Assembly: GCF_000013025.1 (NCBI RefSeq)
Contig: NC_008358.1
Location: 3,038,001-3,102,000, forward strand
Reading direction: 5' to 3'
DNA length: 64,000 nt
From: Hyphomonas neptunium ATCC 15444
GTDB taxonomy: Bacteria > Pseudomonadota > Alphaproteobacteria > Caulobacterales > Hyphomonadaceae
Part shown: positions 1-64,000 of the stretch, one piece after another
How the letters are laid out: every line of letters begins with the position of its first letter
Position numbering within the stretch: the stretch's first letter is position 1
Notes under the pieces: model-generated
Databases searched by the model: none
What the model saw: the letters and a program-made list of their open reading frames with translations, nothing else
Told to the model about the DNA's origin: nothing
Made by a program: the position numbers and the translations under genes

Positions 1-1
1 T

Positions 2-139
2 TTCGTCGATGGCGCGCTCAACCGGGATTACACGCTCGTGATGGGCGCCATCATTGTCTACGCCGCCCTCATCATCGTGCTCAACCTCGTCGCAGACATC
101 CTTTACGCGATGCTCGACCCCAAAGTGAAATACGACTGA
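2..139 (+). CDS. Peptide-type ABC transporter permease (OppB/DppB-like), 3' end only
   Basis: Only the last 45 codons lie in the window; the gene begins upstream. The visible residues form one hydrophobic segment followed by the ending LDPKVKYD, which is the typical C-terminus of the first inner-membrane permease of oligopeptide/dipeptide ABC importers. The stop TGA shares its last base with the ATG of the next permease gene, so the two are translationally coupled. The substrate cannot be told, and no binding protein or ATPase is visible here. Confidence 0.8.
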   Translation, partial: FVDGALNRDYTLVMGAIIVYAALIIVLNLVADILYAMLDPKVKYD

Positions 140-1050
140 TGGCGCATATCGACCCCATGCTCGATCCCACCGGCCGTGTCGAAGCGGTCCAGACGGCCAT
201 CGCCGGGGGCCGCTCCCTGTGGGACGACGCCCGCGCCCGCCTGATGCGCAACCGCGCCGCCGTCGTCTCGATGTGGATCATCGGCTTCCTCGTCCTGGTC
301 GCCATCTTCGGCCCCATGGTCTGGGTGCATGACTACCGCACGATTTCTGATCTGCGCACCATCGCGCCCACCCTCGAAAACTGGCACATCTTCGGCACCG
401 ATCTTCAGGGCCGCGATCTCTTCGCGCGCACCATGATCGGCCTGCGTATCTCGCTGCTGGTCGGCGTCGTCGCCACCGCCGTCTCCCTCGTCATCGGCGT
501 CACCTGGGGCGCCACCGCCGGCTATCTCGGCGGGCGCATCGACAATGTCATGATGCGCTTCGTCGATGTGCTCTACGCCCTGCCCTTCATCTTCTTCGTC
601 ATCCTGCTGCTCACCGTGTTCGAGCGCAACATCGTGCTGATCTTCGCCGCCATCGGCGCCATCGAATGGCTGACGATGAGCCGCATCGTCCGGGGCCAGA
701 CCCTCGCCATCAAGGGCAAGGAATTCATCGAGGCCGCCCGCGCCGCCGGCGTCTCCCGGCGCGGCATCATCTTCCGCCATATCCTGCCCAACGTCATCGG
801 CCCGGTGGCTGTCTATGTCACCCTCACCATCCCGGTCGTGATCCTGGCAGAGAGCTTCCTGTCCTTCCTGGGCCTCGGCGTGAACGAACCGCTCACCTCG
901 CTCGGCGTGCTGATTTCCGACGGCGCCAAGGTGATGGAAGACAAACCCTGGATGCTGCTGCTGCCCGCCGGCATCATGTCGGTCGCGCTCCTCTGCCTGA
1001 ACTTCATCGGCGACGGCCTGCGCGACGCCCTCGACCCCAAAGAACGCTGA
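139..1050 (+). CDS. Peptide-type ABC transporter permease (OppC/DppC-like)
   Basis: 303 aa, the usual length for the second permease of the peptide/nickel ABC family. A cytosolic N-terminal stretch is followed by a first membrane segment near residues 39-60, a periplasmic loop, and five further segments. The cytosolic EAA loop that docks the ATPase is seen at about residues 195-220 (EFIEAARAAGVS, then HILPNV). It ends in the familiar RDALDPKER. The start ATG overlaps the stop of the preceding OppB-like gene by one base. The family imports peptides or similar solutes; the substrate is unknown. Confidence 0.9.
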   Translation: MAHIDPMLDPTGRVEAVQTAIAGGRSLWDDARARLMRNRAAVVSMWIIGFLVLVAIFGPMVWVHDYRTISDLRTIAPTLENWHIFGTDLQGRDLFARTMIGLRISLLVGVVATAVSLVIGVTWGATAGYLGGRIDNVMMRFVDVLYALPFIFFVILLLTVFERNIVLIFAAIGAIEWLTMSRIVRGQTLAIKGKEFIEAARAAGVSRRGIIFRHILPNVIGPVAVYVTLTIPVVILAESFLSFLGLGVNEPLTSLGVLISDGAKVMEDKPWMLLLPAGIMSVALLCLNFIGDGLRDALDPKER

Positions 1051-1061
1051 AGGCTCCGCCC

Positions 1062-1913
1062 ATGCGCCGCCTCGCCGCCCTTTTCCTGGCCTTGACGGCG
1101 CTGATCGCGGCCCCAGCCTGCGCCACGCCGCCCCTGACGGAGCCTGCCATGACCGCGCCAGCCACCCACACCTTCGCCTCCTTTGATGGCACCCCCATCA
1201 GCTACCAGACCCTCGGCGAAGGTCCGCCCGTGCTGATGCTCCACGGCTTCAGCGGCAATGCGCAGATCAACTGGTTTGGCCCCGGCATCGCCCAGAAGAT
1301 TGCCGCCGCCGGCTACACCGTCATCGCGCCCGACCTGCGCGGCCACGGCGCCTCGCCCTTCACCGCCCCGGAGGCCGGCTGGCCCCGCGACGCCATCGCC
1401 CGCGACCAGATCGCCCTGATGAAACATCTGAAGCAAAAGCCCTACGCCGTGGTCGGCTATTCGATGGGCTCCCTCAGCGCCCTGCGCTACCATCTCCTCT
1501 CCCGCGATGGTGGCCGCCTCATTCTCGGCGGCATCGGGGACTCAGCGGCCGACGAAACCAACACCGACCGCAACACCGCCTTCCGCGCCGCCCTCGACGC
1601 AGCCATCGCAGGCGAAGACACCCCCGCCGCCAAAGCGATGCAGGCCCGCGCCAAAGCCACCGGCGGATCGCTGGAAGGCTATCGCGGCGCGCTCTCCTCG
1701 CGCCTCTATACCGGCCGCGACCTCCTGGAGACCTTCGACCTCCCCGTCCTCGTCCTCACCGGCAATGAAGACCTCGACAACGGCTCCGGCCCAAAGCTCG
1801 CCGAAATCATTCCGGGGGCAGAGTATATCGAACTTACCGGCACCCATCTCACCGCCGTCGGCGACCCCGCCCTCCCCGAAGCGATCATCACCTTCCTGAA
1901 CGCCGGGCGCTGA
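1062..1913 (+). CDS. Exported alpha/beta hydrolase
   Basis: The chosen ATG gives 283 aa beginning with a signal sequence (MRRLAALFLALTALIAAPAC); the open frame continues upstream but overlaps oppC, so that part is discarded. GAAGG lies upstream as a weak ribosome site. The fold signatures are the oxyanion-hole HG (LMLHGFSG), the nucleophile elbow GYSMGS with Ser134, an acid near Asp237/Asp239, and His262 in GTHLT. It is a serine hydrolase, probably periplasmic or a lipoprotein (the cysteine after APA is a poor lipobox). It sits 11 bp after oppC and may be cotranscribed; hydrolysis of an imported ester or amide is only a guess. Confidence 0.8.
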   Translation: MRRLAALFLALTALIAAPACATPPLTEPAMTAPATHTFASFDGTPISYQTLGEGPPVLMLHGFSGNAQINWFGPGIAQKIAAAGYTVIAPDLRGHGASPFTAPEAGWPRDAIARDQIALMKHLKQKPYAVVGYSMGSLSALRYHLLSRDGGRLILGGIGDSAADETNTDRNTAFRAALDAAIAGEDTPAAKAMQARAKATGGSLEGYRGALSSRLYTGRDLLETFDLPVLVLTGNEDLDNGSGPKLAEIIPGAEYIELTGTHLTAVGDPALPEAIITFLNAGR

Positions 1914-1915
1914 GC

Positions 1916-2317
1916 CTATTCTGCGCGGCCATCCACCCGCCAGGGCGGGAAGCGGCGCGCCTTGCCGGCCCTATAGAGGCAGATACGGTTTCCGGCGGGG
2001 TCGCGGTACCAGGCCTCTGTCCACAACCAGCGTTGCTCGGCCGGGCCTTCTGCCGGATGGATGCCGTGCATGCACAGGCGGCCGACCTCGGCCATCAGGT
2101 CTTCAACCTCGAAATAGACGCTGACGCCTTCCCCTTCCGCGACTTGCTCAACCCTGTGCAGCGAAAAGGTGGAAGGCTCTTCGCCTTCACGCGCCGGACA
2201 CTCGAACCGGGCATAGCGCGGCCCTGAGTCGACAATGCGCGTGAGACCAAGCGCGGCGTAGAAGGCGCAACTTGCCTCATAGTCGATACAGGGAACGGTC
2301 ACCTGGTTCAGTCTCAT
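1916..2317 (-). CDS. VOC (glyoxalase/bleomycin-resistance) family protein
   Basis: 133 aa from MRLNQVTVPC, a compact single-domain VOC protein with the beta-alpha-beta-beta-beta pattern: an N-terminal strand leading to YEASCAFYAALGL, a middle strand pair (YARFECP, FSLHRV), a second module (SVYFEVEDL) and a final DPAGNRICLY strand. The first strand has no His where VOC metalloenzymes usually carry one, so metal binding is uncertain. It converges on the upstream hydrolase with 2 bp between stops. Longer open frame upstream of this ATG has no family similarity and is rejected. Function unknown. Confidence 0.75.
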   Translation of the reverse strand: MRLNQVTVPCIDYEASCAFYAALGLTRIVDSGPRYARFECPAREGEEPSTFSLHRVEQVAEGEGVSVYFEVEDLMAEVGRLCMHGIHPAEGPAEQRWLWTEAWYRDPAGNRICLYRAGKARRFPPWRVDGRAE

Positions 2318-2898
2318 GTGCGGGCTCCTATGCTGCCAGGATATGGCAACGGACACGGCGCCTGCCAAGCAGGTGGGAAGGATACGCGCGCCGCTGTCCA
2401 ACACCGGCGCACATCCAGATGCGCAGCGGCGCCGGGCTTTGCGAAAATAGTCCGGCCAACTTATCCGCCGGGGTCTCCTTCTCCCCCACATTAAGCGCAT
2501 CCTCCTCACAGGAGCCGCGCCGGTACCGTTCGGTTTGTGAGGAGGTCGCCCCGGAGGATGGGACGCGGTGGACTTTACGGCCCGCCGCATCTCTAGGGAC
2601 GTTGATCCAGGCAAGCCGGACCAAAAAGCCGGTAGAGAATCCCCACTGGCCCGCCTTGGTATTTATCCAAGGTCACGAGAGTTAATGGTAAGTGGTCAAG
2701 GCCTGGCAGCGCCGAAGTCATCCCGAATCCTACTGCCCGAAACTCCGGCGGCAGTGCGCGGCGGGCGAAAGCGCCCACTCCGCAACACTACAAAGTTTTC
2801 AGGGCGCCGCGGCGCCCGCCGCGCACGAGGCTCCACCTGAAGGAGCCACCCAAACTGCTCCGAACCCGGATGGCTCCGCCAGTCCGGATACAGCTACA
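2318..2898. other. 581-bp gene-free stretch with inverted repeats
   Basis: No convincing gene on either strand; the short frames have random composition. It holds a perfect 10-bp inverted repeat (CCTCCTCACA near 2499 and TGTGAGGAGG near 2536), a hairpin ACTGCC...GGCAGT near 2741-2764, a perfect 16-bp palindrome GGGCGCCGCGGCGCCC near 2801, and GGCTCC...GGAGCC near 2830. The phrase GTCATCCCGAA (near 2718) is the reverse of the CGGGATGAC core of the REP-like element at 43031, so part of this stretch may be degraded repeat sequence. Confidence 0.5.
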
Positions 2899-3687
2899 TC
2901 AGCCGTTGCCCGCGACAACCTCGACCGCCACGCGCTGATCGCGCAGCTCGGCCGCGCCGAAGATCGTCATGAAACTTATATCGGTCGCGTCCCGCCCGAT
3001 GGCGATGCGCACCAGCTCCTCCTCGCGTGACAGCCGCGTCGGATCGATCAGATGCCAGGCATGGTCGAGCCACACCTCCACCACCGCATGGAAATCGGGC
3101 GGATCAATCGCCGGCGCATAGGCCGAAACCATGCGTGCAGGCACACCCATCGCCCGGCAGAAACTGATCAGCGTATGCGCAAAGTCCCGGCACACGCCGC
3201 GCCGCATCAGAAACGTATCGGTCGCCGTCGTCGTCTCGTTGCTGCTGCCCGGCGCATATTCGAAATTCTCGAAAATCCAGTCTGCCATGTTCAGCACCAG
3301 ATCGCCGCCCACAGCGCCGGAGAACGCCTCCTCCGCAAAGGAAGACAGCTTCTCCGCCTCGCAATACCGGCTCGGCAACAGATAGCTGATCACATCATAA
3401 GGCAGGTCGCGCCGGGCTGGCACAAGCAGGCCCGCAATACTCAGCGGCCGGCGCGAAACATCCACCAGCGCCGTGTACGAGATCGTCACGTCGCCCTCCG
3501 CCTCCAGCCACCGCCGCCGCCCCAACCGTTCCGGCCCCTCCGCCAGCTTCAACCCGCTCTCTGGCAGAGCGGCGAGCCGGTCAGACACAATCGTCTGATC
3601 GTCCGACCGGATGGCTTCGAGCGACAGCAGCACATCGGCCGGCTGGGCAAAGTTGTAGGCAAGCGAAGCGTCTATCTTCACGCGCAT
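2899..3687 (-). CDS. Transglutaminase-like cysteine peptidase family protein
   Basis: 262 aa. The N-terminal half (residues 1-90) resembles the beta-rich bacterial transglutaminase N domain. The C-terminal half carries the papain-like triad: Cys166 in RGVCRDFAH, His200 in PDFHAVVEVW and Asp215 in WHLIDPTRL. Members of this cytosolic family act as proteases or amidases on unknown substrates and often sit near circular-ATP-grasp and alpha-E genes, none of which is here. No signal peptide. It is a monocistronic unit flanked by gene-free stretches. Family assignment is firm, function is not. Confidence 0.85.
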   Translation of the reverse strand: MRVKIDASLAYNFAQPADVLLSLEAIRSDDQTIVSDRLAALPESGLKLAEGPERLGRRRWLEAEGDVTISYTALVDVSRRPLSIAGLLVPARRDLPYDVISYLLPSRYCEAEKLSSFAEEAFSGAVGGDLVLNMADWIFENFEYAPGSSNETTTATDTFLMRRGVCRDFAHTLISFCRAMGVPARMVSAYAPAIDPPDFHAVVEVWLDHAWHLIDPTRLSREEELVRIAIGRDATDISFMTIFGAAELRDQRVAVEVVAGNG

Positions 3688-3911
3688 GCTGGGCGTCCTG
3701 TAGTTCTGGAGTGGGATGAGCGCCGATGCGCGCGCCCGGCCATCAAGCGCGCAACCATGGGATTGGTTGCAAAATGACTGAAACAGACCCGAAAGAAAAG
3801 AGCCTCACTGAACCTTGCCACGACAGGCAATGCTGGCATGCTCCCCCCACTTGCCTGTAGACATATCGAAAGCAAATTTTACCGGTCGCGGCCGGACAGG
3901 GAGAGTTGCAG

Positions 3912-4757
3912 ATGAAATGGCAGGGCGGACGCAGAGGCGGAAACATCGAGGACCGGCGCGGCATGAGCGCGGGCGCGGTTGCCGGTGGCGGCGGCATAGG
4001 TGTCATCATCATCGCGCTGATCGGCTATTTCGTGTTCGGCATGGAGCCTCAGCAGATCGCGGAGATAACAAGCCAGCAGCAGGGCGGCGCCAGCCAGCAG
4101 GCCGGCGTTGAAGGCACGCCCGAGGATGAAGCGGGCCTCTTCGTCGATGTCATCGGCGCCAATATCAATGATGTCTGGGGCGGCGCGCTGGAAGGCTACA
4201 CCCCGCCCCGCGTCGTTCTCTATGAGCAGGGCACCGATACCGGCTGCGGCTTCGGCCAATCTGCCATGGGACCATTCTATTGTCCGGCTGACCAGAGCGT
4301 CTATCTCGACCTCGGCTTCTGGCGCGATATGGAAACCCAGCTGGGTGCCTCGGGCGCCGAGTTCGCCCGCGCCTATGTCATCGCCCATGAATTCGGCCAC
4401 CATGTCCAGACGCTGACCGGCGCTTCCCAGCAAGCCCGTCAGGCGCAGCAGCAGGCCCGCAGCCAGGAAGAAGCCAACCAGTATTCCATCGCGCTGGAAC
4501 TTCAGGCCGACTGTTATGCCGGCTTCTGGGCGGCCAACGCGGCCAGCGCATCAAGCGGCGCTGTCGCGCTGGAGCCGGGCGATCTGGAAGAAGGCCTTAA
4601 AACCGCAAACGCCATCGGCGACGACATGATCCAGAAGCGCACCCAGGGCCATGTGACCCCGGAAAACTTCACCCATGGCACGGCCGAGCAGCGCATGACT
4701 TGGCTGCGCCGGGGCTATGACAGCGGCGATCCAAACGTCTGCAACACCTCTAACTGA
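3912..4757 (+). CDS. Neutral zinc metallopeptidase (YpfJ family)
   Basis: 281 aa from the ATG at 3912; a TTG two codons earlier is also open. The GGR-rich N-terminus with NIEDRRG is typical of the family, followed by one membrane anchor at residues 28-43 and a Gln/Ala-rich linker. The peptidase domain has H159-E-F-G-H163 and a downstream ELQAD (Glu196) as likely third zinc ligand. It is expected to be anchored in the inner membrane with the catalytic domain outside. The family is widespread but its substrate is unknown. Ends TSN with no extension; 51 bp separate it from the next gene. Confidence 0.88.
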   Translation: MKWQGGRRGGNIEDRRGMSAGAVAGGGGIGVIIIALIGYFVFGMEPQQIAEITSQQQGGASQQAGVEGTPEDEAGLFVDVIGANINDVWGGALEGYTPPRVVLYEQGTDTGCGFGQSAMGPFYCPADQSVYLDLGFWRDMETQLGASGAEFARAYVIAHEFGHHVQTLTGASQQARQAQQQARSQEEANQYSIALELQADCYAGFWAANAASASSGAVALEPGDLEEGLKTANAIGDDMIQKRTQGHVTPENFTHGTAEQRMTWLRRGYDSGDPNVCNTSN

Positions 4758-4808
4758 TCCGGCTCCGGATCACACCACCTGACCAAAAAACTAAAAGGGA
4801 GTAAGCCG

Positions 4809-6098
4809 ATGACTGACGGCGTATACAAAGACTTTGCCACCACCCAGATCCATGCCGGCTCCGCGCCAGACCCCGCAACGGGCGCGCGCCAGGTGCCGAT
4901 CTATCAGACCACGGCCTATGTGTTCCGCGACGCTGACCACGCCGCCGCCCTCTTCGGCCTGCAGGAAGTCGGCTACATCTATTCCCGCCTCACCAACCCG
5001 ACCATCGGCGCGCTTCAGGCCCGCCTTGCTGCGCTGGAAGGCGGCGCCGGCGCGGTCTGCTGCTCCTCCGGCCATGCGGCCCAGATCATGGCGCTCTTCC
5101 CGCTGATGGGACCGGGCAAGAACATCGTCGCCTCCACGCGCCTCTATGGCGGCACGATCACCCAGTTCACCCAGACCTTCAAACGCTTCGGCTGGTCGGC
5201 AAAGCTCATCGACACCGAAGACCTCGCCGCTGTCAAAGGCGCGATTGACGAGAACACCCGCGCCATCTTCTGCGAGACCATTGCCAATCCCGGCGGCTAT
5301 ATCAGCGACTTGGACGCGCTGGCAAAAATTGCCGATGAGGCGGGCATTCCCCTGATCGTCGACAACACAACCGCCACGCCCTATCTCTGCCGCCCGATCG
5401 AACATGGCGCCACGCTGGTCGTCCATTCGCTGACCAAATACATGACCGGCAACGGCACCGTCACCGGCGGGGCCATCATCGATTCTGGCAAGTTCGACTG
5501 GTCGGCATCGGACAAATTCCCCTCCCTCTCGGCGCCAGAGCCTGCCTATCAAGGCCTCAACTTCCATGAGACCTTCGGGCCCGCCGCCTTCACCTTCCAC
5601 GGCATCGCCATTGGCCTGCGCGACCTCGGCATGACCATGAACCCGCAAGGCGCCCATTACACGCTGATGGGCATCGAAACCCTCTCCCTACGGATGGAAA
5701 AGCACGTTGCCAATGCGCAGAAGATCGCCGCCTGGCTGGAAACCCACCCGGCGGTGAAATCCGTCACCTATCCAGGCCTCGCCTCCTCGCCGTATAAAGA
5801 CCGCGCCGTGCGCATCACGCCCAAAGGCCCCGGCGCCCTCTTCACGGTCCAGCTGAAGGGTGGCTATGACGCCTGCATGAAGTTCGTCGCCGCGCTGAAA
5901 CTCTTCAGCCATGTGGCAAATCTCGGCGACGCGCGCAGCCTCGTCATCCATTCGGCCTCCACCACCCACCGTCAGCTGACGGATGAGCAGCAGATCGCCG
6001 CAGGCGCCGCGCCAGACGTGGTGCGCCTCTCCATCGGCATCGAAGGCACAGAAGACCTGATCGCAGACCTCGACCAGGCCCTGAACGCGGCAGGCTAG
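4809..6098 (+). CDS. metY: O-acetylhomoserine aminocarboxypropyltransferase (sulfhydrylase)
   Basis: 429 aa, the length of the MetY/Met17 branch of Cys/Met PLP-dependent enzymes. It should make homocysteine from O-acetylhomoserine and sulfide in the cytosol. Visible signatures are TTQIHAG at the N-terminus, the YSRLTNPT substrate/PLP loop, SSGHAA, DNTTATPYLC, and the PLP lysine Lys210 in HSLTKYMTGNG. GGGAG lies just upstream of the start. No SAM-responsive leader can be seen in the 51 bp before it. A hairpin follows the stop. Confidence 0.92.
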   Translation: MTDGVYKDFATTQIHAGSAPDPATGARQVPIYQTTAYVFRDADHAAALFGLQEVGYIYSRLTNPTIGALQARLAALEGGAGAVCCSSGHAAQIMALFPLMGPGKNIVASTRLYGGTITQFTQTFKRFGWSAKLIDTEDLAAVKGAIDENTRAIFCETIANPGGYISDLDALAKIADEAGIPLIVDNTTATPYLCRPIEHGATLVVHSLTKYMTGNGTVTGGAIIDSGKFDWSASDKFPSLSAPEPAYQGLNFHETFGPAAFTFHGIAIGLRDLGMTMNPQGAHYTLMGIETLSLRMEKHVANAQKIAAWLETHPAVKSVTYPGLASSPYKDRAVRITPKGPGALFTVQLKGGYDACMKFVAALKLFSHVANLGDARSLVIHSASTTHRQLTDEQQIAAGAAPDVVRLSIGIEGTEDLIADLDQALNAAG

Positions 6099-6110
6099 AA
6101 AACCGGGAAA

Positions 6111-6133
6111 GGGCGGCTCTATCCGAGCCGCCC
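6111..6133. terminator. Hairpin at convergent metY / DUF72 ends
   Basis: GGGCGGCTC-tatcc-GAGCCGCCC is a perfect 9-bp stem. On the minus strand it is followed by TTTCCCGGTTTTC, as expected for a terminator of the DUF72 gene. The TAG stop of that gene (6119-6121) lies in the loop. On the plus strand the T-run is absent. Confidence 0.6.
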
Positions 6134-6868
6134 GACTCGCTCAATCAGCGCCTTTGCGGCGGCCGGATTGCGTTCCTTGGCGCCCGCAATGAAGAAGGCG
6201 AACACCTCGCGATTCTTCGCCCAACCCTTGAAGGTCTTGGCCCAGGCATCCAACGCGCCCGCCTCGTACCCTGTCTCAACATCACTTTGCGACTGCTGCA
6301 ACCGCGCATAGGCAAAATCCGCCGTCTCCACATCCGGCATCGGCCAGTCGGGATCATCGGCGAACACCACGGCGCAGCCATGCCGGCGCATAAGATCCGT
6401 AAACGACTCATTCCGGAACGTCTCATTGCGCACTTCGATCGCGTGGCGAAGGCGCACGCCTTTGTGCTCGGGCGGCAGGAAGGAGCAGAACGCGCCGAAA
6501 TAATCGGCATCAAACTTGCGCGTCTCGGGAAACTGCCAGTTGATCGCGCCCAGCTTCTCGCCCAGCGCCGTAACGCCGCCCTCAATAAACATGCCGACCG
6601 AGCTGCGCATATCGTCTGCGGTCTTGCGGATCGTCGTCGCCCGGTGCGCTTTCACGGTGAAGCGGAAGCCATCCGGCGTTTCTTCCGCCCACTTTGCAAA
6701 AGTCGCCTCGCTTTGGCCGCGATAGAAGGTCGAGTTGATCTCGATCGCCGTCACCTGCCCGCTGGCATAGGCAAGCTCGCCCGCTTTCTTCACTTCGGCG
6801 GGATAAAAGGTCTCCCGCCACGGCTCATAATTCCAGCCACCAATACCGACACGAATGGGATGGGGCAT
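6119..6868 (-). CDS. DUF72 (YecE-like) family protein
   Basis: 249 aa with the family's opening VGIGGWNYEPW and a TIM-barrel pattern: EINSTFYRGQSE, FTVKAHRATT, GAINWQFP, HAIEVRNETF, VVFADDPDWP, FAYARLQQS, and a terminal FFIAGAKERNPAAAKAL. The family is widespread and cytosolic but has no settled biochemical function. An AGAGGA ribosome site lies 7-12 bp before the ATG. It converges with metY and stops inside the shared hairpin. Confidence 0.88.
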   Translation of the reverse strand: MPHPIRVGIGGWNYEPWRETFYPAEVKKAGELAYASGQVTAIEINSTFYRGQSEATFAKWAEETPDGFRFTVKAHRATTIRKTADDMRSSVGMFIEGGVTALGEKLGAINWQFPETRKFDADYFGAFCSFLPPEHKGVRLRHAIEVRNETFRNESFTDLMRRHGCAVVFADDPDWPMPDVETADFAYARLQQSQSDVETGYEAGALDAWAKTFKGWAKNREVFAFFIAGAKERNPAAAKALIERVGRLG

Positions 6869-6947
6869 GAAGGTCCTCTTCGTAAAGATAAAGAGAAAAC
6901 AAAACTAATGTAGTTTCCGGAAATGCGCGACCCGATTCTTGCCAGTT

Positions 6948-7583
6948 TTATTGGCACTCGCCTGCTGCGGCTTGCTCTTCCAACGCCGCCAGCATGGATT
7001 CCGCCTCGGCCTTGCCGCCTGCGAAGTCAGGAAAAGTGAACCCGGCAACCTCTGCAATAACCGTATCATTCGTAGCCAGAAGCACATCGAAAGGCGTGCC
7101 GCTTTCCAGCCGCTCGTGCAGCGGCGCCGCTTGCTCAGCTTGAAGTATCCCGAATTGCGTTGGCAGCTTACCGGCCATCTGATCGCCCAAGGAAGCATAG
7201 GCGAAGACACCGCCGCCCGGTTCTCGAAATGCAATGAGCAGCTGTTTGCCTTGGGCCTTGAGAACCTCCGCGACGCTCACCCATTTTTCTCCGGTGTTCA
7301 CCGCCAGCGCCATCGTGCGGAAATAGATGTCGCCATCGCTGCGATAATTGAATTCGGCGTCGCCGCCGGTGACATACCCGTATCCCATTAGTTCATTGAA
7401 CTCGGCGAAGCGGACTTTGGCGGCATCCGGCAACACAAAGAACACATTGGTCTTGAGGCTGTAGCTCTTGCTGCCGGCTGACACTTCCCAATGTTCGGCA
7501 AGCTTCTCGGCAGCGCAATATGTCTGTGCGACAGAAACCGGCGCCGCGGCCAGAGCGATCAGTGCAAGGATAAGTGCGCGCAT
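6948..7583 (-). CDS. Exported protein of unknown function
   Basis: 211 aa from the ATG that directly precedes a good signal peptide ([20 protein letters not shown], cleavage after AQ). The longer frame upstream (to 7649) would put 22 polar residues before the signal and overlaps the rpoD terminator, so it is rejected. The mature part is soluble and mixed alpha/beta, with two cysteines (near residue 23 and at the C-terminus) that could form a disulphide. I do not recognise the family. It is probably periplasmic. Confidence 0.65.
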
Positions 7584-7647
7584 GGGACGAGCTCCGACAG
7601 GGTATCCGAATATTCGACCCGGCATTGCGGCCTTCGTCAAGCCATAC

Positions 7648-7676
7648 AAAAAGGGCGGCCTTTTGGGCCGCCCTTT
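7648..7676 (-). terminator. Rho-independent terminator of rpoD
   Basis: Read on the minus strand, a 10-bp GC stem (AAGGGCGGCC / GGCCGCCCTT, short A-rich loop) is followed at once by TTTTTGT. It starts about 10 bp after the rpoD stop, a textbook intrinsic terminator. Confidence 0.9.
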
Positions 7677-7685
7677 GGAATTGGA

Positions 7686-9686
<2,001 letters not shown>

Positions 9687-9760
9687 ATCTCAGCTATCTC
9701 CCGTCCGGACCGGTAGCCTCGCAAGCTGCCGTGCCAGTGCCTGTCGCTTTACCGTTCAGT

Positions 9761-11644
9761 TCAGCTATCGCTGCTCTTGCTGGATGCCTCGTTCATACGG
9801 ACCTTGAGGGCCCTTCGTTCCGCGACCATTTGAAGCCGCCTCCGCCATTCTTGCGGAGACAACGTAGGGTCCGCGCTCGCACTATCCGTACCAGAGCCCG
9901 TCTCCTGATCGCGGGAACGCCGCTTCGCCACAAATTGCTCCAGAGCGATTAGCCATTCCCGTGCCTCGGACCCATTGGTCGCTATCTGAGGCGTTACGGG
10001 ATAATCTTTGAGCAAACCGGCAGCACGTATGTTCCCAGATTTCGTTAGATGGGCGGTGATTGTCCCCCGGTCAATGGGGATTCCGTCATTTGCCAGGTCA
10101 AGAACTGCATCTCGCAGAAACGCGGCATCCGGTTCGGCCGGCGCACACTGGGCAAGCAACTCCGCGCCGATCGATAACAGACCCGGATTATCGACCGCGC
10201 TCATGATCAGCCGTAGCCCGCCAATCTTCTCGCGCCCGCCCTGCTTGAGAAGTTCCTGCGCCTCTTCCCCGCCGGGGGGAATCTGTGCCGATCCGGGCCG
10301 GCCGGGCCGCCCTGGCCGCTTCTGGTAATTGGCCGCCCGTTTGGCTTCGCGCAGCTGCCAGAGATGGTCGCGCAGCCGCGACTTCAAATCCCGCTCATAC
10401 GCGGATTTGACACCAGGATGCCGGATATGCCCGCATGCCGCGATCAGGCGGGCTTCCAGCCCGGCCTGGCGCTCGGGCGTGTCCAGCGGCTCCGCGTCCC
10501 GCTCGCGCCGCCACAATAGCTCTGACAGCGGCAACCGAGCGGCCAGCTGCTCGCTCATCGCCCCGGCGCCGCGCGCGCGGATCAGGTCGTCCGGGTCCAT
10601 CCCGTCGGGCAGCAGCACAAAGAAAACAGACCGCCCCGGCTCGGCAAAGGGCAGCGCCCGGTCGAGCGCGCGATACGCAGCGCCCAGCCCCGCCTTGTCG
10701 CCATCAAAACACATTACCGGTTCCGGCCCGGCCCGCCACAGCAGCTGCAACTGCTCCTCGGTCAGCGCCGTGCCGAGCGGGGCAACGGCATTGCCAAAGC
10801 CCGCCTCGCACATCGCGATCACGTCCATATAGCCTTCGCAGACGATCAGCCCGCCGCCCTCGCCGTGCCCCAGCGCCTCGCGCGCCGCCTTGTAGCGATA
10901 GAGCACGGTTGATTTGTGGAAGAGCGGCGTGTCGCCCGAATTGAGATATTTCGGCTTGGCATCGGGCTGCAGCGCGCGGCCGCCAAACGCAATGATCCCG
11001 CCCCGCGAATCGGGGATCGGAAACATCAGGCGTCCGCGGAACGCGTCATAGGGCTCCCCGCCCTTGTCGTTTTCCTTGATGATGCCCGCTTCCAGCAGCT
11101 CGCCATCGGTAAAGCCCTCGGCTTGCAGATGCGCCCGCGTGCGCCGCCAGTCATCGGGCGCGTAGCCAAGGCGGTATTTGCTCCAGCTCGACGCCGCCAG
11201 CCCCCTGCCCTCCAGATACGTCCGCGCGCCCGCGCCTTCAGAGGAGCGCAGCCGCGCCTCGAAGAAATCCGCCGCCGCCTCGCACGCCGCCTGCAACCGC
11301 TTGCGGTGATCATATTCCTCTGCCGCTGCCGGGCTCGCCTTGGGCAGGGCCATGCCCGCTTCCTCAGCCAGCTTCTCGACCGCTTCCATGAAGGAGAGCC
11401 GCTCGGTCTCCATCACGAAGTTGATCACGTCCCCGCCCATGCCGGAGGAAAAGCATTTGAAGATGCGCTTCTGGTCGTTGACGTAGAAACTCGGCGTCTT
11501 CTCGGCCGTGAACGGCGAGAGGCCGACCCACTCCTTGCCCTTCTTCGTCAGCTTCACCTTGCGCCCGATCACGTCCGAAGGCCGGATACGGGCCTTCAGC
11601 TCATCAACGAAGCCATCAGGGATGCGAATGGGGGAAGAAGACAT
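9761..11644 (-). CDS. dnaG: DNA primase
   Basis: 627 aa from MSSSPIRIPDGFVDEL, which matches the usual DnaG start; open frame further upstream is not primase-like. It makes RNA primers for replication. The order is zinc-binding domain (1-100), RNA-polymerase/TOPRIM core (about 110-390, with EGYMDVIAMCEAGF and CFDGDKAG as acidic metal-binding motifs), and a C-terminal DnaB-interaction region. In the N-terminal domain the usual Cys-X2-His...Cys-X2-Cys reads S-PF-T ... C-FS-S, so only Cys64 of four zinc ligands remains. It is transcribed towards rpoD. Confidence 0.95.
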   Translation of the reverse strand: MSSSPIRIPDGFVDELKARIRPSDVIGRKVKLTKKGKEWVGLSPFTAEKTPSFYVNDQKRIFKCFSSGMGGDVINFVMETERLSFMEAVEKLAEEAGMALPKASPAAAEEYDHRKRLQAACEAAADFFEARLRSSEGAGARTYLEGRGLAASSWSKYRLGYAPDDWRRTRAHLQAEGFTDGELLEAGIIKENDKGGEPYDAFRGRLMFPIPDSRGGIIAFGGRALQPDAKPKYLNSGDTPLFHKSTVLYRYKAAREALGHGEGGGLIVCEGYMDVIAMCEAGFGNAVAPLGTALTEEQLQLLWRAGPEPVMCFDGDKAGLGAAYRALDRALPFAEPGRSVFFVLLPDGMDPDDLIRARGAGAMSEQLAARLPLSELLWRRERDAEPLDTPERQAGLEARLIAACGHIRHPGVKSAYERDLKSRLRDHLWQLREAKRAANYQKRPGRPGRPGSAQIPPGGEEAQELLKQGGREKIGGLRLIMSAVDNPGLLSIGAELLAQCAPAEPDAAFLRDAVLDLANDGIPIDRGTITAHLTKSGNIRAAGLLKDYPVTPQIATNGSEAREWLIALEQFVAKRRSRDQETGSGTDSASADPTLSPQEWRRRLQMVAERRALKVRMNEASSKSSDS

Positions 11645-11736
11645 GGGTTTCAGGATACCACCTTTGCCGGAGCTGCGGGACCGGAGATTGGCATTTCCCC
11701 CAAAAATACAATTGCCCACTACACCGTCCACGAAAA

Positions 11737-11763
11737 AGGGCCCCACCTTTCGGCGGGGCCCTC
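11737..11763 (-). terminator. Rho-independent terminator of the PRC-barrel gene
   Basis: On the minus strand GGGCCCCGCC-gaaag-GTGGGGCCC is followed by TTTTTCG, about 20 bp after the stop of the PRC-barrel gene and about 90 bp before the dnaG start. dnaG therefore probably has its own promoter or depends on read-through. Confidence 0.85.
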
Positions 11764-11782
11764 GGATCGATCACGGCTGCGA

Positions 11783-12535
11783 CTACTCCCAGCGGTACAT
11801 CGGGGCTTCATCGAAGGCGGCTTGATCAATGTCGATCACGACCTCGCCTTCTCCATCACCCTCTGCGACCTTGATCGCATTGGCGTCGATCACGATCTGG
11901 TCGGTGGACACAAGGCCCGGCGAAATCACGGCATATTTCAGCTCACCGGTATTGGTCACGATCAGGTCGTTCACACGGGCCTGCTCATCGCTGAAGCTCA
12001 TGGCCGGCACTGCGCCCATCATTTCCGAAGCGAGACGGAAATCGTTCATTTCGTCCTGCTCAAATTCCGGCAAGGTCTCGAGATTTTCTTCAGTGATCGC
12101 AATGATCAGGTCTGGCTCATCACCGGCCTCACCCGAAACGGTTGCGGCGTCAAAGTTCAGCGTGCGCAGGTCACCGCCCAGGCCGCTGATGCCGCCGTCA
12201 CGGACCAGAAGCACCGGCTCCATGCCGTTGGTGCCCAGGAAGATGTCGGCAACAGTAGCAATCTCTTCACCGGCCGGACCGTGCACCGAAGCGCCGATCA
12301 GGTCGGAAGCTTCCATCTCGCCGGCAGCAAGGGTGTACTCGGTCCGCGTCGACGCATCGACATCGGTATCTGCTTCAGCCGCTTCGACCGTCTGGTCATC
12401 AGCGTCATCAACCGTTTCGATCTGCGGGCCGTTGGTTTCATAGCCAGCCGTCTGTGCCGGAGCGTCTGCGTCTGAACAGGCGGCAGCAGCAAGCAGCAGG
12501 GCGGAGGCACTGGCAGTAGCAAGAAGCATTTTCAT
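11783..12535 (-). CDS. PRC-barrel domain lipoprotein
   Basis: 250 aa from the ATG before a lipoprotein-like signal (MKMLLATASASALLLAAAAC, lipid cysteine near residue 20; the lipobox AAAC is not ideal). A 60-residue acidic Asp/Glu/Thr-rich linker follows. Two PRC-barrel-like modules come next: SDLIGASVHGPAGEEIATVADI with LLVRDGGISGLGG, and a second weaker one (RVNDLIVTNTGELKYAV). PRC barrels mediate protein or RNA contacts; exported versions in alphaproteobacteria are of unknown role. It is terminated before dnaG by its own hairpin. Confidence 0.75.
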   Translation of the reverse strand: MKMLLATASASALLLAAAACSDADAPAQTAGYETNGPQIETVDDADDQTVEAAEADTDVDASTRTEYTLAAGEMEASDLIGASVHGPAGEEIATVADIFLGTNGMEPVLLVRDGGISGLGGDLRTLNFDAATVSGEAGDEPDLIIAITEENLETLPEFEQDEMNDFRLASEMMGAVPAMSFSDEQARVNDLIVTNTGELKYAVISPGLVSTDQIVIDANAIKVAEGDGEGEVVIDIDQAAFDEAPMYRWE

Positions 12536-12656
12536 GGCTAAGTCCTTTTCAGTGGTTACTTGCCCCACCAACGGACCCCGGCCTGACTTGTTCCAACCTT
12601 TCCGTCTTTTCAGACTCAAGGCGAGACTAAGGCGCTTCTGAAAATCAGGCGGCGGC

Positions 12657-13151
12657 TCAGCCCTGGCTGAGTGCGGTGCGAACCGCCTTGCCGGCGCTCG
12701 CCGCTTCGATCTGGCCCGGATAGCGGGTCTTCAGCTCGGTCACGCAGCGGCCCAGATCCTTGAGCTTCGATGCCCCCAGATCCTCGACCACCTGTTTGAC
12801 GGCAATATCCAGCGCCTTGCCCGCAAGTGGCTGGGGCAGAAATGCCTGAATGATCGCAATCTCGTCGCGCTCGCGCAGCGCGTCCTCGATGCGGCCTTCT
12901 TCTTCATGCTCGCTGGCGGCTTCTTCGCGCTGGGCCACCATCGTGTGCAGCACGCGCTGCACATCGGTGTCCGGGCAACCTTCGCCCTCGCCGCGCCCAC
13001 GCGCGCAGACATCCCTGTCCCGGATGGCGCATTCGACTAGGCGCAGCGTGTTCAGCCGCGTCTCGTTCTGCGTCCGGGCAGATTCGTCCTTGAGTGCTTG
13101 AAGGATACGGGCCTTGAGGCCCATACAGGCAGTAATATCTTCGCGGCCCAT
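12657..13151 (-). CDS. GatB/YqeY domain protein
   Basis: 164 aa from the ATG at 13151, which has AGGA at a good distance; the family-like N-terminus MGLKARILQALKDESAR starts at 13124 (155 aa) and could equally be the true start. The family has about 150 helical residues resembling the C-terminal tRNA-contacting part of GatB. Motifs seen are NTLRLVECAIRDRDV, EEEGRIEDALRERDEIAIIQAFLPQPL and the terminal ASAGKAVRTAL. An alphaproteobacterial neighbour of dnaG/rpoD and carA. An insertion rich in Gly/Glu/Arg (ARGRGEGEG) sits near residue 65. Function in tRNA-dependent amidation is suspected, not proven. Confidence 0.88.
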   Translation of the reverse strand: MGREDITACMGLKARILQALKDESARTQNETRLNTLRLVECAIRDRDVCARGRGEGEGCPDTDVQRVLHTMVAQREEAASEHEEEGRIEDALRERDEIAIIQAFLPQPLAGKALDIAVKQVVEDLGASKLKDLGRCVTELKTRYPGQIEAASAGKAVRTALSQG

Positions 13152-13236
13152 GCCGGTCCTATGCCTTTCTACACTCCGCGACATACGCCTTGCTTGACGG
13201 TGCGGAGAGTCAGCCCCAATAAGCGGCCGAGTTTTG

Positions 13237-13270
13237 ACCAGACCGGTTAAAACGATGTCAACCAGACTGG
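13237..13270 (+). promoter_or_regulatory. Direct repeat and CtrA-like sequence upstream of carA
   Basis: ACCAGACCGG (13237-13246) and ACCAGACTGG (13261-13270) are direct repeats 24 bp apart, just before carA. Between and across them lies TTAA-N7-TCAAC, one mismatch from a CtrA box. No clear -35/-10 pair can be fixed. A role in the yqeY/carA divergent promoters is inference. Confidence 0.3.
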
Positions 13271-13294
13271 CAAGCGGTGAGAGGTATATCTTCC

Positions 13295-14473
13295 ATGAGC
13301 AGGAATCAAGATATGGACTCAGCCACTGGTGCCTTGGCCCTTGAAGATGGTACGATTTTCGCGGGTTTCGGGGCTGGGGCTGCCGGTATCAAAGTGGGGG
13401 AGCTCTGCTTCAACACGGCGATTACCGGCTATCAGGAAATACTGACAGACCCGTCTTATGCGTCCCAGCTGGTGCTGTTTACCTTCCCGCATATCGGAAA
13501 TGTCGGCGCAAATGCCGAAGATCACGAAGAATCCACCGTTGAAGCAGCCGACGCCGCCCGCGGCGCCATCTTCCGCGAGCCGATCACCGCGCCCTCCAAC
13601 TGGCGCTCGACCGAAGATTTCGGCGTCTGGCTCGCCCGGCGCGGCATCATCGGCCTCTCCGGCATCGATACGCGCGCGCTGACCAAGCGCATCCGCGAAA
13701 AAGGCATGCCCAAGGCCGCCATCTGCCACAAGCCGGACGGAAAGATCGACTTTGACGCGCTTGTCGAACTCGCCCGCAGCTGGAATGGCCTCGACGGGGC
13801 AGACCTTGCCGATGTCGTCGACCAGGACGCCCCTTTCGAGCATACCGAAGGTCTCTGGCAGGCCGCCACCGGCCACCAGACCGCGCTCGCCAATGCCGAA
13901 TTCCACGTCGCCGTCATCGATTTCGGCGTGAAGAAAAATATCCTGCGCAATCTCGCCAGCGCCGGCGCCCGCGCCACGGTCGTCAATGGCAATGTCAGCG
14001 CTGAGGAAGTCCTCGCCCTGAAACCCGATGGCATCGTCTTCGCCAACGGCCCTGGCGACCCGGCCGCCACCTTCGAGCGTTCCGGCGAAATGATCAAAAC
14101 CCTCGTCGCCTCGGGCCTGCCCATCCTCGGCATCTGCCTTGGCCACCAGCTCCTTGGTCTCGCCCTCGGCGCCAAGACCAAAAAGATGGCGCAGGGCCAC
14201 CACGGCGCCAACCACCCCGTCAAGGACCTCGCCACCGGCAAGGTCGAGATCGTCTCGATGAACCACGGCTTCACGGTTGATCCCGACACGCTTCCCCCTG
14301 GCGTGGAGGAGAGCCACCGCTCCCTCTTCGACGGCACAAATTCCGGCCTCGCGGTCAAAGGCAAACCGATCATCTCGGTCCAGCACCACCCCGAAGCCTC
14401 CCCCGGCCCGCAAGACAGCTTCTACCTCTTCACCCGCTTCGCGGGCCTGATGCGGGACTATCGCGCGAAATAA
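13295..14473 (+). CDS. carA: Carbamoyl-phosphate synthase small (glutaminase) subunit
   Basis: 392 aa from the ATG with GAGAGG 10 bp upstream (a GTG six codons earlier is less likely). With CarB it makes carbamoyl phosphate for arginine and pyrimidine synthesis; this subunit hydrolyses glutamine and channels ammonia. The N-terminal CarA domain shows [11 protein letters not shown] and [11 protein letters not shown]. The C-terminal class I glutamine amidotransferase has the nucleophile Cys281 in LGICLGHQ and His365/Glu367 in HHPEASPGP. carB is not next to it and no yqeY/carB neighbour lies on this side. An intrinsic terminator follows the stop. Confidence 0.97.
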
Positions 14474-14474
14474 C

Positions 14475-14503
14475 AAAAGGCCGCCCAAGGGCGGCCTTTT
14501 TCT
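14475..14503. terminator. Bidirectional terminator between carA and scoB
   Basis: AAAAGGCCGCCC-aa-GGGCGGCC followed by TTTTTCTTT on the plus strand terminates carA. The mirror on the minus strand (stem, then TTTTGTTATTT) can also end the convergent scoB transcript. Confidence 0.88.
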
Positions 14504-14526
14504 TTGCACGGACAGCACCGAGCCAT

Positions 14527-15153
14527 CTAAATAAGCTTCGCCTCAGTCTTCGCCCGAACCTCATCCTCAGTCACGCCCGGCGCCAGCTCCACCAGCTTCA
14601 GCCCGCCCTCGACCACATCCATCACGCAAAGATCGGTGATGATCCGGTCAACCACGGCCTTCCCCGTCAGCGGCAGCGTGCATTCTTTCAGCACCTTGCT
14701 CTCGCCCGCCTTGTTGGCGTGATCCATCACGACCACCACGCGGCCAACGCCCGCCACAAGGTCCATCGCCCCGCCCATGCCCTTCACGAGCTTGCCGGGG
14801 ATCATCCAGTTGGCGAGGTCGCCATTCTCCGCCACTTCCATCGCGCCCAGGATCGCCATCGCGATCTTGCCGCCCCGGATCATCGCAAAAGAGGTCGCGC
14901 TGTCAAAATAAGCCGTATGCGGAAGCTCCGTGATCGTCTGCTTTCCGGCATTGATCAGGTCGGCGTCTTCCTCGCCCTCAAACGGAAACGGCCCCATGCC
15001 CAGCATGCCGTTTTCCGATTGCAGCGTCACATTCACGCCCGCCGGAATATGGTTCGCCACCAGCGTCGGAATCCCGATGCCAAGGTTCACATACATCCCG
15101 TCCTTCAGCTCCTGCGCGGCCCGCGCCGCCATATCATCGCGTGTCCAGGCCAT
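14527..15153 (-). CDS. scoB: 3-oxoacid (acetoacetate) CoA-transferase subunit B
   Basis: 208 aa, normal for the beta subunit of succinyl-CoA:3-ketoacid CoA-transferase. It moves CoA from succinyl-CoA to acetoacetate, giving acetoacetyl-CoA. The N-terminal [13 protein letters not shown] and the catalytic SENG motif (Glu47, which forms the CoA thioester) are intact, as is GGAMDLVAG. The start shares one base with the stop of scoA. In this block it can use the acetoacetate released by the fumarylacetoacetase encoded upstream. Confidence 0.93.
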
Positions 15154-15860
15154 CAGCTTGCCTCCCTCTTCCGCACAGTGCGCTGCTCAATCCGCTTCTC
15201 ATGCGTCCCCTGCACAATCCGGTGCACATAAATCCCCGGCAGGTGAATGCCATCGGGATCAAGCTCCCCCGGCTCCACAATCTCTTCCACTTCCAGCACG
15301 CACACCTTCCCGCAGGTCGCGGCCGGCTGGTTGAAGTTGCGCGCCGTCTTGCGGAAAATCGCGTTGCCCGTCGTGTCCGCCTTCCAGGCTTTCACGATGG
15401 CAAGGTCGGCAAAGATACCCTCTTCGAGAATATAGGTCTGCCCGCCGAAATCCTTATGTTCCTTGCCCTCGGCGATGACGGTGCCCACACCGGTCTTGGT
15501 GTAAAAGCCCGGAATGCCCGCGCCGCCCGCACGCATCCGCTCGGCGAGGGTTCCCTGCGGGTTGAACTCCAGCTCCAGCTCGCCGGAAAGATACTGCCGC
15601 ATGAACTCGGCATTCTCGCCCACATAGGAGCTCATCATCTTCTTCACCTGCCGCGTCTCCAGCAGCAGGCCGAGGCCAAAGCCATCCACGCCCGCATTGT
15701 TGGAGGCGACGGTCAGGTTCTTCACCCCGCTCTCGCGGATCGCCGCGATGGACAGCTCCGGAATGCCGCAGAGGCCAAAGCCGCCCGCTGCGATCAGCAT
15801 GCCGTCATGCAGAAGCCCGTCCAGGGCCTCTTTCGCCGTAGTATAGATCTTGCTCGCCAT
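15153..15860 (-). CDS. scoA: 3-oxoacid (acetoacetate) CoA-transferase subunit A
   Basis: 235 aa, the alpha subunit partner of scoB. It has the glycine-rich [10 protein letters not shown] motif of family I CoA-transferases near residue 22, [14 protein letters not shown], and [11 protein letters not shown]. Its product pairs with ScoB in the cytosol as a heteromer. Translation is coupled to scoB by a one-base overlap. It lies 18 bp after the stop of the membrane protein upstream, so the whole minus-strand block could be one transcript. Confidence 0.93.
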
Positions 15861-15878
15861 TGCGCCTCCGGAAGGTGT

Positions 15879-16391
15879 TTAGGCCGGTGTCATGCTGGGC
15901 CGCGCCCGGACCTGATTTACCAGATCACAGGCCGCCCGGACATGCGCAATCCGGGTGAACGTGAATTGTTGGGTTGCCCCTTCCGATCCCTGCAGGATGA
16001 GATCGCCATGGCGCAGCGCCCAGTCGAAAAACCCCTTGCTGTGAAAGAGGCAGTTATAAATCTGATGCGGCTCCCAGCTCCGGTGCCATTTGTTCCAGGG
16101 CATCAGCCCATGACCCGCCGATACGCCCCGCGCGCTGACCGAGACATGAAACGTCTGCAGCCAAAGAAACTTGAACACTGAGCGCACAAACCAGTAGCCA
16201 AGGATCAGGATAACCCCCGCCACAATCCATTCGGCAAAGGGCTTCAGCATCGGGAACACAATAGCGGTAATCCAGCGCTGCACGTCCGGCTGGTGCATAA
16301 TCAGCATTCCCATGGCCACCAGCGTCAACGCGCCCCGCACAACCGGGCCGACATAATTGCCCCAGCTTTTCCTGAATACTCGCTCGTCCAT
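15879..16391 (-). CDS. Membrane protein, unknown (possible PH-like domain)
   Basis: 170 aa from the ATG at 16391; a GTG one codon upstream is also possible. Two hydrophobic segments (about residues 17-35 and 50-72, the second IVAGVILILGYWFVRSVF) anchor it in the inner membrane. The remaining cytosolic part is a beta-rich domain ending QQFTFTRIAHVRAACDLV that resembles bacterial PH-like domains, though this is a loose impression. It lies between scoA and the fumarylacetoacetase gene, all on the minus strand. Role unknown. Confidence 0.65.
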   Translation of the reverse strand: MDERVFRKSWGNYVGPVVRGALTLVAMGMLIMHQPDVQRWITAIVFPMLKPFAEWIVAGVILILGYWFVRSVFKFLWLQTFHVSVSARGVSAGHGLMPWNKWHRSWEPHQIYNCLFHSKGFFDWALRHGDLILQGSEGATQQFTFTRIAHVRAACDLVNQVRARPSMTPA

Positions 16392-16543
16392 CACCTGCCC
16401 CGCCTGAAGCTCCGCATCTGCCTGCTTACCGCCTGATTAGCGGCCACCCGCAGAATAGGAAACGTCAAAACCGGGCCAGACGCTGAATTTCAACAAGCGT
16501 TGAAACACAGCCCGCAGCGCAAGACAAGACCGCCCCGAAACGA

Positions 16544-17557
16544 TCAGCCCACCGCCTCCACCGTCTGTTCGATCGCGCCAAAGATCGAATGCCCTGCCGC
16601 GTCGCACATCTCGATGCGCACCGTGTCGCCCGGCTTCATGAACGGCGTTTTCGCTGCCCCGTCCCGGATCGTCTCGATCATGCGGATCTCCGCAATGCAG
16701 GAATAGCCAAGCCCGCCCTCGGCCACGGGCTTGCCCGCTCCGCCGCCTTCATCCTTGTTGGAAACGGTGCCCGACCCGATGATCGAGCCTGCCACCAGCG
16801 CCCGCGTCTTGGCCGCATGCGCCACCAAGCGCGGCAGGTTGAACGTCGCGTCCACGCCCGCATTCGCCCGCCCAAACGGCTGGCCATTGAAGTCCACGCG
16901 CAGCGGCAAATGCACGAGGCCATCCTTCCACGCATCGCCCAGCTCGTCCGGCGTCACCGCCACCGGCGAAAACGCGCTCGCGGGCTTGGCCTGGAAAAAC
17001 CCGAACCCCTTGGCCAGCTCGCCGGGGATCAGACCGCGCAAGCTCACATCATTACAGATCATCACCAGACGGATGAGCTTTGCGGCCTCTGCCTCCGATA
17101 CGCCCATCGGCACATCATCGGTGATCACCGCCACCTCCCCTTCCATATCGCAGCCCCAGGCCACGTCTTTCAGAGGAATAGCGTCGCGCGGGCCGAGGAA
17201 GCCATCCGAGCCGCCCTGATACATCAGCGGATCGGAATAGAAACTCTCAGGCACCTTGTCGCCCCGCGCCGCACGCACCAGCTCCACATGGTTGATATAG
17301 GCCGATCCGTCCGCCCACTGATAGGCGCGCGGCAGCGGGCTCATCGCGTCATGCTCATGAAACCGGAAAGTCGGCACAGAGCCCAGCTCCACCTGCTCGG
17401 CCAGCATTTCGAGTTGCGGCCCATAGACAGACCAATTGTCCAGCGCGCCCTGCAATGTCGACACAATGCGAGCCGCATCGGTACATTTGGTCAGGTCTTT
17501 CGAGACGACGACGAGGCGGCCATCGCGGGCGCCATTCTTCAGTGTGGAGAGTTTCAA
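16544..17557 (-). CDS. fahA: Fumarylacetoacetate hydrolase family protein (probable fumarylacetoacetase)
   Basis: 337 aa starting at a TTG with GAGGG upstream; the residues MKLSTLKNGARDGRLVVVS are the family's usual start, so the non-ATG start is preferred. It matches the bacterial fumarylacetoacetase type that splits fumarylacetoacetate to fumarate and acetoacetate. Metal-site features are visible: the acidic DMEGEVAVITDD, NDVSLRGL, and the GSGTVSNKDEGG catalytic loop. It sits in a block with hppD and scoAB, so the assignment to tyrosine degradation is supported by context. Confidence 0.88.
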   Translation of the reverse strand: MKLSTLKNGARDGRLVVVSKDLTKCTDAARIVSTLQGALDNWSVYGPQLEMLAEQVELGSVPTFRFHEHDAMSPLPRAYQWADGSAYINHVELVRAARGDKVPESFYSDPLMYQGGSDGFLGPRDAIPLKDVAWGCDMEGEVAVITDDVPMGVSEAEAAKLIRLVMICNDVSLRGLIPGELAKGFGFFQAKPASAFSPVAVTPDELGDAWKDGLVHLPLRVDFNGQPFGRANAGVDATFNLPRLVAHAAKTRALVAGSIIGSGTVSNKDEGGGAGKPVAEGGLGYSCIAEIRMIETIRDGAAKTPFMKPGDTVRIEMCDAAGHSIFGAIEQTVEAVG

Positions 17558-17579
17558 GTAATTTCCCTCTGATCAGCTT

Positions 17580-18209
17580 CTAATTATAGTAGGCGCGCCA
17601 GTTTCCGTTGTAGGTTTTTTCGAAGTTCTCTCTTGAGTCAAAGTGCACCTGCATAGGCTCTGTGTCGAAATACCTGCACGCGTCATAGTCGCTCGATTTT
17701 GACTGAAGCGCCTGGCGCCACGCTTCCTGTGCGCGCTTTCCCGCACTACTTTTCATTTCACTGGTGGTTTCAAAAAACACAATGGCGCATCCGAAGATTC
17801 TTGAAACCAGCCAGACCGCAGGACCCGGCATGACAGACCGGATGGCTTCGACATCCGCTTCCGTGATCGCGGCAGCTGCCTCTTCTCTGACGGCATTTTC
17901 GAACTCGGTGAAAATCACCAGCGTTTTATCCTGCAAAGCCGTGTCGAGATGATCCAGCACGCCGAGTTCGCGGGCGGCTTTCAAGACCCTCTTTTGCTTG
18001 CGCGTGTTGAAACCCATTCCATCCTTCTTTTGAAAGCTGGCGCCATCGCCCCGCCGGTCAAAGATGATATTCAGCCGGGGCAGCGCGCCATGATGGATTA
18101 CATCGAAGTGAACATTTATCGGGCGCGGCGCAGCGTAGTGGGATGCAATCCACGCGCACAACCGCGCGTCAGGTGCTGAAAGAGCGGCCTTGCCAAGCTT
18201 GATCCGCAT
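17580..18209 (-). CDS. Hypothetical protein in the tyrosine-degradation block
   Basis: 209 aa from the ATG at 18209, chosen because AAGGAG lies 8 bp upstream; an earlier start at 18245 lacks one. No signal peptide or membrane segment. Soluble and mixed alpha/beta, with Lys-rich NTRKQKRVLKAARELG in the middle and a Ser/Lys-rich C-terminal third (TSEMKSSAGKRAQEAW). GC content looks lower than its neighbours. I do not recognise a family. It lies between fahA and the VOC gene on the same strand, suggesting cotranscription, but a link to aromatic catabolism is only positional. Confidence 0.6.
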   Translation of the reverse strand: MRIKLGKAALSAPDARLCAWIASHYAAPRPINVHFDVIHHGALPRLNIIFDRRGDGASFQKKDGMGFNTRKQKRVLKAARELGVLDHLDTALQDKTLVIFTEFENAVREEAAAAITEADVEAIRSVMPGPAVWLVSRIFGCAIVFFETTSEMKSSAGKRAQEAWRQALQSKSSDYDACRYFDTEPMQVHFDSRENFEKTYNGNWRAYYN

Positions 18210-18248
18210 CGTCTCCTTGTAACCAGGATCAGTTTTGGAGATCACCCG

Positions 18249-18797
18249 TCAGCTCTCTTCCTTGATCTTCTCATGCAGCCAGGCCGCGTGCCGGGGCGCT
18301 TTCTTCGTCGCGCTCCATTCCTCAACCATCGGCTCGGCGACCGATTTCAGCTGCGCCATCTGTTCCGGCGTGCTGATGTCGGCGGCCAGCTCCAGCCGGT
18401 GCCCATTGGGATCAAAGAAATAGATCGACTTGAAGATGCCATGATGCGTCGGCCCCAGCACGTCGATGCCGAGACCCTCCAGATGCGCCTTTGCCGCGTG
18501 CAGCTCCTCAAGGCTGCCCAGCCGCAGCGCAATATGCTGCACCCAGACCGGCGTGTTCGGATCGCGCCCCATCTCGGGCTGCTCGGGCAGCTCAAAGAAG
18601 GCCAGCACATTGCCATTCCCCGCATCGAGGAAAATGTGCATGTACGGATCATATGCTCCGGTGGAGGGCACATGGTCTTCGGCAATGGCGAGCTGGAACT
18701 CCATGCCCAGCGTCTTCTTGTAGAACTCCACCGTCTCCTTCGCATCCTTGCAGCGATAGGCGACGTGGTGAACGCCTTTGAGTTTGGGGGCTGCCAT
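18249..18797 (-). CDS. VOC family metalloenzyme candidate next to hppD
   Basis: 182 aa from the ATG whose last base pairs with the hppD stop (TGATG overlap), so it is translationally coupled to hppD. Two beta-alpha-beta-beta-beta modules carry candidate metal ligands in the usual order: His in VHHVAYR, Glu in AFFELPE, His in VQHIALRL and Glu in NGHRLELAA. This is the pattern of glyoxalase I-like and extradiol dioxygenase-like enzymes. A helical tail (PEQMAQLKSVAEPMVEEW) follows. Given the position it may act on an intermediate of the homogentisate pathway; the actual reaction is unknown. Confidence 0.8.
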   Translation of the reverse strand: MAAPKLKGVHHVAYRCKDAKETVEFYKKTLGMEFQLAIAEDHVPSTGAYDPYMHIFLDAGNGNVLAFFELPEQPEMGRDPNTPVWVQHIALRLGSLEELHAAKAHLEGLGIDVLGPTHHGIFKSIYFFDPNGHRLELAADISTPEQMAQLKSVAEPMVEEWSATKKAPRHAAWLHEKIKEES

Positions 18798-19897
18798 CAA
18801 ACCTTTTCCTCAGTCTTCAGTACGCCGCGATCAATCTGGTCACGTTCCATCGATTCAAACAAGGCCTTGAAATTGCCCTCGCCAAAGCCGTCCTTATAGT
18901 CGCCCTTGCGCTGGATGAACTCGAAGAATACCGGGCCAACCTGTGCCTGCGCGAAGATCTGCAACAAGAGGCGCGGCTCGCCGCCCTCGGTCGTTCCGTC
19001 CATGAGAAGGCCGCGTGCCTGCAACGCTTTCACGTCCTCGCCATGCCCCGGCAGGCGCCCGTCGAGCATCTCATAGTAAGCTGGCGGCGGCGCCGTCATG
19101 AACGGCACGCCCAGCTTCTGCAGCCGGTCCCAACAGGCATAAAGGTCGTCACAGATCAGCGCGATATGCTGGATGCCCTCGCCGTTGAACTCCCGCAGGA
19201 ATTCCTCGATCTGGCCGCCGCCACCCTTGCCCTCTTCGTTCAGCGGTATGCGGATCTTCCCGTCCGGCGCCGTCAGCGCCTTGGAGGTGAGGCCCGTATA
19301 TTCGCCCTTGATGTCGAAATAGCGGATTTCGCGGAAATTGAAGAGCTTCTCATAGAAGTCCGCCCAATATTTCATGCGGCCGCCGTAAACATTATGCGTC
19401 AGGTGATCGATCAGCTTGAAGCCTGCGCCCATCGGCGTCTTGTCCACGCCCGGCAGATACTCAAAATCGATGTCATAGATCGACAGCTCATTCGCGCCGG
19501 TGTCATACCGGTCGATCAGATAGATGATCGAATTGCCGATGCCGCGGATGCCGGGAATATGCAGCTCCATCGGCCCGGTCTCCACCTGCACGGGCTCTGC
19601 CCCTTGCGTCAGCAGATGGTCATAGGCTTTGCGCGCATCACGCACGCGAAAGCCCATCCCGCAGGCCGAGGCGCCATGCTCGCGCGCAAAATACCAGGCG
19701 GCAGACTTGGGCTCATAATTGGTGATCAGGTTGATGCCGCCCTGGCGCCACAGCTCGACATCCTTGGAGCGGTGCCGGGCAACCTTGGTGAAGCCCATGC
19801 CTTCAAAAACCGGCTCCAGAATGCCTTTTTCAGGGGCAGAGAACTCAATGAACTCGAATCCATCGAGGCCGGCGGGATTGTCGAAAAGATCAGCCAT
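18797..19897 (-). CDS. hppD: 4-hydroxyphenylpyruvate dioxygenase
   Basis: 366 aa from MADLFDNP, with GGAG 13 bp upstream; an ATG five codons earlier has no ribosome site. It turns 4-hydroxyphenylpyruvate into homogentisate, the entry to tyrosine breakdown. The three Fe(II) ligands of the family are visible: His165 in [10 protein letters not shown], His244 in GIQHIAL and Glu326 in PVFFEFIQR. The QIFAQ and [10 protein letters not shown] segments are also standard. First gene of the minus-strand block; its promoter region is shared with marR and carries a palindromic operator. Confidence 0.96.
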
Positions 19898-19921
19898 GGC
19901 AAAAGGCTCCATATTGCGCGT

Positions 19922-19956
19922 GTGAAATATATAGTTTCATATGTAACTAATTTCAC
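19922..19956. promoter_or_regulatory. Palindromic operator between hppD and marR
   Basis: AGTTTCATATGTAACT (19933-19948) is a palindrome except for one base pair. Around it GTGAAAT (19922-19928) and ATTTCAC (19950-19956) form an outer, almost concentric inverted repeat, and TGAAA-N7-TTTCA overlaps on the left. It is an AT-rich island in GC-rich DNA, only 25-37 bp from both start codons, so it must overlap the divergent promoters. It is the expected kind of site for the adjacent MarR protein; binding is inference. Confidence 0.75.
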
Positions 19957-19993
19957 GCGTGCCCGCAAGATGCTTCCGATGAGAGAAAACCCG

Positions 19994-20449
19994 ATGTCCG
20001 ACACGCCCCTGCGCCTCTCCACCTTCCTGCCCTTCCGGCTGTCGGTCCTGTCGAACGCCATCTCCCAGAAGATTGCCGAGCTTTATGACCGCGAATTTGG
20101 CCTCTCCATCTGGCAATGGCGCGTCATGGCGGTCACCGCCGACACGCCCGGCATCAGCGCCACCGAAATCGGCCAGCGCACCCAGATGGACAAAGTCGCC
20201 GTCAGCCGCGCCGTCGCCGGTCTCATCGAGATGGGCTATCTCGAACGCCGCCCCTCAGAAGACGACGCCCGCCGCTCCAACCTCTACCTCACCGACGCAG
20301 GCGCGGGCATCTATACGCTGATCGTCCCGCTGGCGAAATCCGAAGAAGCCCACCTCGTCTCCGCCCTTTCAGAATCCGAACAGGCCGAGCTCACCCGCCT
20401 TATGATCAAGCTGGCCAAATCCGCCTCCCCGGACCGCGAACTTTGGTAA
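19994..20449 (+). CDS. MarR family transcriptional regulator
   Basis: 151 aa from MSDTPLRLS, with GAGAG upstream; an ATG at 19979 is a second possibility and the long upstream frame is a shadow of hppD. The winged helix-turn-helix is clear: ISATEIGQRTQMDKVAVSRAVAGLIEMGYL (recognition helix) followed by the wing ERRPSEDDARRSNLYLT. Helices at both ends form the dimer. Divergent from hppD with a shared palindrome, it most likely represses or senses intermediates of the aromatic block. Confidence 0.9.
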   Translation: MSDTPLRLSTFLPFRLSVLSNAISQKIAELYDREFGLSIWQWRVMAVTADTPGISATEIGQRTQMDKVAVSRAVAGLIEMGYLERRPSEDDARRSNLYLTDAGAGIYTLIVPLAKSEEAHLVSALSESEQAELTRLMIKLAKSASPDRELW

Positions 20450-20453
20450 GGGG

Positions 20454-20509
20454 TGTCCGGGAAGTGTCCTGATCTGTCCCGGTTTGTCCGAGATTGTCCT
20501 GATCTGTCC
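20454..20509 (+). repeat. Six TGTCC units phased every 10-11 bp
   Basis: TGTCC occurs at 20454, 20465, 20475, 20485, 20495 and 20505, so five spacings of 11, 10, 10, 10 and 10 bp. The units GTCCTGATCTGTCC repeat exactly at 20467 and 20497. The array starts 5 bp after the marR stop. With one copy per helical turn all motifs face the same side of the DNA. No gene is encoded. It could be a protein-binding array or a decayed tandem repeat. Confidence 0.7.
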
Positions 20510-20538
20510 AAGTCTGGCGCGCCCGTGGCTGGAGTTTT

Positions 20539-20566
20539 GTTGGAGTTTTCCGCAAAAAACTCCAAC
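20539..20566. repeat. Hairpin with GTTGGAGTTTT arms
   Basis: GTTGGAGTTTT (20539-20549) and AAAACTCCAAC (20556-20566) form an 11-bp perfect stem with a 6-base loop. There is no T-run after it. The first 13 bases (GTTGGAGTTTTCC) recur exactly at 20914-20926 inside the next gene. Confidence 0.6.
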
Positions 20567-20664
20567 GGCGCCTATCCACCATTATTTCCGCTGAACCTGC
20601 AGCAAAACCGCGATTTCCAGAAATCTCATCCACCCCCTCCGGGAACGGATCTATACTCCCTCCC

Positions 20665-21033
20665 ATGACACCCCAGATCGCCCGCCTCTACACCCACGTA
20701 TCGCCAATCTTCTGGCCATACCTCTGGCTACAGCTGCGCTGGATCTTCAAACGTCAGGATAAAGAACTCCGCACCCTCCTCATCTCGGTTACCCGCTGGG
20801 GCCAGGTCCACATCGTCCAGGTCGGCGACCATTGGCGCGCCTATCGTAAGCCGGAAGCGGTAAAGCCGGGCTGGGATGATCCGGTCTGGCAAAGCCACAT
20901 ATCTCCAAACCTCGTTGGAGTTTTCCTGGAGGAATCCGAAATCCCTCCAACGGAGGTTTTCGACGGCATCCGCCTCGAAGCGCATCCTGCGCGGGGTCGA
21001 AGGATAAGCGGGCTCACCCCCGACACCTCCTAG
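20665..21033 (+). CDS. Small protein of unknown function, paralogue of the 43.2-kb gene
   Basis: 122 aa, no close ribosome site. A short amphipathic/hydrophobic N-terminal stretch (SPIFWPYLWLQLRWIF) could lie on a membrane. Then come a beta-hairpin-like part (TRWGQVHIVQVGDHWRAYRKP) and WDDPVW. The protein at 43161-43559 shares the same order of motifs (V-P-FWP-L--QL, WG-V-I--GD, YR, WDDP-W). The 3' part of the gene contains several CTCCAA/TTGGAG inverted repeats and diverges from the paralogue. Function unknown. Confidence 0.6.
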   Translation: MTPQIARLYTHVSPIFWPYLWLQLRWIFKRQDKELRTLLISVTRWGQVHIVQVGDHWRAYRKPEAVKPGWDDPVWQSHISPNLVGVFLEESEIPPTEVFDGIRLEAHPARGRRISGLTPDTS

Positions 21034-21131
21034 CCGCGCGCAGCGGGTGGAAATCCGATCAATAAAAACGCAAGCACCGGCCGCGCCCTAAACAGCGCGC
21101 GTTCCGGCCGCAAGCGCTGCCAGAAACCGCC

Positions 21132-22109
21132 CTACCCCGCCCGGCGCCGCCGCTGGCGCAGACCGCGCTCCACCGGCGCGTCCTCCTCCAGCGTAAACCG
21201 CTCCACCAGCCGCGCAATGAACGCCGACAGCTGGTCGCGGATTTCATACGGCGCTTCCATCGGCAGGAAATGCGATGTGCCGCGAATGCCGCGCATCATC
21301 AGCGACGGATTCTGCTGGATGATCTGCGCCCGGACCTTTCCGGAAATCACCGAGTCCCGGTTGGGACGCATGATGACGATAGGAATTTTCTTCTGGCGCA
21401 CCTTCTTCAGCGCCGCCCAGGGCGCATGGCGCTGCGCGCCAAAGGTCTTGGCTTCCCAAGCCGGCGTACAGGTCAGCGCCCAGCGCTGGTTTTCGGCGTC
21501 CTGCGGGCCGGTATCCACCCGGTCGATCCCGTCCAGCAGATAGTCCGCCAGGAACGGCTCGCGCCAGGACTGGAACGCCCCGCGGCCATTATAGGAACTG
21601 AGCGCCTCGCGGAACGATCCGAATTCGGCCCGGCGCTTCTTGGCGCGCGAGGCCATCTTGTTGCGCGCAAACAGCCAGTTATAGGGGGGAAACACATGGT
21701 TCCAGAAATAGGTCTTCCGGGCAAGGATTACCGGATCAGCCAGCACAAGCCCCTTCACCAAATCCGGCCGCTTACCCGCCACCAGCAGCGCCACACAGCC
21801 ACCCATCGAATGGCCGCCCAGCACAACGCCCTGCGGCGCTTCCTTCTCCAGAAACTCGATCACATCGTCGCGGTAGCGGTTCCAGCTGGAAAGCCCGCCT
21901 TTGGTCGGGATCGTCGTGCGCCCATGCCCGCGCATGTCCAGCGCGCCAATGCGGGCCCGCAGGCCCAGCGGCGCCAGCAGCGATTGATAGGTCATGGCAT
22001 TGAAGCCGGTCGCGTGAAGCCAGATGGCGGCAAACGGCTTGATCGGATCGCCAAATTCGATCCCGGTCATCTCGCCGCCCGATTTCATCTCTTCCCGGAA
22101 ACGGCGCAT
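21132..22109 (-). CDS. Alpha/beta hydrolase
   Basis: 325 aa; inner ATGs at 22088 and 22070 are possible starts. Fold signatures: LHATGFNAMTY (oxyanion region, HA in place of HG), DMRGHGRT, the nucleophile elbow GGHSMGG with Ser101, and the terminal His in GTSHFLPME. The C-terminal tail is Arg-rich (RGLRQRRRRAG). No signal peptide, so cytosolic. Substrate unknown; family members include esterases and haloperoxidase-like hydrolases. Monocistronic, divergent from the BlaI-M56 pair with a 322-bp intergenic region. Confidence 0.82.
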   Translation of the reverse strand: MRRFREEMKSGGEMTGIEFGDPIKPFAAIWLHATGFNAMTYQSLLAPLGLRARIGALDMRGHGRTTIPTKGGLSSWNRYRDDVIEFLEKEAPQGVVLGGHSMGGCVALLVAGKRPDLVKGLVLADPVILARKTYFWNHVFPPYNWLFARNKMASRAKKRRAEFGSFREALSSYNGRGAFQSWREPFLADYLLDGIDRVDTGPQDAENQRWALTCTPAWEAKTFGAQRHAPWAALKKVRQKKIPIVIMRPNRDSVISGKVRAQIIQQNPSLMMRGIRGTSHFLPMEAPYEIRDQLSAFIARLVERFTLEEDAPVERGLRQRRRRAG

Positions 22110-22431
22110 CAGCAGGTATCCCCGCCGCGCACACGCGTTGCCTCAAAAGATACCCCCACCTGCGCCTCCCGGAATTCTTTCCTGTCCACTTTCCGCATAT
22201 TGGCGGACGGCGCAACCGACTGGCCCGGTTTCATATCAATACTCCACGCGACTCGCCGGAAAAAACGCCCGGCGTCTGAAAACCCTACAGGACCGTTTCG
22301 CGTAATAGAAGCGACCGCAAGCCGCGCTGCGCAGGCAGGCTCCAGCTTACGCGGAATTCATCTTGCCCCTATTGACCACGCCTGTAGTCGCCGATAATGA
22401 CCACGTATGTAGTCCACGGGAGCCGCGCATC
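22110..22431. other. 322-bp intergenic region between hydrolase and blaI-like gene
   Basis: The left 250 bp hold no gene or strong motif that I can see; the hydrolase promoter should lie here. The right 60 bp hold the blaI-like promoter and both operators, described separately. Confidence 0.5.
22372..22414 (+). promoter_or_regulatory. Promoter with two tandem BlaI-type operators
   Basis: GACCACGCCTGTAGTC (22374-22389) and GACCACGTATGTAGTC (22399-22414) are a direct repeat 25 bp apart, and each is itself a dyad of the form GACYAC-N4-GTRGTC. A good sigma-70 promoter overlaps them: TTGACC (22372-22377), 17 bp, TAATGA (22395-22400). The first operator covers the -35 and spacer, the second the -10 end and likely start site. 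BlaI/MecI repressors bind such TACA/TGTA dyads at their own promoters, so autoregulation is strongly suggested. Confidence 0.85.
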
Positions 22432-22797
22432 ATGATGCAGATTTCAGCCGCCGAACTCGAAGTCATGGGAATCCTCTGGGCAGAGCCGGGCCTTGCTGCC
22501 TCCGATGTCCACGAGAAACTTGGTGACGGAAAAGACTGGAACGTCCGCACGGTGAAAACCTTCCTCGCCCGCCTGGTCGAGAAAGGCGCCGTCACCACAC
22601 GCGAGGATGGCCGCCGCTATCTCTATTATCCGGCGATTGATGAAGCCGAATACAAGGGCAGCGCCGCCGGCCAGTTTGTCGACCGGGTGTTCTCCGGCCG
22701 CGCCGCCCCGCTGGTTGCCCACCTGGCCGATACGCGCGGCCTGACACAAGACGACATCGCCGAACTCGAGAAGCTTCTGGGGGAGCTGAAGAAATGA
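22432..22797 (+). CDS. BlaI/MecI/CopY family transcriptional repressor
   Basis: 121 aa from MMQISAAELEVMGILW, the usual start of the family, with GGGAG upstream; a second ATG follows immediately. The winged helix covers residues 1-75 (DWNVRTVKTFLARLVEKGAV as recognition helix and TTREDGRRYLYYP as wing). The C-terminal helices (GLTQDDIAELEKLLGELKK) form the dimer. In the best-studied systems the repressor is inactivated by proteolysis triggered by the partner BlaR/MecR peptidase, encoded next here with a 4-bp overlap. Confidence 0.93.
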   Translation: MMQISAAELEVMGILWAEPGLAASDVHEKLGDGKDWNVRTVKTFLARLVEKGAVTTREDGRRYLYYPAIDEAEYKGSAAGQFVDRVFSGRAAPLVAHLADTRGLTQDDIAELEKLLGELKK

Positions 22798-24914
22798 TCA
22801 CGCAGGTTCCTGACACCTATCTGTCCCATGCGCTGGAAGCCGCCGTCGCCGCCACGCTTCTGATCCTTCTGGTTCTGGCGATCCGCAAGCCGGTCGCCCG
22901 CCATTTCGGCGCCGGCATTGCCTACGCGCTCTGGCTGCTGCCGATAGCGCGGCTGCTGCTGCCGCCGCTGCCCCATCAGGCCTCCCTCTTCAGCTGGCTG
23001 AAATTGCCCGCCGGCACACCCGAACCCGCCGCCTTCACCGTCCGGGAATCGGCGACAGCGACCCCAGGGGTGCCCGCCCCGCCCGCAGAGGCTGTAACCG
23101 CCGCGCCCCTGGAGATCGTCCCGGCCCCGCCATCGGCAGCCTTCGACATGCCCGCCCCCCATTCTGCGCTCGTGGAGACGCCTGATCTCTTCGTCTATGC
23201 CGGCCTGATCGGTCTCGCAGTCTGGATCGGCGGCGTGCTCTACGTTCTCGCCCGCAGCCTGCACACGCATATGCAGTTCATGGCCATCGTTGAACGCGAA
23301 GGCCTGCCCGTCACCGGCGATCTGGAAGCCTTGTCGATCGAGGTCGCCCGCGAAGCCGGCCTGAAACGGATGCCGCGCGTCGTCACCAGCCTGATCTCCA
23401 GCGGCCCCTTCGTCACCGGCCTCTTCCGCCCGGCGGTCGTCCTGCCCGCCTGGTTTGCGCAGGACTATTCGCGCACCGAAGCGCGCGCCGCCATTGCCCA
23501 TGAGCTCACCCATGTGAAGCGCAGCGATCTCTGGGCGCTCCAGGCGTCTGAAATCTTCGTCGCCCTGATGTGGTTCAATCCGCTCGCCTACATCGCCCGC
23601 CAGGCCTTCCGCACGGACCAGGAAGCCGCTTGCGACGCCGATGTACTCCGCCGCGGCCATGCCAGCCCCCATGCCTATGGCGCCACGCTGGTCAAAGCCG
23701 TCCGCATGCAGATGCCGGCCCGCATTGCGCTGACCACCAGCCTGCCGCTTACCCACGCTCTCAAGGAAAGGCTCAAGCTCATGTCCTATCCCGCCCCTGA
23801 CACACGCCGCCGCTGGATCGGCTTTGGCGCCGCCGTTCTCCTGGGAACCACTGCGCTCGTCGGCACCGCCTCGGTCGCTGCTGCGGGAGAGAAGGACAAG
23901 AATAGCCTCAAGATCGAAAACGGCACGCTCTGGCTCGACGGAGAGAAGGTCGATAACCGTCAGGTCGTTCTGCTCACGGACCCGGTCGAAGGCCTTGTCC
24001 CCAATCCACCCGTGCCTTCGGACATCCACGATCTGTCGATGAGCATTGAAGCGGATGTGGCCGAACTTACAGGACCAGAAGGGCTTGTCGATGTAATCGA
24101 CCTGGCCCGTGATCCGGACTTCCAGGAAATCACGCGCCTGAGCACCGAACTGGCTCTGATGGGCGCAAGCCTTGGCACGGACGCCGCGTTTGAAAGCCTC
24201 AAAATGAATTTTGCCGGCATGTCCGAAGACGAGATCGATGCCTGGGCCGAGGAATTCGAAGCCCGTATGGAAGCCAAGGCAGAAGAAATCGAGGCGCGCG
24301 CCGCTCAGATGGAAGCGGAGATCGAAGCGCGCTCAGCGGTGTTCGAAGCACGTATGGATCATGCCAGCGAAGCCCGCGCCCTGGAAATAGAGCGCCGCGT
24401 CGAGGCCAACGCCGCCCGCATTGAGGCAGAGGCTGCCCGCATCGAAGCCGAGGTTGAGCGTCATTATGGCGAAGAGTTCCAATCCCGGATCGAGGCGCGC
24501 ACCGGACTTATCCCTGAGCTGGCCGAAGAGTGCGCCGCACTTGATCTGGCCGACGGCGAAACCCGGATCATCGAGCGCCAGACGGATGACGGCCACAGCG
24601 TGAAAATCGCCTGCGCCGCCGGTGGCGAGGATGTCCTGCGCGCCGAAACGACGAGGGGCTTTATCAACTCGAATGCTGGCCTCAGCGAAGAAGAGAAAGC
24701 CAAGTTCCGCCAGCATTCGTCCAATAGCGACAAACACACCTTTACCTTCTCCACAAAGACCAGCACTTCGAAAACGCCCGCTGAGCCTTCTCCGCCTGCA
24801 ACCCCAGAAGTGCCAGCGCCGCCGTCGGATCTGCTCGGAGAGGAGAAGCATACGAGCCTCTTTCCTTTTTCCACGGCGTTGAGCCTTAACGAGGAAGCGT
24901 GTGACGCCGCCTGA
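22794..24914 (+). CDS. M56 family membrane metallopeptidase (BlaR1/MecR1-like)
   Basis: 706 aa, overlapping the repressor by ATGA. Membrane segments lie near residues 12-35, 40-58, 140-165 and 340-362. The M56 zinc site is H236-E-L-T-H240 in the cytosolic domain, followed by EAACDADVL with the third ligand. It lacks the penicillin-binding sensor domain of BlaR1. Instead, after the last membrane segment comes an exported Ala/Glu-rich helical region (about 480-565, repeats of EARxE and AARIEAE) and then a Thr/Ser/Pro-rich tail. It probably senses an envelope signal and relieves BlaI repression; the signal and target genes are unknown. Confidence 0.9.
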   Translation: MITQVPDTYLSHALEAAVAATLLILLVLAIRKPVARHFGAGIAYALWLLPIARLLLPPLPHQASLFSWLKLPAGTPEPAAFTVRESATATPGVPAPPAEAVTAAPLEIVPAPPSAAFDMPAPHSALVETPDLFVYAGLIGLAVWIGGVLYVLARSLHTHMQFMAIVEREGLPVTGDLEALSIEVAREAGLKRMPRVVTSLISSGPFVTGLFRPAVVLPAWFAQDYSRTEARAAIAHELTHVKRSDLWALQASEIFVALMWFNPLAYIARQAFRTDQEAACDADVLRRGHASPHAYGATLVKAVRMQMPARIALTTSLPLTHALKERLKLMSYPAPDTRRRWIGFGAAVLLGTTALVGTASVAAAGEKDKNSLKIENGTLWLDGEKVDNRQVVLLTDPVEGLVPNPPVPSDIHDLSMSIEADVAELTGPEGLVDVIDLARDPDFQEITRLSTELALMGASLGTDAAFESLKMNFAGMSEDEIDAWAEEFEARMEAKAEEIEARAAQMEAEIEARSAVFEARMDHASEARALEIERRVEANAARIEAEAARIEAEVERHYGEEFQSRIEARTGLIPELAEECAALDLADGETRIIERQTDDGHSVKIACAAGGEDVLRAETTRGFINSNAGLSEEEKAKFRQHSSNSDKHTFTFSTKTSTSKTPAEPSPPATPEVPAPPSDLLGEEKHTSLFPFSTALSLNEEACDAA

Positions 24915-24983
24915 ACCAGCGCTTTCCGCGCCCGGCAGTTGCGGCTAGGGTCAGCCGGGTAATAACTCCGGAAGGCCCTCCGC

Positions 24984-25430
24984 ATGATGATCCGCTTTGC
25001 CCTGGCCGCTATGGCCCTCGCGTCGCTTGGCGCCTGCGCCACCCAGCCTGAGCCCTGCACCACCGAATGGGTGCAATACCGGACCGACCGGATACTCGGC
25101 CAGTTCGCCTCGGAAAACCGGGGCCTGGTAAACGACCTGCGCCGCCTGACGCGCGAAGATGGCAAGGTCGATCCGGTGCAGAGCATCCTCCTCGCCGCCC
25201 AGGCGGAAGATATCCAGCAATTTGCCCGCAGCTTTGAAACCGTCGTCGTGCCGGAACTGAATTCAGCCATCCAGCAATGTGGCCGCCACGAGAATTTCGT
25301 ACCTGCCTTCACCCAGTTCCTGCGCAATGAAGGCGTGCCCGAAACATCGCTGCAATGGGTCGGGCCGATCCTCGCACTGGTTCAGGTAATGCAGGATGAC
25401 GGGCAGCTCCAGTCCGGCCCGCGCCCCTGA
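24984..25430 (+). CDS. Small lipoprotein, unknown
   Basis: 148 aa with a clear lipoprotein signal (MALASLGAC, lipid Cys at residue 18 or so, two ATGs in tandem at the start). The mature part is helical with two further cysteines (PCTTEW and QQCGRHENF) that may pair. It precedes the kdsB-like gene by 18 bp on the same strand and is likely in its operon. I do not recognise the family. It would sit in the outer or inner membrane facing the periplasm. Confidence 0.7.
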   Translation: MMIRFALAAMALASLGACATQPEPCTTEWVQYRTDRILGQFASENRGLVNDLRRLTREDGKVDPVQSILLAAQAEDIQQFARSFETVVVPELNSAIQQCGRHENFVPAFTQFLRNEGVPETSLQWVGPILALVQVMQDDGQLQSGPRP

Positions 25431-25448
25431 TACGGGGGAACCTGAACC

Positions 25449-26261
25449 ATGCAGACATTGATCGTTGTCCCTGCCCGCTATGGCTCCACCCGGCTGCCGG
25501 GCAAACCGCTCGCCAAGATCGCCGGAAAAACGATGGTCAGCCGCGTCGCCGACCTTGCGCGGCGCGCGGCGGCCAGACTTGGCAAGGGCGCCGAGTTTGT
25601 CGTTGCCACCGATGACACGCGCATCCTGCAATATTGCCGCGACAACAACATAAATGTGGTGATGACCGACCCGGCCCTGCCATCGGGATCAGACCGGGCG
25701 CTCGCGGCTGTGGACGGCTTGGGCATGAGCCCGGATTTCGTGGTGAACCTGCAAGGCGACGCGCCGTTCACACCGGCCGAGCATGTCGTAGCCGTCGTCG
25801 AGGCTCTGGAAAAATCAGGCACCGACGCCGCAACGCCTTACATCCGGCTCAGCTGGGCCGCGCTTGATCAGCTGCGAAATCACAAGGCGCAGACCCCTTT
25901 TTCGGGCACCACGCTGGTCAAAGATCCCAAGGGCCGGGCCATCTGGTTTTCCAAGATCATCCTGCCCGCCATCCGCAAGGAACCGGAACTGCGCAAGCTG
26001 AACGATCTCTCGCCGGTCTGCCAACATGTCGGCCTCTATGGCTTCCGCCTTGATACGCTGCGCCGTTATTGCGCCCTTCCCGAAAGCTATTATGAGCGGC
26101 TGGAAGGCCTTGAGCAGCTGCGCCTGATCGAGAACGGGTTCAGCGTCCAGGCTGTGGAAGTCAAACCCGGCAAGATCGCCATCCCCGGCATCGATACGGC
26201 CGAAGACATTGCCCTTGCCGAGCGCCTTGTGGCCGAGTTCGGCGAGCCGGACGTCGCCTGA
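25449..26261 (+). CDS. kdsB: CMP-Kdo synthetase-like cytidylyltransferase (KdsB family)
   Basis: 270 aa, about 20 longer than typical KdsB. It would activate Kdo or a related sugar acid with CTP for lipopolysaccharide. The opening VVPARYGSTRLPGKPLAKIAGKTM is the nucleotide-binding motif; VVATDD follows. The usual SGTDR region reads LPSGSDRA and the usual QGDEP reads NLQGDAPF, so an acidic residue next to the metal Asp is replaced by Ala. The terminus PGIDTAEDIALAERL is conserved. This is a recognisable but divergent branch; a second, standard KdsB may exist elsewhere. Confidence 0.85.
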   Translation: MQTLIVVPARYGSTRLPGKPLAKIAGKTMVSRVADLARRAAARLGKGAEFVVATDDTRILQYCRDNNINVVMTDPALPSGSDRALAAVDGLGMSPDFVVNLQGDAPFTPAEHVVAVVEALEKSGTDAATPYIRLSWAALDQLRNHKAQTPFSGTTLVKDPKGRAIWFSKIILPAIRKEPELRKLNDLSPVCQHVGLYGFRLDTLRRYCALPESYYERLEGLEQLRLIENGFSVQAVEVKPGKIAIPGIDTAEDIALAERLVAEFGEPDVA

Positions 26262-26265
26262 CAGC

Positions 26266-26865
26266 ATGGCCCGGCTATTTATCGTCCGGCACGGCAATAC
26301 CTTCGACAAGGGCGATACCGTCACGCGTGTTGGCGCACGCACGGACCTGCCATTGTCGATCTCCGGGCGCGAACAGGCTCGTCATCTGGCTGATCGTTTT
26401 GCCGATATCCGGTTCTCTGCCGCGCTGTGTTCGGTCCTCATCCGCACCCGCCAGACCGCGCGCGCAATCCTCAGCCAGCGGACAGATAATCCGGCCTTGC
26501 TGATTGCCCCTTTCCTGACCGAGATCGATTATGGTCCCGATGAGAAACAGCCGGAGGAGACGGTCGCCGCGCGCCTTGGACCGGCCTTGGAGGCTTGGGA
26601 CCGGGACGGGACACCGCCGCCAGACTGGACTGTGGATGTGGCGGCGATCCGTGCGGGCTGGAGCGGCCTCCTGACGCGCGCCGCCGCCCTGTCCGAAGAC
26701 GCCGCCGCGTTGATCGTCACCTCCAACGGTATTGCCCGGTTCCTACCGGATGTGGTGGACAAGGCGCCTGAAGGGCTAGACCGGAAGCTGAAGACCGGTG
26801 CCTGGGGCGAGCTGACGGTCTCGCGATCCGTCAGCGAAATCCTGAACTGGAACCAGCGGCCCTGA
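26266..26865 (+). CDS. Histidine phosphatase superfamily protein
   Basis: 199 aa from MARLFIVRHG, 4 bp after the kdsB-like stop; upstream open frame overlaps kdsB and is discarded. The phospho-accepting His9 in RHGNT is present, as are the two Arg positions (CSVLIRTRQTA) and the acid in TEIDYG. The second catalytic histidine, normally in SHG, reads TSNGIARF (Asn154). Cofactor-dependent mutases and phosphatases use that His. Operon position suggests a role on the same sugar pathway, for example dephosphorylation, but this is inference. Confidence 0.82.
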   Translation: MARLFIVRHGNTFDKGDTVTRVGARTDLPLSISGREQARHLADRFADIRFSAALCSVLIRTRQTARAILSQRTDNPALLIAPFLTEIDYGPDEKQPEETVAARLGPALEAWDRDGTPPPDWTVDVAAIRAGWSGLLTRAAALSEDAAALIVTSNGIARFLPDVVDKAPEGLDRKLKTGAWGELTVSRSVSEILNWNQRP

Positions 26866-26869
26866 AGCG

Positions 26870-29335
26870 TCAGGCAACATCCCGCTGGATGTCGAAGCGG
26901 ACCGCCGCCGGCCCGCCGATCGGCAGGACAAACGCCACGGTTGTGCCCTCGCCATAGATCGAGGAGAGCAGCATCCGCCCGCCATGCATCTCGGCAAAGG
27001 ATTTGGTCAGTGACAGGCCAAGGCCGGTGCCTTCATGGTTGCGGTCCTTGGTCTTGGCGACCTGCTCGAAGGGCTGGGCAAGGCGCGGCAGGTCTTCGGC
27101 CGGAATGCCGATGCCGGTATCGGTGACGCCGAAATAGATGTCGGTGCCCCGCTGCTCGACCCGCACCGTGATGGTGCCGGAACGGTCGGTGAACTTGATG
27201 GCGTTGGACAGGAGGTTCAGCATCATCTGCCGGATGGCGCGGTGGTCGGCGTCAATGTCGGGCAGGTTATCCTCAGCCTCCAGAACCAGATCAATCGCCT
27301 TCTCCTCGGCCTTGCGGCGGATCATGCGCATCGCCGCATCAACCGGATCAATGGGGTCGATGGGTTGCGGGCTGATGGTCATCTTGCCCGCCTCGATCTT
27401 GGCCATGTCGAGGATGTCGTTGATCATGTCCAGAAGGTGCTGGCCGGACATGAGAATATCCTTGGCATATTCCTTGTACGATGGATCACCCAGCGGTCCG
27501 GCAAGCTCGTTGGTCATGATCTCGGAAAAGCCGATGACCGCGTTGAGCGGCGTGCGCAGCTCATGGCTCATATTGGCGAGAAAGGCGGATTTGGCGAGAG
27601 CAGCGCGCTCGGCCTTTTCCTTTTCCTCCGAATACTTTCGGCTCAGCTCACTGGCATGGCCTTCGGAACGCTCCAGATCGAGCGCGGCGCGGCGCAGCTT
27701 TTCCTTCTGCTTCTTGAGTTCTTCCTCATTGCGGACATTCTCGGTCACTTCAATGCCAACCGTGATCAGCCCGCCATCAGGCGTGGCGCGCTCCACCATC
27801 TTCAGCCAGCGGCCGGTGCGCAGGGCAATTGTCGTTGTGCGCGCGTCCTCTTCGGATTGGCGCTCCATAGACACAGCGCCTGCCCTCGCGATCACCACCG
27901 TGTCATGGCTCATGCCGGGGCGCAGCGTATCCTGAAGGCCGAAGTCGAGCGCGAAGGCGCGGTTCCAGTAGAGCAGCCGCTTGCGCGTATCCCACAGGGC
28001 GAAGGGGCCGTTGAAGCCCTCGATGGCATTGCGCAGGCGCCGCTCGGCGGTCTTCACGCGGTCTTCGGCCTGCTTGCGCTCGGTCGCGTCCATCATGATG
28101 CCGCCAAACACGGTCGTGCCGGTGACCGGATCGGTGGAGATGCTGCCCCGCATTTCGATCCAGCGCAGCGGGCTCGTCTGGGCAATGAAAGTGAGGTGGA
28201 CCCAGCCAATGCTGCGCGCCTTGGAGAAGCCTTCCTTCACATAGCCCCGGCTTTCGACGGGAACGCGGGCGAGCAATTCTTCCAGCGGCGCCCGTCCGCC
28301 TTCGCCAAGCCCGACAAGGTCAGCGGCGCCGTCGCTCAGAAACAAGGCACTCGCGTCCTGATACCATTCCCAATAGCCCGCCCGCGCGCCGCGCATGACA
28401 AGGCCCAAGATACGGTCTGACTCTTCATTGCGGGTTTCCTGGATGGCGATTTCCCGCTGGCGTAGCGAAAGCCGGCGGGAGAGGCCAAACAGGGTGAATG
28501 TCGGCGCGGCAACCAACAGTGCAAAGATCGCAAGGCTGAGAAGGTCGGCGCGCGTGAACAGGGGCTGATCCACGGTCACACAGACACACACGCTCCCCTC
28601 GCCCACCGGGGCGCAGGCAGAGGCAGCGCGCACGCCGCCGGAGGATGTCACCTGAGGACGTTGCAAATCTGCCGCCGAAGCTGCCGGTTGCAGAGCCGGG
28701 TCTCCGAAGCCGATGACGTGCCCTTCGGCTTGCACGGATATATGCGCGCCGCTGCCAGGTTCCGGAATGATCGTGGAGGCCTGCGTCAATGCAATGACAG
28801 GATTGCGCGCGTCCAGCGCGGCCAGAAACACAAGATCACCTTGCCCGGAAAGGCCAATCAGGGCGCCCTGCTCCATCATCTCCCCGGCAACGGTCGCGGC
28901 GGCGCCAAGCCGCGATCCGTCGGGCGACTGCGAGGCGTCGCGCAGCGACACGATAGCGTCGATGCCGGGCGTGAGGCTGGCGGTTTCCGCGCGCGGAACG
29001 CTGCCGCCCTCAGCGATGGAAATCGCGGTAACGGCGACATTTGCGGCCGCCGTGATGCGATCGGCGATATGGCGCGCTTCGCTCTCGATCTGGCTGAGGC
29101 GGACAGCTTCTGCCGACTGGCGCTCATCCCAGGCCTTGAGGCCGAGAGCCACCGCCAGCAGAGCCAGGATCAGCGGCACCAGGACGCGCAGCCGGCGTGC
29201 CTCAGCCTTTGCTGACGCATCCTCTGCGGCAACAGCCGGTTTCAGCTGAGAACGGGCCTGCGATCTTGCCAATGTGACGCCTGACGTCTGCAACTTCCGG
29301 GAAATAGGCAGCCTTACCTTTTCCCCGCGAATCAT
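26870..29335 (-). CDS. PAS-domain sensor histidine kinase
   Basis: 821 aa from the ATG at 29335, chosen because it lies just after the pepN stop; a longer frame (to 29404) overlaps pepN. Order: basic N-terminus, membrane segment near residues 50-70, periplasmic sensor of about 180 residues, second segment near 265-290, two PAS domains (YWEWYQDA and FALWDTRKRLLYWN), a coiled coil, the HisKA H-box with His591 in SHELRTPLNAVIGFSEI, and an HATPase domain (N box LNLLSNAIKF, DTGIGIP, GTGLGLSL). No receiver domain. The H-box resembles PleC/PdhS-type kinases. Response regulator not nearby. Confidence 0.9.
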   Translation of the reverse strand: MIRGEKVRLPISRKLQTSGVTLARSQARSQLKPAVAAEDASAKAEARRLRVLVPLILALLAVALGLKAWDERQSAEAVRLSQIESEARHIADRITAAANVAVTAISIAEGGSVPRAETASLTPGIDAIVSLRDASQSPDGSRLGAAATVAGEMMEQGALIGLSGQGDLVFLAALDARNPVIALTQASTIIPEPGSGAHISVQAEGHVIGFGDPALQPAASAADLQRPQVTSSGGVRAASACAPVGEGSVCVCVTVDQPLFTRADLLSLAIFALLVAAPTFTLFGLSRRLSLRQREIAIQETRNEESDRILGLVMRGARAGYWEWYQDASALFLSDGAADLVGLGEGGRAPLEELLARVPVESRGYVKEGFSKARSIGWVHLTFIAQTSPLRWIEMRGSISTDPVTGTTVFGGIMMDATERKQAEDRVKTAERRLRNAIEGFNGPFALWDTRKRLLYWNRAFALDFGLQDTLRPGMSHDTVVIARAGAVSMERQSEEDARTTTIALRTGRWLKMVERATPDGGLITVGIEVTENVRNEEELKKQKEKLRRAALDLERSEGHASELSRKYSEEKEKAERAALAKSAFLANMSHELRTPLNAVIGFSEIMTNELAGPLGDPSYKEYAKDILMSGQHLLDMINDILDMAKIEAGKMTISPQPIDPIDPVDAAMRMIRRKAEEKAIDLVLEAEDNLPDIDADHRAIRQMMLNLLSNAIKFTDRSGTITVRVEQRGTDIYFGVTDTGIGIPAEDLPRLAQPFEQVAKTKDRNHEGTGLGLSLTKSFAEMHGGRMLLSSIYGEGTTVAFVLPIGGPAAVRFDIQRDVA

Positions 29336-29344
29336 TGACCGTTC

Positions 29345-29371
29345 GTTAACAAAGTTAACAGCGAAGTTAAC
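29345..29371. promoter_or_regulatory. Three GTTAAC palindromes before the histidine kinase gene
   Basis: GTTAAC occurs at 29345, 29354 and 29366, in the 31 bp between the pepN stop and the kinase ATG. The spacing (9 and 12 bp) does not give the TTAA-N7-TTAA of CtrA; TTAA-N8-TTAAC is off by one. It is an AT-rich promoter-like patch of unknown meaning. Confidence 0.35.
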
Positions 29372-31988
29372 CTTTGGCGTCGCCCTCAAGCGCGCGATGG
29401 GCAATATCCATGGCGTTTGGGGATAGCCCGGCCGCGATCAGACGCTTCAGGCAGGCCTGCGCCTGCGCGCCGGCTTTGGGCTCCAGCAGGCGCCATTGCT
29501 CGAACGCGGTAATCAGGCGGGCGCCGAGCGCAGGGTTGGCCTTGTCAGCGGCAAGGATGGTTTCTTCCACGGCGGCATAGCCTGAGCCATCGGGCGCATG
29601 GAAGGCGGCGAGGTTCTGCATGGCGAAGGCGGCCACGACCGAGCGGACCCGGTTTGGATTACGCAGGTCGAAGTCCGGATGGGCGATCAGACGGCGGACA
29701 TCGTCTGCCGTACCAAGAGCAGCCTGAACCGAGAACCATTTGTCCATGACCAGCGGGTTCTGTTTCCATTGCGCCTCGAAATCGGCGAGCGCCTCTTCCC
29801 GGCCGGGGCCGGTGGAGAGCGTCAGCGCGCGCAGAGCAGAAAGCTGTTCGGTCATGTTCGGAGCATTGCGATAAAGATCATGCAGCGTTTCGGCGGCGTC
29901 CCCGCGACCACCCAGCAGCAGGATGAAGGCTGAGCGCAGCGCCCGGATGGAGGCTTGCTCCGCCCCCGGATTGTAGGGCGCCGGCGAGGGCTCTGCCAGT
30001 GTCTCAGTGATCTCGGGCGAAAGCTCTGCGGCAATCGCCGCCTGTAACTTGCGCCGGGCCGCGGCGAGGGCAACCGGGTCAGCCGGCTCGCGCTCCAGGA
30101 ACAGCTCGCCCACATCCGGCAGGCGGGTCAGGAGCGCGGCGAACGCCGGGTCGTTCATGGCGCCGCGCACGGCCTGACCAATCGCGCCGACAAGAGCGAG
30201 ATCCGGCGCTTTCTGCGACCCATCCGCGAGCGTAAGGATCTCTTCCTTGATGAGGGTCTGCAAGCCATCCCAGGTATTGAATGGATCTGTCTCGGCACGG
30301 ACGAGCGCGAGGCGTTCATCCCGGTTGAGCGCGCGCGTCAGACGCACGGGCGCCGAGAAATCGCGGTTGAGCGAGACAAGCGGGCGGCCGCTGCCGGCGG
30401 GCAGATGGAAAACCATTTCCGCCGTCTCGGTGTCGAGCACATAGAGGAAAGGTTCAGCAGCGCGGTCCGTGGCAGCGACATGCCCGCCTTTCCCGTCAAG
30501 CAGCGCGGAAAGAAGCGGCACCGGCACGGGCTTTTTCACCGGCTGGCCATTTGTGGGGCGGGTAAACTGCGACAGCTTGACGGTCAGGGTCGTATTGGCC
30601 TCGTCCCAGTTTTCCTCAACTGTGATCTCAGGCGTGCCGGCCTGCGCATACCACCGGCGGAACTGCGAAAAGTCCTGCCCCGTGGCGGCTTCGAAACAGG
30701 CGTAGAAGTCTTCAATCGTGACGGCCTGGCCGTCATGGCGATTGAAATAGAGGTCCATGCCCTTCCGGAAATCCTGCGATCCGATCTGCCGGCGGAGCAT
30801 GCCGATCAGCTCTGAGCCCTTCTCATAGACAGTCGCGGTGTAGAGATTGTCGATGGCGGCGTAATTGTCCGGGCGCACCGAATGGGCGAGCGGGCCGGCG
30901 TCTTCGGCAAACTGGCGCGCGCGCAGGCGGATCACGTCCTTGATGCGCTGTACCGGGCGCGAGCGCATGTCGGCGGAGAAGTTCTGATCCCGGAAGACCG
31001 TGAGGCCTTCCTTCAGGCAAAGCTGGAACCAGTCGCGGCAAGTGATGCGGTTGCCGGTCCAGTTGTGGAAGTATTCGTGGGCGACAATGGACTCGATGGC
31101 TTCAAAGTCGGCGTCCGTTGCCGTTGCTTCATCAGCCAGCACATAGGCGGAATTGAAGATATTGAGGCCCTTGTTCTCCATGGCGCCGAAATTGAAGTCG
31201 CGCACGGCCACGATGTTGAACACGCCGAGATCATATTCCCGGCCATAGGCTTCCTCGTCCCAGCGCATCGAGCGCTTGAGGCTGTCCATCGCCCACGCCG
31301 CCCGGCCCGCTTCGCCCTTGTCGACATAGATGCCCAGATCAACATGCGCGCCGCTGGCGGTGGTGAACGTATCGCGCAGCACATCATACTCCCCCGCGCA
31401 GAGGGCGAAGAGGTAGGCGGGCTTCTTGTGGGGGTCATCCCATTCAGCGAAATGCCAGCCATCTGGAAGGTCGCCCGCCTCGCCCGGTGTACCATTGGAA
31501 AGCAGGTAGGGGTTGGCCGCCTTCTCCGCTTCGATCCGCACACGGAAACTGCTCATCACGTCAGGGCGGTCGGGGTAAAAGGTGATGCGGCGGAAACCGA
31601 TGGCTTCACACTGTGTGCAGAAGCGCCCGCCGGACATATAGAGGCCCGACAGGGCGGTGTTCTTCTCCGGCGAAATCTCGACCGTGGTTTCCAGCGTGAA
31701 TGGGCCAGAAGGCGGCGCGGTCAGGGTGAGGCCATGCTCATCTACTGAATAATCCGCCTCCGCCAGCGGTGCGAGCGCGGCGCCTTCTGCTGCCAGCCGG
31801 ATTGACTTCAGCGTCAGCGCTTCCCCATCCAGCCGCATCGGGCCATTGCCTGCCGGGGTCACCTTCAGGGTTGCGCGCACCTGCGTGGCAGCGGGGTTCA
31901 GCCGGAATTCCAGACGGACCTCATCAATCGAGAAGGGATAGGGCGTGTAATCAGCAAGGCGGACGGCGACGGGAGTTTCAGTACGCAT
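29367..31988 (-). CDS. pepN: Aminopeptidase N (M1 family)
   Basis: 873 aa from the ATG at 31988 (TTG one codon upstream is not preferred), the usual PepN length. It removes N-terminal residues from peptides in the cytosol. Seen in order: beta-rich N-domain, GAMENKGLNIFN (substrate N-terminus binding), the zinc site H304-E-Y-F-H308 with the partner Glu in WFQLCLKEGLT, the transition-state Tyr region (YEKGSELIGM), and a long helical C-domain. No signal peptide. The gene stops 31 bp before the histidine kinase start. Confidence 0.95.
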   Translation of the reverse strand: MRTETPVAVRLADYTPYPFSIDEVRLEFRLNPAATQVRATLKVTPAGNGPMRLDGEALTLKSIRLAAEGAALAPLAEADYSVDEHGLTLTAPPSGPFTLETTVEISPEKNTALSGLYMSGGRFCTQCEAIGFRRITFYPDRPDVMSSFRVRIEAEKAANPYLLSNGTPGEAGDLPDGWHFAEWDDPHKKPAYLFALCAGEYDVLRDTFTTASGAHVDLGIYVDKGEAGRAAWAMDSLKRSMRWDEEAYGREYDLGVFNIVAVRDFNFGAMENKGLNIFNSAYVLADEATATDADFEAIESIVAHEYFHNWTGNRITCRDWFQLCLKEGLTVFRDQNFSADMRSRPVQRIKDVIRLRARQFAEDAGPLAHSVRPDNYAAIDNLYTATVYEKGSELIGMLRRQIGSQDFRKGMDLYFNRHDGQAVTIEDFYACFEAATGQDFSQFRRWYAQAGTPEITVEENWDEANTTLTVKLSQFTRPTNGQPVKKPVPVPLLSALLDGKGGHVAATDRAAEPFLYVLDTETAEMVFHLPAGSGRPLVSLNRDFSAPVRLTRALNRDERLALVRAETDPFNTWDGLQTLIKEEILTLADGSQKAPDLALVGAIGQAVRGAMNDPAFAALLTRLPDVGELFLEREPADPVALAAARRKLQAAIAAELSPEITETLAEPSPAPYNPGAEQASIRALRSAFILLLGGRGDAAETLHDLYRNAPNMTEQLSALRALTLSTGPGREEALADFEAQWKQNPLVMDKWFSVQAALGTADDVRRLIAHPDFDLRNPNRVRSVVAAFAMQNLAAFHAPDGSGYAAVEETILAADKANPALGARLITAFEQWRLLEPKAGAQAQACLKRLIAAGLSPNAMDIAHRALEGDAKG

Positions 31989-32094
31989 CAATCAGGGTCT
32001 CCGGCAGGGGTGACAGGCTTTAGGGGATACCGGACAGGGCCCGGCCCGTCGAGGGGCGTTGCCCATAGGGCAGCCCTCTGGCAAAGGGGGGCCG

Positions 32095-32460
32095 ATGCCT
32101 GCGCGCCCTCCCTTTCTGATTATCCGCCGCGTTGCCGCCGCTGCCGCGCTCTGCGTTGCGGTGGCCATCGGCTATCTCTCTCTTGTACCGGTGGGCGAGG
32201 TCCCTGCCCCGCAGATCTCGGACAAGATCCGCCATCTGGCCGCCTATGCGGGCCTTGCTGCGCCGTTGACGCTCGCCCTGCATCCCCGGCGCTGGCTGGT
32301 GGCGGCGCTGGTCGCGGCGATCTATGGGGTCTGTCTTGAATTCGGTCAGGCCTATGGCGGCGCCGGGCGGGAGGGCTCGGCGCTCGATGCGCTAGCCAAC
32401 CTCGCCGGCGCCCTGCTCGGCGCAGCGATGATCCGCTTCAGCGCCGGCGTGCGGGGCTGA
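32095..32460 (+). CDS. VanZ-like family membrane protein
   Basis: 121 aa from MPARPPF with a GGGGGG stretch 4-9 bp upstream. Four hydrophobic segments are visible: AAAALCVAVAIGYLSLV, LAAYAGLAAPLTLAL, WLVAALVAAIYGVCLEF and LANLAGALLGAAMI. The DKIRHLAAY and EFGQ motifs match the VanZ fold. The family is membrane-embedded and of unclear function; VanZ gives low-level teicoplanin resistance in some Firmicutes. Its stop abuts directly the stop of the convergent secreted-protein gene (TGA then TCA). Confidence 0.8.
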   Translation: MPARPPFLIIRRVAAAAALCVAVAIGYLSLVPVGEVPAPQISDKIRHLAAYAGLAAPLTLALHPRRWLVAALVAAIYGVCLEFGQAYGGAGREGSALDALANLAGALLGAAMIRFSAGVRG

Positions 32461-34413
32461 TCAGCAGTTCCAGAAGCCACTCTCTCGCCAGCAATACTGG
32501 ATCTCTTTCGGCTTAGACGAAACGTAGGCCGGTTTGGAGATCGCCCGTTGATAGTCGGCCCGGTCGGCGGCCTGCTTGGCGGCGTAGCGTTCGGCTTCGG
32601 CCTGACGGGCTGCTTCCTCCTGATTATAGATACCCTGCGCCCAGGGCCAGACAAGCCGGCATTCCGCGCTGTTGCTGCCAAAGCGGCTGCAGATGTCGCT
32701 GGCGTCTTCGATCAGGGGCAGCCGCTGATTGTCGCGCCAGTAATAGTCCAGCATCCGCCCGCCCGTGGCGCGCGCCGCATGGAAGAAGCCATGGTCACCC
32801 CGGACATTCTTACCGGCAGCCATATCGGCATTGGCCTCATTGATGGTGGTCTGCAGATAGGCGTGCTCCTTCGCGGCGGCGCGCTCGTCGGCCTCTGCCC
32901 AATATTTCAGAGTGGCCAGAAACCTGGCCTTCTTCTGCCCAGCGGCAACGCTGACTACGGCGAGTGGATTGGCGCCGGTTTCTGTCGAGGCCAGCAGACT
33001 GGTGAGGTCAAGGAACTTTGAGGTCAGGCTCACGGGCTCGCACACGGGAACATGGGTCCAGTTTGTCATGCCGCCCTCTGCGCCCTTTGCCGGATCGGAG
33101 AACAGGCGCACCGCCATCTCCATGGCATAGGTATGGTAGACCGGCTCACCGATGACGGTTTCGAGGATGTCCTGGTCGGGCCGGCCGAACCAGACGTCGG
33201 CGACGCGCTGCAGGCGCGGCGCCATCTGCGCGACATTCTCCGGCATCATCTGGTAACGCGCGCTGGAGACCACGTCATCAGTTGCCGCTCCGGCCACGGA
33301 GTAAGTGAGCTTTCCCTTTTCGGAATAAACGAAGAGCCAGCCTCTGGTCTCCGCCACAATCTCGGAGTCTTCCGCGCTGATGCGGGCCATGCCGACAAAG
33401 AGATTGCCGGTGGTCTGCGCCAATGGGCGGCCGCGATCATCGAGCGGCATGTAGATATTACGATCCGGGAGGCCCGTGCTTTCCGGCAGCATGCCAACCT
33501 TGACCATGGCCGCCCAATAGCTTTTGGGACCGCCCCACTCCGGTTTCCCTCGGCTCTGGCCGCAAATATACTGCTCGGTCATGCCATTGTTAACCCGCAG
33601 GAAGGTCAGCGGATCATCGATCCGGTCGATGGCGCCAGTGCGGGAATCGACGAAGACGGAGGCTTCGGTGCCAGCGGCGGTACGTATTGGAAAGCCGATC
33701 AGGCCGCTGTCAAACCCGTAATAGGCGGGGTCGCGCAATTCGGGCTGGGTTGTGTCGCGTTTGATGGGCACAAGGACATTGTCGATGGTCGTGAGAATGG
33801 TGCCATCGGGTGCCATCAGATGGTGGGAGCGGGTGTCACCACTGCCGGGCGCTTCGAACTGGATGGTCATGGGCGTGGCCTGCAGCCCGCCAAAGTTGGT
33901 GGTGAAGGATGCCCAGCGGAACGGGATGTCGGAGAGAACCGGGTTCTTGCCGATGGTGGCGATGCGGAAATTGCCATCCACAATCTTCACAAGCGCAACC
34001 TTGTCCGAGAACGGATAGATGGCAAGGAATTGTGGCGGCATCAGCTCGGTCTTGCCGTCTGCCGTGTAGAGGCCGCGCAAGGTGTAACGGGCAAGGCGCG
34101 CCTTGTCCTTGTTTTCCTTGTCATTGCCGTCCCGCCAGTAGGTGTCCCTTTCGAACACCGACCAGTCAACGCCCTGGGACTTGAAGATCGCCTCAACCTT
34201 GCTCTTCGGCAGCCCCCGGAACTCCTTGATGCGCAGATGAACCGCGCCGTCGCCGGAACGGACCCATCTTGCCGGCTTCGTCAAACATTCCTTGTCGGAG
34301 AACTTGCCGGTGCAGTTCGGTTCGCCGAACGAGGACCAGCCGCTGACCCAGGCTTGCGCGGGCTGTGACAGGGCAAAAGCAAAGGCCAGCGCGGCCAGGC
34401 AGGCGCGGATCAT
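32461..34413 (-). CDS. Large secreted protein of unknown function
   Basis: 650 aa from the ATG preceding a signal peptide (MIRACLAALAFAFALSQPAQA, cleaved after AQA); 81 codons of open frame upstream are not used. The mature protein is Trp/Tyr-rich and soluble, with a probably beta-structured first half (GLYTADGKTELMP, FVDSRTGAIDRID), a helical middle and a C-terminal helix rich in Ala/Glu/Gln (EEAARQAEAERYAAKQAA). Cysteines occur in pairs near the N-terminus (NCTGKFSDKEC) and at the end (CWRESGFWNC). Family not recognised. Probably periplasmic or secreted. Confidence 0.7.
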   Translation of the reverse strand: MIRACLAALAFAFALSQPAQAWVSGWSSFGEPNCTGKFSDKECLTKPARWVRSGDGAVHLRIKEFRGLPKSKVEAIFKSQGVDWSVFERDTYWRDGNDKENKDKARLARYTLRGLYTADGKTELMPPQFLAIYPFSDKVALVKIVDGNFRIATIGKNPVLSDIPFRWASFTTNFGGLQATPMTIQFEAPGSGDTRSHHLMAPDGTILTTIDNVLVPIKRDTTQPELRDPAYYGFDSGLIGFPIRTAAGTEASVFVDSRTGAIDRIDDPLTFLRVNNGMTEQYICGQSRGKPEWGGPKSYWAAMVKVGMLPESTGLPDRNIYMPLDDRGRPLAQTTGNLFVGMARISAEDSEIVAETRGWLFVYSEKGKLTYSVAGAATDDVVSSARYQMMPENVAQMAPRLQRVADVWFGRPDQDILETVIGEPVYHTYAMEMAVRLFSDPAKGAEGGMTNWTHVPVCEPVSLTSKFLDLTSLLASTETGANPLAVVSVAAGQKKARFLATLKYWAEADERAAAKEHAYLQTTINEANADMAAGKNVRGDHGFFHAARATGGRMLDYYWRDNQRLPLIEDASDICSRFGSNSAECRLVWPWAQGIYNQEEAARQAEAERYAAKQAADRADYQRAISKPAYVSSKPKEIQYCWRESGFWNC

Positions 34414-34492
34414 AGCGAACTCCAATACCATTCTTGGCCAGCATAGGGTCTGACGCCCGGCCGTACATCCCCCTTTCAGGGGGGCAAGGCGG

Positions 34493-35071
34493 CTACTCGG
34501 CTGCGGCGGCTTCTTCTTCCAGCCGGTAGACACTGCGCAGGATTTTCCCGCAGCGCTCTGCAACCGGGCGCAGTTCATCGGGCATCGTCTTGGGGTTGGC
34601 GGAGGCGAATTCGGCAATCTTGCGGGCCATGCGGAAGAGGTCCGGCGTATGCGCAATCATACGGGCCTGATGCTCGACACGGGCCGGGTCGCGGTCATAT
34701 TCGGTGGCCGGCACACGCCAGCCGCTGTTTGCGCCGTCATCGGTGGCAACAGCCGGATAGGTGCCTTGGGTGGCGCCCATAATGGCTTGCCCGTCCCCGG
34801 TGCGCCATTTCATCATGCGCCGGACAACCCGCCACTGCTCGATGAGCATCTCGTCGTCGTCATCTTCCTCGCAGCGCTCCATGCGGTGCATGGCCTGCTC
34901 CGATGCGAGCTCATTGGCCTGGAACAACCGCCCGAGACCGCAATCATAGGCAATACGCAAGGGTTCATCGACGCCCTTGACCCAATGGGGCACGACCCGC
35001 TCGATCAGCACCCATGTGCCGACCGGCTTCACATACACCCGCTGTGACTTGTGAAATATTGCCTTGGCCAT
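34493..35071 (-). CDS. Conserved alphaproteobacterial protein of unknown function
   Basis: 192 aa from MAKAIFHKSQRVYVKPVGTW; upstream frame has no conserved look. The start resembles a small beta-barrel (SQRVYVKPVGTWVLIERV, HWVKGVDEPLRIAYDCGLGR) followed by an acidic patch (CEEDDDDE) and a helical C-terminal half (RMIAHTPDLFRMARKIAEF) with AVAERC. I recall similar proteins in Caulobacter relatives without a known function. Cytosolic, no membrane segment. It is divergent from the acyl-CoA dehydrogenase at 35276 and lies 79 bp from the secreted protein gene. Confidence 0.7.
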   Translation of the reverse strand: MAKAIFHKSQRVYVKPVGTWVLIERVVPHWVKGVDEPLRIAYDCGLGRLFQANELASEQAMHRMERCEEDDDDEMLIEQWRVVRRMMKWRTGDGQAIMGATQGTYPAVATDDGANSGWRVPATEYDRDPARVEHQARMIAHTPDLFRMARKIAEFASANPKTMPDELRPVAERCGKILRSVYRLEEEAAAAE

Positions 35072-35275
35072 GTTGGACGACCCCACTCGTTCAACCTTCA
35101 AGAATGCCAGAGGAATATGTCCCGCAAGTAAGCGCAATCGATCAAATTTCCCCAAAGTCACTGGCGAATTTGTTTCCCTTGGGTCACGGCTTTCCGTGCG
35201 CGTAAAGCGCGCTATGCTCTCTCATCAGCGATAAACAAGACACGCCCGACCGGGCGACTGGGAGCCTGACGCGCC

Positions 35276-36391
35276 ATGAATTTCGATTTTTCCGAAGACC
35301 AAAAATTTCTCGCCAATGAGGCCCGGAAGTTCCTCTCGCAGGCCTGCACGACTGCCGAAGTCCGCAAGGTTTTGAACGATGAAAAGACCGCCTACCACAA
35401 GGAATTGTGGGGCAAGGTCGTCGAGATGGGCTGGCTGGGCGCCGCCATCCCTGAGGAGCATGGCGGCCTTGGCCTGGGCATGCTCGAAATGTGCGTGCTG
35501 GCCGAAGAAATGGGCCGCGCGATTGCGCCTGTGCCTTTCTCTTCCACCGCCTACTACCTGACCGAAGCGGTGAAACTCGCCGGCAATGACGGCCAGAAGT
35601 CTGCCATCCTGCCAAAAATCGCGGCGGGTGAAGTGATCGGCGCCTATGCCGCGAGCGAAGGCCCTGGCCATCCGAGCGCGTCCAACCTGACAACCACCTT
35701 TGACGGCAAGACCCTTTCGGGCACCAAGATCCCGGTTGCCGATGGCGATATCGCCACGCACGCGATTGTTCTGGCCAAGGAAGGGTCCGGCGCCTCGCTC
35801 GTCCTCGTTGACCTCTCCGGCGCGGGCGTCACCCGCAAAGTTGTCCAGACGCTCGACCCCACACGCAGCCATGCCGAGATCACCTTCTCCGGCACGCCCG
35901 CCGAACGCCTCGGCGGCAAGGGCGAAGGCGAAATGCTCAATGATGAGCTGCTCAACCGGGTCGCCGTCCTGTTCGCCTTCGAACAGCTGGGCGGCGCGTC
36001 GGTCTGCCTGGAAATGGCGAACGAGTTTGCTAAGCAGCGCTACGCCTTTGGCCGCCCGATCGGTGGCAACCAGGCGATCAAGCACAAGCTGGCCGACATG
36101 TATGTGAAGAACGAAGTCGCCCGCTCCAACTGCTACTATGGCGCCTGGGCGCTTTCGACCGGCGCTGCCGAGCTACCGGAAGCCGCCGCTGCGGCCCGCG
36201 TTGCCGCGTCAGAAGCCTACTGGTTTGCGTCGAAGGAAAACATCCAGACGCATGGCGGCATGGGCTTCACCTGGGAAGTCGACTGCCACCTCTTCTATCG
36301 CCGCTCCAAGCTGCTGAACGTGCAGGCTGGTTCGCCGAAGGTCTGGAAGGAAAAGCTGGTGCGTGCACTTGAGGCCAAGAATGCGGCCTGA
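35276..36391 (+). CDS. Acyl-CoA dehydrogenase family protein (first of a pair)
   Basis: 371 aa, somewhat short for the family. It oxidises acyl-CoA to the 2-enoyl-CoA with FAD in the cytosol. Seen: N-terminal helices (FSEDQKFLANEARKFL), the AIPEEHGGLG motif, the mid beta domain with ASEGPGHPSA, FAKQRYAFGRPI and QAIKHKLADMYV, and HGGMGFTWEVDCHLFYRR, where an acidic residue replaces the usual GG-T-EI end. This fits the FAD-poor subunit type of heteromeric dehydrogenases. GGGAG lies upstream. A second dehydrogenase lies 811 bp downstream. Confidence 0.88.
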   Translation: MNFDFSEDQKFLANEARKFLSQACTTAEVRKVLNDEKTAYHKELWGKVVEMGWLGAAIPEEHGGLGLGMLEMCVLAEEMGRAIAPVPFSSTAYYLTEAVKLAGNDGQKSAILPKIAAGEVIGAYAASEGPGHPSASNLTTTFDGKTLSGTKIPVADGDIATHAIVLAKEGSGASLVLVDLSGAGVTRKVVQTLDPTRSHAEITFSGTPAERLGGKGEGEMLNDELLNRVAVLFAFEQLGGASVCLEMANEFAKQRYAFGRPIGGNQAIKHKLADMYVKNEVARSNCYYGAWALSTGAAELPEAAAAARVAASEAYWFASKENIQTHGGMGFTWEVDCHLFYRRSKLLNVQAGSPKVWKEKLVRALEAKNAA

Positions 36392-36416
36392 GGCATCTGC
36401 CTCTTGCGGAGTTACC

Positions 36417-36446
36417 GGGCGGCAGGAGATGTCCCGCCGCCCGGAT
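36417..36446. terminator. Hairpin at convergent ends of the dehydrogenase and Hcp-like genes
   Basis: CCGGGCGGC and GCCGCCCGG pair over a 12-base loop, 7 bp before the stop of the minus-strand Hcp-like gene and 26 bp after the dehydrogenase stop. No T-run on either side, so its termination strength is uncertain. Confidence 0.45.
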
Positions 36447-36452
36447 ACCGGA

Positions 36453-36995
36453 TTATTCCGTCGCAGCAGCCGGTTCGACCGGCATGGCAACGGGCGCAGC
36501 CGACTTCCAGGTCAGCGTATCGGCGGGCGTATTGCCGGCGCCGGTGAAGACTTTCAGTGTGGCGCTCTCATAAGAGATGTCGAAGTTCTCGACCACTTCA
36601 CTGCCCTCGGCCGTATAGGTCGAGTAGTTGTTGAGGGTCGCGTTGGTCAGGCTCCACACCTGACGCTCGGGCGAACCGTCGCGGGTCATCGTGATCTCGA
36701 CGGTGGGAACCTGCGTGCCTTCGATGACATGCTTGAGCACCTTCACGGACGAGGAGTCAAAGCTGCGCGTGACGTACAGCGAGCCGGTGTAGAGTTCCGA
36801 ACGCTTCGGTTCGACCGGCGCATAGGTGACCGGATCATACACGGCCTGCTGCGAGACGCTGAAAGTCAGGCTGGACGCCGGAATTTTGGAGCCGCTGACG
36901 TCGATCTCGATACCGGCATGGGCCAGGCCTGCGATGAGAAGAGAAGCGGCCGTGGCTCCGATAAACCGGCGAGATTTCGTAATGACATGCGACAT
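36453..36995 (-). CDS. Exported Hcp-like (type VI tube protein fold) protein
   Basis: 180 aa from MSHVITKSRR, with GGGA upstream; it starts with a cleavable-looking signal (TAASLLIAGLAHA). The mature part follows the Hcp beta-barrel order: DVSGSKIPASSLTFSVSQ, KRSELYTGSLYVTRSFD, SSVKVLKHVIEGTQVPTVEITMTR, QVWSLTNATLNNYST, then VVENFDISYESATLKVF. Hcp proteins form tube rings of type VI secretion and normally have no signal peptide. No other type VI genes are here, so it is better seen as a periplasmic or secreted relative. It lies between two dehydrogenase genes but on the other strand. Confidence 0.7.
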   Translation of the reverse strand: MSHVITKSRRFIGATAASLLIAGLAHAGIEIDVSGSKIPASSLTFSVSQQAVYDPVTYAPVEPKRSELYTGSLYVTRSFDSSSVKVLKHVIEGTQVPTVEITMTRDGSPERQVWSLTNATLNNYSTYTAEGSEVVENFDISYESATLKVFTGAGNTPADTLTWKSAAPVAMPVEPAAATE

Positions 36996-37202
36996 GATGT
37001 TGTGTCCCTTTGCTTGGCGCACCCGGCGGAATCGCCCCGGCGCCTGACTGTCATAGGACGCTCCGATTCAGGATGGAATAAGGCAGCACGCTGGCAGCAT
37101 CCGCACACGGCAAAAAAATCCGGGGAGAAATCCTCGCCCCCAAGACCCTACAGACCAATATAATTAGAACAGAAACACTGAAGAAAACGAACGGAGTGCC
37201 CC

Positions 37203-38402
37203 ATGGACTTCAATGATACCCCCGAAGAAGCCGCCTTCCGCAAGGAGGCTAACGCCTTCCTCTCCAAGCATCTCGAGCTGAAGGCAGGCGCCAAACCCCG
37301 CCAGGCCAACGAGTCTGCCCTTGCCCGCGCGAAAGCCTGGCAAAAGACCAAAGCCGAAAACAAGTTCGCCCAGATCACCTGGCCGAAGGAATGGGGCGGC
37401 CGCGGCGGCACCTCGATGGAAGCTGTTATCTGGGGCCAGGAAGAAGCCAAGTATGACGCGCCAACCGGCCCGTTCGCCATTGGCCTGGGCATGTGTATCC
37501 CCACCGTGATCGCCTTCGGTTCTGAAGAGCACAAGAAGAAGTATGTCCAGAAAGCGCTGTTCGGCGAAGAAGTCTGGTGCCAGCTCTTCTCCGAACCGTC
37601 TGCCGGTTCTGACGTTGCCGGCCTCAAGACCCGCGCCGTGAAAGATGGCGATGAGTGGGTGATCAACGGCCAGAAGGTCTGGACGTCGGGCGCGCACTAT
37701 TCCGACTACGGCATTCTGCTGGTCCGCACCGATCCCAAAGTGCCAAAGCACAAGGGCCTCACCATGTTCATCGTGAACATGAAACAGCCCGGCGTTGAAG
37801 TTCGCCCGATCCACCAGGCTTCCGGTGGCCGCGAATTCAACGAAGTCTATTTCACGGATGTCCGCATTCCTGACAGCGACCGCCTGGGCGAAGTCGGCGC
37901 AGGCTGGAAAGTGGCCCTCGTGACCCTGATGAACGAGCGTCTCGCCGTTGGCGGCTCGCCCGGTCCCGACTGGGGTGAGATCATGGCCTATGCCAAGACC
38001 GCCGGTTCGATGGATGATCAGGCCTTCCGCGAAAAGCTGGCTGACTGGTATGTGGCCGCGCAAGGCTACAAGCTAACGAAATTCCGTACCCAGACTGCCC
38101 TTTCTCGCGGTCAGACGCCGGGTCCGGAAAACTCGATCGGCAAGATCATCACGGCCAACCACCTGCAGGACATCTGTAACTCGGCCATCGAGATGCAGGA
38201 CCATTACGGTATCATGACCGATACCGACAAAATGCCGGCCGATGCCATCTTCCAGCAGAGCTTCATGTGGGCGCCGGGTCTGCGCATTGCGGGCGGCACA
38301 GACGAGATCCTGAAGAACATCATCGCCGAGCGCGTTCTTGGCCTGCCCCAGGATGTCCGCGTCGACAAGGATCGCGCCTTCGACGAGATGAAGTCGGGCT
38401 GA
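37203..38402 (+). CDS. Acyl-CoA dehydrogenase family protein (second of a pair)
   Basis: 399 aa with CGGAG upstream of the ATG. Order: helical N-domain (EEAAFRKEANAFLSKHL), KEWGGRGGTSMEAVIW, the FAD-proximal QLFSEPSAGSDVAGL and VINGQKVWTSGAHYSDYG, MNERLAVGG, and the terminal RIAGGTDEILKNIIAERVLGLP, which binds FAD across the dimer. It is complete in the motifs that the 371-aa partner lacks. The two may form a heteromer of the kind known for steroid or branched-chain acyl-CoAs; the substrate is unknown. Terminated by the hairpin at 38430. Confidence 0.9.
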   Translation: MDFNDTPEEAAFRKEANAFLSKHLELKAGAKPRQANESALARAKAWQKTKAENKFAQITWPKEWGGRGGTSMEAVIWGQEEAKYDAPTGPFAIGLGMCIPTVIAFGSEEHKKKYVQKALFGEEVWCQLFSEPSAGSDVAGLKTRAVKDGDEWVINGQKVWTSGAHYSDYGILLVRTDPKVPKHKGLTMFIVNMKQPGVEVRPIHQASGGREFNEVYFTDVRIPDSDRLGEVGAGWKVALVTLMNERLAVGGSPGPDWGEIMAYAKTAGSMDDQAFREKLADWYVAAQGYKLTKFRTQTALSRGQTPGPENSIGKIITANHLQDICNSAIEMQDHYGIMTDTDKMPADAIFQQSFMWAPGLRIAGGTDEILKNIIAERVLGLPQDVRVDKDRAFDEMKSG

Positions 38403-38429
38403 TCGACCTTACATTTTTCAGACGCTGAA

Positions 38430-38462
38430 GCGCCGGTCCCGTTATTGCGGGGCCGGCGTTTC
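38430..38462 (+). terminator. Terminator of the second acyl-CoA dehydrogenase gene
   Basis: GCGCCGGTCCCG and CGGGGCCGGCG(T) form a long stem, then TTTCTG. It begins 28 bp after the dehydrogenase stop. The TAA stop of the convergent lipoprotein gene (38442-38444) lies in the loop, so the right arm is inside that coding sequence. Confidence 0.75.
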
Positions 38463-39062
38463 TGATTCTGGCTCAGGCTCTGGCAGCGCTGTTGCCGCAA
38501 TGAAGGCGGCCGCTTCCCCGGCGCACGCCTGACCAGCTTCGACCAGCGCTTGCGCGCGGGCAGCATCGGTGTTGCCCGAAGCTGTGGCGGAAGTTGAGAT
38601 CGAGGTCTGGCGCTGAATGCTCCGTTCGCGGCCTTTAAGGATTGCTCCCTCAAGCCGGCAGCGCGCTGTGTTCCCTTTCAGGGTAAGGTCTGAGATGCGC
38701 CACGAGAATTCATACTCGGTCACCGCGCCCGCCTGGGCCGGCAGGGCTACATTGCCCCCTTCCCCATTGAGCAGGTCGAGGACGGCTTCCTGCATAAGGC
38801 TGGTCGAGCGGTCTGACCACTGAATGGAGCGAACGTAGCGAATAGCGCCGGTCTCATCTTCTGCAGACATGAACCGGCCGGCGAGCAGACGCGAGGCCTC
38901 CGGCTCGCGCACCGTCACGGAAGCGGAGAGCTGATGGGCAGGCTCGAGCGGGCCAATGCGGTAGAGCGCATTGGCCGGATCACGCTGGGGGATGATACCC
39001 GCGCAAGCGCTGAGCGCCAGGGCGGCGGCCAAAACAAGAGGTTGGATCAGGGGACGGAACAT
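38442..39062 (-). CDS. ABC-type transport auxiliary lipoprotein (PqiC-like)
   Basis: 206 aa, with a lipoprotein signal ending LALSACAG (lipid Cys near residue 20). The mature domain shows YRIGPLEPA, VREPEASRLLAGRFM and YVRSIQWSDRSTSLMQEAVLDLL, the pattern of the auxiliary lipoprotein of MCE/Mla-like transporters, with a Pro/Glu-rich tail. It should be anchored in the outer membrane and complete the lipid path from the MCE protein. Last gene of the four-gene minus operon, overlapping mlaD by one base. Confidence 0.88.
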   Translation of the reverse strand: MFRPLIQPLVLAAALALSACAGIIPQRDPANALYRIGPLEPAHQLSASVTVREPEASRLLAGRFMSAEDETGAIRYVRSIQWSDRSTSLMQEAVLDLLNGEGGNVALPAQAGAVTEYEFSWRISDLTLKGNTARCRLEGAILKGRERSIQRQTSISTSATASGNTDAARAQALVEAGQACAGEAAAFIAATALPEPEPESETPAPQ

Positions 39063-40015
39063 CAGCGGTTATCCTCATAGGGTACAGCTTCGCCAACCAG
39101 CAGCGATTGTGGGTTGCTTTCCAGTTCTCTCAGGAACCGGTCAAAACGGTTGAGCATGATGCGCAGCTCCTTGCTCGCAAGGCCCGCATTCTGGAAGGTT
39201 TCGGTGGCGGGGCCTTCGATGATGGCGGTGGCCGCCGCAACGGCCTCGGCGCTGCGGTCCAGCGTGCCGCTGGCTGATTGGGCTACGGAGCGAATATCGG
39301 CCACCACGATTTTCAGATCAGCAGCCGCGTCAGCAAGGCTGGCATCCGCAGAGTTGCCGAATTCCTGGAACTCGACAGACGCCTGCTCGAAGGCGGCGGC
39401 GGCGCGCGATACCTCATCCAGTGTTGTAGAGGCCTGGTCGAGCAGCCCGTCATCGGCAGCGAGTTTAGCGGTTGCGATTTCAAGATTCTTCAACGTGGCG
39501 CTGACCGAGGCGATATTCTCATCGGTGAGGATCTTGTTCACATTGTCGAAGGTGAGATTGGCGCGGCCGAGCGCCTGAGCGCCGCCGGCAACGATCTGGT
39601 CCACAAGAGTGCGTTCCGACGGGATCACGGGAACCGGCTCGCCGGGACGCGCCTCCAGCGGACGGCCGGTGCCAGCGCTGATCTGGATGAAGGTTGTGCC
39701 GGTGATGCCAGCCAGCTGGATGGACGCGCTGGAGTCTTCGCGGATCGGCGTTTCGCGGGAGACGCGGATGCGAGCGCGGACCTTTGAAGGGTCTGCCCGG
39801 TCGATCCGAACCGTGGCGACTTCACCAACCTTGATGCCGATATAGCGCACCGCCCCGCCCTCTTCGAGCGAGACGGGCCCTTCGAACACGATGTCATAAT
39901 CCTTGTAGTCCCGGTTGAACTCGGACTGGCCGAGCCACAGGACGAACCCTGCCACCAGTGCGGCAGCGAGGATCACAAGACCGCCTATCAATGCGTAGTT
40001 TGCCCTGGTTTCCAT
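39062..40015 (-). CDS. mlaD: MlaD/MCE family lipid-binding protein
   Basis: 317 aa: one N-terminal membrane anchor (ALIGGLVILAAALVAGFVLWL), then the MCE beta-barrel domain at about 40-120 (VFEGPVSLEEGGAVRYIGIKVGEVATVRID and IQLAGITGTTFIQI), and a long helical C-terminal region (VNKILTDENIASVSATLKNLE) that may form a hexameric tunnel. It sits in the periplasm between the inner-membrane MlaE/MlaF and the auxiliary lipoprotein. A single MCE domain, as in MlaD. It lies 14 bp after mlaF. Confidence 0.9.
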   Translation of the reverse strand: METRANYALIGGLVILAAALVAGFVLWLGQSEFNRDYKDYDIVFEGPVSLEEGGAVRYIGIKVGEVATVRIDRADPSKVRARIRVSRETPIREDSSASIQLAGITGTTFIQISAGTGRPLEARPGEPVPVIPSERTLVDQIVAGGAQALGRANLTFDNVNKILTDENIASVSATLKNLEIATAKLAADDGLLDQASTTLDEVSRAAAAFEQASVEFQEFGNSADASLADAAADLKIVVADIRSVAQSASGTLDRSAEAVAAATAIIEGPATETFQNAGLASKELRIMLNRFDRFLRELESNPQSLLVGEAVPYEDNR

Positions 40016-40029
40016 GGTCCCCAGTCCTC

Positions 40030-40797
40030 CTAATAACCTGCCGACGCCGCGCGCCCGCGCGGACCGCCAAAATATTCCTGAATCCAGGGATGATCGAACT
40101 CCCTGAGCTCATCCATCGTTCCGACGGCGAGCACGCGCTTCTCGCCGATGACCGCGATGCGGTCACAAACAGCGTGCAAGGTGTCGAGGTCGTGGGTGAC
40201 GAGAAACACCGTCAGGCCAAGGGCCTGCTGAAGATCGCGGATCAGCTTGTCGAAGGCCGCAGCTGTGATCGGGTCGAGGCCTGCGGTCGGCTCGTCCAGG
40301 AAGAGAAGTTCCGGGTCGAGCGCCAGAGCGCGGGCCAGCGCGGCACGCTTGCGCATACCGCCAGATAGGTCTGAGGGGTATTTGTCGCCCGCGCTGGGGT
40401 CGAGGCCGGCCATCTGGATTTTCATGTCGGCGAGAGCATAGCGCAGGGCCGGATTTAGATCGGTATGCTCGCGCATCGGCACCATGACGTTTTCGCGCAC
40501 AGTGAGGTTGGAGAACAGCGCACCATCCTGGAACATGATGCCCCAGCGGCGCTCGATCGCGGTGCGCTCTTCGCTGCTCAAGGTTTCCAGCTGCTCGCCA
40601 AAGACCTCGACGCTGCCGGATTCAGGCTGTTTGAGGCCAACAATGGCCCGCAAAGTAACCGACTTGCCACCACCCGATGGGCCAATAATGCCAATGACTT
40701 CGCCGCGCGGAATATCGAGGCTGAACCCGTCGAGGATGACATTACGGCCATAGGCGACTTTCATGTCGCGGATGCGGATGATGGGCGCCTCGCTCAC
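40030..40797 (-). CDS. mlaF: ABC transporter ATP-binding protein (MlaF-like)
   Basis: 255 aa beginning at a GTG whose second and third bases lie in the mlaE stop (GTGA). Walker A GPSGGGKSV, the Q-loop, signature LSGGMRKRAALARAL, Walker B LLFLDEPTAGLD and the switch THDLDT are all intact. It powers lipid movement by the MlaE permease. C-terminal extension YFGGPRGRAASAGY is typical of the branch. Cytosolic. Confidence 0.93.
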   Translation of the reverse strand: MSEAPIIRIRDMKVAYGRNVILDGFSLDIPRGEVIGIIGPSGGGKSVTLRAIVGLKQPESGSVEVFGEQLETLSSEERTAIERRWGIMFQDGALFSNLTVRENVMVPMREHTDLNPALRYALADMKIQMAGLDPSAGDKYPSDLSGGMRKRAALARALALDPELLFLDEPTAGLDPITAAAFDKLIRDLQQALGLTVFLVTHDLDTLHAVCDRIAVIGEKRVLAVGTMDELREFDHPWIQEYFGGPRGRAASAGY

Positions 40798-41921
40798 AGG
40801 CCCAACTCCATATAGAAGATCGCGAAGATGGCATCGATGACGATGATGGCGAAGATCGCCTGCACCACGGATGTGGTGGTTGCCTTGCCAAGTGACTGGA
40901 CACTGCCACCGACCTGAAGCCCCTGGCGGCAGGCAATCAGCGCCACAACCAGCCCGAAAACGGGGGATTTGGACATGCCGATCCAGAACTGGTCGATGGG
41001 AACGGAATTGCGCATCCGCTCCACGAAGACAGCCGGGTTGATGTCGAGGGCTGCCCAGGCAACGGTGGCGCCGCCGGCAACGCCGGCGAGGGTGGCAACG
41101 AAGGTAAGGATCGGCGTCATCACCAGCATGGCGAGAACCCGTGGGGCGACCAGAACGTCCATCGGCTTGAGGCCGAGGGTCTGCATGGCATCGACCTCCT
41201 GGCGCATCTTCATGGTCCCGATCTGGGCGGTGAAGGAGGAGTTTGTACGGCCGGCCAGGACAATGCCCGTGAGCACGACGCCAAACTCGCGCAGCATGGA
41301 AAAGCCAATGAGTTCAATCGTGTAGATCTCAAGGTCGAAGTCTTTCAGCGTCGTTGCACCAATGAAGGCGACGACCATGCCGACGAAGAAGGAGAGGAAA
41401 GCGATGATCGGCATCGCATTGAGCCCGGCTTCTTCCATGACCGCCACGATGGAGGTCCAGCGCAGCTTCCAGGGCTGCACCAGAAGGCGGACAATGGTGA
41501 CCAGCGTCTCCCCCAGGAAGGCGAGGCTGGCGGTGGTTTCTTTATAGAAATCAACGCTTCCCTTGCCGGTCCGCTCGAGCATGGCGAGGAGGCCCGCATC
41601 GGCTTTTGCGGGTGGCGGGACGGGCTCAGCATGGGCGTGGACCTGTTCCAGAAGGCTGGCGGCGGAGGCGTGGTCGCCCACAATCCGGGGCGGCCAGGCG
41701 GCGCCATTTTCGCGCCAGGTGCGGTCGATCAGATACGCGCCCGAGGTATCAAGGCGGCCAAGTCCGGACACATCAAGACAAATCGGGACAGATTGAGACA
41801 CCGCGCGCAATTGGGCATCGAGCTGGTTAATGGTCGCCACCGTCCAGTCTCCGCCAAGGCGGAGGACGTTTCCCTCGTCGCTGTCTTCAAGCGCGAAGCT
41901 GGGGGCGGTAAGGTTCAGCAT
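40794..41921 (-). CDS. mlaE: STAS domain-MlaE permease fusion
   Basis: 375 aa. Residues 1-100 form a STAS-like domain (GDWTVATINQLDAQLRAV, ICLDVSGLGRLDTSGAYLI) fused to a MlaE permease with five or six membrane segments (LNAMPIIAFLSFFVGMVVAFIG, MLREFGVVLTGIVLAGRTNSS, GGSVQSLGKATTTSVVQAI). In enterobacteria the STAS protein MlaB is separate; the fused form is common in alphaproteobacteria. First gene of the operon; no substrate-binding MlaC or outer-membrane MlaA gene is seen here. Confidence 0.92.
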   Translation of the reverse strand: MLNLTAPSFALEDSDEGNVLRLGGDWTVATINQLDAQLRAVSQSVPICLDVSGLGRLDTSGAYLIDRTWRENGAAWPPRIVGDHASAASLLEQVHAHAEPVPPPAKADAGLLAMLERTGKGSVDFYKETTASLAFLGETLVTIVRLLVQPWKLRWTSIVAVMEEAGLNAMPIIAFLSFFVGMVVAFIGATTLKDFDLEIYTIELIGFSMLREFGVVLTGIVLAGRTNSSFTAQIGTMKMRQEVDAMQTLGLKPMDVLVAPRVLAMLVMTPILTFVATLAGVAGGATVAWAALDINPAVFVERMRNSVPIDQFWIGMSKSPVFGLVVALIACRQGLQVGGSVQSLGKATTTSVVQAIFAIIVIDAIFAIFYMELGL

Positions 41922-42010
41922 TCTTTAGGGTCCTGACTGACCTGACTACCAAAACATGCTTAAGGACGGTGTGTGCCAATCCAATACAATTCACTTTGCA
42001 GGATTAACCC

Positions 42011-43009
42011 ATGGGTCATCTCCGGCTTGAAACTGATCACATTTCCTCGCCGTTGAGGGCAGCCTTTGCAATTTCGCGGGGATCGAAGACCAGCGCCGAG
42101 ACGGTGCGGGTGCGCCTTTCAGAAGATGGAAACGCCGGACGGGGGGAAAGCGTTCCCTATGGACGGTATGGCGAAACGGTACAGAGCGTACTCGAAGAGA
42201 TCGACGCTGTGCGCGTCCAGATCGAGGCGGGGATCACGCGCGAGGCGCTGCAAAGCCTGATGAAGCCGGGCGCAGCACGCTGCGCGGTGGATTGCGCGCT
42301 GTGGGATCTGGAGGCGAAGAAGACGGGAAAGCCGGTCTGGCAACTGGCGGGGTTGCCTGAGCCTGCGCCAGTGGAGACGGCCCTCACGATCAGCCTGGAT
42401 ACGCCGGACGCCATGGCGGCCGCAGCGACCGCAGCGCCGGGACGGCTGTTGAAGCTGAAGCTCGGCGGGGCGGAGGATCTGGCGCGGATCAAGGCGGTGC
42501 ATGAAGCCCGGCCTGAGGCGCGCCTGATTGCCGACGCCAATGAAGGGTTGAGCGAAGCCGACCTGCCAGGGCTGGTGAAAGCCGCCGCAAGGCTCGGCGT
42601 GGTGCTGATTGAGCAACCCTTCCCTGCCGGGAAAGACGCGGCGCTGATGCGGCGGCCGGGCGCGGTGGCGATCTGCGCCGACGAAAGCGCGCATACCAGC
42701 GCCGATATCCAGACACTGGCGAGGAATTATGACGCGGTGAACGTGAAGCTCGACAAGGCAGGCGGGCTGACCGAAGCGCTGGCGATGGTGCGCGCGGCGC
42801 GGACTGCCGGGATGGGCGTGATGGTCGGCTGTATGGTGGCGGGGTCGCTCTCGATGGCGCCGGCCGTGCTGCTGGCGCAGCTGGCGGACGCGGCAGATCT
42901 CGACGGACCGCTCTGGCTGGCGAGCGATATTGAGGGTGGGCTGGTGTATGCGGAGGGGCGGGTGTCGCCGCCGGGGGCCGGGCTTTGGGGGTGGGGTGGC
43001 TCCCGGTAG
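42011..43009 (+). CDS. Dipeptide epimerase (enolase superfamily, L-Ala-D/L-Glu type)
   Basis: 332 aa. The enolase-superfamily catalytic layout is visible: KLKLGG (the KxK pair), DANEG, EQPF and DES as Mg ligands, and KLDKAGG with the opposite-face lysine. The N-terminal cap starts RLETDHISSPL and has GYGECVPYGRYGE-like residues (GRGESVPYGRYGE). The best guess is epimerisation of Ala-Glu from recycled murein peptides in the cytosol. The C-terminus ends in a Gly/Trp-rich stretch. It diverges from the Mla operon. Confidence 0.85.
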   Translation: MGHLRLETDHISSPLRAAFAISRGSKTSAETVRVRLSEDGNAGRGESVPYGRYGETVQSVLEEIDAVRVQIEAGITREALQSLMKPGAARCAVDCALWDLEAKKTGKPVWQLAGLPEPAPVETALTISLDTPDAMAAAATAAPGRLLKLKLGGAEDLARIKAVHEARPEARLIADANEGLSEADLPGLVKAAARLGVVLIEQPFPAGKDAALMRRPGAVAICADESAHTSADIQTLARNYDAVNVKLDKAGGLTEALAMVRAARTAGMGVMVGCMVAGSLSMAPAVLLAQLADAADLDGPLWLASDIEGGLVYAEGRVSPPGAGLWGWGGSR

Positions 43010-43030
43010 GGCGCAAGGGCGGTGAGAAGG

Positions 43031-43060
43031 TCCCGGATCGCGGCTTTGCCGCGTCCGGGA
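43031..43060. repeat. REP-like palindrome after the epimerase gene
   Basis: TCCCGGA-tcg-CGGC-ttt-GCCG-cg-TCCGGGA is a near-perfect hairpin 21 bp after the epimerase stop, followed by TGACCCGGG. A T7 run lies 20 bp further on (43083). The core CGGGATGAC is a frequent intergenic repeat in alphaproteobacteria (recall) and recurs in degraded form near 2718. Confidence 0.6.
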
Positions 43061-43160
43061 TGACCCGGGTGGGTGTAGGTGGTTTTTTTGGGCAGCAGGT
43101 TTGGCCGGACGCAGCGAAGGCTGACCGGTGTGCGGGGCTGAATTCGGGATCAGTTTAACG

Positions 43161-43559
43161 CTAGGAGGTGTCGGCGTGCGGGGTGAACGTGCAGACCCCC
43201 TTCGTCAGGGCGCTTTGCGCCCTGCCACTTCCCCCGCCTGTGCAGGGGAAGAAAAGAGGCTGTGCTTCGGGCAGAAGGTCCACCGGGAGCGAGGTCGACC
43301 AGCAGGGATCGTCCCAGGCTTTGCGCGTTGCCACGAGTGGTCTGTAGGCAGAGGGGCTGGGGTCTCGGTCGCCGAGGAAGGCGATGGTGACAAAGCCCCA
43401 CCCGTTCACGTCCACAAGGGCTTCGCGGCAGCCGAGCTTGGCGATGTATTTCGACGCGCGGATGAGTTGCCAGAACAGCACCGGCCAGAAGAAGGGATGC
43501 ACCAGATCAAAGAACCCGGCGAAGTCTGGATGTCTGCGGAGGCGCGTGAAGCTCGGCAT
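43161..43559 (-). CDS. Small protein of unknown function with REP-derived C-terminus
   Basis: 132 aa from MPSFTRLRRHPDF; open frame upstream is low-complexity and not used. Residues 15-95 share motif order with the 122-aa protein at 20665-21033: VHPFFWPVLFWQLIRA, NGWGFVTIAFLGD, YRPLV and WDDPCW. The last about 40 residues (PCTGGGSGRAQSALTKG) are encoded by a REP-like palindrome (GCAGGGCGCTTTGCGCCCTGC near 43213), so the original stop was probably lost by repeat insertion. Function unknown. Confidence 0.55.
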   Translation of the reverse strand: MPSFTRLRRHPDFAGFFDLVHPFFWPVLFWQLIRASKYIAKLGCREALVDVNGWGFVTIAFLGDRDPSPSAYRPLVATRKAWDDPCWSTSLPVDLLPEAQPLFFPCTGGGSGRAQSALTKGVCTFTPHADTS

Positions 43560-43683
43560 GGGGACGAGTATATGTCCGCCGGCGGAGGGGGTGGGGAAGG
43601 TTTGCGGAAGTTTTTTGCAAGGGGTTGATTGGGATGGGGATTTTTGCGGCGGCGGGGGTTGGGTTTGTTGGATAGGGCGGAAG

Positions 43684-43785
43684 GCCCTCACCTCCCACAC
43701 TCTTCGAGTGCGGGCCCCTCCTCTCCCGCAAGCGGGAGAGGGGTAAGTGGCGTTGCGCTTGGGGCGGGGCGTGGGAGGTGAGGGC
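43684..43785. repeat. Nested palindrome element next to the ABC-F gene
   Basis: A 15-bp perfect inverted repeat (GCCCTCACCTCCCAC at 43684, GTGGGAGGTGAGGGC at 43771) encloses a CACTC-ttc-GAGTG dyad (43698-43710) and a 10-bp hairpin CCTCTCCCGC-aa-GCGGGAGAGG (43720-43741). The right arm ends exactly at the base before the TAA stop of the ABC-F gene. It looks like a BIME/REP-type element and can act as the terminator for that gene. Confidence 0.7.
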
Positions 43786-45699
43786 TTAGCCCACCGCCTC
43801 TTTTACGGCGCTTTCATAGGCGTCCAGCGCAGCGAGCCATTCGGTTTCGGCTTTGGCGGCTTCGGCTTCGAGTTTGCCGCGTTCGACGGAAAGCTCGGTG
43901 ATCTTTTGCGGGGAGAGGCCGGATTTGGAGAGTTCGAGGTCAATCGTCTTGATACGGCCGTTTGCTTTCTCGAAGGCTTTTTCGGCGGCGTCGGCCTTCT
44001 TTTTCAGCGGGGCGGCGGATTCGCGGGCCTGGGAGGCGCGGCGGCGTTGTTCGGCTTTGTCGACGGGGTCTTCCACCACAACGGCAGCGGGGGCGGCGGG
44101 CTTGGCGGCGCCGCCTTTGTCGCGGTCTGAGCTCATGACGAGGGCGCGGTAGTCGGAGAGGTCGCCGGCATAGGGCGCGACCTTGCCGTCCTTGACGAGC
44201 CAGAGCTGGTCGGCGGTGGCCTCGGCGAGATAGACATCGTGCGTGATCAGAAGGACCGCGCCGGCAAAGTCGTTCAGCGCGTAGATCAGCGCTTCGCGGC
44301 TGTCGATATCCAGGTGAGACGTCGGCTCGTCGAGGATGAGGACTTGCGGGCGGGCGAGCCCGATGAGGCCCAGAATAAGACGGACTTTTTCGCCGCCCGA
44401 GAGCTTCTCGACCTTGGTTTCTACCTTCTCATGGGAAAAGCCGAGTTGCGCGGCGACCGAACGCTGTTTGGCGACGGGCGTGTTGGCGGGCAGCGCGCGC
44501 ATGACGTGTTCGAGGACCGTGTCGCCGATGCTGAGTTCATCGAGTTGGTCCTGCGAGAAATAGCCGATCTCGACTTTCTTCGGCATCCGGCGCTTGCCGC
44601 CAAGCAGCGGCAGGCGCTCGGCAATCGATTTGACGAGCGTGGTCTTGCCCTGCCCGTTTGTGCCGATGATGGCGATGCGGTCGTCCGGATCGATGCGGAG
44701 TTTCACGCCCTTGAGAATGACCGCCTGCGGACCATAGCCCATCGAGGCGTCTTCAATTTCCAGAAGTGGCGGGGCGAGCATGTTTTCGGGCGCGGGGAAA
44801 TTGAAGGGCGCGGCGCGCTCCTCTAAAGGAATCGAGATTTCCTGCATCTTCTCCAGCATCTTGATGCGCGACTGCGCCTGGCGGGCTTTGGAGGCCTTGG
44901 CGCGGAAGCGGTCGACGAAGGATTGGAGGTGGGCGCGATCCTTGTCCTGTTTGGTTTTCTGGCTTTCGAGCTGGGCGAGCTTGGCCGCGCGCAGTTTCAG
45001 CCAGTCATCATAGCCGCCGGGCGTGATCATCAGCTTACGGTGTTCCAGCGCCATCGTATGGGTGACCGAGCGGTTGAGCATTTCGCGGTCGTGGCTGACG
45101 ATGAGGACGGTGTTGGGATAACGGCGGAGATACCCCTCGAGCCAGGCGGCGCCTTCAAGGTCAAGATAGTTGGTTGGCTCGTCGAGCAGCAGCAGGTCTG
45201 GCTGCGCGAAAAGCGCGCCCGCGATGGCGGCGCGCATGCGCCAGCCGCCGGAGAATTCGCGCGTGGCGCGGGCGAGGTCTGCAGTCTGGAAACCGAGGCC
45301 CATGAGGATTTCGGCGGCGCGGGGCTCGGCGGTCCAGGCGTCGATATCCAAGAGGCGCGCGTGGATGTCGCCGATCCGGTCGGGGTCGGTCGCGGTTTCG
45401 GATTCCAGCATCAGGGCGTGGCGCTCGGCGTCTGCCTCCAGCACGACGTCGAGGATGGTCTGGTCGGTGGGGGCGACTTCCTGAGCGACCCAGCCGAGGC
45501 GGGCGCCATTCTGCAGGCGGATGGGGCTGTCCTTGCCCGGCGAGGCGATTTCCTCGCGGATGAGGCGCAGGAGCGTGGACTTGCCCGTGCCGTTGCGTCC
45601 GATGAGGCCGACTTTCCAGCCGGCCGCCACGCGCGCAGAGGCAGCATCAAACAGCGGGCGGGCTTCGACCCGGTAATCGAGGTTCTTGATTTCCAACAT
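43786..45699 (-). CDS. ABC-F family ATPase (Uup/YheS-like)
   Basis: 637 aa with two ATPase domains and no membrane segment. Domain 1: GRNGTGKST, signature FSGGWRMRAAIAGAL, Walker B LLLLDEPTNYLD. Between the domains lies a helical P-site/arm linker (KTKQDKDRAHLQSFVDRF). Domain 2: GTNGQGKTT, LSGGEKVRLILGL, VLILDEPTSHLD. A C-terminal coiled coil (KADAAEKAFEKANGRIKTI) follows. ABC-F proteins act on the ribosome as translation factors. Stops at the palindrome element. Confidence 0.93.
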   Translation of the reverse strand: MLEIKNLDYRVEARPLFDAASARVAAGWKVGLIGRNGTGKSTLLRLIREEIASPGKDSPIRLQNGARLGWVAQEVAPTDQTILDVVLEADAERHALMLESETATDPDRIGDIHARLLDIDAWTAEPRAAEILMGLGFQTADLARATREFSGGWRMRAAIAGALFAQPDLLLLDEPTNYLDLEGAAWLEGYLRRYPNTVLIVSHDREMLNRSVTHTMALEHRKLMITPGGYDDWLKLRAAKLAQLESQKTKQDKDRAHLQSFVDRFRAKASKARQAQSRIKMLEKMQEISIPLEERAAPFNFPAPENMLAPPLLEIEDASMGYGPQAVILKGVKLRIDPDDRIAIIGTNGQGKTTLVKSIAERLPLLGGKRRMPKKVEIGYFSQDQLDELSIGDTVLEHVMRALPANTPVAKQRSVAAQLGFSHEKVETKVEKLSGGEKVRLILGLIGLARPQVLILDEPTSHLDIDSREALIYALNDFAGAVLLITHDVYLAEATADQLWLVKDGKVAPYAGDLSDYRALVMSSDRDKGGAAKPAAPAAVVVEDPVDKAEQRRRASQARESAAPLKKKADAAEKAFEKANGRIKTIDLELSKSGLSPQKITELSVERGKLEAEAAKAETEWLAALDAYESAVKEAVG

Positions 45700-45820
45700 G
45701 GCGGGGCTTTAACCCGCCCGGCGGCAAAAAACAGCCCGCTTTGCGCAAATGACCGCTCATAATGACGCAGGCTGCACGCTGGCCCTTTTCTCGTCATGTT
45801 GCAGTGCACAAATCTTTCGC

Positions 45821-46438
45821 ATGACCCAGCGAGGCTTTTCCACACGGCTGAAGGCCGGAGACGCGGTGTTCCTGCGCCCTATCGGGCCGCAGGACCGGGC
45901 GCGTGAAGTGGACATTATCTCTAAGTTTTCAGAGCATTCGCGGTATTTACGCTTCTTTTCCGGGGCGCCGACCCTGCCCGATGCCGTAATTGACCAGCTC
46001 GTCGCCGTGGACGGGTATAATCACATTGCCTGGGGCGCGCTGGACCTGAATGTGGCCGGGGCGCCGCTGATGGGCGTGGTGCGCGCCGTGCGCCGGGGCC
46101 AGAGCGACGAGGCCGATCTGGCGATGGGCGTGCTGGACGAACATCATGGCAAGGGGCTGGCGCGGCTGCTCATGGCGGCGGTGGTACACGATGCGATTGC
46201 GGCCGGGATTACGCGGTTTACCGCCGAAATGCTGGCCGAGAATGCGCCGGCTCGGAAGCTGTTCCAGGCCAATGGTGGCAAGGCCGCCGGGCGCGACGGG
46301 AATGTGATTTCCTTTCGGTTTGACGCGCGTGAGGTGGCCACGCGCCTCAGCGAGCTGGGCGCGGGCGAGGCGATGGACGATCTGCGCGAGGCGCTCGCCG
46401 TCCATCCCCTGCCCCGCCGCAGGACGGCGGTGGCTTAA
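45821..46438 (+). CDS. GNAT family N-acetyltransferase
   Basis: 205 aa from MTQRGFSTRLKAGDAVFLRPIG; an earlier ATG at 45749 would add 24 unrelated residues. GNAT features: LRPIGPQD at the first strand, ADLAMGVLDEHHGKGLARLLM (acetyl-CoA pyrophosphate loop HGKGLA, a variant of Q/RxxGxG/A), and MLAENAPARKLFQANGG. The substrate cannot be inferred. Its stop overlaps the stop of the convergent gene (TTAA). Divergent from the ABC-F gene. Confidence 0.85.
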   Translation: MTQRGFSTRLKAGDAVFLRPIGPQDRAREVDIISKFSEHSRYLRFFSGAPTLPDAVIDQLVAVDGYNHIAWGALDLNVAGAPLMGVVRAVRRGQSDEADLAMGVLDEHHGKGLARLLMAAVVHDAIAAGITRFTAEMLAENAPARKLFQANGGKAAGRDGNVISFRFDAREVATRLSELGAGEAMDDLREALAVHPLPRRRTAVA

Positions 46439-47547
46439 GCCGCGCCGTCGAGGATGTCCTTGAAGCCGCTGGGCGCGTGCTTGCCGAGGAAGAGCTGCTC
46501 GTAAGCGCCGACGCCGACGGAGACCTTGCCATCCGGGCCCTTATGCGTGGCGCGGACGATTTCCTGGATGTGGAGGTTTTCGATCTCGTTCCAGGGGGAT
46601 TTGGCGATCTCGTAATCTTCGCGCGCGGTCATCAGCTGGTCGCCATGGAACACGCCGTGGCGGTATTTGGCGTGGTTGTAGCCGATGCCCTTCATGAGGA
46701 AGGTGCCCATGGGTTCGTAATCGACCGTATGCGGATTTCCTGACGGGTCTTTGGCCGTGAGGGTGGCCGTGGCCATGCGGCGGGTGCCTTTGGCGTAGCG
46801 CACGTCCATATTGACGTCGCCCAGATGCAGGCCGGCGCCCTGGGGCGCGCCGTCCGGGCAGATGGAAGTGCGGGTGTTCCAGCTGTCGCCGTGTTCGTCA
46901 TGGTTCACATGGTAGAACATCGCCATGTCGGCAAAGTTCGTGGGCACCCAGATCCAGTAGAATTGGGGCGGGACCGGCGGGTGCATGGGCTGTGGATCGG
47001 GCGCGCCGATGGGGCGCACGCCCCAGCTGCGGTCGCGCGTGCCGGTGAAGTCGTCTGGCTTGACGGCGATTTCCTTGCCGTCGATGCGCAGCTTGCCCGA
47101 CCAGCTGCCGTTCTGCGTCATGCGGGTGAGGTCCATCATCATGCGCGGGCCGATGCGGCGGGTGAAGCGAGGCTCCTCGATCGGGAAGGCGCGGCCGGTG
47201 AATTCAACGTCTAGCGCGATGCCTTCGGTTTCTTCCAGCTTCAGGCGGACGCGCTTCAGCGGCTCGATCACCGTGACCGAGAGGCCGCCGACATAGGTGT
47301 CCATCCGCTCCATGTTCAGCGGGCGGGAGAAGAAGACCGAAGATTGTTTCCCGTCACGCAGCACCGAGACGGCGCCGTCGATGACGTTGAGATGGGGGTA
47401 GACGCCCATGGCGGCGGCGAAGAAGGTTTTGCCGTCGGCGCTGTAGCCGTTGAAGAAATAGCGGTCGTAGAAATTGCGGTCGGACCCTGAGAAAGCGACG
47501 GGCTCGGGTGTCTGGTGGATGGGGTATTCGTCTCCGGCAGTCAGCAT
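46435..47547 (-). CDS. Conserved protein of unknown function (possible AttH/lipocalin-like fold)
   Basis: 370 aa, no signal peptide. Rich in Trp, Tyr, Gly and charged residues in a strand-turn-strand pattern. Stretches such as FYDRYFFNGYSADG, GTRDRSWGVRPIG and FYWIWVPTNFADMAMFYH look like the tandem lipocalin-like domains of AttH/carotenoid hydratase relatives; GTRDRSWG is the most typical. This is a pattern impression only. It is monocistronic and could act on a lipid or terpenoid. Overlaps the GNAT gene by 4 bp at the stops. Confidence 0.65.
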   Translation of the reverse strand: MLTAGDEYPIHQTPEPVAFSGSDRNFYDRYFFNGYSADGKTFFAAAMGVYPHLNVIDGAVSVLRDGKQSSVFFSRPLNMERMDTYVGGLSVTVIEPLKRVRLKLEETEGIALDVEFTGRAFPIEEPRFTRRIGPRMMMDLTRMTQNGSWSGKLRIDGKEIAVKPDDFTGTRDRSWGVRPIGAPDPQPMHPPVPPQFYWIWVPTNFADMAMFYHVNHDEHGDSWNTRTSICPDGAPQGAGLHLGDVNMDVRYAKGTRRMATATLTAKDPSGNPHTVDYEPMGTFLMKGIGYNHAKYRHGVFHGDQLMTAREDYEIAKSPWNEIENLHIQEIVRATHKGPDGKVSVGVGAYEQLFLGKHAPSGFKDILDGAA

Positions 47548-47650
47548 GGGGTAGTCCTTCCTTAAGGTGACCTCTTGGCGGGTGGGTCTCAGAGGTTAGG
47601 TTTGCGCGAGGCGGCGCGCCGATCAAGCGGTGCCGCGACGGGAGGGCGCC

Positions 47651-48067
47651 ATGTCAAAATTCACCGCCAGCGAGGCAAATGCGTTTCTGGCCAAGGCCTT
47701 TCCGGGACGCGGAGACCAGAACCAGGTGGTGGTGATGGAGCCTGGCCGGGCGGTGATCCGGCTGGAGGCAGACGAAACGCATCTGCGCCCTGGCGGCTAT
47801 ATCTCCGGGCCGACGCAGATGAGCCTCTGCGACACCGCCGCCTATATGGCGATCATGACGCTCACGGGTCTGGAGCCGATGACGGTGACCAGCAATCTGA
47901 ACATCAACTTCCTGCGCCCCTGCATCGGCAAGGTGGTGATCGCCGAGGGGAAGATCATGAAGATGGGCCAGGCGCTGGCGATCATCGAAGTGGATGTGCG
48001 CATTGAGCACGCTGACAAGCCATCGAGCCACGCTATCGTGACCTATGCCCTGCCCCGGAAGGGCTGA
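47651..48067 (+). CDS. PaaI-type thioesterase (hotdog fold)
   Basis: 138 aa from MSKFTASEAN, with GGAGGG 4-9 bp upstream; an upstream start at 47630 is not needed. The hotdog pattern is clear: LRPGGYISGPTQMSLCDTAAYMAIMT (the helix with the catalytic acid region, Asp in CDTAA), then VTSNLNINFLRPCIGKVVIAEGKI and IIEVDVRI. It should hydrolyse acyl-CoA thioesters in the cytosol, probably as a tetramer. It leads a short plus-strand unit with a DUF423 gene 25 bp on. Confidence 0.85.
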   Translation: MSKFTASEANAFLAKAFPGRGDQNQVVVMEPGRAVIRLEADETHLRPGGYISGPTQMSLCDTAAYMAIMTLTGLEPMTVTSNLNINFLRPCIGKVVIAEGKIMKMGQALAIIEVDVRIEHADKPSSHAIVTYALPRKG

Positions 48068-48092
48068 GCTGTCACCATTACGAGGCCCCGTC

Positions 48093-48476
48093 ATGATCCG
48101 GCTGATTCCGGCTGCTGCCCTGTTTGGCTTTCTGTCTGTCGCATTCGGCGCGTTTGGTGCGCATGCGCTGGAGGGCGCGCTGACTGGCGAAGGCACGCAA
48201 TGGTGGCAGACGGCAACGCTGTACGGCCTCACCCATGCGGGCGCGGCTCTGGCGGCGGGGCTTTCGGGCAGAGGCGGCAAGATCGCGGCCGGCGGCTGGC
48301 TGATGCTGGGTGGCGCGGTGATCTTTGCAGGCACGCTTTACGCCATGGCGCTGGGCGCGCCGCGCTGGTTTGGCGCGATTACGCCGGTGGGCGGTATCGG
48401 CATGCTGGCAGGCTGGGTGATGATCGGGCTGGGCGGGCTCGCCTCAGCGGGCCGGGCTCAGGACGAAACGCCGTAA
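48093..48476 (+). CDS. DUF423 family membrane protein
   Basis: 127 aa from MIRLIPAAALFG with four membrane segments. The N-terminal GFLSVAFGAFGAHALEG is the hallmark of the family (E. coli YgdD-like), then THAGAALAAGLSG, MLGGAVIFAGTLYAMALG and TPVGGIGMLAGWVMIGLG. Inner membrane, function unknown. Its last 19 bp overlap the 3' end of the convergent lipoprotein gene. Confidence 0.88.
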   Translation: MIRLIPAAALFGFLSVAFGAFGAHALEGALTGEGTQWWQTATLYGLTHAGAALAAGLSGRGGKIAAGGWLMLGGAVIFAGTLYAMALGAPRWFGAITPVGGIGMLAGWVMIGLGGLASAGRAQDETP

Positions 48477-49072
48477 GAGCCGGTATACCGCTCGGCCAGA
48501 TCGTCAGCGACGCGGCGGGCTTCATCAATGGAGTCGGAAAACGCGTTCAGTTCTGCCTTGATGGGTGAGACATCCATGTCCGCGCGGGCGGTTACGATGT
48601 CGAGCGCTTCCAGGAAGCTGCGATGGGCCATCTGCGCACGGACGAGCGCGCGCTCATAGGCAATGACATCATTCCGGTTGGAGGCGTCGGCAACGGATTT
48701 GTCGAGAACTTCACGCGCTTCGCGGGTGACCTCTTCCAGGCCGGAGCGCGCCGATTCGCTGTCTGCGGAAATCTTGGCGAGGACCAGAACAGGCGCGCGG
48801 GAGTCGGCACCGATGTCGGACGCGTAGGCGGGAATTTCAGGCTGGGAAGCGCTCCGCCCGCGGATCAGCAGGTCTGCAAAGCCGGCGAGGCCTTTATCGG
48901 CCTCCGCCCAGCCCTGCTCGGCCAGGTGATCGCAATAGGCATCAGACGTTTGGCGCAGCGCAGATTGGCTCTTGGTCAGAGCCGTTTCAACAGTCGTTTC
49001 GCCTTGAACGACCGAAACAGTTGCGCATCCCGCCAGAAGTCCTAGGGATACACAAACAAGAACGCTACGCAT
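48458..49072 (-). CDS. Lipoprotein of unknown function
   Basis: 204 aa from MRSVLVCVSLGLLAGCATV, a strong lipoprotein signal (LAGC, lipid Cys at residue 16); the frame upstream to 49105 adds residues of no meaning. The mature part is almost all helix (SALRQTSDAYCDHLAEQ, EEVTREAREVLDKSVAD, SIDEARRVADDLAERY). It lacks recognised domains. Probably periplasm-facing. It overlaps the DUF423 gene by 19 bp tail to tail and is divergent from pip. Confidence 0.75.
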   Translation of the reverse strand: MRSVLVCVSLGLLAGCATVSVVQGETTVETALTKSQSALRQTSDAYCDHLAEQGWAEADKGLAGFADLLIRGRSASQPEIPAYASDIGADSRAPVLVLAKISADSESARSGLEEVTREAREVLDKSVADASNRNDVIAYERALVRAQMAHRSFLEALDIVTARADMDVSPIKAELNAFSDSIDEARRVADDLAERYTGSYGVSS

Positions 49073-49124
49073 CAATTGCCACCCGTCAGCAGCCAACTTC
49101 CCCAAGTGTCATTAACACTATGGG

Positions 49125-49133
49125 TGTGGATAA
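49125..49133 (-). promoter_or_regulatory. Perfect DnaA box between lipoprotein gene and pip
   Basis: TGTGGATAA is the complement of TTATCCACA, the strong DnaA box. It lies in the 111-bp divergent region, next to AGTGT-cattA-ACACT (49106-49120), a small palindrome. A single box is not an origin; it may be chance. Confidence 0.3.
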
Positions 49134-49183
49134 GAGAAGTCCAGTCACGCTAGGCATTGTGGCTGACCATAAGTGAAGAGCGC

Positions 49184-50173
49184 ATGAACAGACGCCAGTC
49201 CCGCCGTATATTGTATCACCGGCATGAACCTCATGCATCCGGACGCCTTCGTGTCTCGGATATACATGAAATCTACTGGGAAGAGTCCGGGAATCCGAAA
49301 GGTATCCCCGTGGTTGCGTTACATGGCGGCCCCGGCGGCGGGTCCAGCCCGGAAATGCGCCGGTTCTTTGACCCCGACCGTTACCGGATCTTCCTGTTTG
49401 ACCAGCGCGGATGTGGCCGCTCGACGCCCCATTCGGAGCTTCGCGAGAACACGACCTGGGATCTGGTGGCGGATATTGAGGCACTGCGCAAACATGCCGG
49501 GGTTTCAAACTGGCTGGTTTTCGGCGGTTCCTGGGGCTCGACGCTGGCACTCGCCTATGCGGTGACCCATACGTCGAAGGTGCTCGGCCTCGTCCTGCGC
49601 GGGATATTCCTGGTCAGCAAGGCGGAGATCGACTGGTTCTACCAGTCCGGCGCCAGCCGCCTGTTTCCCGACGCCTTTGATCAGTATCTGGCTCCCATCC
49701 CGGAAGCAGAGCGCGGAGACCTGCTTCAGGCCTTCCACCGGCGCCTGACGGGCGACGATCCCAAAGCCCGCATCGAGGCGGCCCGCGCCTGGTCGCAATG
49801 GGAAGGCCATACCCTGTCGATCAAAGGGCCGATGACCACGCCGCCGCGGTTCAACGAGGATGATTTCGTCGACGCGTTCGCGCGAATCGAATGCCATTAT
49901 TTCGTCAATGGCGGGTTTTTCGAGACGGATAACTGGCTGCTGACGCAGGCCAAAGCCAAGCTGGGCAAGGTGCCCGGTGTGATCGTCCACGGACGGTATG
50001 ATGTGGTGACGCCGCTTTCGACCGCCTGGGAACTGACCAAAGCCTGGCCAGCGGCGCATCTGCATGTTGTGCCCGATGCCGGCCACTCCTCCATGGAGCC
50101 CGGCATCATCGACCGTCTTGTTCAGGCGACCGATGATTTTGCGGACAAGCTGGGCTCGCGCTTCAGGGTTTAG
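49184..50173 (+). CDS. pip: Prolyl aminopeptidase
   Basis: 329 aa from MNRRQSRRIL with GAAGAG upstream. It removes N-terminal proline from peptides in the cytosol. S33 alpha/beta-hydrolase signatures: HEIYWEESGNP, HGGPGGGSSPE (oxyanion), FDQRGCGRSTPH, the nucleophile elbow GGSWGSTLAL with Ser116, an acid in HGRYDVVTP and His in DAGHSSMEP. An Arg-rich N-terminus precedes the usual start. Complete. Confidence 0.94.
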   Translation: MNRRQSRRILYHRHEPHASGRLRVSDIHEIYWEESGNPKGIPVVALHGGPGGGSSPEMRRFFDPDRYRIFLFDQRGCGRSTPHSELRENTTWDLVADIEALRKHAGVSNWLVFGGSWGSTLALAYAVTHTSKVLGLVLRGIFLVSKAEIDWFYQSGASRLFPDAFDQYLAPIPEAERGDLLQAFHRRLTGDDPKARIEAARAWSQWEGHTLSIKGPMTTPPRFNEDDFVDAFARIECHYFVNGGFFETDNWLLTQAKAKLGKVPGVIVHGRYDVVTPLSTAWELTKAWPAAHLHVVPDAGHSSMEPGIIDRLVQATDDFADKLGSRFRV

Positions 50174-50263
50174 GAGCGCAGAGATTTGGGGGGCGGGAAT
50201 TGGCCCGTTGCGCCCCCTGGGAAAAGCGCCTGATCTCTTCAAACTCAAACCACGGGGTGCTGG

Positions 50264-50614
50264 GTGGCTGACTTCGATGAAATCATATCGCGTGCCGAGC
50301 AGACGGCTGGCGGAATTCTGCCGAAAGAATATCTCGAGTGGCTGAGACTGCATCGCCCGTCTGATGACGACCATCGCCAAACTCCCTTTAGTATCGGGGA
50401 ATTGGTCGAAACCCAACGCACCGTGCAAGACGTTATTCCTCCGGGCACTCTGGCTATTGGCAATGATGGCTACGGCAATCTTGTGCTTCTGCGCTTCGTT
50501 GACGGATCAATCGAGTGGTGGAGCCACGAACGCAACGAGGCCAACCACAAAACCAAATCAATCCGTCCCTCCTTCCCCGAGTATCTTGAATTGATCGCCC
50601 AAGGTGAAGTCTAG
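50264..50614 (+). CDS. SMI1/KNR4 family protein
   Basis: 116 aa starting at GTG (no in-frame ATG nearby; GGGG lies upstream). The SMI1/KNR4 pattern is seen: ADFDEIISRAEQ, GGILPKEYLEWLRLH, then PFSIGELVETQ, PGTLAIGNDGYGNLVLLRFVDGSIEWWSHE, and EYLELIA. Many bacterial members are immunity proteins for polymorphic toxins; no toxin gene is visible next to it. Base composition is lower in GC than flanking genes, suggesting recent acquisition. An orphan immunity protein is a reasonable guess. Confidence 0.75.
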   Translation: MADFDEIISRAEQTAGGILPKEYLEWLRLHRPSDDDHRQTPFSIGELVETQRTVQDVIPPGTLAIGNDGYGNLVLLRFVDGSIEWWSHERNEANHKTKSIRPSFPEYLELIAQGEV

Positions 50615-50707
50615 CCAGTGATCGATTTCGGCGAGTTTTGGTACATTCAAATACCAGGCAATTGAGGCGCGGGCCTCTTCATTGCGCTTTAGAAAGGACC
50701 GCTAGAA

Positions 50708-51025
50708 TTGCCAAACTTCACATCTCATGGGTTTGTGTTGATCGTTGTTCCACCAACCGATCAGCTACCCCCAAAGTTTCGTGTGGCCTTTGATCCGGCA
50801 CCTGACTTGTACGATCAGGCGTCGGAGGTGAGCAGTCCAGGATTACATGCTGTTTTCGGCGACCGAAGCTTGTTTCTAGGGTTTCATCCGAGTGTTGATC
50901 CCTCGGTAGCAGAACGGTTTTCCGTTGCCATTTACGAGATTCTGCCTTCGGGAAAAAAGAGCGCGGTAATAGCTCGAGGATTATTGTTTCACGAGTGGTC
51001 GCGGACGAAGTTTGAAGACATTTAA
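50708..51025 (+). CDS. Hypothetical protein in a lower-GC patch
   Basis: 105 aa from a TTG with AAAGGA 10 bp upstream; no ATG nearby fits. Soluble, short, mostly beta by pattern (GFVLIVVPPTD, HAVFGDRSLFLGFHP, FSVAIYEIL). No family recognised. GC content by eye near 50 %, well below the chromosome. It follows the SMI1/KNR4 gene and may belong to the same acquired patch. Whether it is expressed is unclear. Confidence 0.45.
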   Translation: MPNFTSHGFVLIVVPPTDQLPPKFRVAFDPAPDLYDQASEVSSPGLHAVFGDRSLFLGFHPSVDPSVAERFSVAIYEILPSGKKSAVIARGLLFHEWSRTKFEDI

Positions 51026-51171
51026 CTGGCGATCAGAAGAGGCTCGGTTGGTTTGAAGAGCGACTGGTCTTATCGTAAATGGACTTTTTCCGTATGCGAG
51101 AGCCCGTGCCGCAGTGCTGAGTCAATGACCGCTCTCGGCGATTAGCTTCCTCTCACCCTGGCTTAAACATC

Positions 51172-51200
51172 GGGCCCATCCTCCGCGGGAGGACAGGCCC
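51172..51200 (-). terminator. Hairpin after the sodium-dependent transporter gene
   Basis: GGGCC-cat-CCTCC-gc-GGGAGG-aca-GGCCC forms a long imperfect stem 14 bp after the stop of the minus-strand transporter gene. On that strand only TGTTT follows, so termination is likely but not ideal. Confidence 0.5.
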
Positions 51201-51213
51201 AGTTGAAGCGTAA

Positions 51214-52635
51214 CTACTCCTGCCCTGCCAGTTCATAGTTAGGGCCGAGAAGCATCTCGAGCACGCCAGGCAGCTGGACGTGATACTGGTCCTGGATCTT
51301 GTCCATGAAGCCGAACACCAGGACGAGCCCGATGAAGGGCGGCACGAACCAGCGGATCAGGAACCGCCAGGCATTCATGATCGTGCCCTCGCCGAGTTCG
51401 GAGGTGAGCATCTCGCGGCTGAGAATCCAGCCGGCAAAGATTGCAGCCAGGAAACCGCCGAGCGGCAGCAGCAGGCCTTCGGTCATGAAGTCCATGAAGT
51501 CGAGATATTCGAGCGAGAAGACATACGCCGCCCCGACCATGAAGAGGACAAAGCCGACGCCGGACGCTGCGCCGATGCGCGTGACGCCCTGGCGTTCTTC
51601 AAGCCAGGACACGCCCACTTCCATCAGCGAGATGGATGAGGTGAAGGCAGCAAACAGCGCCAGCGAGAAGAAAATGACGGCGAAGATGGCCCCGCCGGGG
51701 ATGGCCTCGAAGGCCACCGGCATGGAGACGAAGAACAGGCTGGGGCCGGAGCCTTCATTAAGGCCGGCCGCAAACACGATGGGGAAGATGGCAAAGCCGG
51801 CGATGAGCGCCACGAATGTGTCAGAGCCCGCAATGATGACGGAGGATTTCGGGATGCTGGTGGCGCGGTCGAGATAGGCGCCATAGGTGATCATCAGGCC
51901 GACGCCGACACCGATGGAGAAGAAGGCCTGACCGAGGGCGGCGAGGAAGGTCTTGAAGCCGACATCCTCCCATTTGGGTTCGAAGATGAAGGACACCGTG
52001 CGCGCCACATCGCCATTGGCAAGCGAGAAGCCGACCACCACAAGCACCATGACGAAGAACAGCGGCATCAGGATGGTGGCGGCGCGCTCCAGCCCGCCCT
52101 TCACGCCCCGGCCGACGACATAGATGTTAGCCACGATGAACAGGCCGAGCAGCATCAGGATATACCATTTCGAGTTCAGCGGATGTTCGCCCTGCCCGAT
52201 GGTGTTGAGGAAGTTCTGGCCGGATTCTTCGGCTGTGGTGCCGCTCAGGTTTCCGCCGATGGCCTGGATCACATAGGCGATCAGCCAGGCGGAAATGACC
52301 ATGTAGAAACTCAGGATGAAGAAGGCTGTGAGCGAGCCGATCCAGGTGACGATGCCCCAGTTCTGGCTGCGGCTTTCAGCGCGGGCGAGAGACTGGACGC
52401 CCTCAATGGCCGACATGCCGGATTTGCGGCCCATCGCATATTCCGCCATCAGAAGCGGCAAGGCGATGAATGCCACGCAGAGAATGTAGATGAGGATGAA
52501 GGCGCCGCCGCCATTCTCACCGGCCGTGTAGGGAAACCGCCAGAAATTGCCGAGACCGACGGCCGATCCGACCGAAGCCATGATGAAGCCAAATCGCGAA
52601 CTGAAGGTTTCCGACTTGCGACCAATATCTGCCAT
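51214..52635 (-). CDS. Sodium-dependent transporter (NSS/SNF family)
   Basis: 473 aa with about 12 membrane segments of the LeuT fold. The first segment carries GSAVGLGNFWRFPYTAGENGGGAF, the sodium and substrate site of the family. Later segments include VGVGLMITYGAYLDR and AFTSSISLMEVGVSWLEE. Members take up amino acids or other small amines with Na+. Substrate unknown. Monocistronic; it lies 82 bp after the rodA stop on the same strand. Confidence 0.93.
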   Translation of the reverse strand: MADIGRKSETFSSRFGFIMASVGSAVGLGNFWRFPYTAGENGGGAFILIYILCVAFIALPLLMAEYAMGRKSGMSAIEGVQSLARAESRSQNWGIVTWIGSLTAFFILSFYMVISAWLIAYVIQAIGGNLSGTTAEESGQNFLNTIGQGEHPLNSKWYILMLLGLFIVANIYVVGRGVKGGLERAATILMPLFFVMVLVVVGFSLANGDVARTVSFIFEPKWEDVGFKTFLAALGQAFFSIGVGVGLMITYGAYLDRATSIPKSSVIIAGSDTFVALIAGFAIFPIVFAAGLNEGSGPSLFFVSMPVAFEAIPGGAIFAVIFFSLALFAAFTSSISLMEVGVSWLEERQGVTRIGAASGVGFVLFMVGAAYVFSLEYLDFMDFMTEGLLLPLGGFLAAIFAGWILSREMLTSELGEGTIMNAWRFLIRWFVPPFIGLVLVFGFMDKIQDQYHVQLPGVLEMLLGPNYELAGQE

Positions 52636-52717
52636 GAATTACGCTCCCCAGAGGCAATGTTTGGCGGGACCGTAGCGGCAAGCGGTCAGAAATCAACGCA
52701 AATGGCGCAATTCCGGG

Positions 52718-53953
52718 TCAGATAACACGGTGGGTTGTCAGCTTTTCGTCGCGGTGCAAATGCGCCGAAAGAATGAGCCCGAAACAGGCCATGACCGTGA
52801 TCAGCGCGGTGCCGCCATACGAGATAAGCGGCAGGGGCATGCCCAGCACCGGCAGCAGGCCCAGCACCATGCCGCTGTTGAAGATGGTGAAGAAACCGAT
52901 GGTGGAAGTGGCCCCGATGGTGGCCAGGCGCCCGAACCAGCTGCGGTTGCGCGCCGCCACCCGGAAGGACCAGACGAACAGGAAGCCAAACACCGTGAGC
53001 AGGCCCACCGAGCCGATGAAGCCGAACTCCTCGGCAATCACCGTGAGGATGAAGTCCGTATGCTGTTCGGGCACATATTCCTGCTGGGACTGGATGCCCT
53101 GGAGATAGCCGCGGCCATTGAAGCCGCCCGCCCCGATGGCGATCTTGGCCTGCTCGATCTGGTAACTTTCGCCCAGGCCATTGGTGGTCTGGCCGGTGAT
53201 GCCGGCGATCAGCGTATCGACGCGCTCTCGCTGGTAGGGCTCCAGGACGAAGGTGTAGATGGCGGGGATCGCGGCAACGCCCGCAACCAGGGCGCCGATC
53301 ACGTAGCGATAGCCGATGCCGGCGAAGAACACGATGAACACGCCCGACGCGGTGAGCGCCAGGGCGGTCGACAGGTTGGGCTGTTTGAAGACAAGGGCGG
53401 CGGGAATGAGAATGATCACGAGCGCGCCAAGGTGGACCCAGAATGGCAGGGAGCGGCCATTGAGCGGCATCATACGCTGGTAATAGCTGGCAACGGCAAG
53501 CGTAACGGCGAGTTTTGCGGGCTCTGAGGGCTGGATGATCAGGGGACCGATCTTCAGCCAGCGGGCAGCGCCCCCGCCCATGATGCCGAAAAAGTCGACG
53601 AGAACCAGAAGAACGACAACGCCCAGATAGGCAAGCCAGGAGAGCCGCGACCAGATACCCAGCGGCAGGAGCGCCAGGCCGATCATGATGACAAAGCCGA
53701 TGCCGAGACGGGTCAGCTGTTCGCGCCAGAGGCCGGCTTCACTGGCCGAAGGGGCCTGGGCGACAGGATCCCAGCCGACCGAAAACAGCATGGCGACGCC
53801 GACGAGCCCGACGCCGACAATGAGAAAGATGATGCCCCAGGGCATCCGCGCCAGCTTGCTGAACGGGCCAAGCTCGGCAAATTGCAAGGAAGACGACGCG
53901 GTGCGCACACGGGCTTCGCCGCGCGTGAAGCCGGTAAAGCCGTCCCGGCTCAT
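52718..53953 (-). CDS. rodA: Rod-shape determining glycosyltransferase RodA
   Basis: 411 aa, SEDS family with ten membrane segments. It polymerises lipid II glycan strands during lateral wall growth, with PBP2 (next gene). Seen: a 35-residue cytosolic N-terminus, GGGAARWLKIGPLIIQPSEPAKLAVTLA (the conserved PSE motif), AGGFNGRGYLQG, PEQHTDFILTVIAEEFGFIG and LPVLGMPLPLISYGGTALITVM. The start ATG overlaps the mrdA stop by 4 bp. Last gene of the mre operon. Confidence 0.95.
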   Translation of the reverse strand: MSRDGFTGFTRGEARVRTASSSLQFAELGPFSKLARMPWGIIFLIVGVGLVGVAMLFSVGWDPVAQAPSASEAGLWREQLTRLGIGFVIMIGLALLPLGIWSRLSWLAYLGVVVLLVLVDFFGIMGGGAARWLKIGPLIIQPSEPAKLAVTLAVASYYQRMMPLNGRSLPFWVHLGALVIILIPAALVFKQPNLSTALALTASGVFIVFFAGIGYRYVIGALVAGVAAIPAIYTFVLEPYQRERVDTLIAGITGQTTNGLGESYQIEQAKIAIGAGGFNGRGYLQGIQSQQEYVPEQHTDFILTVIAEEFGFIGSVGLLTVFGFLFVWSFRVAARNRSWFGRLATIGATSTIGFFTIFNSGMVLGLLPVLGMPLPLISYGGTALITVMACFGLILSAHLHRDEKLTTHRVI

Positions 53954-55905
53954 GCCGGGTCACCGGTGTTGATTTCGGGCGGGACGACTTCGGGCCGCGT
54001 GGCGGCGCGCCGGGCATAATTGGGCGTGCGGCCGCTGTTCATGCGGATGGCAGCGGCGAGGATGTCGCGCGCGACCGGCGCGGCAGTACGCGAGCCGCCT
54101 TCGCCATGCTCCACAATGACGGAGATGGCATATTTGGGATTGTCCGCAGGCGCATAGGCCACGAACAGGGCGTGGTCGCGCAGCTCGCGGGCAATGTCTT
54201 CGCCGCCGCGAACGCCCGAGCGGCGCTCCTGTTCGGTGATACGGCGGACCTGCGCGGTGCCCGTCTTGCCGGCCAGGCGCGGACCGCCGAGGCCAAGATC
54301 GCCGGAACGATAGGCCGTGCCGCCACCTTCGGATGTTACCCCGTACATGCCCGCCTTCATGCGTTCCATGATCTCGGTGTCGAGCGGCGCGTCGAGCAGC
54401 GCGTCATCTTCATCCACTGGGCCGAGGCCGATCATCCGGGGACGGATGGGCGCGCCGGTGGCGGCGATCCGCGCGGTCATCAGGGCAAGTTGCAGCGGCG
54501 TGGTGCCCAGCTGCCCCTGCCCGATGCCGAAGTTGAGCGTTTCGCCTTCAAACCACGGCTCGCCGCGGTTTTTCTGTTTCCATTCGGGATCTGGCACCAG
54601 GCCGCCACGGGCGCCGGTCATGCCGAGGACCCAGGTATGGCCAAAGCCGAACTTGCGCGAGACTTCAGCGATTTTCTCGACGCCCGCCCGGCGCGCGATT
54701 TCATAGAAATACACGTCGCAGGACTGTTTGATGGCGTCGTGCATGTTCATGGCGCCATGGCCGGGGCGTTTCCAGCAGTGCCAGGTGCGGTTGCCGAACC
54801 GGTAATGGCCGGGGCAGCGGATGCGTTCTTCCGGCTTGATGACGCCAGCCTCGAGCGCGGCGGTGGCCACCACCATCTTGAAGGTCGAGCCGGGCGGATA
54901 GACCCCGCCATGCGCGCGCGGATACAGCGGCGAGCGCGGATCATCGCGCAGCAGCGCATAATCGGCGCTGGAAATGCCGTTGACGAACCCGTTGGGATCA
55001 AAAGCCGGCGTGGAGACCATTGCCAGCACATCGCCATTTTCAATATCGATGACGACAGCGGCCCCGCTCTCGCCCTCGAAGCGATCAATCGCGACGCGCT
55101 GAAGCTCCGAATCGATTGTGACATAAAGGTCCTTGCCCGGAACAGCGGCCTGGCTCGGGTCCTGCTGCAGCTCCCAGAGCGGGCGGCCATGCGCGTTGGC
55201 CACGACACGGCGCCGCCCGGGACGGCCGCGCAGCCAGTCTTCGGCAAAGCGTTCCATCCCCTGACGCCCGGTCCGCATATCCGGATGGCGGAACATCTCC
55301 TGATAAATGCGCGCGTCTTCCGGCGCGAGGCCAGTGGTCATACGCTCAAGGTCTTCGCCGCTGGCGCGCGCAACATAACCAAGCACATGGCCGAAATCGC
55401 GGCCGCGCGGATAGGACCGCGTCGAGGCCATCTGCACGTCGACACCGGCCATCTCCACGGCATGGACCTGCATCCGGGAGAATTCCTCGAATGTCAGCTC
55501 CTGGGCCACGATGACCGGCAGGAACGCCGAATTGCGCCGGCGTGCATTGCGAATATCCTCCAGCAGGCGCGTGCGCCGTGCATCGGGCAGGTCGATCAGG
55601 TTGGAGATACGGTTCAGCACCGCTTCGGGATCGCTCATCTGTTCCGGGATGACCGAAACGCGGCCTGCCTGACGCTGGGACGCGAGCGGGCGCCCGAATC
55701 GGTCAAGGATCTGGCCGCGTTCAGGCGGGGCCAGCACGAGCTTCACATGGTTGGCTTCGGCCAGATCCTGATAGCGCTCGGCATCAAGAAACTGCAGCTG
55801 AAACAGGCGGCTGACGAGGGTTGCCCAGACAACACCGCCTACACCGGCCGCCATGAACATGCGGCGGTCGAACATCTCATCAGCGTTTTTACTTTTCCGG
55901 CTCAT
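53950..55905 (-). CDS. mrdA: Penicillin-binding protein 2 (elongation transpeptidase)
   Basis: 651 aa. One membrane anchor (MFMAAGVGGVVWATLV), a pedestal domain (ERGQILDRFGRPLAS and RSYPRGRDFGHVLGYV), and a transpeptidase domain with Ser340 in PGSTFKMV, the SCD motif (KQSCDVYFYEIA) and KTGTAQ. It crosslinks peptidoglycan in the periplasm with RodA. Penicillin target. It overlaps mreD and rodA by 4 bp each, so all three are translationally coupled. Confidence 0.95.
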   Translation of the reverse strand: MSRKSKNADEMFDRRMFMAAGVGGVVWATLVSRLFQLQFLDAERYQDLAEANHVKLVLAPPERGQILDRFGRPLASQRQAGRVSVIPEQMSDPEAVLNRISNLIDLPDARRTRLLEDIRNARRRNSAFLPVIVAQELTFEEFSRMQVHAVEMAGVDVQMASTRSYPRGRDFGHVLGYVARASGEDLERMTTGLAPEDARIYQEMFRHPDMRTGRQGMERFAEDWLRGRPGRRRVVANAHGRPLWELQQDPSQAAVPGKDLYVTIDSELQRVAIDRFEGESGAAVVIDIENGDVLAMVSTPAFDPNGFVNGISSADYALLRDDPRSPLYPRAHGGVYPPGSTFKMVVATAALEAGVIKPEERIRCPGHYRFGNRTWHCWKRPGHGAMNMHDAIKQSCDVYFYEIARRAGVEKIAEVSRKFGFGHTWVLGMTGARGGLVPDPEWKQKNRGEPWFEGETLNFGIGQGQLGTTPLQLALMTARIAATGAPIRPRMIGLGPVDEDDALLDAPLDTEIMERMKAGMYGVTSEGGGTAYRSGDLGLGGPRLAGKTGTAQVRRITEQERRSGVRGGEDIARELRDHALFVAYAPADNPKYAISVIVEHGEGGSRTAAPVARDILAAAIRMNSGRTPNYARRAATRPEVVPPEINTGDPA

Positions 55906-56453
55906 GTCGTCTGCCCTGATGGCTCACCCGGCCGCCGCCCAAGATCAAACATGCGGTATCCGACGAGATAGACAAGCCCTGTGGTGATGATCGAGGCCAG
56001 GATCGGTGTCGAGCGCACAAGATGGTCGCTCGTCACACTGGCGAAAATCCAGATCAGGACCAGCGCTATCAGCAGCATGACAACCGGGCCAAGGATGGCC
56101 ACCAGCGCGTCGCGCATGCCGTCGGTCTGATGGGTAAACCCCGCGCTCAATCCGTATACGGCGAGATTGATGACCGCAAAGCAGCCCAGCGGCGCGTTTG
56201 AAACGATGTCCTGCATCAGGCCAAACAGGGTCAACAGGATCATCGGGCGGATGGCGAGGCCGACCCGGCCCCAACCCATCGCGCCCCAGAGCGCGGCAAA
56301 GGGCCAGGCGATGGCAATGCCGAAGACTTCGCGCGGCAACATGCCGATCGCGCCCGTCAACACGATGAAGAAGGCGCCAAAGGCGAGCCGCGCGCTGGGC
56401 GCTGTCTGGCTCCACAGGGATTTCTTCCGCCGTCTGAGCTTGCCGCTGGCCAT
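55902..56453 (-). CDS. mreD: Rod-shape determining protein MreD
   Basis: 183 aa, with several hydrophobic segments (SARLAFGAFFIVLTGAIGML, ILLTLFGLMQDIVSNAPLGCFAVI, VAILGPVVMLLIALVLIWIF). A basic N-terminus (SGKLRRRKK) is cytosolic. Sequence is poorly conserved in the family, but FGLMQDIVSNAPLG and the place between mreC and mrdA make the call firm. Inner membrane scaffold of the elongasome. Two bp separate it from mreC. Confidence 0.9.
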   Translation of the reverse strand: MASGKLRRRKKSLWSQTAPSARLAFGAFFIVLTGAIGMLPREVFGIAIAWPFAALWGAMGWGRVGLAIRPMILLTLFGLMQDIVSNAPLGCFAVINLAVYGLSAGFTHQTDGMRDALVAILGPVVMLLIALVLIWIFASVTSDHLVRSTPILASIITTGLVYLVGYRMFDLGRRPGEPSGQTT

Positions 56454-56455
56454 GC

Positions 56456-57490
56456 TTATTGGCCCTCCTGCGGCGGGATGGTAGCGGCTTCCGCGGCCGG
56501 GGGCGAGGGCGCGGGGGTCGTTGATGGCGCCGTTGATGGCGAAGGCGATGGCGTAGGTGATGATTGGGCCGGAGCTTGCGTCACCGGGGGGGATTGCGGG
56601 GGCGCTTCAGCCGGAGGCGTTGCGGGCGCGCCCTCAGCGCCTTCGGCCACAGCTTCATCCGGCAGCGGCGGCACTTCGGCCACCGGCGCAATGATTTCAG
56701 GGGGCTGGATCATCCGCACATAGGTGCCGCCATGATCGCGCATAGCGAGGCGCACGCGCCAGCCGCTGGCATCCTTGCCGGCCGAACCCACAACCAGGCC
56801 ACGCGGATAAGCCCCGCCATCACCGGAGGTCAGGATACGTTCTCCTTCGACAAAATCGGCGTCTTCGGGAAGGTCGCTAAGACGCCCCCCTTCCCGGTCC
56901 TGACCATACATGATGGCCCGCACGCCGCTGACTTCACCCAGCACCGGCAGGCGGCTGGAATAATCACTGATGAGCAGGATGCGCGAAGACCGCTCGCCCA
57001 GATGGATGACGCGGCCAACGAGCCCGCCTTCATTGACCGCCACAGCGCCCGGCTCAACGCCCTGCATTTCGCCGGCATTGGCGAGCAGGGTCTGCGAGAA
57101 TGGCCCGTCGACTTCAGTGGTGACCCGCGCGGTAACCCCCTTTTCAGGCGGCTCGCCCATCAGGTTGAGGATACGCTCATAGGCTTCCAGCCGGTCGGCC
57201 ATCGAAATGGCCGCGGCCTTGTAACGGGCCAGATCGCGGACTTCGTTCTCAAGCGCGCGCACACGCCGTTCCCGCTCTGCCTGGCCGGTGATGCGGGCCC
57301 AGAGGCTGATTTCGCTGGGCGCGCGCAGACGGTCGCTGACCGTAGTGCGCGCGGGCACAAAGAATTCGGAAATCTGGGGCGCGGACTGGGCCACGAGCAG
57401 CGCAAAGGCGGCCGCCATCAAAACGCCAAGCGTCAGCCGGCGTGCCCCGCGGGCCGCTGTTTTCTGACCTGTTGGCCCGAAGCGCGCCAT
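56456..57490 (-). CDS. mreC: Rod-shape determining protein MreC
   Basis: 344 aa. One N-terminal membrane segment (LTLGVLMAAAFALLVAQ), a coiled coil (ERRVRALENEVRDLARYK), and two beta-barrel modules (RVTTEVDGPFSQTLLANAG, AVNEGGLVGRVIHLG and ILTSGDGGAYPRGLVVGSAG). The last 75 residues are a Pro/Ala/Ser-rich disordered tail, typical of alphaproteobacterial MreC. Periplasmic regulator of PBP2. 38 bp downstream of mreB. Confidence 0.94.
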   Translation of the reverse strand: MARFGPTGQKTAARGARRLTLGVLMAAAFALLVAQSAPQISEFFVPARTTVSDRLRAPSEISLWARITGQAERERRVRALENEVRDLARYKAAAISMADRLEAYERILNLMGEPPEKGVTARVTTEVDGPFSQTLLANAGEMQGVEPGAVAVNEGGLVGRVIHLGERSSRILLISDYSSRLPVLGEVSGVRAIMYGQDREGGRLSDLPEDADFVEGERILTSGDGGAYPRGLVVGSAGKDASGWRVRLAMRDHGGTYVRMIQPPEIIAPVAEVPPLPDEAVAEGAEGAPATPPAEAPPQSPPVTQAPAQSSPTPSPSPSTAPSTTPAPSPPAAEAATIPPQEGQ

Positions 57491-57528
57491 TTATTCTGGC
57501 TCCCTCGCCGTCCGCGCTGCCTGAGACT

Positions 57529-59053
<1,525 letters not shown>

Positions 59054-61390
59054 TCAGGCTTTCGTCACGAAGGTGGCGATGACTTTCTTGCGGCCGGTCT
59101 TGTCGAAATCGACGGTCAGCTTGTTGCCCTCGGAGAAGGCGACGCGGCCATAGCCAAACTTGTCATGGAAGACGCGGGCGCCGGTGGTAAAGCCGGAAGT
59201 GCCCGAGGCGGTGGCGGTCAGCCCGGCAGCATCACGTGGCGGGGCGCCTGTGGGCCGGCCTGCATTTTCCTTGAGGCGCTTCCAGCCGGGGCTCTGATAA
59301 TCAGAGCGCTCGCCCAGATCCTCGATCGTACCGGAAAAGGCGTCGGCGCTGGCGGGCAGGCCGGAATAGCCTGTCTCCGAGACAGCATCGACATGTTCGG
59401 GCGGCAGCTCGTCAATGAAGCGGCTGGGCATCACCGCCTGCCAGCGGCCGTAAATTTGCCGGTTGGCGACGAAGGAGATGTAACACCGCTCCCGCGCGCG
59501 CGTGATGCCGACATAGGCGAGGCGGCGCTCTTCCTCGAGGCCCTTGAGGCCGCTTTCATCGAGGCTGCGGCGGGAGGGGAACACTTCCTCTTCCCAGCCG
59601 GGCAGGAAAACCACTGGCCATTCAAGGCCCTTGGCGGCGTGGAGGGTGAGAATCTGCACCTGATCCTCGCCGTTTCCGCCCGCCGAGGCGTCCATCACCA
59701 GCTCCACATGTTCCAGGAAGCCGGCCAGCGTGTCGAACTCGCCCATGGCGCGGACGAGTTCCTTGAGGTTGTCGAGCCGGGTCTGCGCCTGAGGGCTGCG
59801 GTCCTTCTGCAGCATGTCGGTATAGCCGGACTCTTCGAGGATCATCTCGGCGAGTTCTGTGTGCGGCATCCCACCGGCGAGCTTGCCGCGCCAGAGGTTG
59901 ATCTGGTCGATGAACGTCGTCAGGCCGCGCTTGGCGCCGCCTTTGATCTCATCGGTTTGCAGCACCATAGGGGTGAGCGTGAACAGGCTGCGCCCGTCCT
60001 GGCGGGCATAGGATTGCAGTTTGGCGAGGCTGGTATCCCCCACCCCGCGCTTGGGCTCGTTCACCACGCGCTCAAATGCCAGGTCATCATCAGGCGAGCG
60101 GATGAGGCGCAGATAGGCCATTGCATCGCGGATTTCGGCGCGCTCGAAGAAGCGCGGGCCGCCGATGACGCGGTAGGGAATGCCCAGAAGGATGAAGCGT
60201 TCTTCAAACGCCCGCATCTGCCAGGAGGCGCGCACGAGCACGGCGCAGCCATCATGGCGCCCGCCGCCGCGCACCCAGCTTTCGATGTCGTCGGCGATCA
60301 GGCGGCTTTCCGCCTCCCCGTCCCAGAGGCCGCGCACCTTTACCTTCGGTGCGTCGGTATCCTCGTTTACGGCGCTGTCATTGCCGACATACAGCGTCTT
60401 GCCGAGACGGCCCTTATTGTGCGCGATGACGCTGGAAGCGGCCGCCAGGATGTGGCGGGTGGAGCGGTAGTTACGCTCCAGGCGAACGACCTTGGCGCCG
60501 GGAAAGTCCTTCTCGAAGCGCAGGATGTTGTCGACCTCGGCGCCGCGCCAGCCATAGATCGACTGGTCGTCATCGCCCACGCAGCAGAGGTTCTTCGAGC
60601 CCTGCGCGAGGAGGCGCAGCCAGAGATACTGAGCGACGTTGGTATCCTGATACTCATCGACCAGAATGTAGCGGAAGCGGTCATGATATTCGCGAAGAAT
60701 ATCAGGGCTTTCCTGAAAGATCGTGATGTTGTGGATCAGCAGATCGCCAAAGTCGCAGGCGTTGAGCACCCTCAACCGCGCCTGATAGATCTCGTAGCAT
60801 TTGATCGCCTTTCCATTGCCGAACAGTTCGGCCTCTTCGGGCGGCACCTTTGAGGGCGTCAGCGCGCGGTTCTTCCAGCCATCGATGAGACCGGCGAGAT
60901 AACGCGGGGTCCAGCGCTTGGGATCAAGGTTTTCGGCCTGGACGATCTGCTTGCAGAGGCGGATCTGGTCGTCGGTATCGAGGATGGTGAAGCTGGATTT
61001 CAGGCCGACGAGCTCGGCATGCTTACGCAGGATCTGCGCCGAGATGGAGTGGAACGTGCCGAGCCATCTCAGCCCCTCGCCCGCGTCCCCCAGCAATGCC
61101 TGGGCCCGCTCGCGCATTTCGCGGGCGGCCTTGTTGGTGAAGGTCACCGTCAGCGTCTGCGAGGGATAGGCAAGGCGCGTGGCAACGATATGGGCGAGCC
61201 GCGAGGTAAGCACGCGCGTCTTGCCCGTACCGGCACCGGCCAGCACCAGCAGCGGGCCTTCGGTGTGCAGCACGGCGTCGCGCTGCTCCGGGTTCAGGCC
61301 ATTGAGATAGGCCGCGCCATCGCCCGTGGGCACGGGCGGGCGGGCAGATGCCATCTGGCTGATGGAGAGACGATTCGGGTTAGAACTCAT
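59054..61390 (-). CDS. uvrD: UvrD-type DNA helicase II
   Basis: 778 aa if translation starts at 61390 (MSSNPNRLS); ATGs at 61399 and 61354 (MASARPPVP) are also in frame, and none has a good ribosome site. Superfamily 1 helicase motifs: AGAGTGKT (51-58), LTVTFTNKAAREM (Ia), LVDEYQDTNVAQ (II), GDDDQSIYGWRGA (III), LERNYRS (IV), HAAKGLEWPVVFLPG (V) and RLAYVGITRARE (VI). A tudor-like C-terminal end (GYGRVAFSEGNKLTVDFDKTGRKKVI) follows. It acts in nucleotide-excision and mismatch repair. A LexA-type site lies at its start. Confidence 0.95.
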   Translation of the reverse strand: MSSNPNRLSISQMASARPPVPTGDGAAYLNGLNPEQRDAVLHTEGPLLVLAGAGTGKTRVLTSRLAHIVATRLAYPSQTLTVTFTNKAAREMRERAQALLGDAGEGLRWLGTFHSISAQILRKHAELVGLKSSFTILDTDDQIRLCKQIVQAENLDPKRWTPRYLAGLIDGWKNRALTPSKVPPEEAELFGNGKAIKCYEIYQARLRVLNACDFGDLLIHNITIFQESPDILREYHDRFRYILVDEYQDTNVAQYLWLRLLAQGSKNLCCVGDDDQSIYGWRGAEVDNILRFEKDFPGAKVVRLERNYRSTRHILAAASSVIAHNKGRLGKTLYVGNDSAVNEDTDAPKVKVRGLWDGEAESRLIADDIESWVRGGGRHDGCAVLVRASWQMRAFEERFILLGIPYRVIGGPRFFERAEIRDAMAYLRLIRSPDDDLAFERVVNEPKRGVGDTSLAKLQSYARQDGRSLFTLTPMVLQTDEIKGGAKRGLTTFIDQINLWRGKLAGGMPHTELAEMILEESGYTDMLQKDRSPQAQTRLDNLKELVRAMGEFDTLAGFLEHVELVMDASAGGNGEDQVQILTLHAAKGLEWPVVFLPGWEEEVFPSRRSLDESGLKGLEEERRLAYVGITRARERCYISFVANRQIYGRWQAVMPSRFIDELPPEHVDAVSETGYSGLPASADAFSGTIEDLGERSDYQSPGWKRLKENAGRPTGAPPRDAAGLTATASGTSGFTTGARVFHDKFGYGRVAFSEGNKLTVDFDKTGRKKVIATFVTKA

Positions 61391-61397
61391 CAGGAAC
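61383..61397 (-). promoter_or_regulatory. LexA (SOS) box at the uvrD start
   Basis: Minus-strand GTTC-CTGATGA-GTTC is a perfect alphaproteobacterial SOS box (GTTC-N7-GTTC). A possible -10 TATTAT lies about 20 bp upstream inside the inverted repeat CCTGCC-ataata-GGCAGG (61409-61426). The ATG at 61390 lies within the box. If the box is an operator, the later start at 61354 would leave it in the leader. Confidence 0.65.
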
Positions 61398-61474
61398 ATA
61401 TAGCAGGGCCTGCCATAATAGGCAGGTCTGACTGCACATTATGAACCGAATCGGTTTTGCCGCGTTAGAGAGGC

Positions 61475-63265
61475 ATGAATTTTCGCCAGATACCTCGCGG
61501 CCTGCAGATTGCCATAGGCGCAGTTTGCGCTTTTTTCGCCGGGATTTTTCTCTTCCTGATCCTCATGACGTTTCCGGCCTTCGGCACGCCGGTCACCAAT
61601 TGGGCCCTTGGTATCTGGGGGCCGGACGGGGCGTCCGTCAGCCGGGCGCATACAAGGTTTCCGGGCGTCACCACGCTCGATTTTCAGAACTTTGAAGCCC
61701 CCGAAAAAGTCGAGATTGAGGGCGGGACCATCCGGGCCAACCTCTTCGGCTTTATCCCCGGAGTGAGCTGGGTGTCGCGCGCGGACGCGGAGCGCGGCTA
61801 TATAGCTCTGGCGCCCGGCGGCGATGAGAGCGGCGATTTCTCGCTGCGCAAATTACGCGCCCTGATCGACGAGGTTTCGATCCGCGACATCGACGTGCGC
61901 TATACCCGAAATGATCTGACCAATGTGATTGCCATCAAGACCGCGTCAGGCTCGCTGCGCTCTGGCGCGCTGAACATTGATGCTTCAGGCGGTGGCTCGA
62001 CCCTGCAATTTGAAGGCAGCGCGGAAGCCTCTACCCTTTCCAGCCTGTCTGGCCGCCTGCGGCTGGCGGGCGATAATTTCGCCGATTTTGCCTGGCTAGC
62101 CGGTTTCGCCGCGCCCGATACGCCGCCCTATGACGCCGTGGCAGACATCCGCATCGGCGGTGATCTCTGGACATTCGATTTCCGGCCCGAAACCCGGATC
62201 GGCGACAGTGATCTTGCCGGCCCACTCAATATTCAGTTTGGCGGCGGCACGCCCATAATTGATGCCGATCTGCGCTCAGCCAACCTTGACTTTGACGATC
62301 TGGGCATTGTGTTTGGTGTGCCCATTGGTGTGGGGGCGGATGAAACGGTGGGCGAAGAACAGGAACGCGCGCGCCGCATTCTGGATGAGAGCCCCCGGCT
62401 GATCCCGAACGCCGTGATCGATTTCACAAGGCTCGACGCGGTGGACGGTACCGTCACGTTTGAGGCAAATCAGGTGAGCGACGCCATTTTTGACATTCGC
62501 GGCCTGAAGCTCGAGATCGAAATTGAAGGCCGGGTGGTGCGCGCGCCGGTATTGGAAGTGCGTTTCGCAGAAGGGCAGCTGTCCTCCTATGTAACCCTTG
62601 ATGGTTCGCAATCGCCAGCCATGACAACGGCCGAAGGCAAGCTGATCGGTGTACCCTTCGCCAATCTCGCCGCCGATCCCTATGTGAAAGGCACCGTGTT
62701 CGGAGAATTCAAACTCGACGCGCGCGGCGACGGGTTTCGCGAGGCGGCCGGCAGCCTGGATGGGCGCCTTTCCACCTGGTCTCAGGACGCAGACCTTCTG
62801 GCGATTGTCGCAGAGGGCGCGGCGCTGGATGTGGGCGAAATACTCCTTCTGCTGAACGAACGCGCCGGTGAGGAAGTTTATACGCCCGGCCAGTGCGCCG
62901 CTATTTCCGTGGCCTTCACCGACGGCATCGGCGCCATGGACCCTGCCCTGATCGATACCGAGGACAGTCTGGTTCTGCTGAATGGCGAAATTGACCTGAA
63001 GCAGGAAACCCTGGACCTGCGGGTACAGTCGGAAGCCAAGGACGCCTCTTTCGGAACGCTTGTCGGTGATCTGACGATCAGCGGAACATTCCGCTCTCCG
63101 CGGCTCTCGGTACTGAACCCTGAAATTGCGCTGCAGATTGGCATTGCGGCCGCGCTTGCCAGCGTGACGGGCGGGCTTGCAGCCCTGCCCTTCATCGAGC
63201 TGGGCGATACGCCCGATGCGCCCTGCGCAGATATTCTGGCACGCGCGGAAACGACCCGCGAGTAG
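61475..63265 (+). CDS. AsmA-like family protein
   Basis: 596 aa. An N-terminal membrane anchor (LQIAIGAVCAFFAGIFLFLIL) is followed by a long beta-rich periplasmic part (TTLDFQNFEAPEKVEIEGG, DNFADFAWLAGF, AVADIRIGGDLWTFD). The end shows AsmA C-terminal signatures: CAAISVAFTDGIGAMDPALIDTEDS, LLNGEIDLKQETLDLRV, GDLTISGTFRSPRLSVL, then ASVTGGLAALPFIELG with a terminal Cys (CADIL). AsmA-like proteins bridge lipid transport between the membranes. Divergent from uvrD with 84 bp between. Confidence 0.82.
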   Translation: MNFRQIPRGLQIAIGAVCAFFAGIFLFLILMTFPAFGTPVTNWALGIWGPDGASVSRAHTRFPGVTTLDFQNFEAPEKVEIEGGTIRANLFGFIPGVSWVSRADAERGYIALAPGGDESGDFSLRKLRALIDEVSIRDIDVRYTRNDLTNVIAIKTASGSLRSGALNIDASGGGSTLQFEGSAEASTLSSLSGRLRLAGDNFADFAWLAGFAAPDTPPYDAVADIRIGGDLWTFDFRPETRIGDSDLAGPLNIQFGGGTPIIDADLRSANLDFDDLGIVFGVPIGVGADETVGEEQERARRILDESPRLIPNAVIDFTRLDAVDGTVTFEANQVSDAIFDIRGLKLEIEIEGRVVRAPVLEVRFAEGQLSSYVTLDGSQSPAMTTAEGKLIGVPFANLAADPYVKGTVFGEFKLDARGDGFREAAGSLDGRLSTWSQDADLLAIVAEGAALDVGEILLLLNERAGEEVYTPGQCAAISVAFTDGIGAMDPALIDTEDSLVLLNGEIDLKQETLDLRVQSEAKDASFGTLVGDLTISGTFRSPRLSVLNPEIALQIGIAAALASVTGGLAALPFIELGDTPDAPCADILARAETTRE

Positions 63266-63339
63266 CCGGGCGTGGAATTCCTCATGACCCATTATGCCTG
63301 CTTGTGACGCCTATAGGGGTAGCAACCGGATGCCGCCCC

Positions 63340-64000
63340 ATGACTGCAAAACCGCCCAACGACGATTTCCGGTTCAGCCTGGCTGCCCGGCTTGGCATTG
63401 GTTTCACAACGGCGCTTCTCTGGCTGTTGCTGATCGGCATGGCGGGCGGTACGGCAGCGGTGCTGATGGACGGGGAATGGATCGCGGCGCTGGTGCTGGG
63501 CGTGACAGTCGCATTCTTTGTGCCCCTGGCGGGCATCGTTCTGCGCGATTGCCGGATGAAATGGGGCTGGCGTGTTTCGCTGGGCGCGGGTGAAGCCTGG
63601 TTGCGCCTGCCCCATGGGCGCCTTCTCTTCGGCCCGGCGCCTGCGCTCTCCGGCCCCCTCGCCTACGCTTCCATCAAGGCTATCGAATGGCGCGAGGAAG
63701 CCACCCACGCGATGGGCCTCACCACCATCAACCGTGTCTATGCCATCCGGCTGAAGTCTCGCGGGGTGATCCTGATCGGCGAGGATCGGCCGATCCCAAA
63801 GACGTTGGACTATACGACGCTGGCAGGCGACGCGGCGCGCGCGCTGGCGCGGAAAGCCGGAACGGGCATGCGCCAGTTGCCGCTGGCCAGAGGCGATGGC
63901 GGATTTCTCACGCTATGGGGCGCCTCACGGCCCGACTGGCCCGGCGCCGAGGGGGCAGACCAGATCAGCGAGGCCGATGAGCGCGCGATCCGGCGCAGCG
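63340..64000 (+). CDS. Membrane protein of unknown function, 3' end cut by the window
   Basis: At least 220 codons from the ATG at 63340, open to the window edge. Two hydrophobic segments (about residues 17-38, IGFTTALLWLLLIGMAGG, and 45-70, WIAALVLGVTVAFFVPLAGIVL) form a hairpin in the inner membrane. The rest is a cytosolic beta-rich domain (WGWRVSLGAGEAWLRLP, IEWREEATHAMGLTT, YAIRLKSRGVILIGEDRPI) that resembles bacterial PH-like domains. No family is assigned with confidence. It lies 74 bp after the AsmA-like gene on the same strand. Confidence 0.6.
   Translation, partial: MTAKPPNDDFRFSLAARLGIGFTTALLWLLLIGMAGGTAAVLMDGEWIAALVLGVTVAFFVPLAGIVLRDCRMKWGWRVSLGAGEAWLRLPHGRLLFGPAPALSGPLAYASIKAIEWREEATHAMGLTTINRVYAIRLKSRGVILIGEDRPIPKTLDYTTLAGDAARALARKAGTGMRQLPLARGDGGFLTLWGASRPDWPGAEGADQISEADERAIRRS

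Follow-up and report, generated by a model that had tools for sequence, protein, structure and literature searches.

A histidine phosphatase encoded next to KdsB as a candidate replacement for KdsC in the CMP-Kdo pathway of Hyphomonas neptunium and other Alphaproteobacteria

Introduction

Which reaction is served by a histidine phosphatase whose gene directly follows that of a KdsB-type cytidylyltransferase? This question is raised by a locus of Hyphomonas neptunium ATCC 15444, located in a stretch of 64,000 nucleotides (NC_008358.1, positions 3,038,001 to 3,102,000; hereafter the window) of a complete genome of 3.7 Mb on a single contig. A sequence-only reading of this DNA had proposed that the two gene products activate a Kdo-like or other sugar acid in a pathway separate from that of normal Kdo.

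Divergent bacteria possessing the CMP-Kdo pathway but lacking KdsC were described as having a pathway hole in a reconstruction from 2017, the available text of which suggests that a different phosphatase, possibly nonspecific or HAD-type, closes the gap (PMC5615194). The same text states that KdsC is dispensable in E. coli; promiscuous phosphatases can therefore be enough. In the literature searched, which largely excluded subscription journals and excluded all of bioRxiv, no alternative Kdo-8-phosphate phosphatase was found beyond the open question of that study. Here, we analyzed the two proteins, their conserved residues and structural models, and the distribution, linkage and phylogeny of their genes.

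Results

The gene pair and its surroundings

Both open reading frames of the pair were confirmed on the forward strand, separated by the 4 bp given in the sequence-only reading. The gene kdsB (25449..26261; 270 aa, QGDAP motif) codes for a putative CMP-Kdo synthetase of a phosphatase-linked clade, and the following gene (26266..26865; start codon ATG, 199 aa; RHGNTF, EIDYG and TSNG motifs) codes for a histidine-phosphatase-family protein, proposed here to be a Kdo-8-phosphate phosphatase replacing KdsC. Upstream, 18 bp 5' of kdsB, a small lipoprotein-like ORF (24984..25430, forward strand) without a match in Pfam or NCBIfam is possibly co-transcribed with kdsB. It lies outside the conserved unit, and the 26 frames related to it among the loci compared all adjoin kdsB in the window's genus or in its close relatives. 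The region just 5' of these genes (22435-24914) contains a BlaI-type repressor (PF03965) and then a 706-aa BlaR1-type M56 peptidase (PF05569) whose C-terminal part is long and charged. A promoter and terminator scan yielded one promoter-like and three terminator-like sites at chance expectations of 0.5 and 1.9, respectively; these counts are near chance, and the sites were set aside as evidence.

The cytidylyltransferase

The window KdsB matched PF02348 (CTP_transf_3) with 140.5 bits. Its nearest named loci belong to Hyphomonas (92-93% identity), and the solved structures closest to its AlphaFold model (pLDDT 85.8) are KdsB and KpsU. With known KdsB (NF003952; 3k8d, 1h6j, 2y6p) it shares the fold, the metal-site Asp and the NCBIfam subfamily cut-off (NF003952, 253.2 vs. 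193 bits), but it differs in scoring below the cut-off of the equivalog TIGR00466 (143.9 vs. 155.2 bits), in its QGDAP motif, in about 20 additional residues and in belonging to a clade of its own that is tied to a phosphatase. Other members of this clade fall on both sides of the TIGR00466 cut-off, with L010 (175.6 bits) and L158 (180.5 bits) above and L046 (154.8 bits), L146 (141.7 bits) and L110 (147 bits) below it. NF003952 was rejected as a marker of the clade, since unlinked KdsBs also pass it.

Three features had been read as divergence of the window protein. One of them, LPSGSDRA, is ordinary, as LPSGSDR stands at the same position in the solved Aquifex KdsB 2y6p. The exchange of QGDEP for QGDAP and the additional length were confirmed, but both extend over the clade. 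The residue after QGD is Ala in 70, Ser in 8, Asn in 3 and Leu in 1 of 82 phosphatase-linked KdsBs, and Glu in 25, Met in 25, Leu in 3, Ala in 1 and Ile in 1 of 55 KdsBs outside the clade. Median lengths are 269 aa for the 82 linked proteins and 248 aa for the 55 others, and the NF003952 model comprises 250 positions. Judged by these comparisons, Ala in QGDAP and the additional residues characterize the whole linked clade and are not peculiar to the window protein.

All 141 KdsBs compared have the metal-binding Asp of the QGD motif. For Aquifex KdsB, the available text of PMC3149649 names D95 and D219 as the two Mg-binding Asp residues. Their counterparts in the window KdsB, D104 and D249, are invariant in 82 of 82 linked KdsBs. 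The same is true for H193, Y197, E222 and Q223, which we take to be the Kdo-binding residues.

Kdo pathway genes in the window genome

The window KdsB is the one CTP_transf_3 protein found in its genome, where we also found one KdsA over the cut-off (324.7 vs. 314 bits) and one WaaA-type Glycos_transf_N protein (waaA). With one protein of each kind, the window KdsB most likely supplies normal CMP-Kdo. The second canonical kdsB for which the sequence-only reading had suggested a search was not found in this genome, which, judged by gene content, largely contradicts a pathway separate from Kdo; this assignment was rejected, as the search of a complete genome with KdsA and a WaaA-type protein revealed no further CTP_transf_3 protein. 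Kdo in the LPS of Piscirickettsia or Hyphomonas is not mentioned in the available part of PMC4052302.

KdsC (TIGR01670) gave no match at E 0.001 in the whole window genome and was over the cut-off in none of 120 genomes of the order. Some match to the model at E 0.001 occurred in 34 of these 120, six of them scoring 89.6-100.8 bits. Four genomes of the order that possess the phosphatase (G011, G016, G090, G095) have a KdsC-like match of 93.6-99.4 bits, under the cut-off of 106.95, and a phosphatase-bearing genome of the class (G446) has a sub-cut-off match of 100.9 bits. The best sub-cut-off match in the order falls within a 393-aa frame (L086:781-1962, genome G045) that also contains a CTP_transf_3 domain and therefore resembles a fused nonulosonate-type enzyme more than KdsC.

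The histidine phosphatase

The only Pfam match of the window phosphatase was PF00300 (His_Phos_1; 97.3 bits, gathering score 21.7), while 12 NCBIfam models matched without the cut-off of any being reached. An assignment as CobC was rejected on the cut-offs of NF011580 (51.9 vs. 250 bits) and TIGR03162 (46.5 vs. 162.9 bits). The closest folds to the AlphaFold model (pLDDT 94) are histidine phosphatases, with Z-scores of 18.1-22.8 among the 50 entries listed, including 4ij6 (Z 22.8, 191 aligned, rmsd 2.5), TIGAR (21.8), the riboflavin HFP 9mmh (21.7) and CobC (19.9). CobC (6e4b, 6nru) is the nearest by sequence and the phosphoserine phosphatase 4ij6 the top by structure. Both have the histidine-phosphatase fold in common with the window protein, which, however, scores far under the CobC cut-off, lacks the second catalytic His and is linked to Kdo genes.

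The RHGNTF codons (26287..26304, forward strand; residues 8-13) include the nucleophile His9. Among 86 distinct relatives, collected by a script that kept frames with RHG only, R8, H9, G10, T12 and F13 are present in 86 and N11 in 85; yet none of 109 frames above 120 bits was without RHG. R60 and the likely acid E86 are likewise retained in 86 of 86. The superfamily's second catalytic His would be expected within the TSNG codons (26719..26730, forward strand; residues 152-155). At this position, which was assigned by alignment within the phosphatase family, the window protein has S153; 85 of the 86 relatives have Ser, and one, L158 (L158:1501-2154), has His in the usual SHGG motif. In view of L158, the Ser-Asn form could be a derived state or one that can revert. 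W111 and W121 do not vary among the relatives, and R158, K174 and W195 occur in 83, 83 and 84 of 86, respectively; these five residues are candidates for binding of the sugar acid.

The available text of PMC12051542 gives R8, H9, R58 and H149 (HFP numbering) as the core residues of histidine-family phosphatases, describes the second catalytic His as highly conserved in all of them, and reports that such an enzyme fills the riboflavin phosphatase gap in Aquifex. This HFP (9mmh) is likewise a histidine-family enzyme in a missing dephosphorylation step, but its substrate differs and it retains the second His (H149), unlike the window phosphatase. KdsC, a member of the HAD superfamily, would share the reaction and the place in the pathway with the window phosphatase, but fold and chemistry are unrelated, the latter proceeding via phospho-Asp in KdsC and presumably via phospho-His in the window protein.

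Linkage of the phosphatase gene to kdsB

With the window protein as query and hits counted at E 1e-15 or better, the phosphatase family was present in 47 of the 120 genomes sampled from the order; of 72 genomes with a match at E 0.001, 25 had no hit reaching 1e-15 and were excluded from this number. Loci of kdsB were fetched for part of the 120 genomes. The phosphatase gene starts at most 20 bp from the end of kdsB in 44 of the 47 genomes, overlapping it by 1-8 bp in 27 of these 44, and in one further genome it lies 366 bp away. A conserved separation of the two genes elsewhere, which the sequence-only reading had named as evidence against a pair, was therefore not observed.

In the class sample (387 genomes) hits were counted at E 1e-30 or better, which left the phosphatase family in 29 genomes; 16 of 45 genomes, whose best E fell in the range from 1e-30 to 1e-15, were left out, and the one locus inspected among them (L167) has neither RHGNTF nor kdsB. 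Outside the window's genus, kdsB lies upstream on the same strand at distances up to about 0.6 kb in 25 of 26 loci, the exception being L164, with a phosphatase and no kdsB alongside. Both genes were present in all of 20 class neighbourhoods (9-19.5 kb, 15 families), where any other real gene family occurred in at most three; the next clusters (seven and four loci) consist of frames antisense to kdsB and the phosphatase gene.

Altogether, the pair was found in 22 GTDB families of Alphaproteobacteria, including three of the order, and in two Piscirickettsiaceae records, at identities as low as 23% between phosphatases and 32% between KdsBs. The occurrence of the pair across these families supports the functional pair in sugar-acid activation assumed by the sequence-only reading. 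Identities of KdsBs and phosphatases are correlated (Spearman coefficient 0.78 for 82 pairs, a value reached in none of 500 permutations), a result that shows shared inheritance only and was set aside as functional evidence. The examined KdsBs of other clades have no such phosphatase partner. At seven loci of the order that lack the histidine phosphatase (L116:5110-5847, also L108, L115, L119, L120, L126 and L127), a divergent calcineurin-like phosphoesterase, with PF00149 tested on one of them, is encoded 0.7-1.5 kb from kdsB, and a further KdsC replacement is possible there.

Clusters with kdsA and kdsD

The phosphatase gene is also found next to other Kdo genes. In genome G026 about 10 bp separate its start from the end of kdsA, and kdsB is encoded close by on the opposite strand. 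In G019 its direct neighbour is kdsD; kdsA is found some 6 kb away and kdsB on a different contig. The genes kdsD, kdsA, kdsB and that of the phosphatase occur together in G020, G055, G040, G108, G056 and G065, and in G104 as a seventh genome, where kdsD is 7 kb off. KdsC was over the cut-off in none of these seven; in G104, a 745-aa frame contains a match of 22.5 bits. Ten KdsA and KdsD proteins, eight of them from six of these nine order loci (G026 and G019 included) and the others from further loci of the set, were checked in NCBIfam and all passed TIGR01362 or TIGR00393 (KpsF/GutQ), while the stricter KdsD equivalog was passed by none of the KdsDs checked; KdsA and KdsD of G104, G040 and G065 were named by sequence match alone.

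Some of the pairs are located on plasmids. Plasmid pLA5 of Novosphingobium pentaromativorans US6-1 carries kdsA and then kdsD-kdsB-phosphatase-capsule gene (PF05159), and plasmid Mpl of Novosphingobium strain PP1Y repeats this arrangement with the same four genes. A Hirschia baltica plasmid carries the kdsB-phosphatase pair, and neither kdsA nor kdsD was seen within 9 kb. The linked clade is represented twice in G055, by KdsB genes (L110 and L205) that lie 3 kb apart, one with and one without a phosphatase gene.

Phylogeny and co-occurrence with KdsC

The KdsB tree was built from 102 sequences, to which the set of 141 had been reduced by thinning at 82% identity. It places all of its 52 linked KdsBs in one clade of 56 rows with an SH-aLRT support of 99. 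The other four rows are L160, which is in fact linked, L111 (G026), L112 (G019) and the second KdsB copy of G055. Nested among the alphaproteobacterial KdsBs of this clade is that of Piscirickettsia salmonis LF-89 (L046). This strain and Piscirickettsiaceae NZ-RLO1 (L047), which we take to be Gammaproteobacteria, both possess the kdsB-phosphatase pair, and no KdsC match was found in either. The pair in Piscirickettsia looks like a replacement by gene transfer. LF-89 also has a second, shorter CTP_transf_3 protein (98.4 bits), so the linked KdsB is not its sole one.

In the phylum sample (n=397), the phosphatase was present in 10 genomes, KdsC over the cut-off in 220 and both in none, where two of the ten (G011, G016) have the sub-cut-off KdsC-like matches and 4 of 14 genomes, with phosphatase matches of 75-82 bits, were dropped uninspected, three of them having KdsC. 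This lack of overlap is confounded by ancestry. In the class (n=387) the respective numbers were 29, 12 and 0, with about one genome expected to have both by chance. Most Alphaproteobacteria sampled have neither the phosphatase family nor KdsC at the thresholds used; for this reason the absence of KdsC was ruled out as stand-alone proof, and more than one KdsC replacement probably exists.

Discussion

We consider it probable that the window phosphatase replaces KdsC in the formation of ordinary CMP-Kdo together with KdsB. With somewhat less confidence, we favour the wider view that dedicated, so far unnamed Kdo-8-phosphate phosphatases of the histidine-phosphatase fold without the second His take the place of KdsC in 22 or more alphaproteobacterial families and, through transfer of the pair, in Piscirickettsia, and that their presence defines a KdsB clade. 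The substrate is deduced from gene context. In the proposed pathway, KdsA, whose gene is present, would make Kdo-8-phosphate, the histidine phosphatase would remove the phosphate via phospho-His9 in place of KdsC, KdsB would join Kdo to CMP through Mg-binding D104 and D249, as their conservation suggests, and WaaA, whose gene is also present, would transfer Kdo to lipid A. The phosphatase would belong to a dedicated family, passed on together with one KdsB clade as a unit, and would work with Ser-Asn instead of the second His. Speculatively, the coupled or overlapping frames may balance both enzymes or channel Kdo.

Several results weigh against this reading. The second catalytic His, highly conserved according to the text cited above (PMC12051542), is Ser in the window protein. 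Other phosphatases probably act elsewhere in Alphaproteobacteria and could do so here, in keeping with the dispensability of KdsC in E. coli (PMC5615194), and the absence of KdsC alone does not point to a histidine phosphatase. The sub-cut-off KdsC-like matches in G011, G016, G090, G095 and G446, the second CTP_transf_3 protein of LF-89 and the phosphatase without kdsB in L164 also do not fit smoothly.

Among the alternatives, the phosphatase might belong to the Kdo pathway but act on another substrate, such as CMP, pyrophosphate or a misphosphorylated CMP-sugar, thereby pulling the KdsB reaction or cleaning up. Its tie is closest to kdsB and not to kdsA, and small histidine phosphatases of this fold hydrolyse many esters, as the fold neighbours illustrate. 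However, the gene is the neighbour of kdsA in G026 and of kdsD in G019, in neither case adjoining kdsB, the examined KdsBs of other clades manage without such a partner, and the dephosphorylation of Kdo-8-phosphate is the pathway step for which no gene was found, so that we regard this alternative as unlikely. The positions in G026 and G019, away from kdsB and still beside Kdo genes, also argue against a catalytically dead protein that serves as partner or regulator of the linked KdsB clade. Such a role would agree with the replacement of the second His by Ser in 85 of 86 relatives and with the close or overlapping frames, but R8, H9, R60 and E86 are all retained, and it appears very unlikely. 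Fainter still is the prospect of the separate Kdo-like sugar acid with which we began. The KdsB clade is indeed distinct, differing at the QGDxP position and by about 20 extra residues; against this stand the sole CTP_transf_3 protein in a genome with kdsA and waaA, the four presumed Kdo-binding residues invariant in all linked KdsBs, and the clustering of the pair with the genes for KdsD and KdsA.

If the window phosphatase acts in place of KdsC, it would provide a concrete candidate gene for part of the KdsC gap described in the available text of PMC5615194, within a pathway serving the outer membrane. It would also exemplify a natural phosphatase family lacking a residue that has been described as conserved throughout the histidine-family phosphatases.
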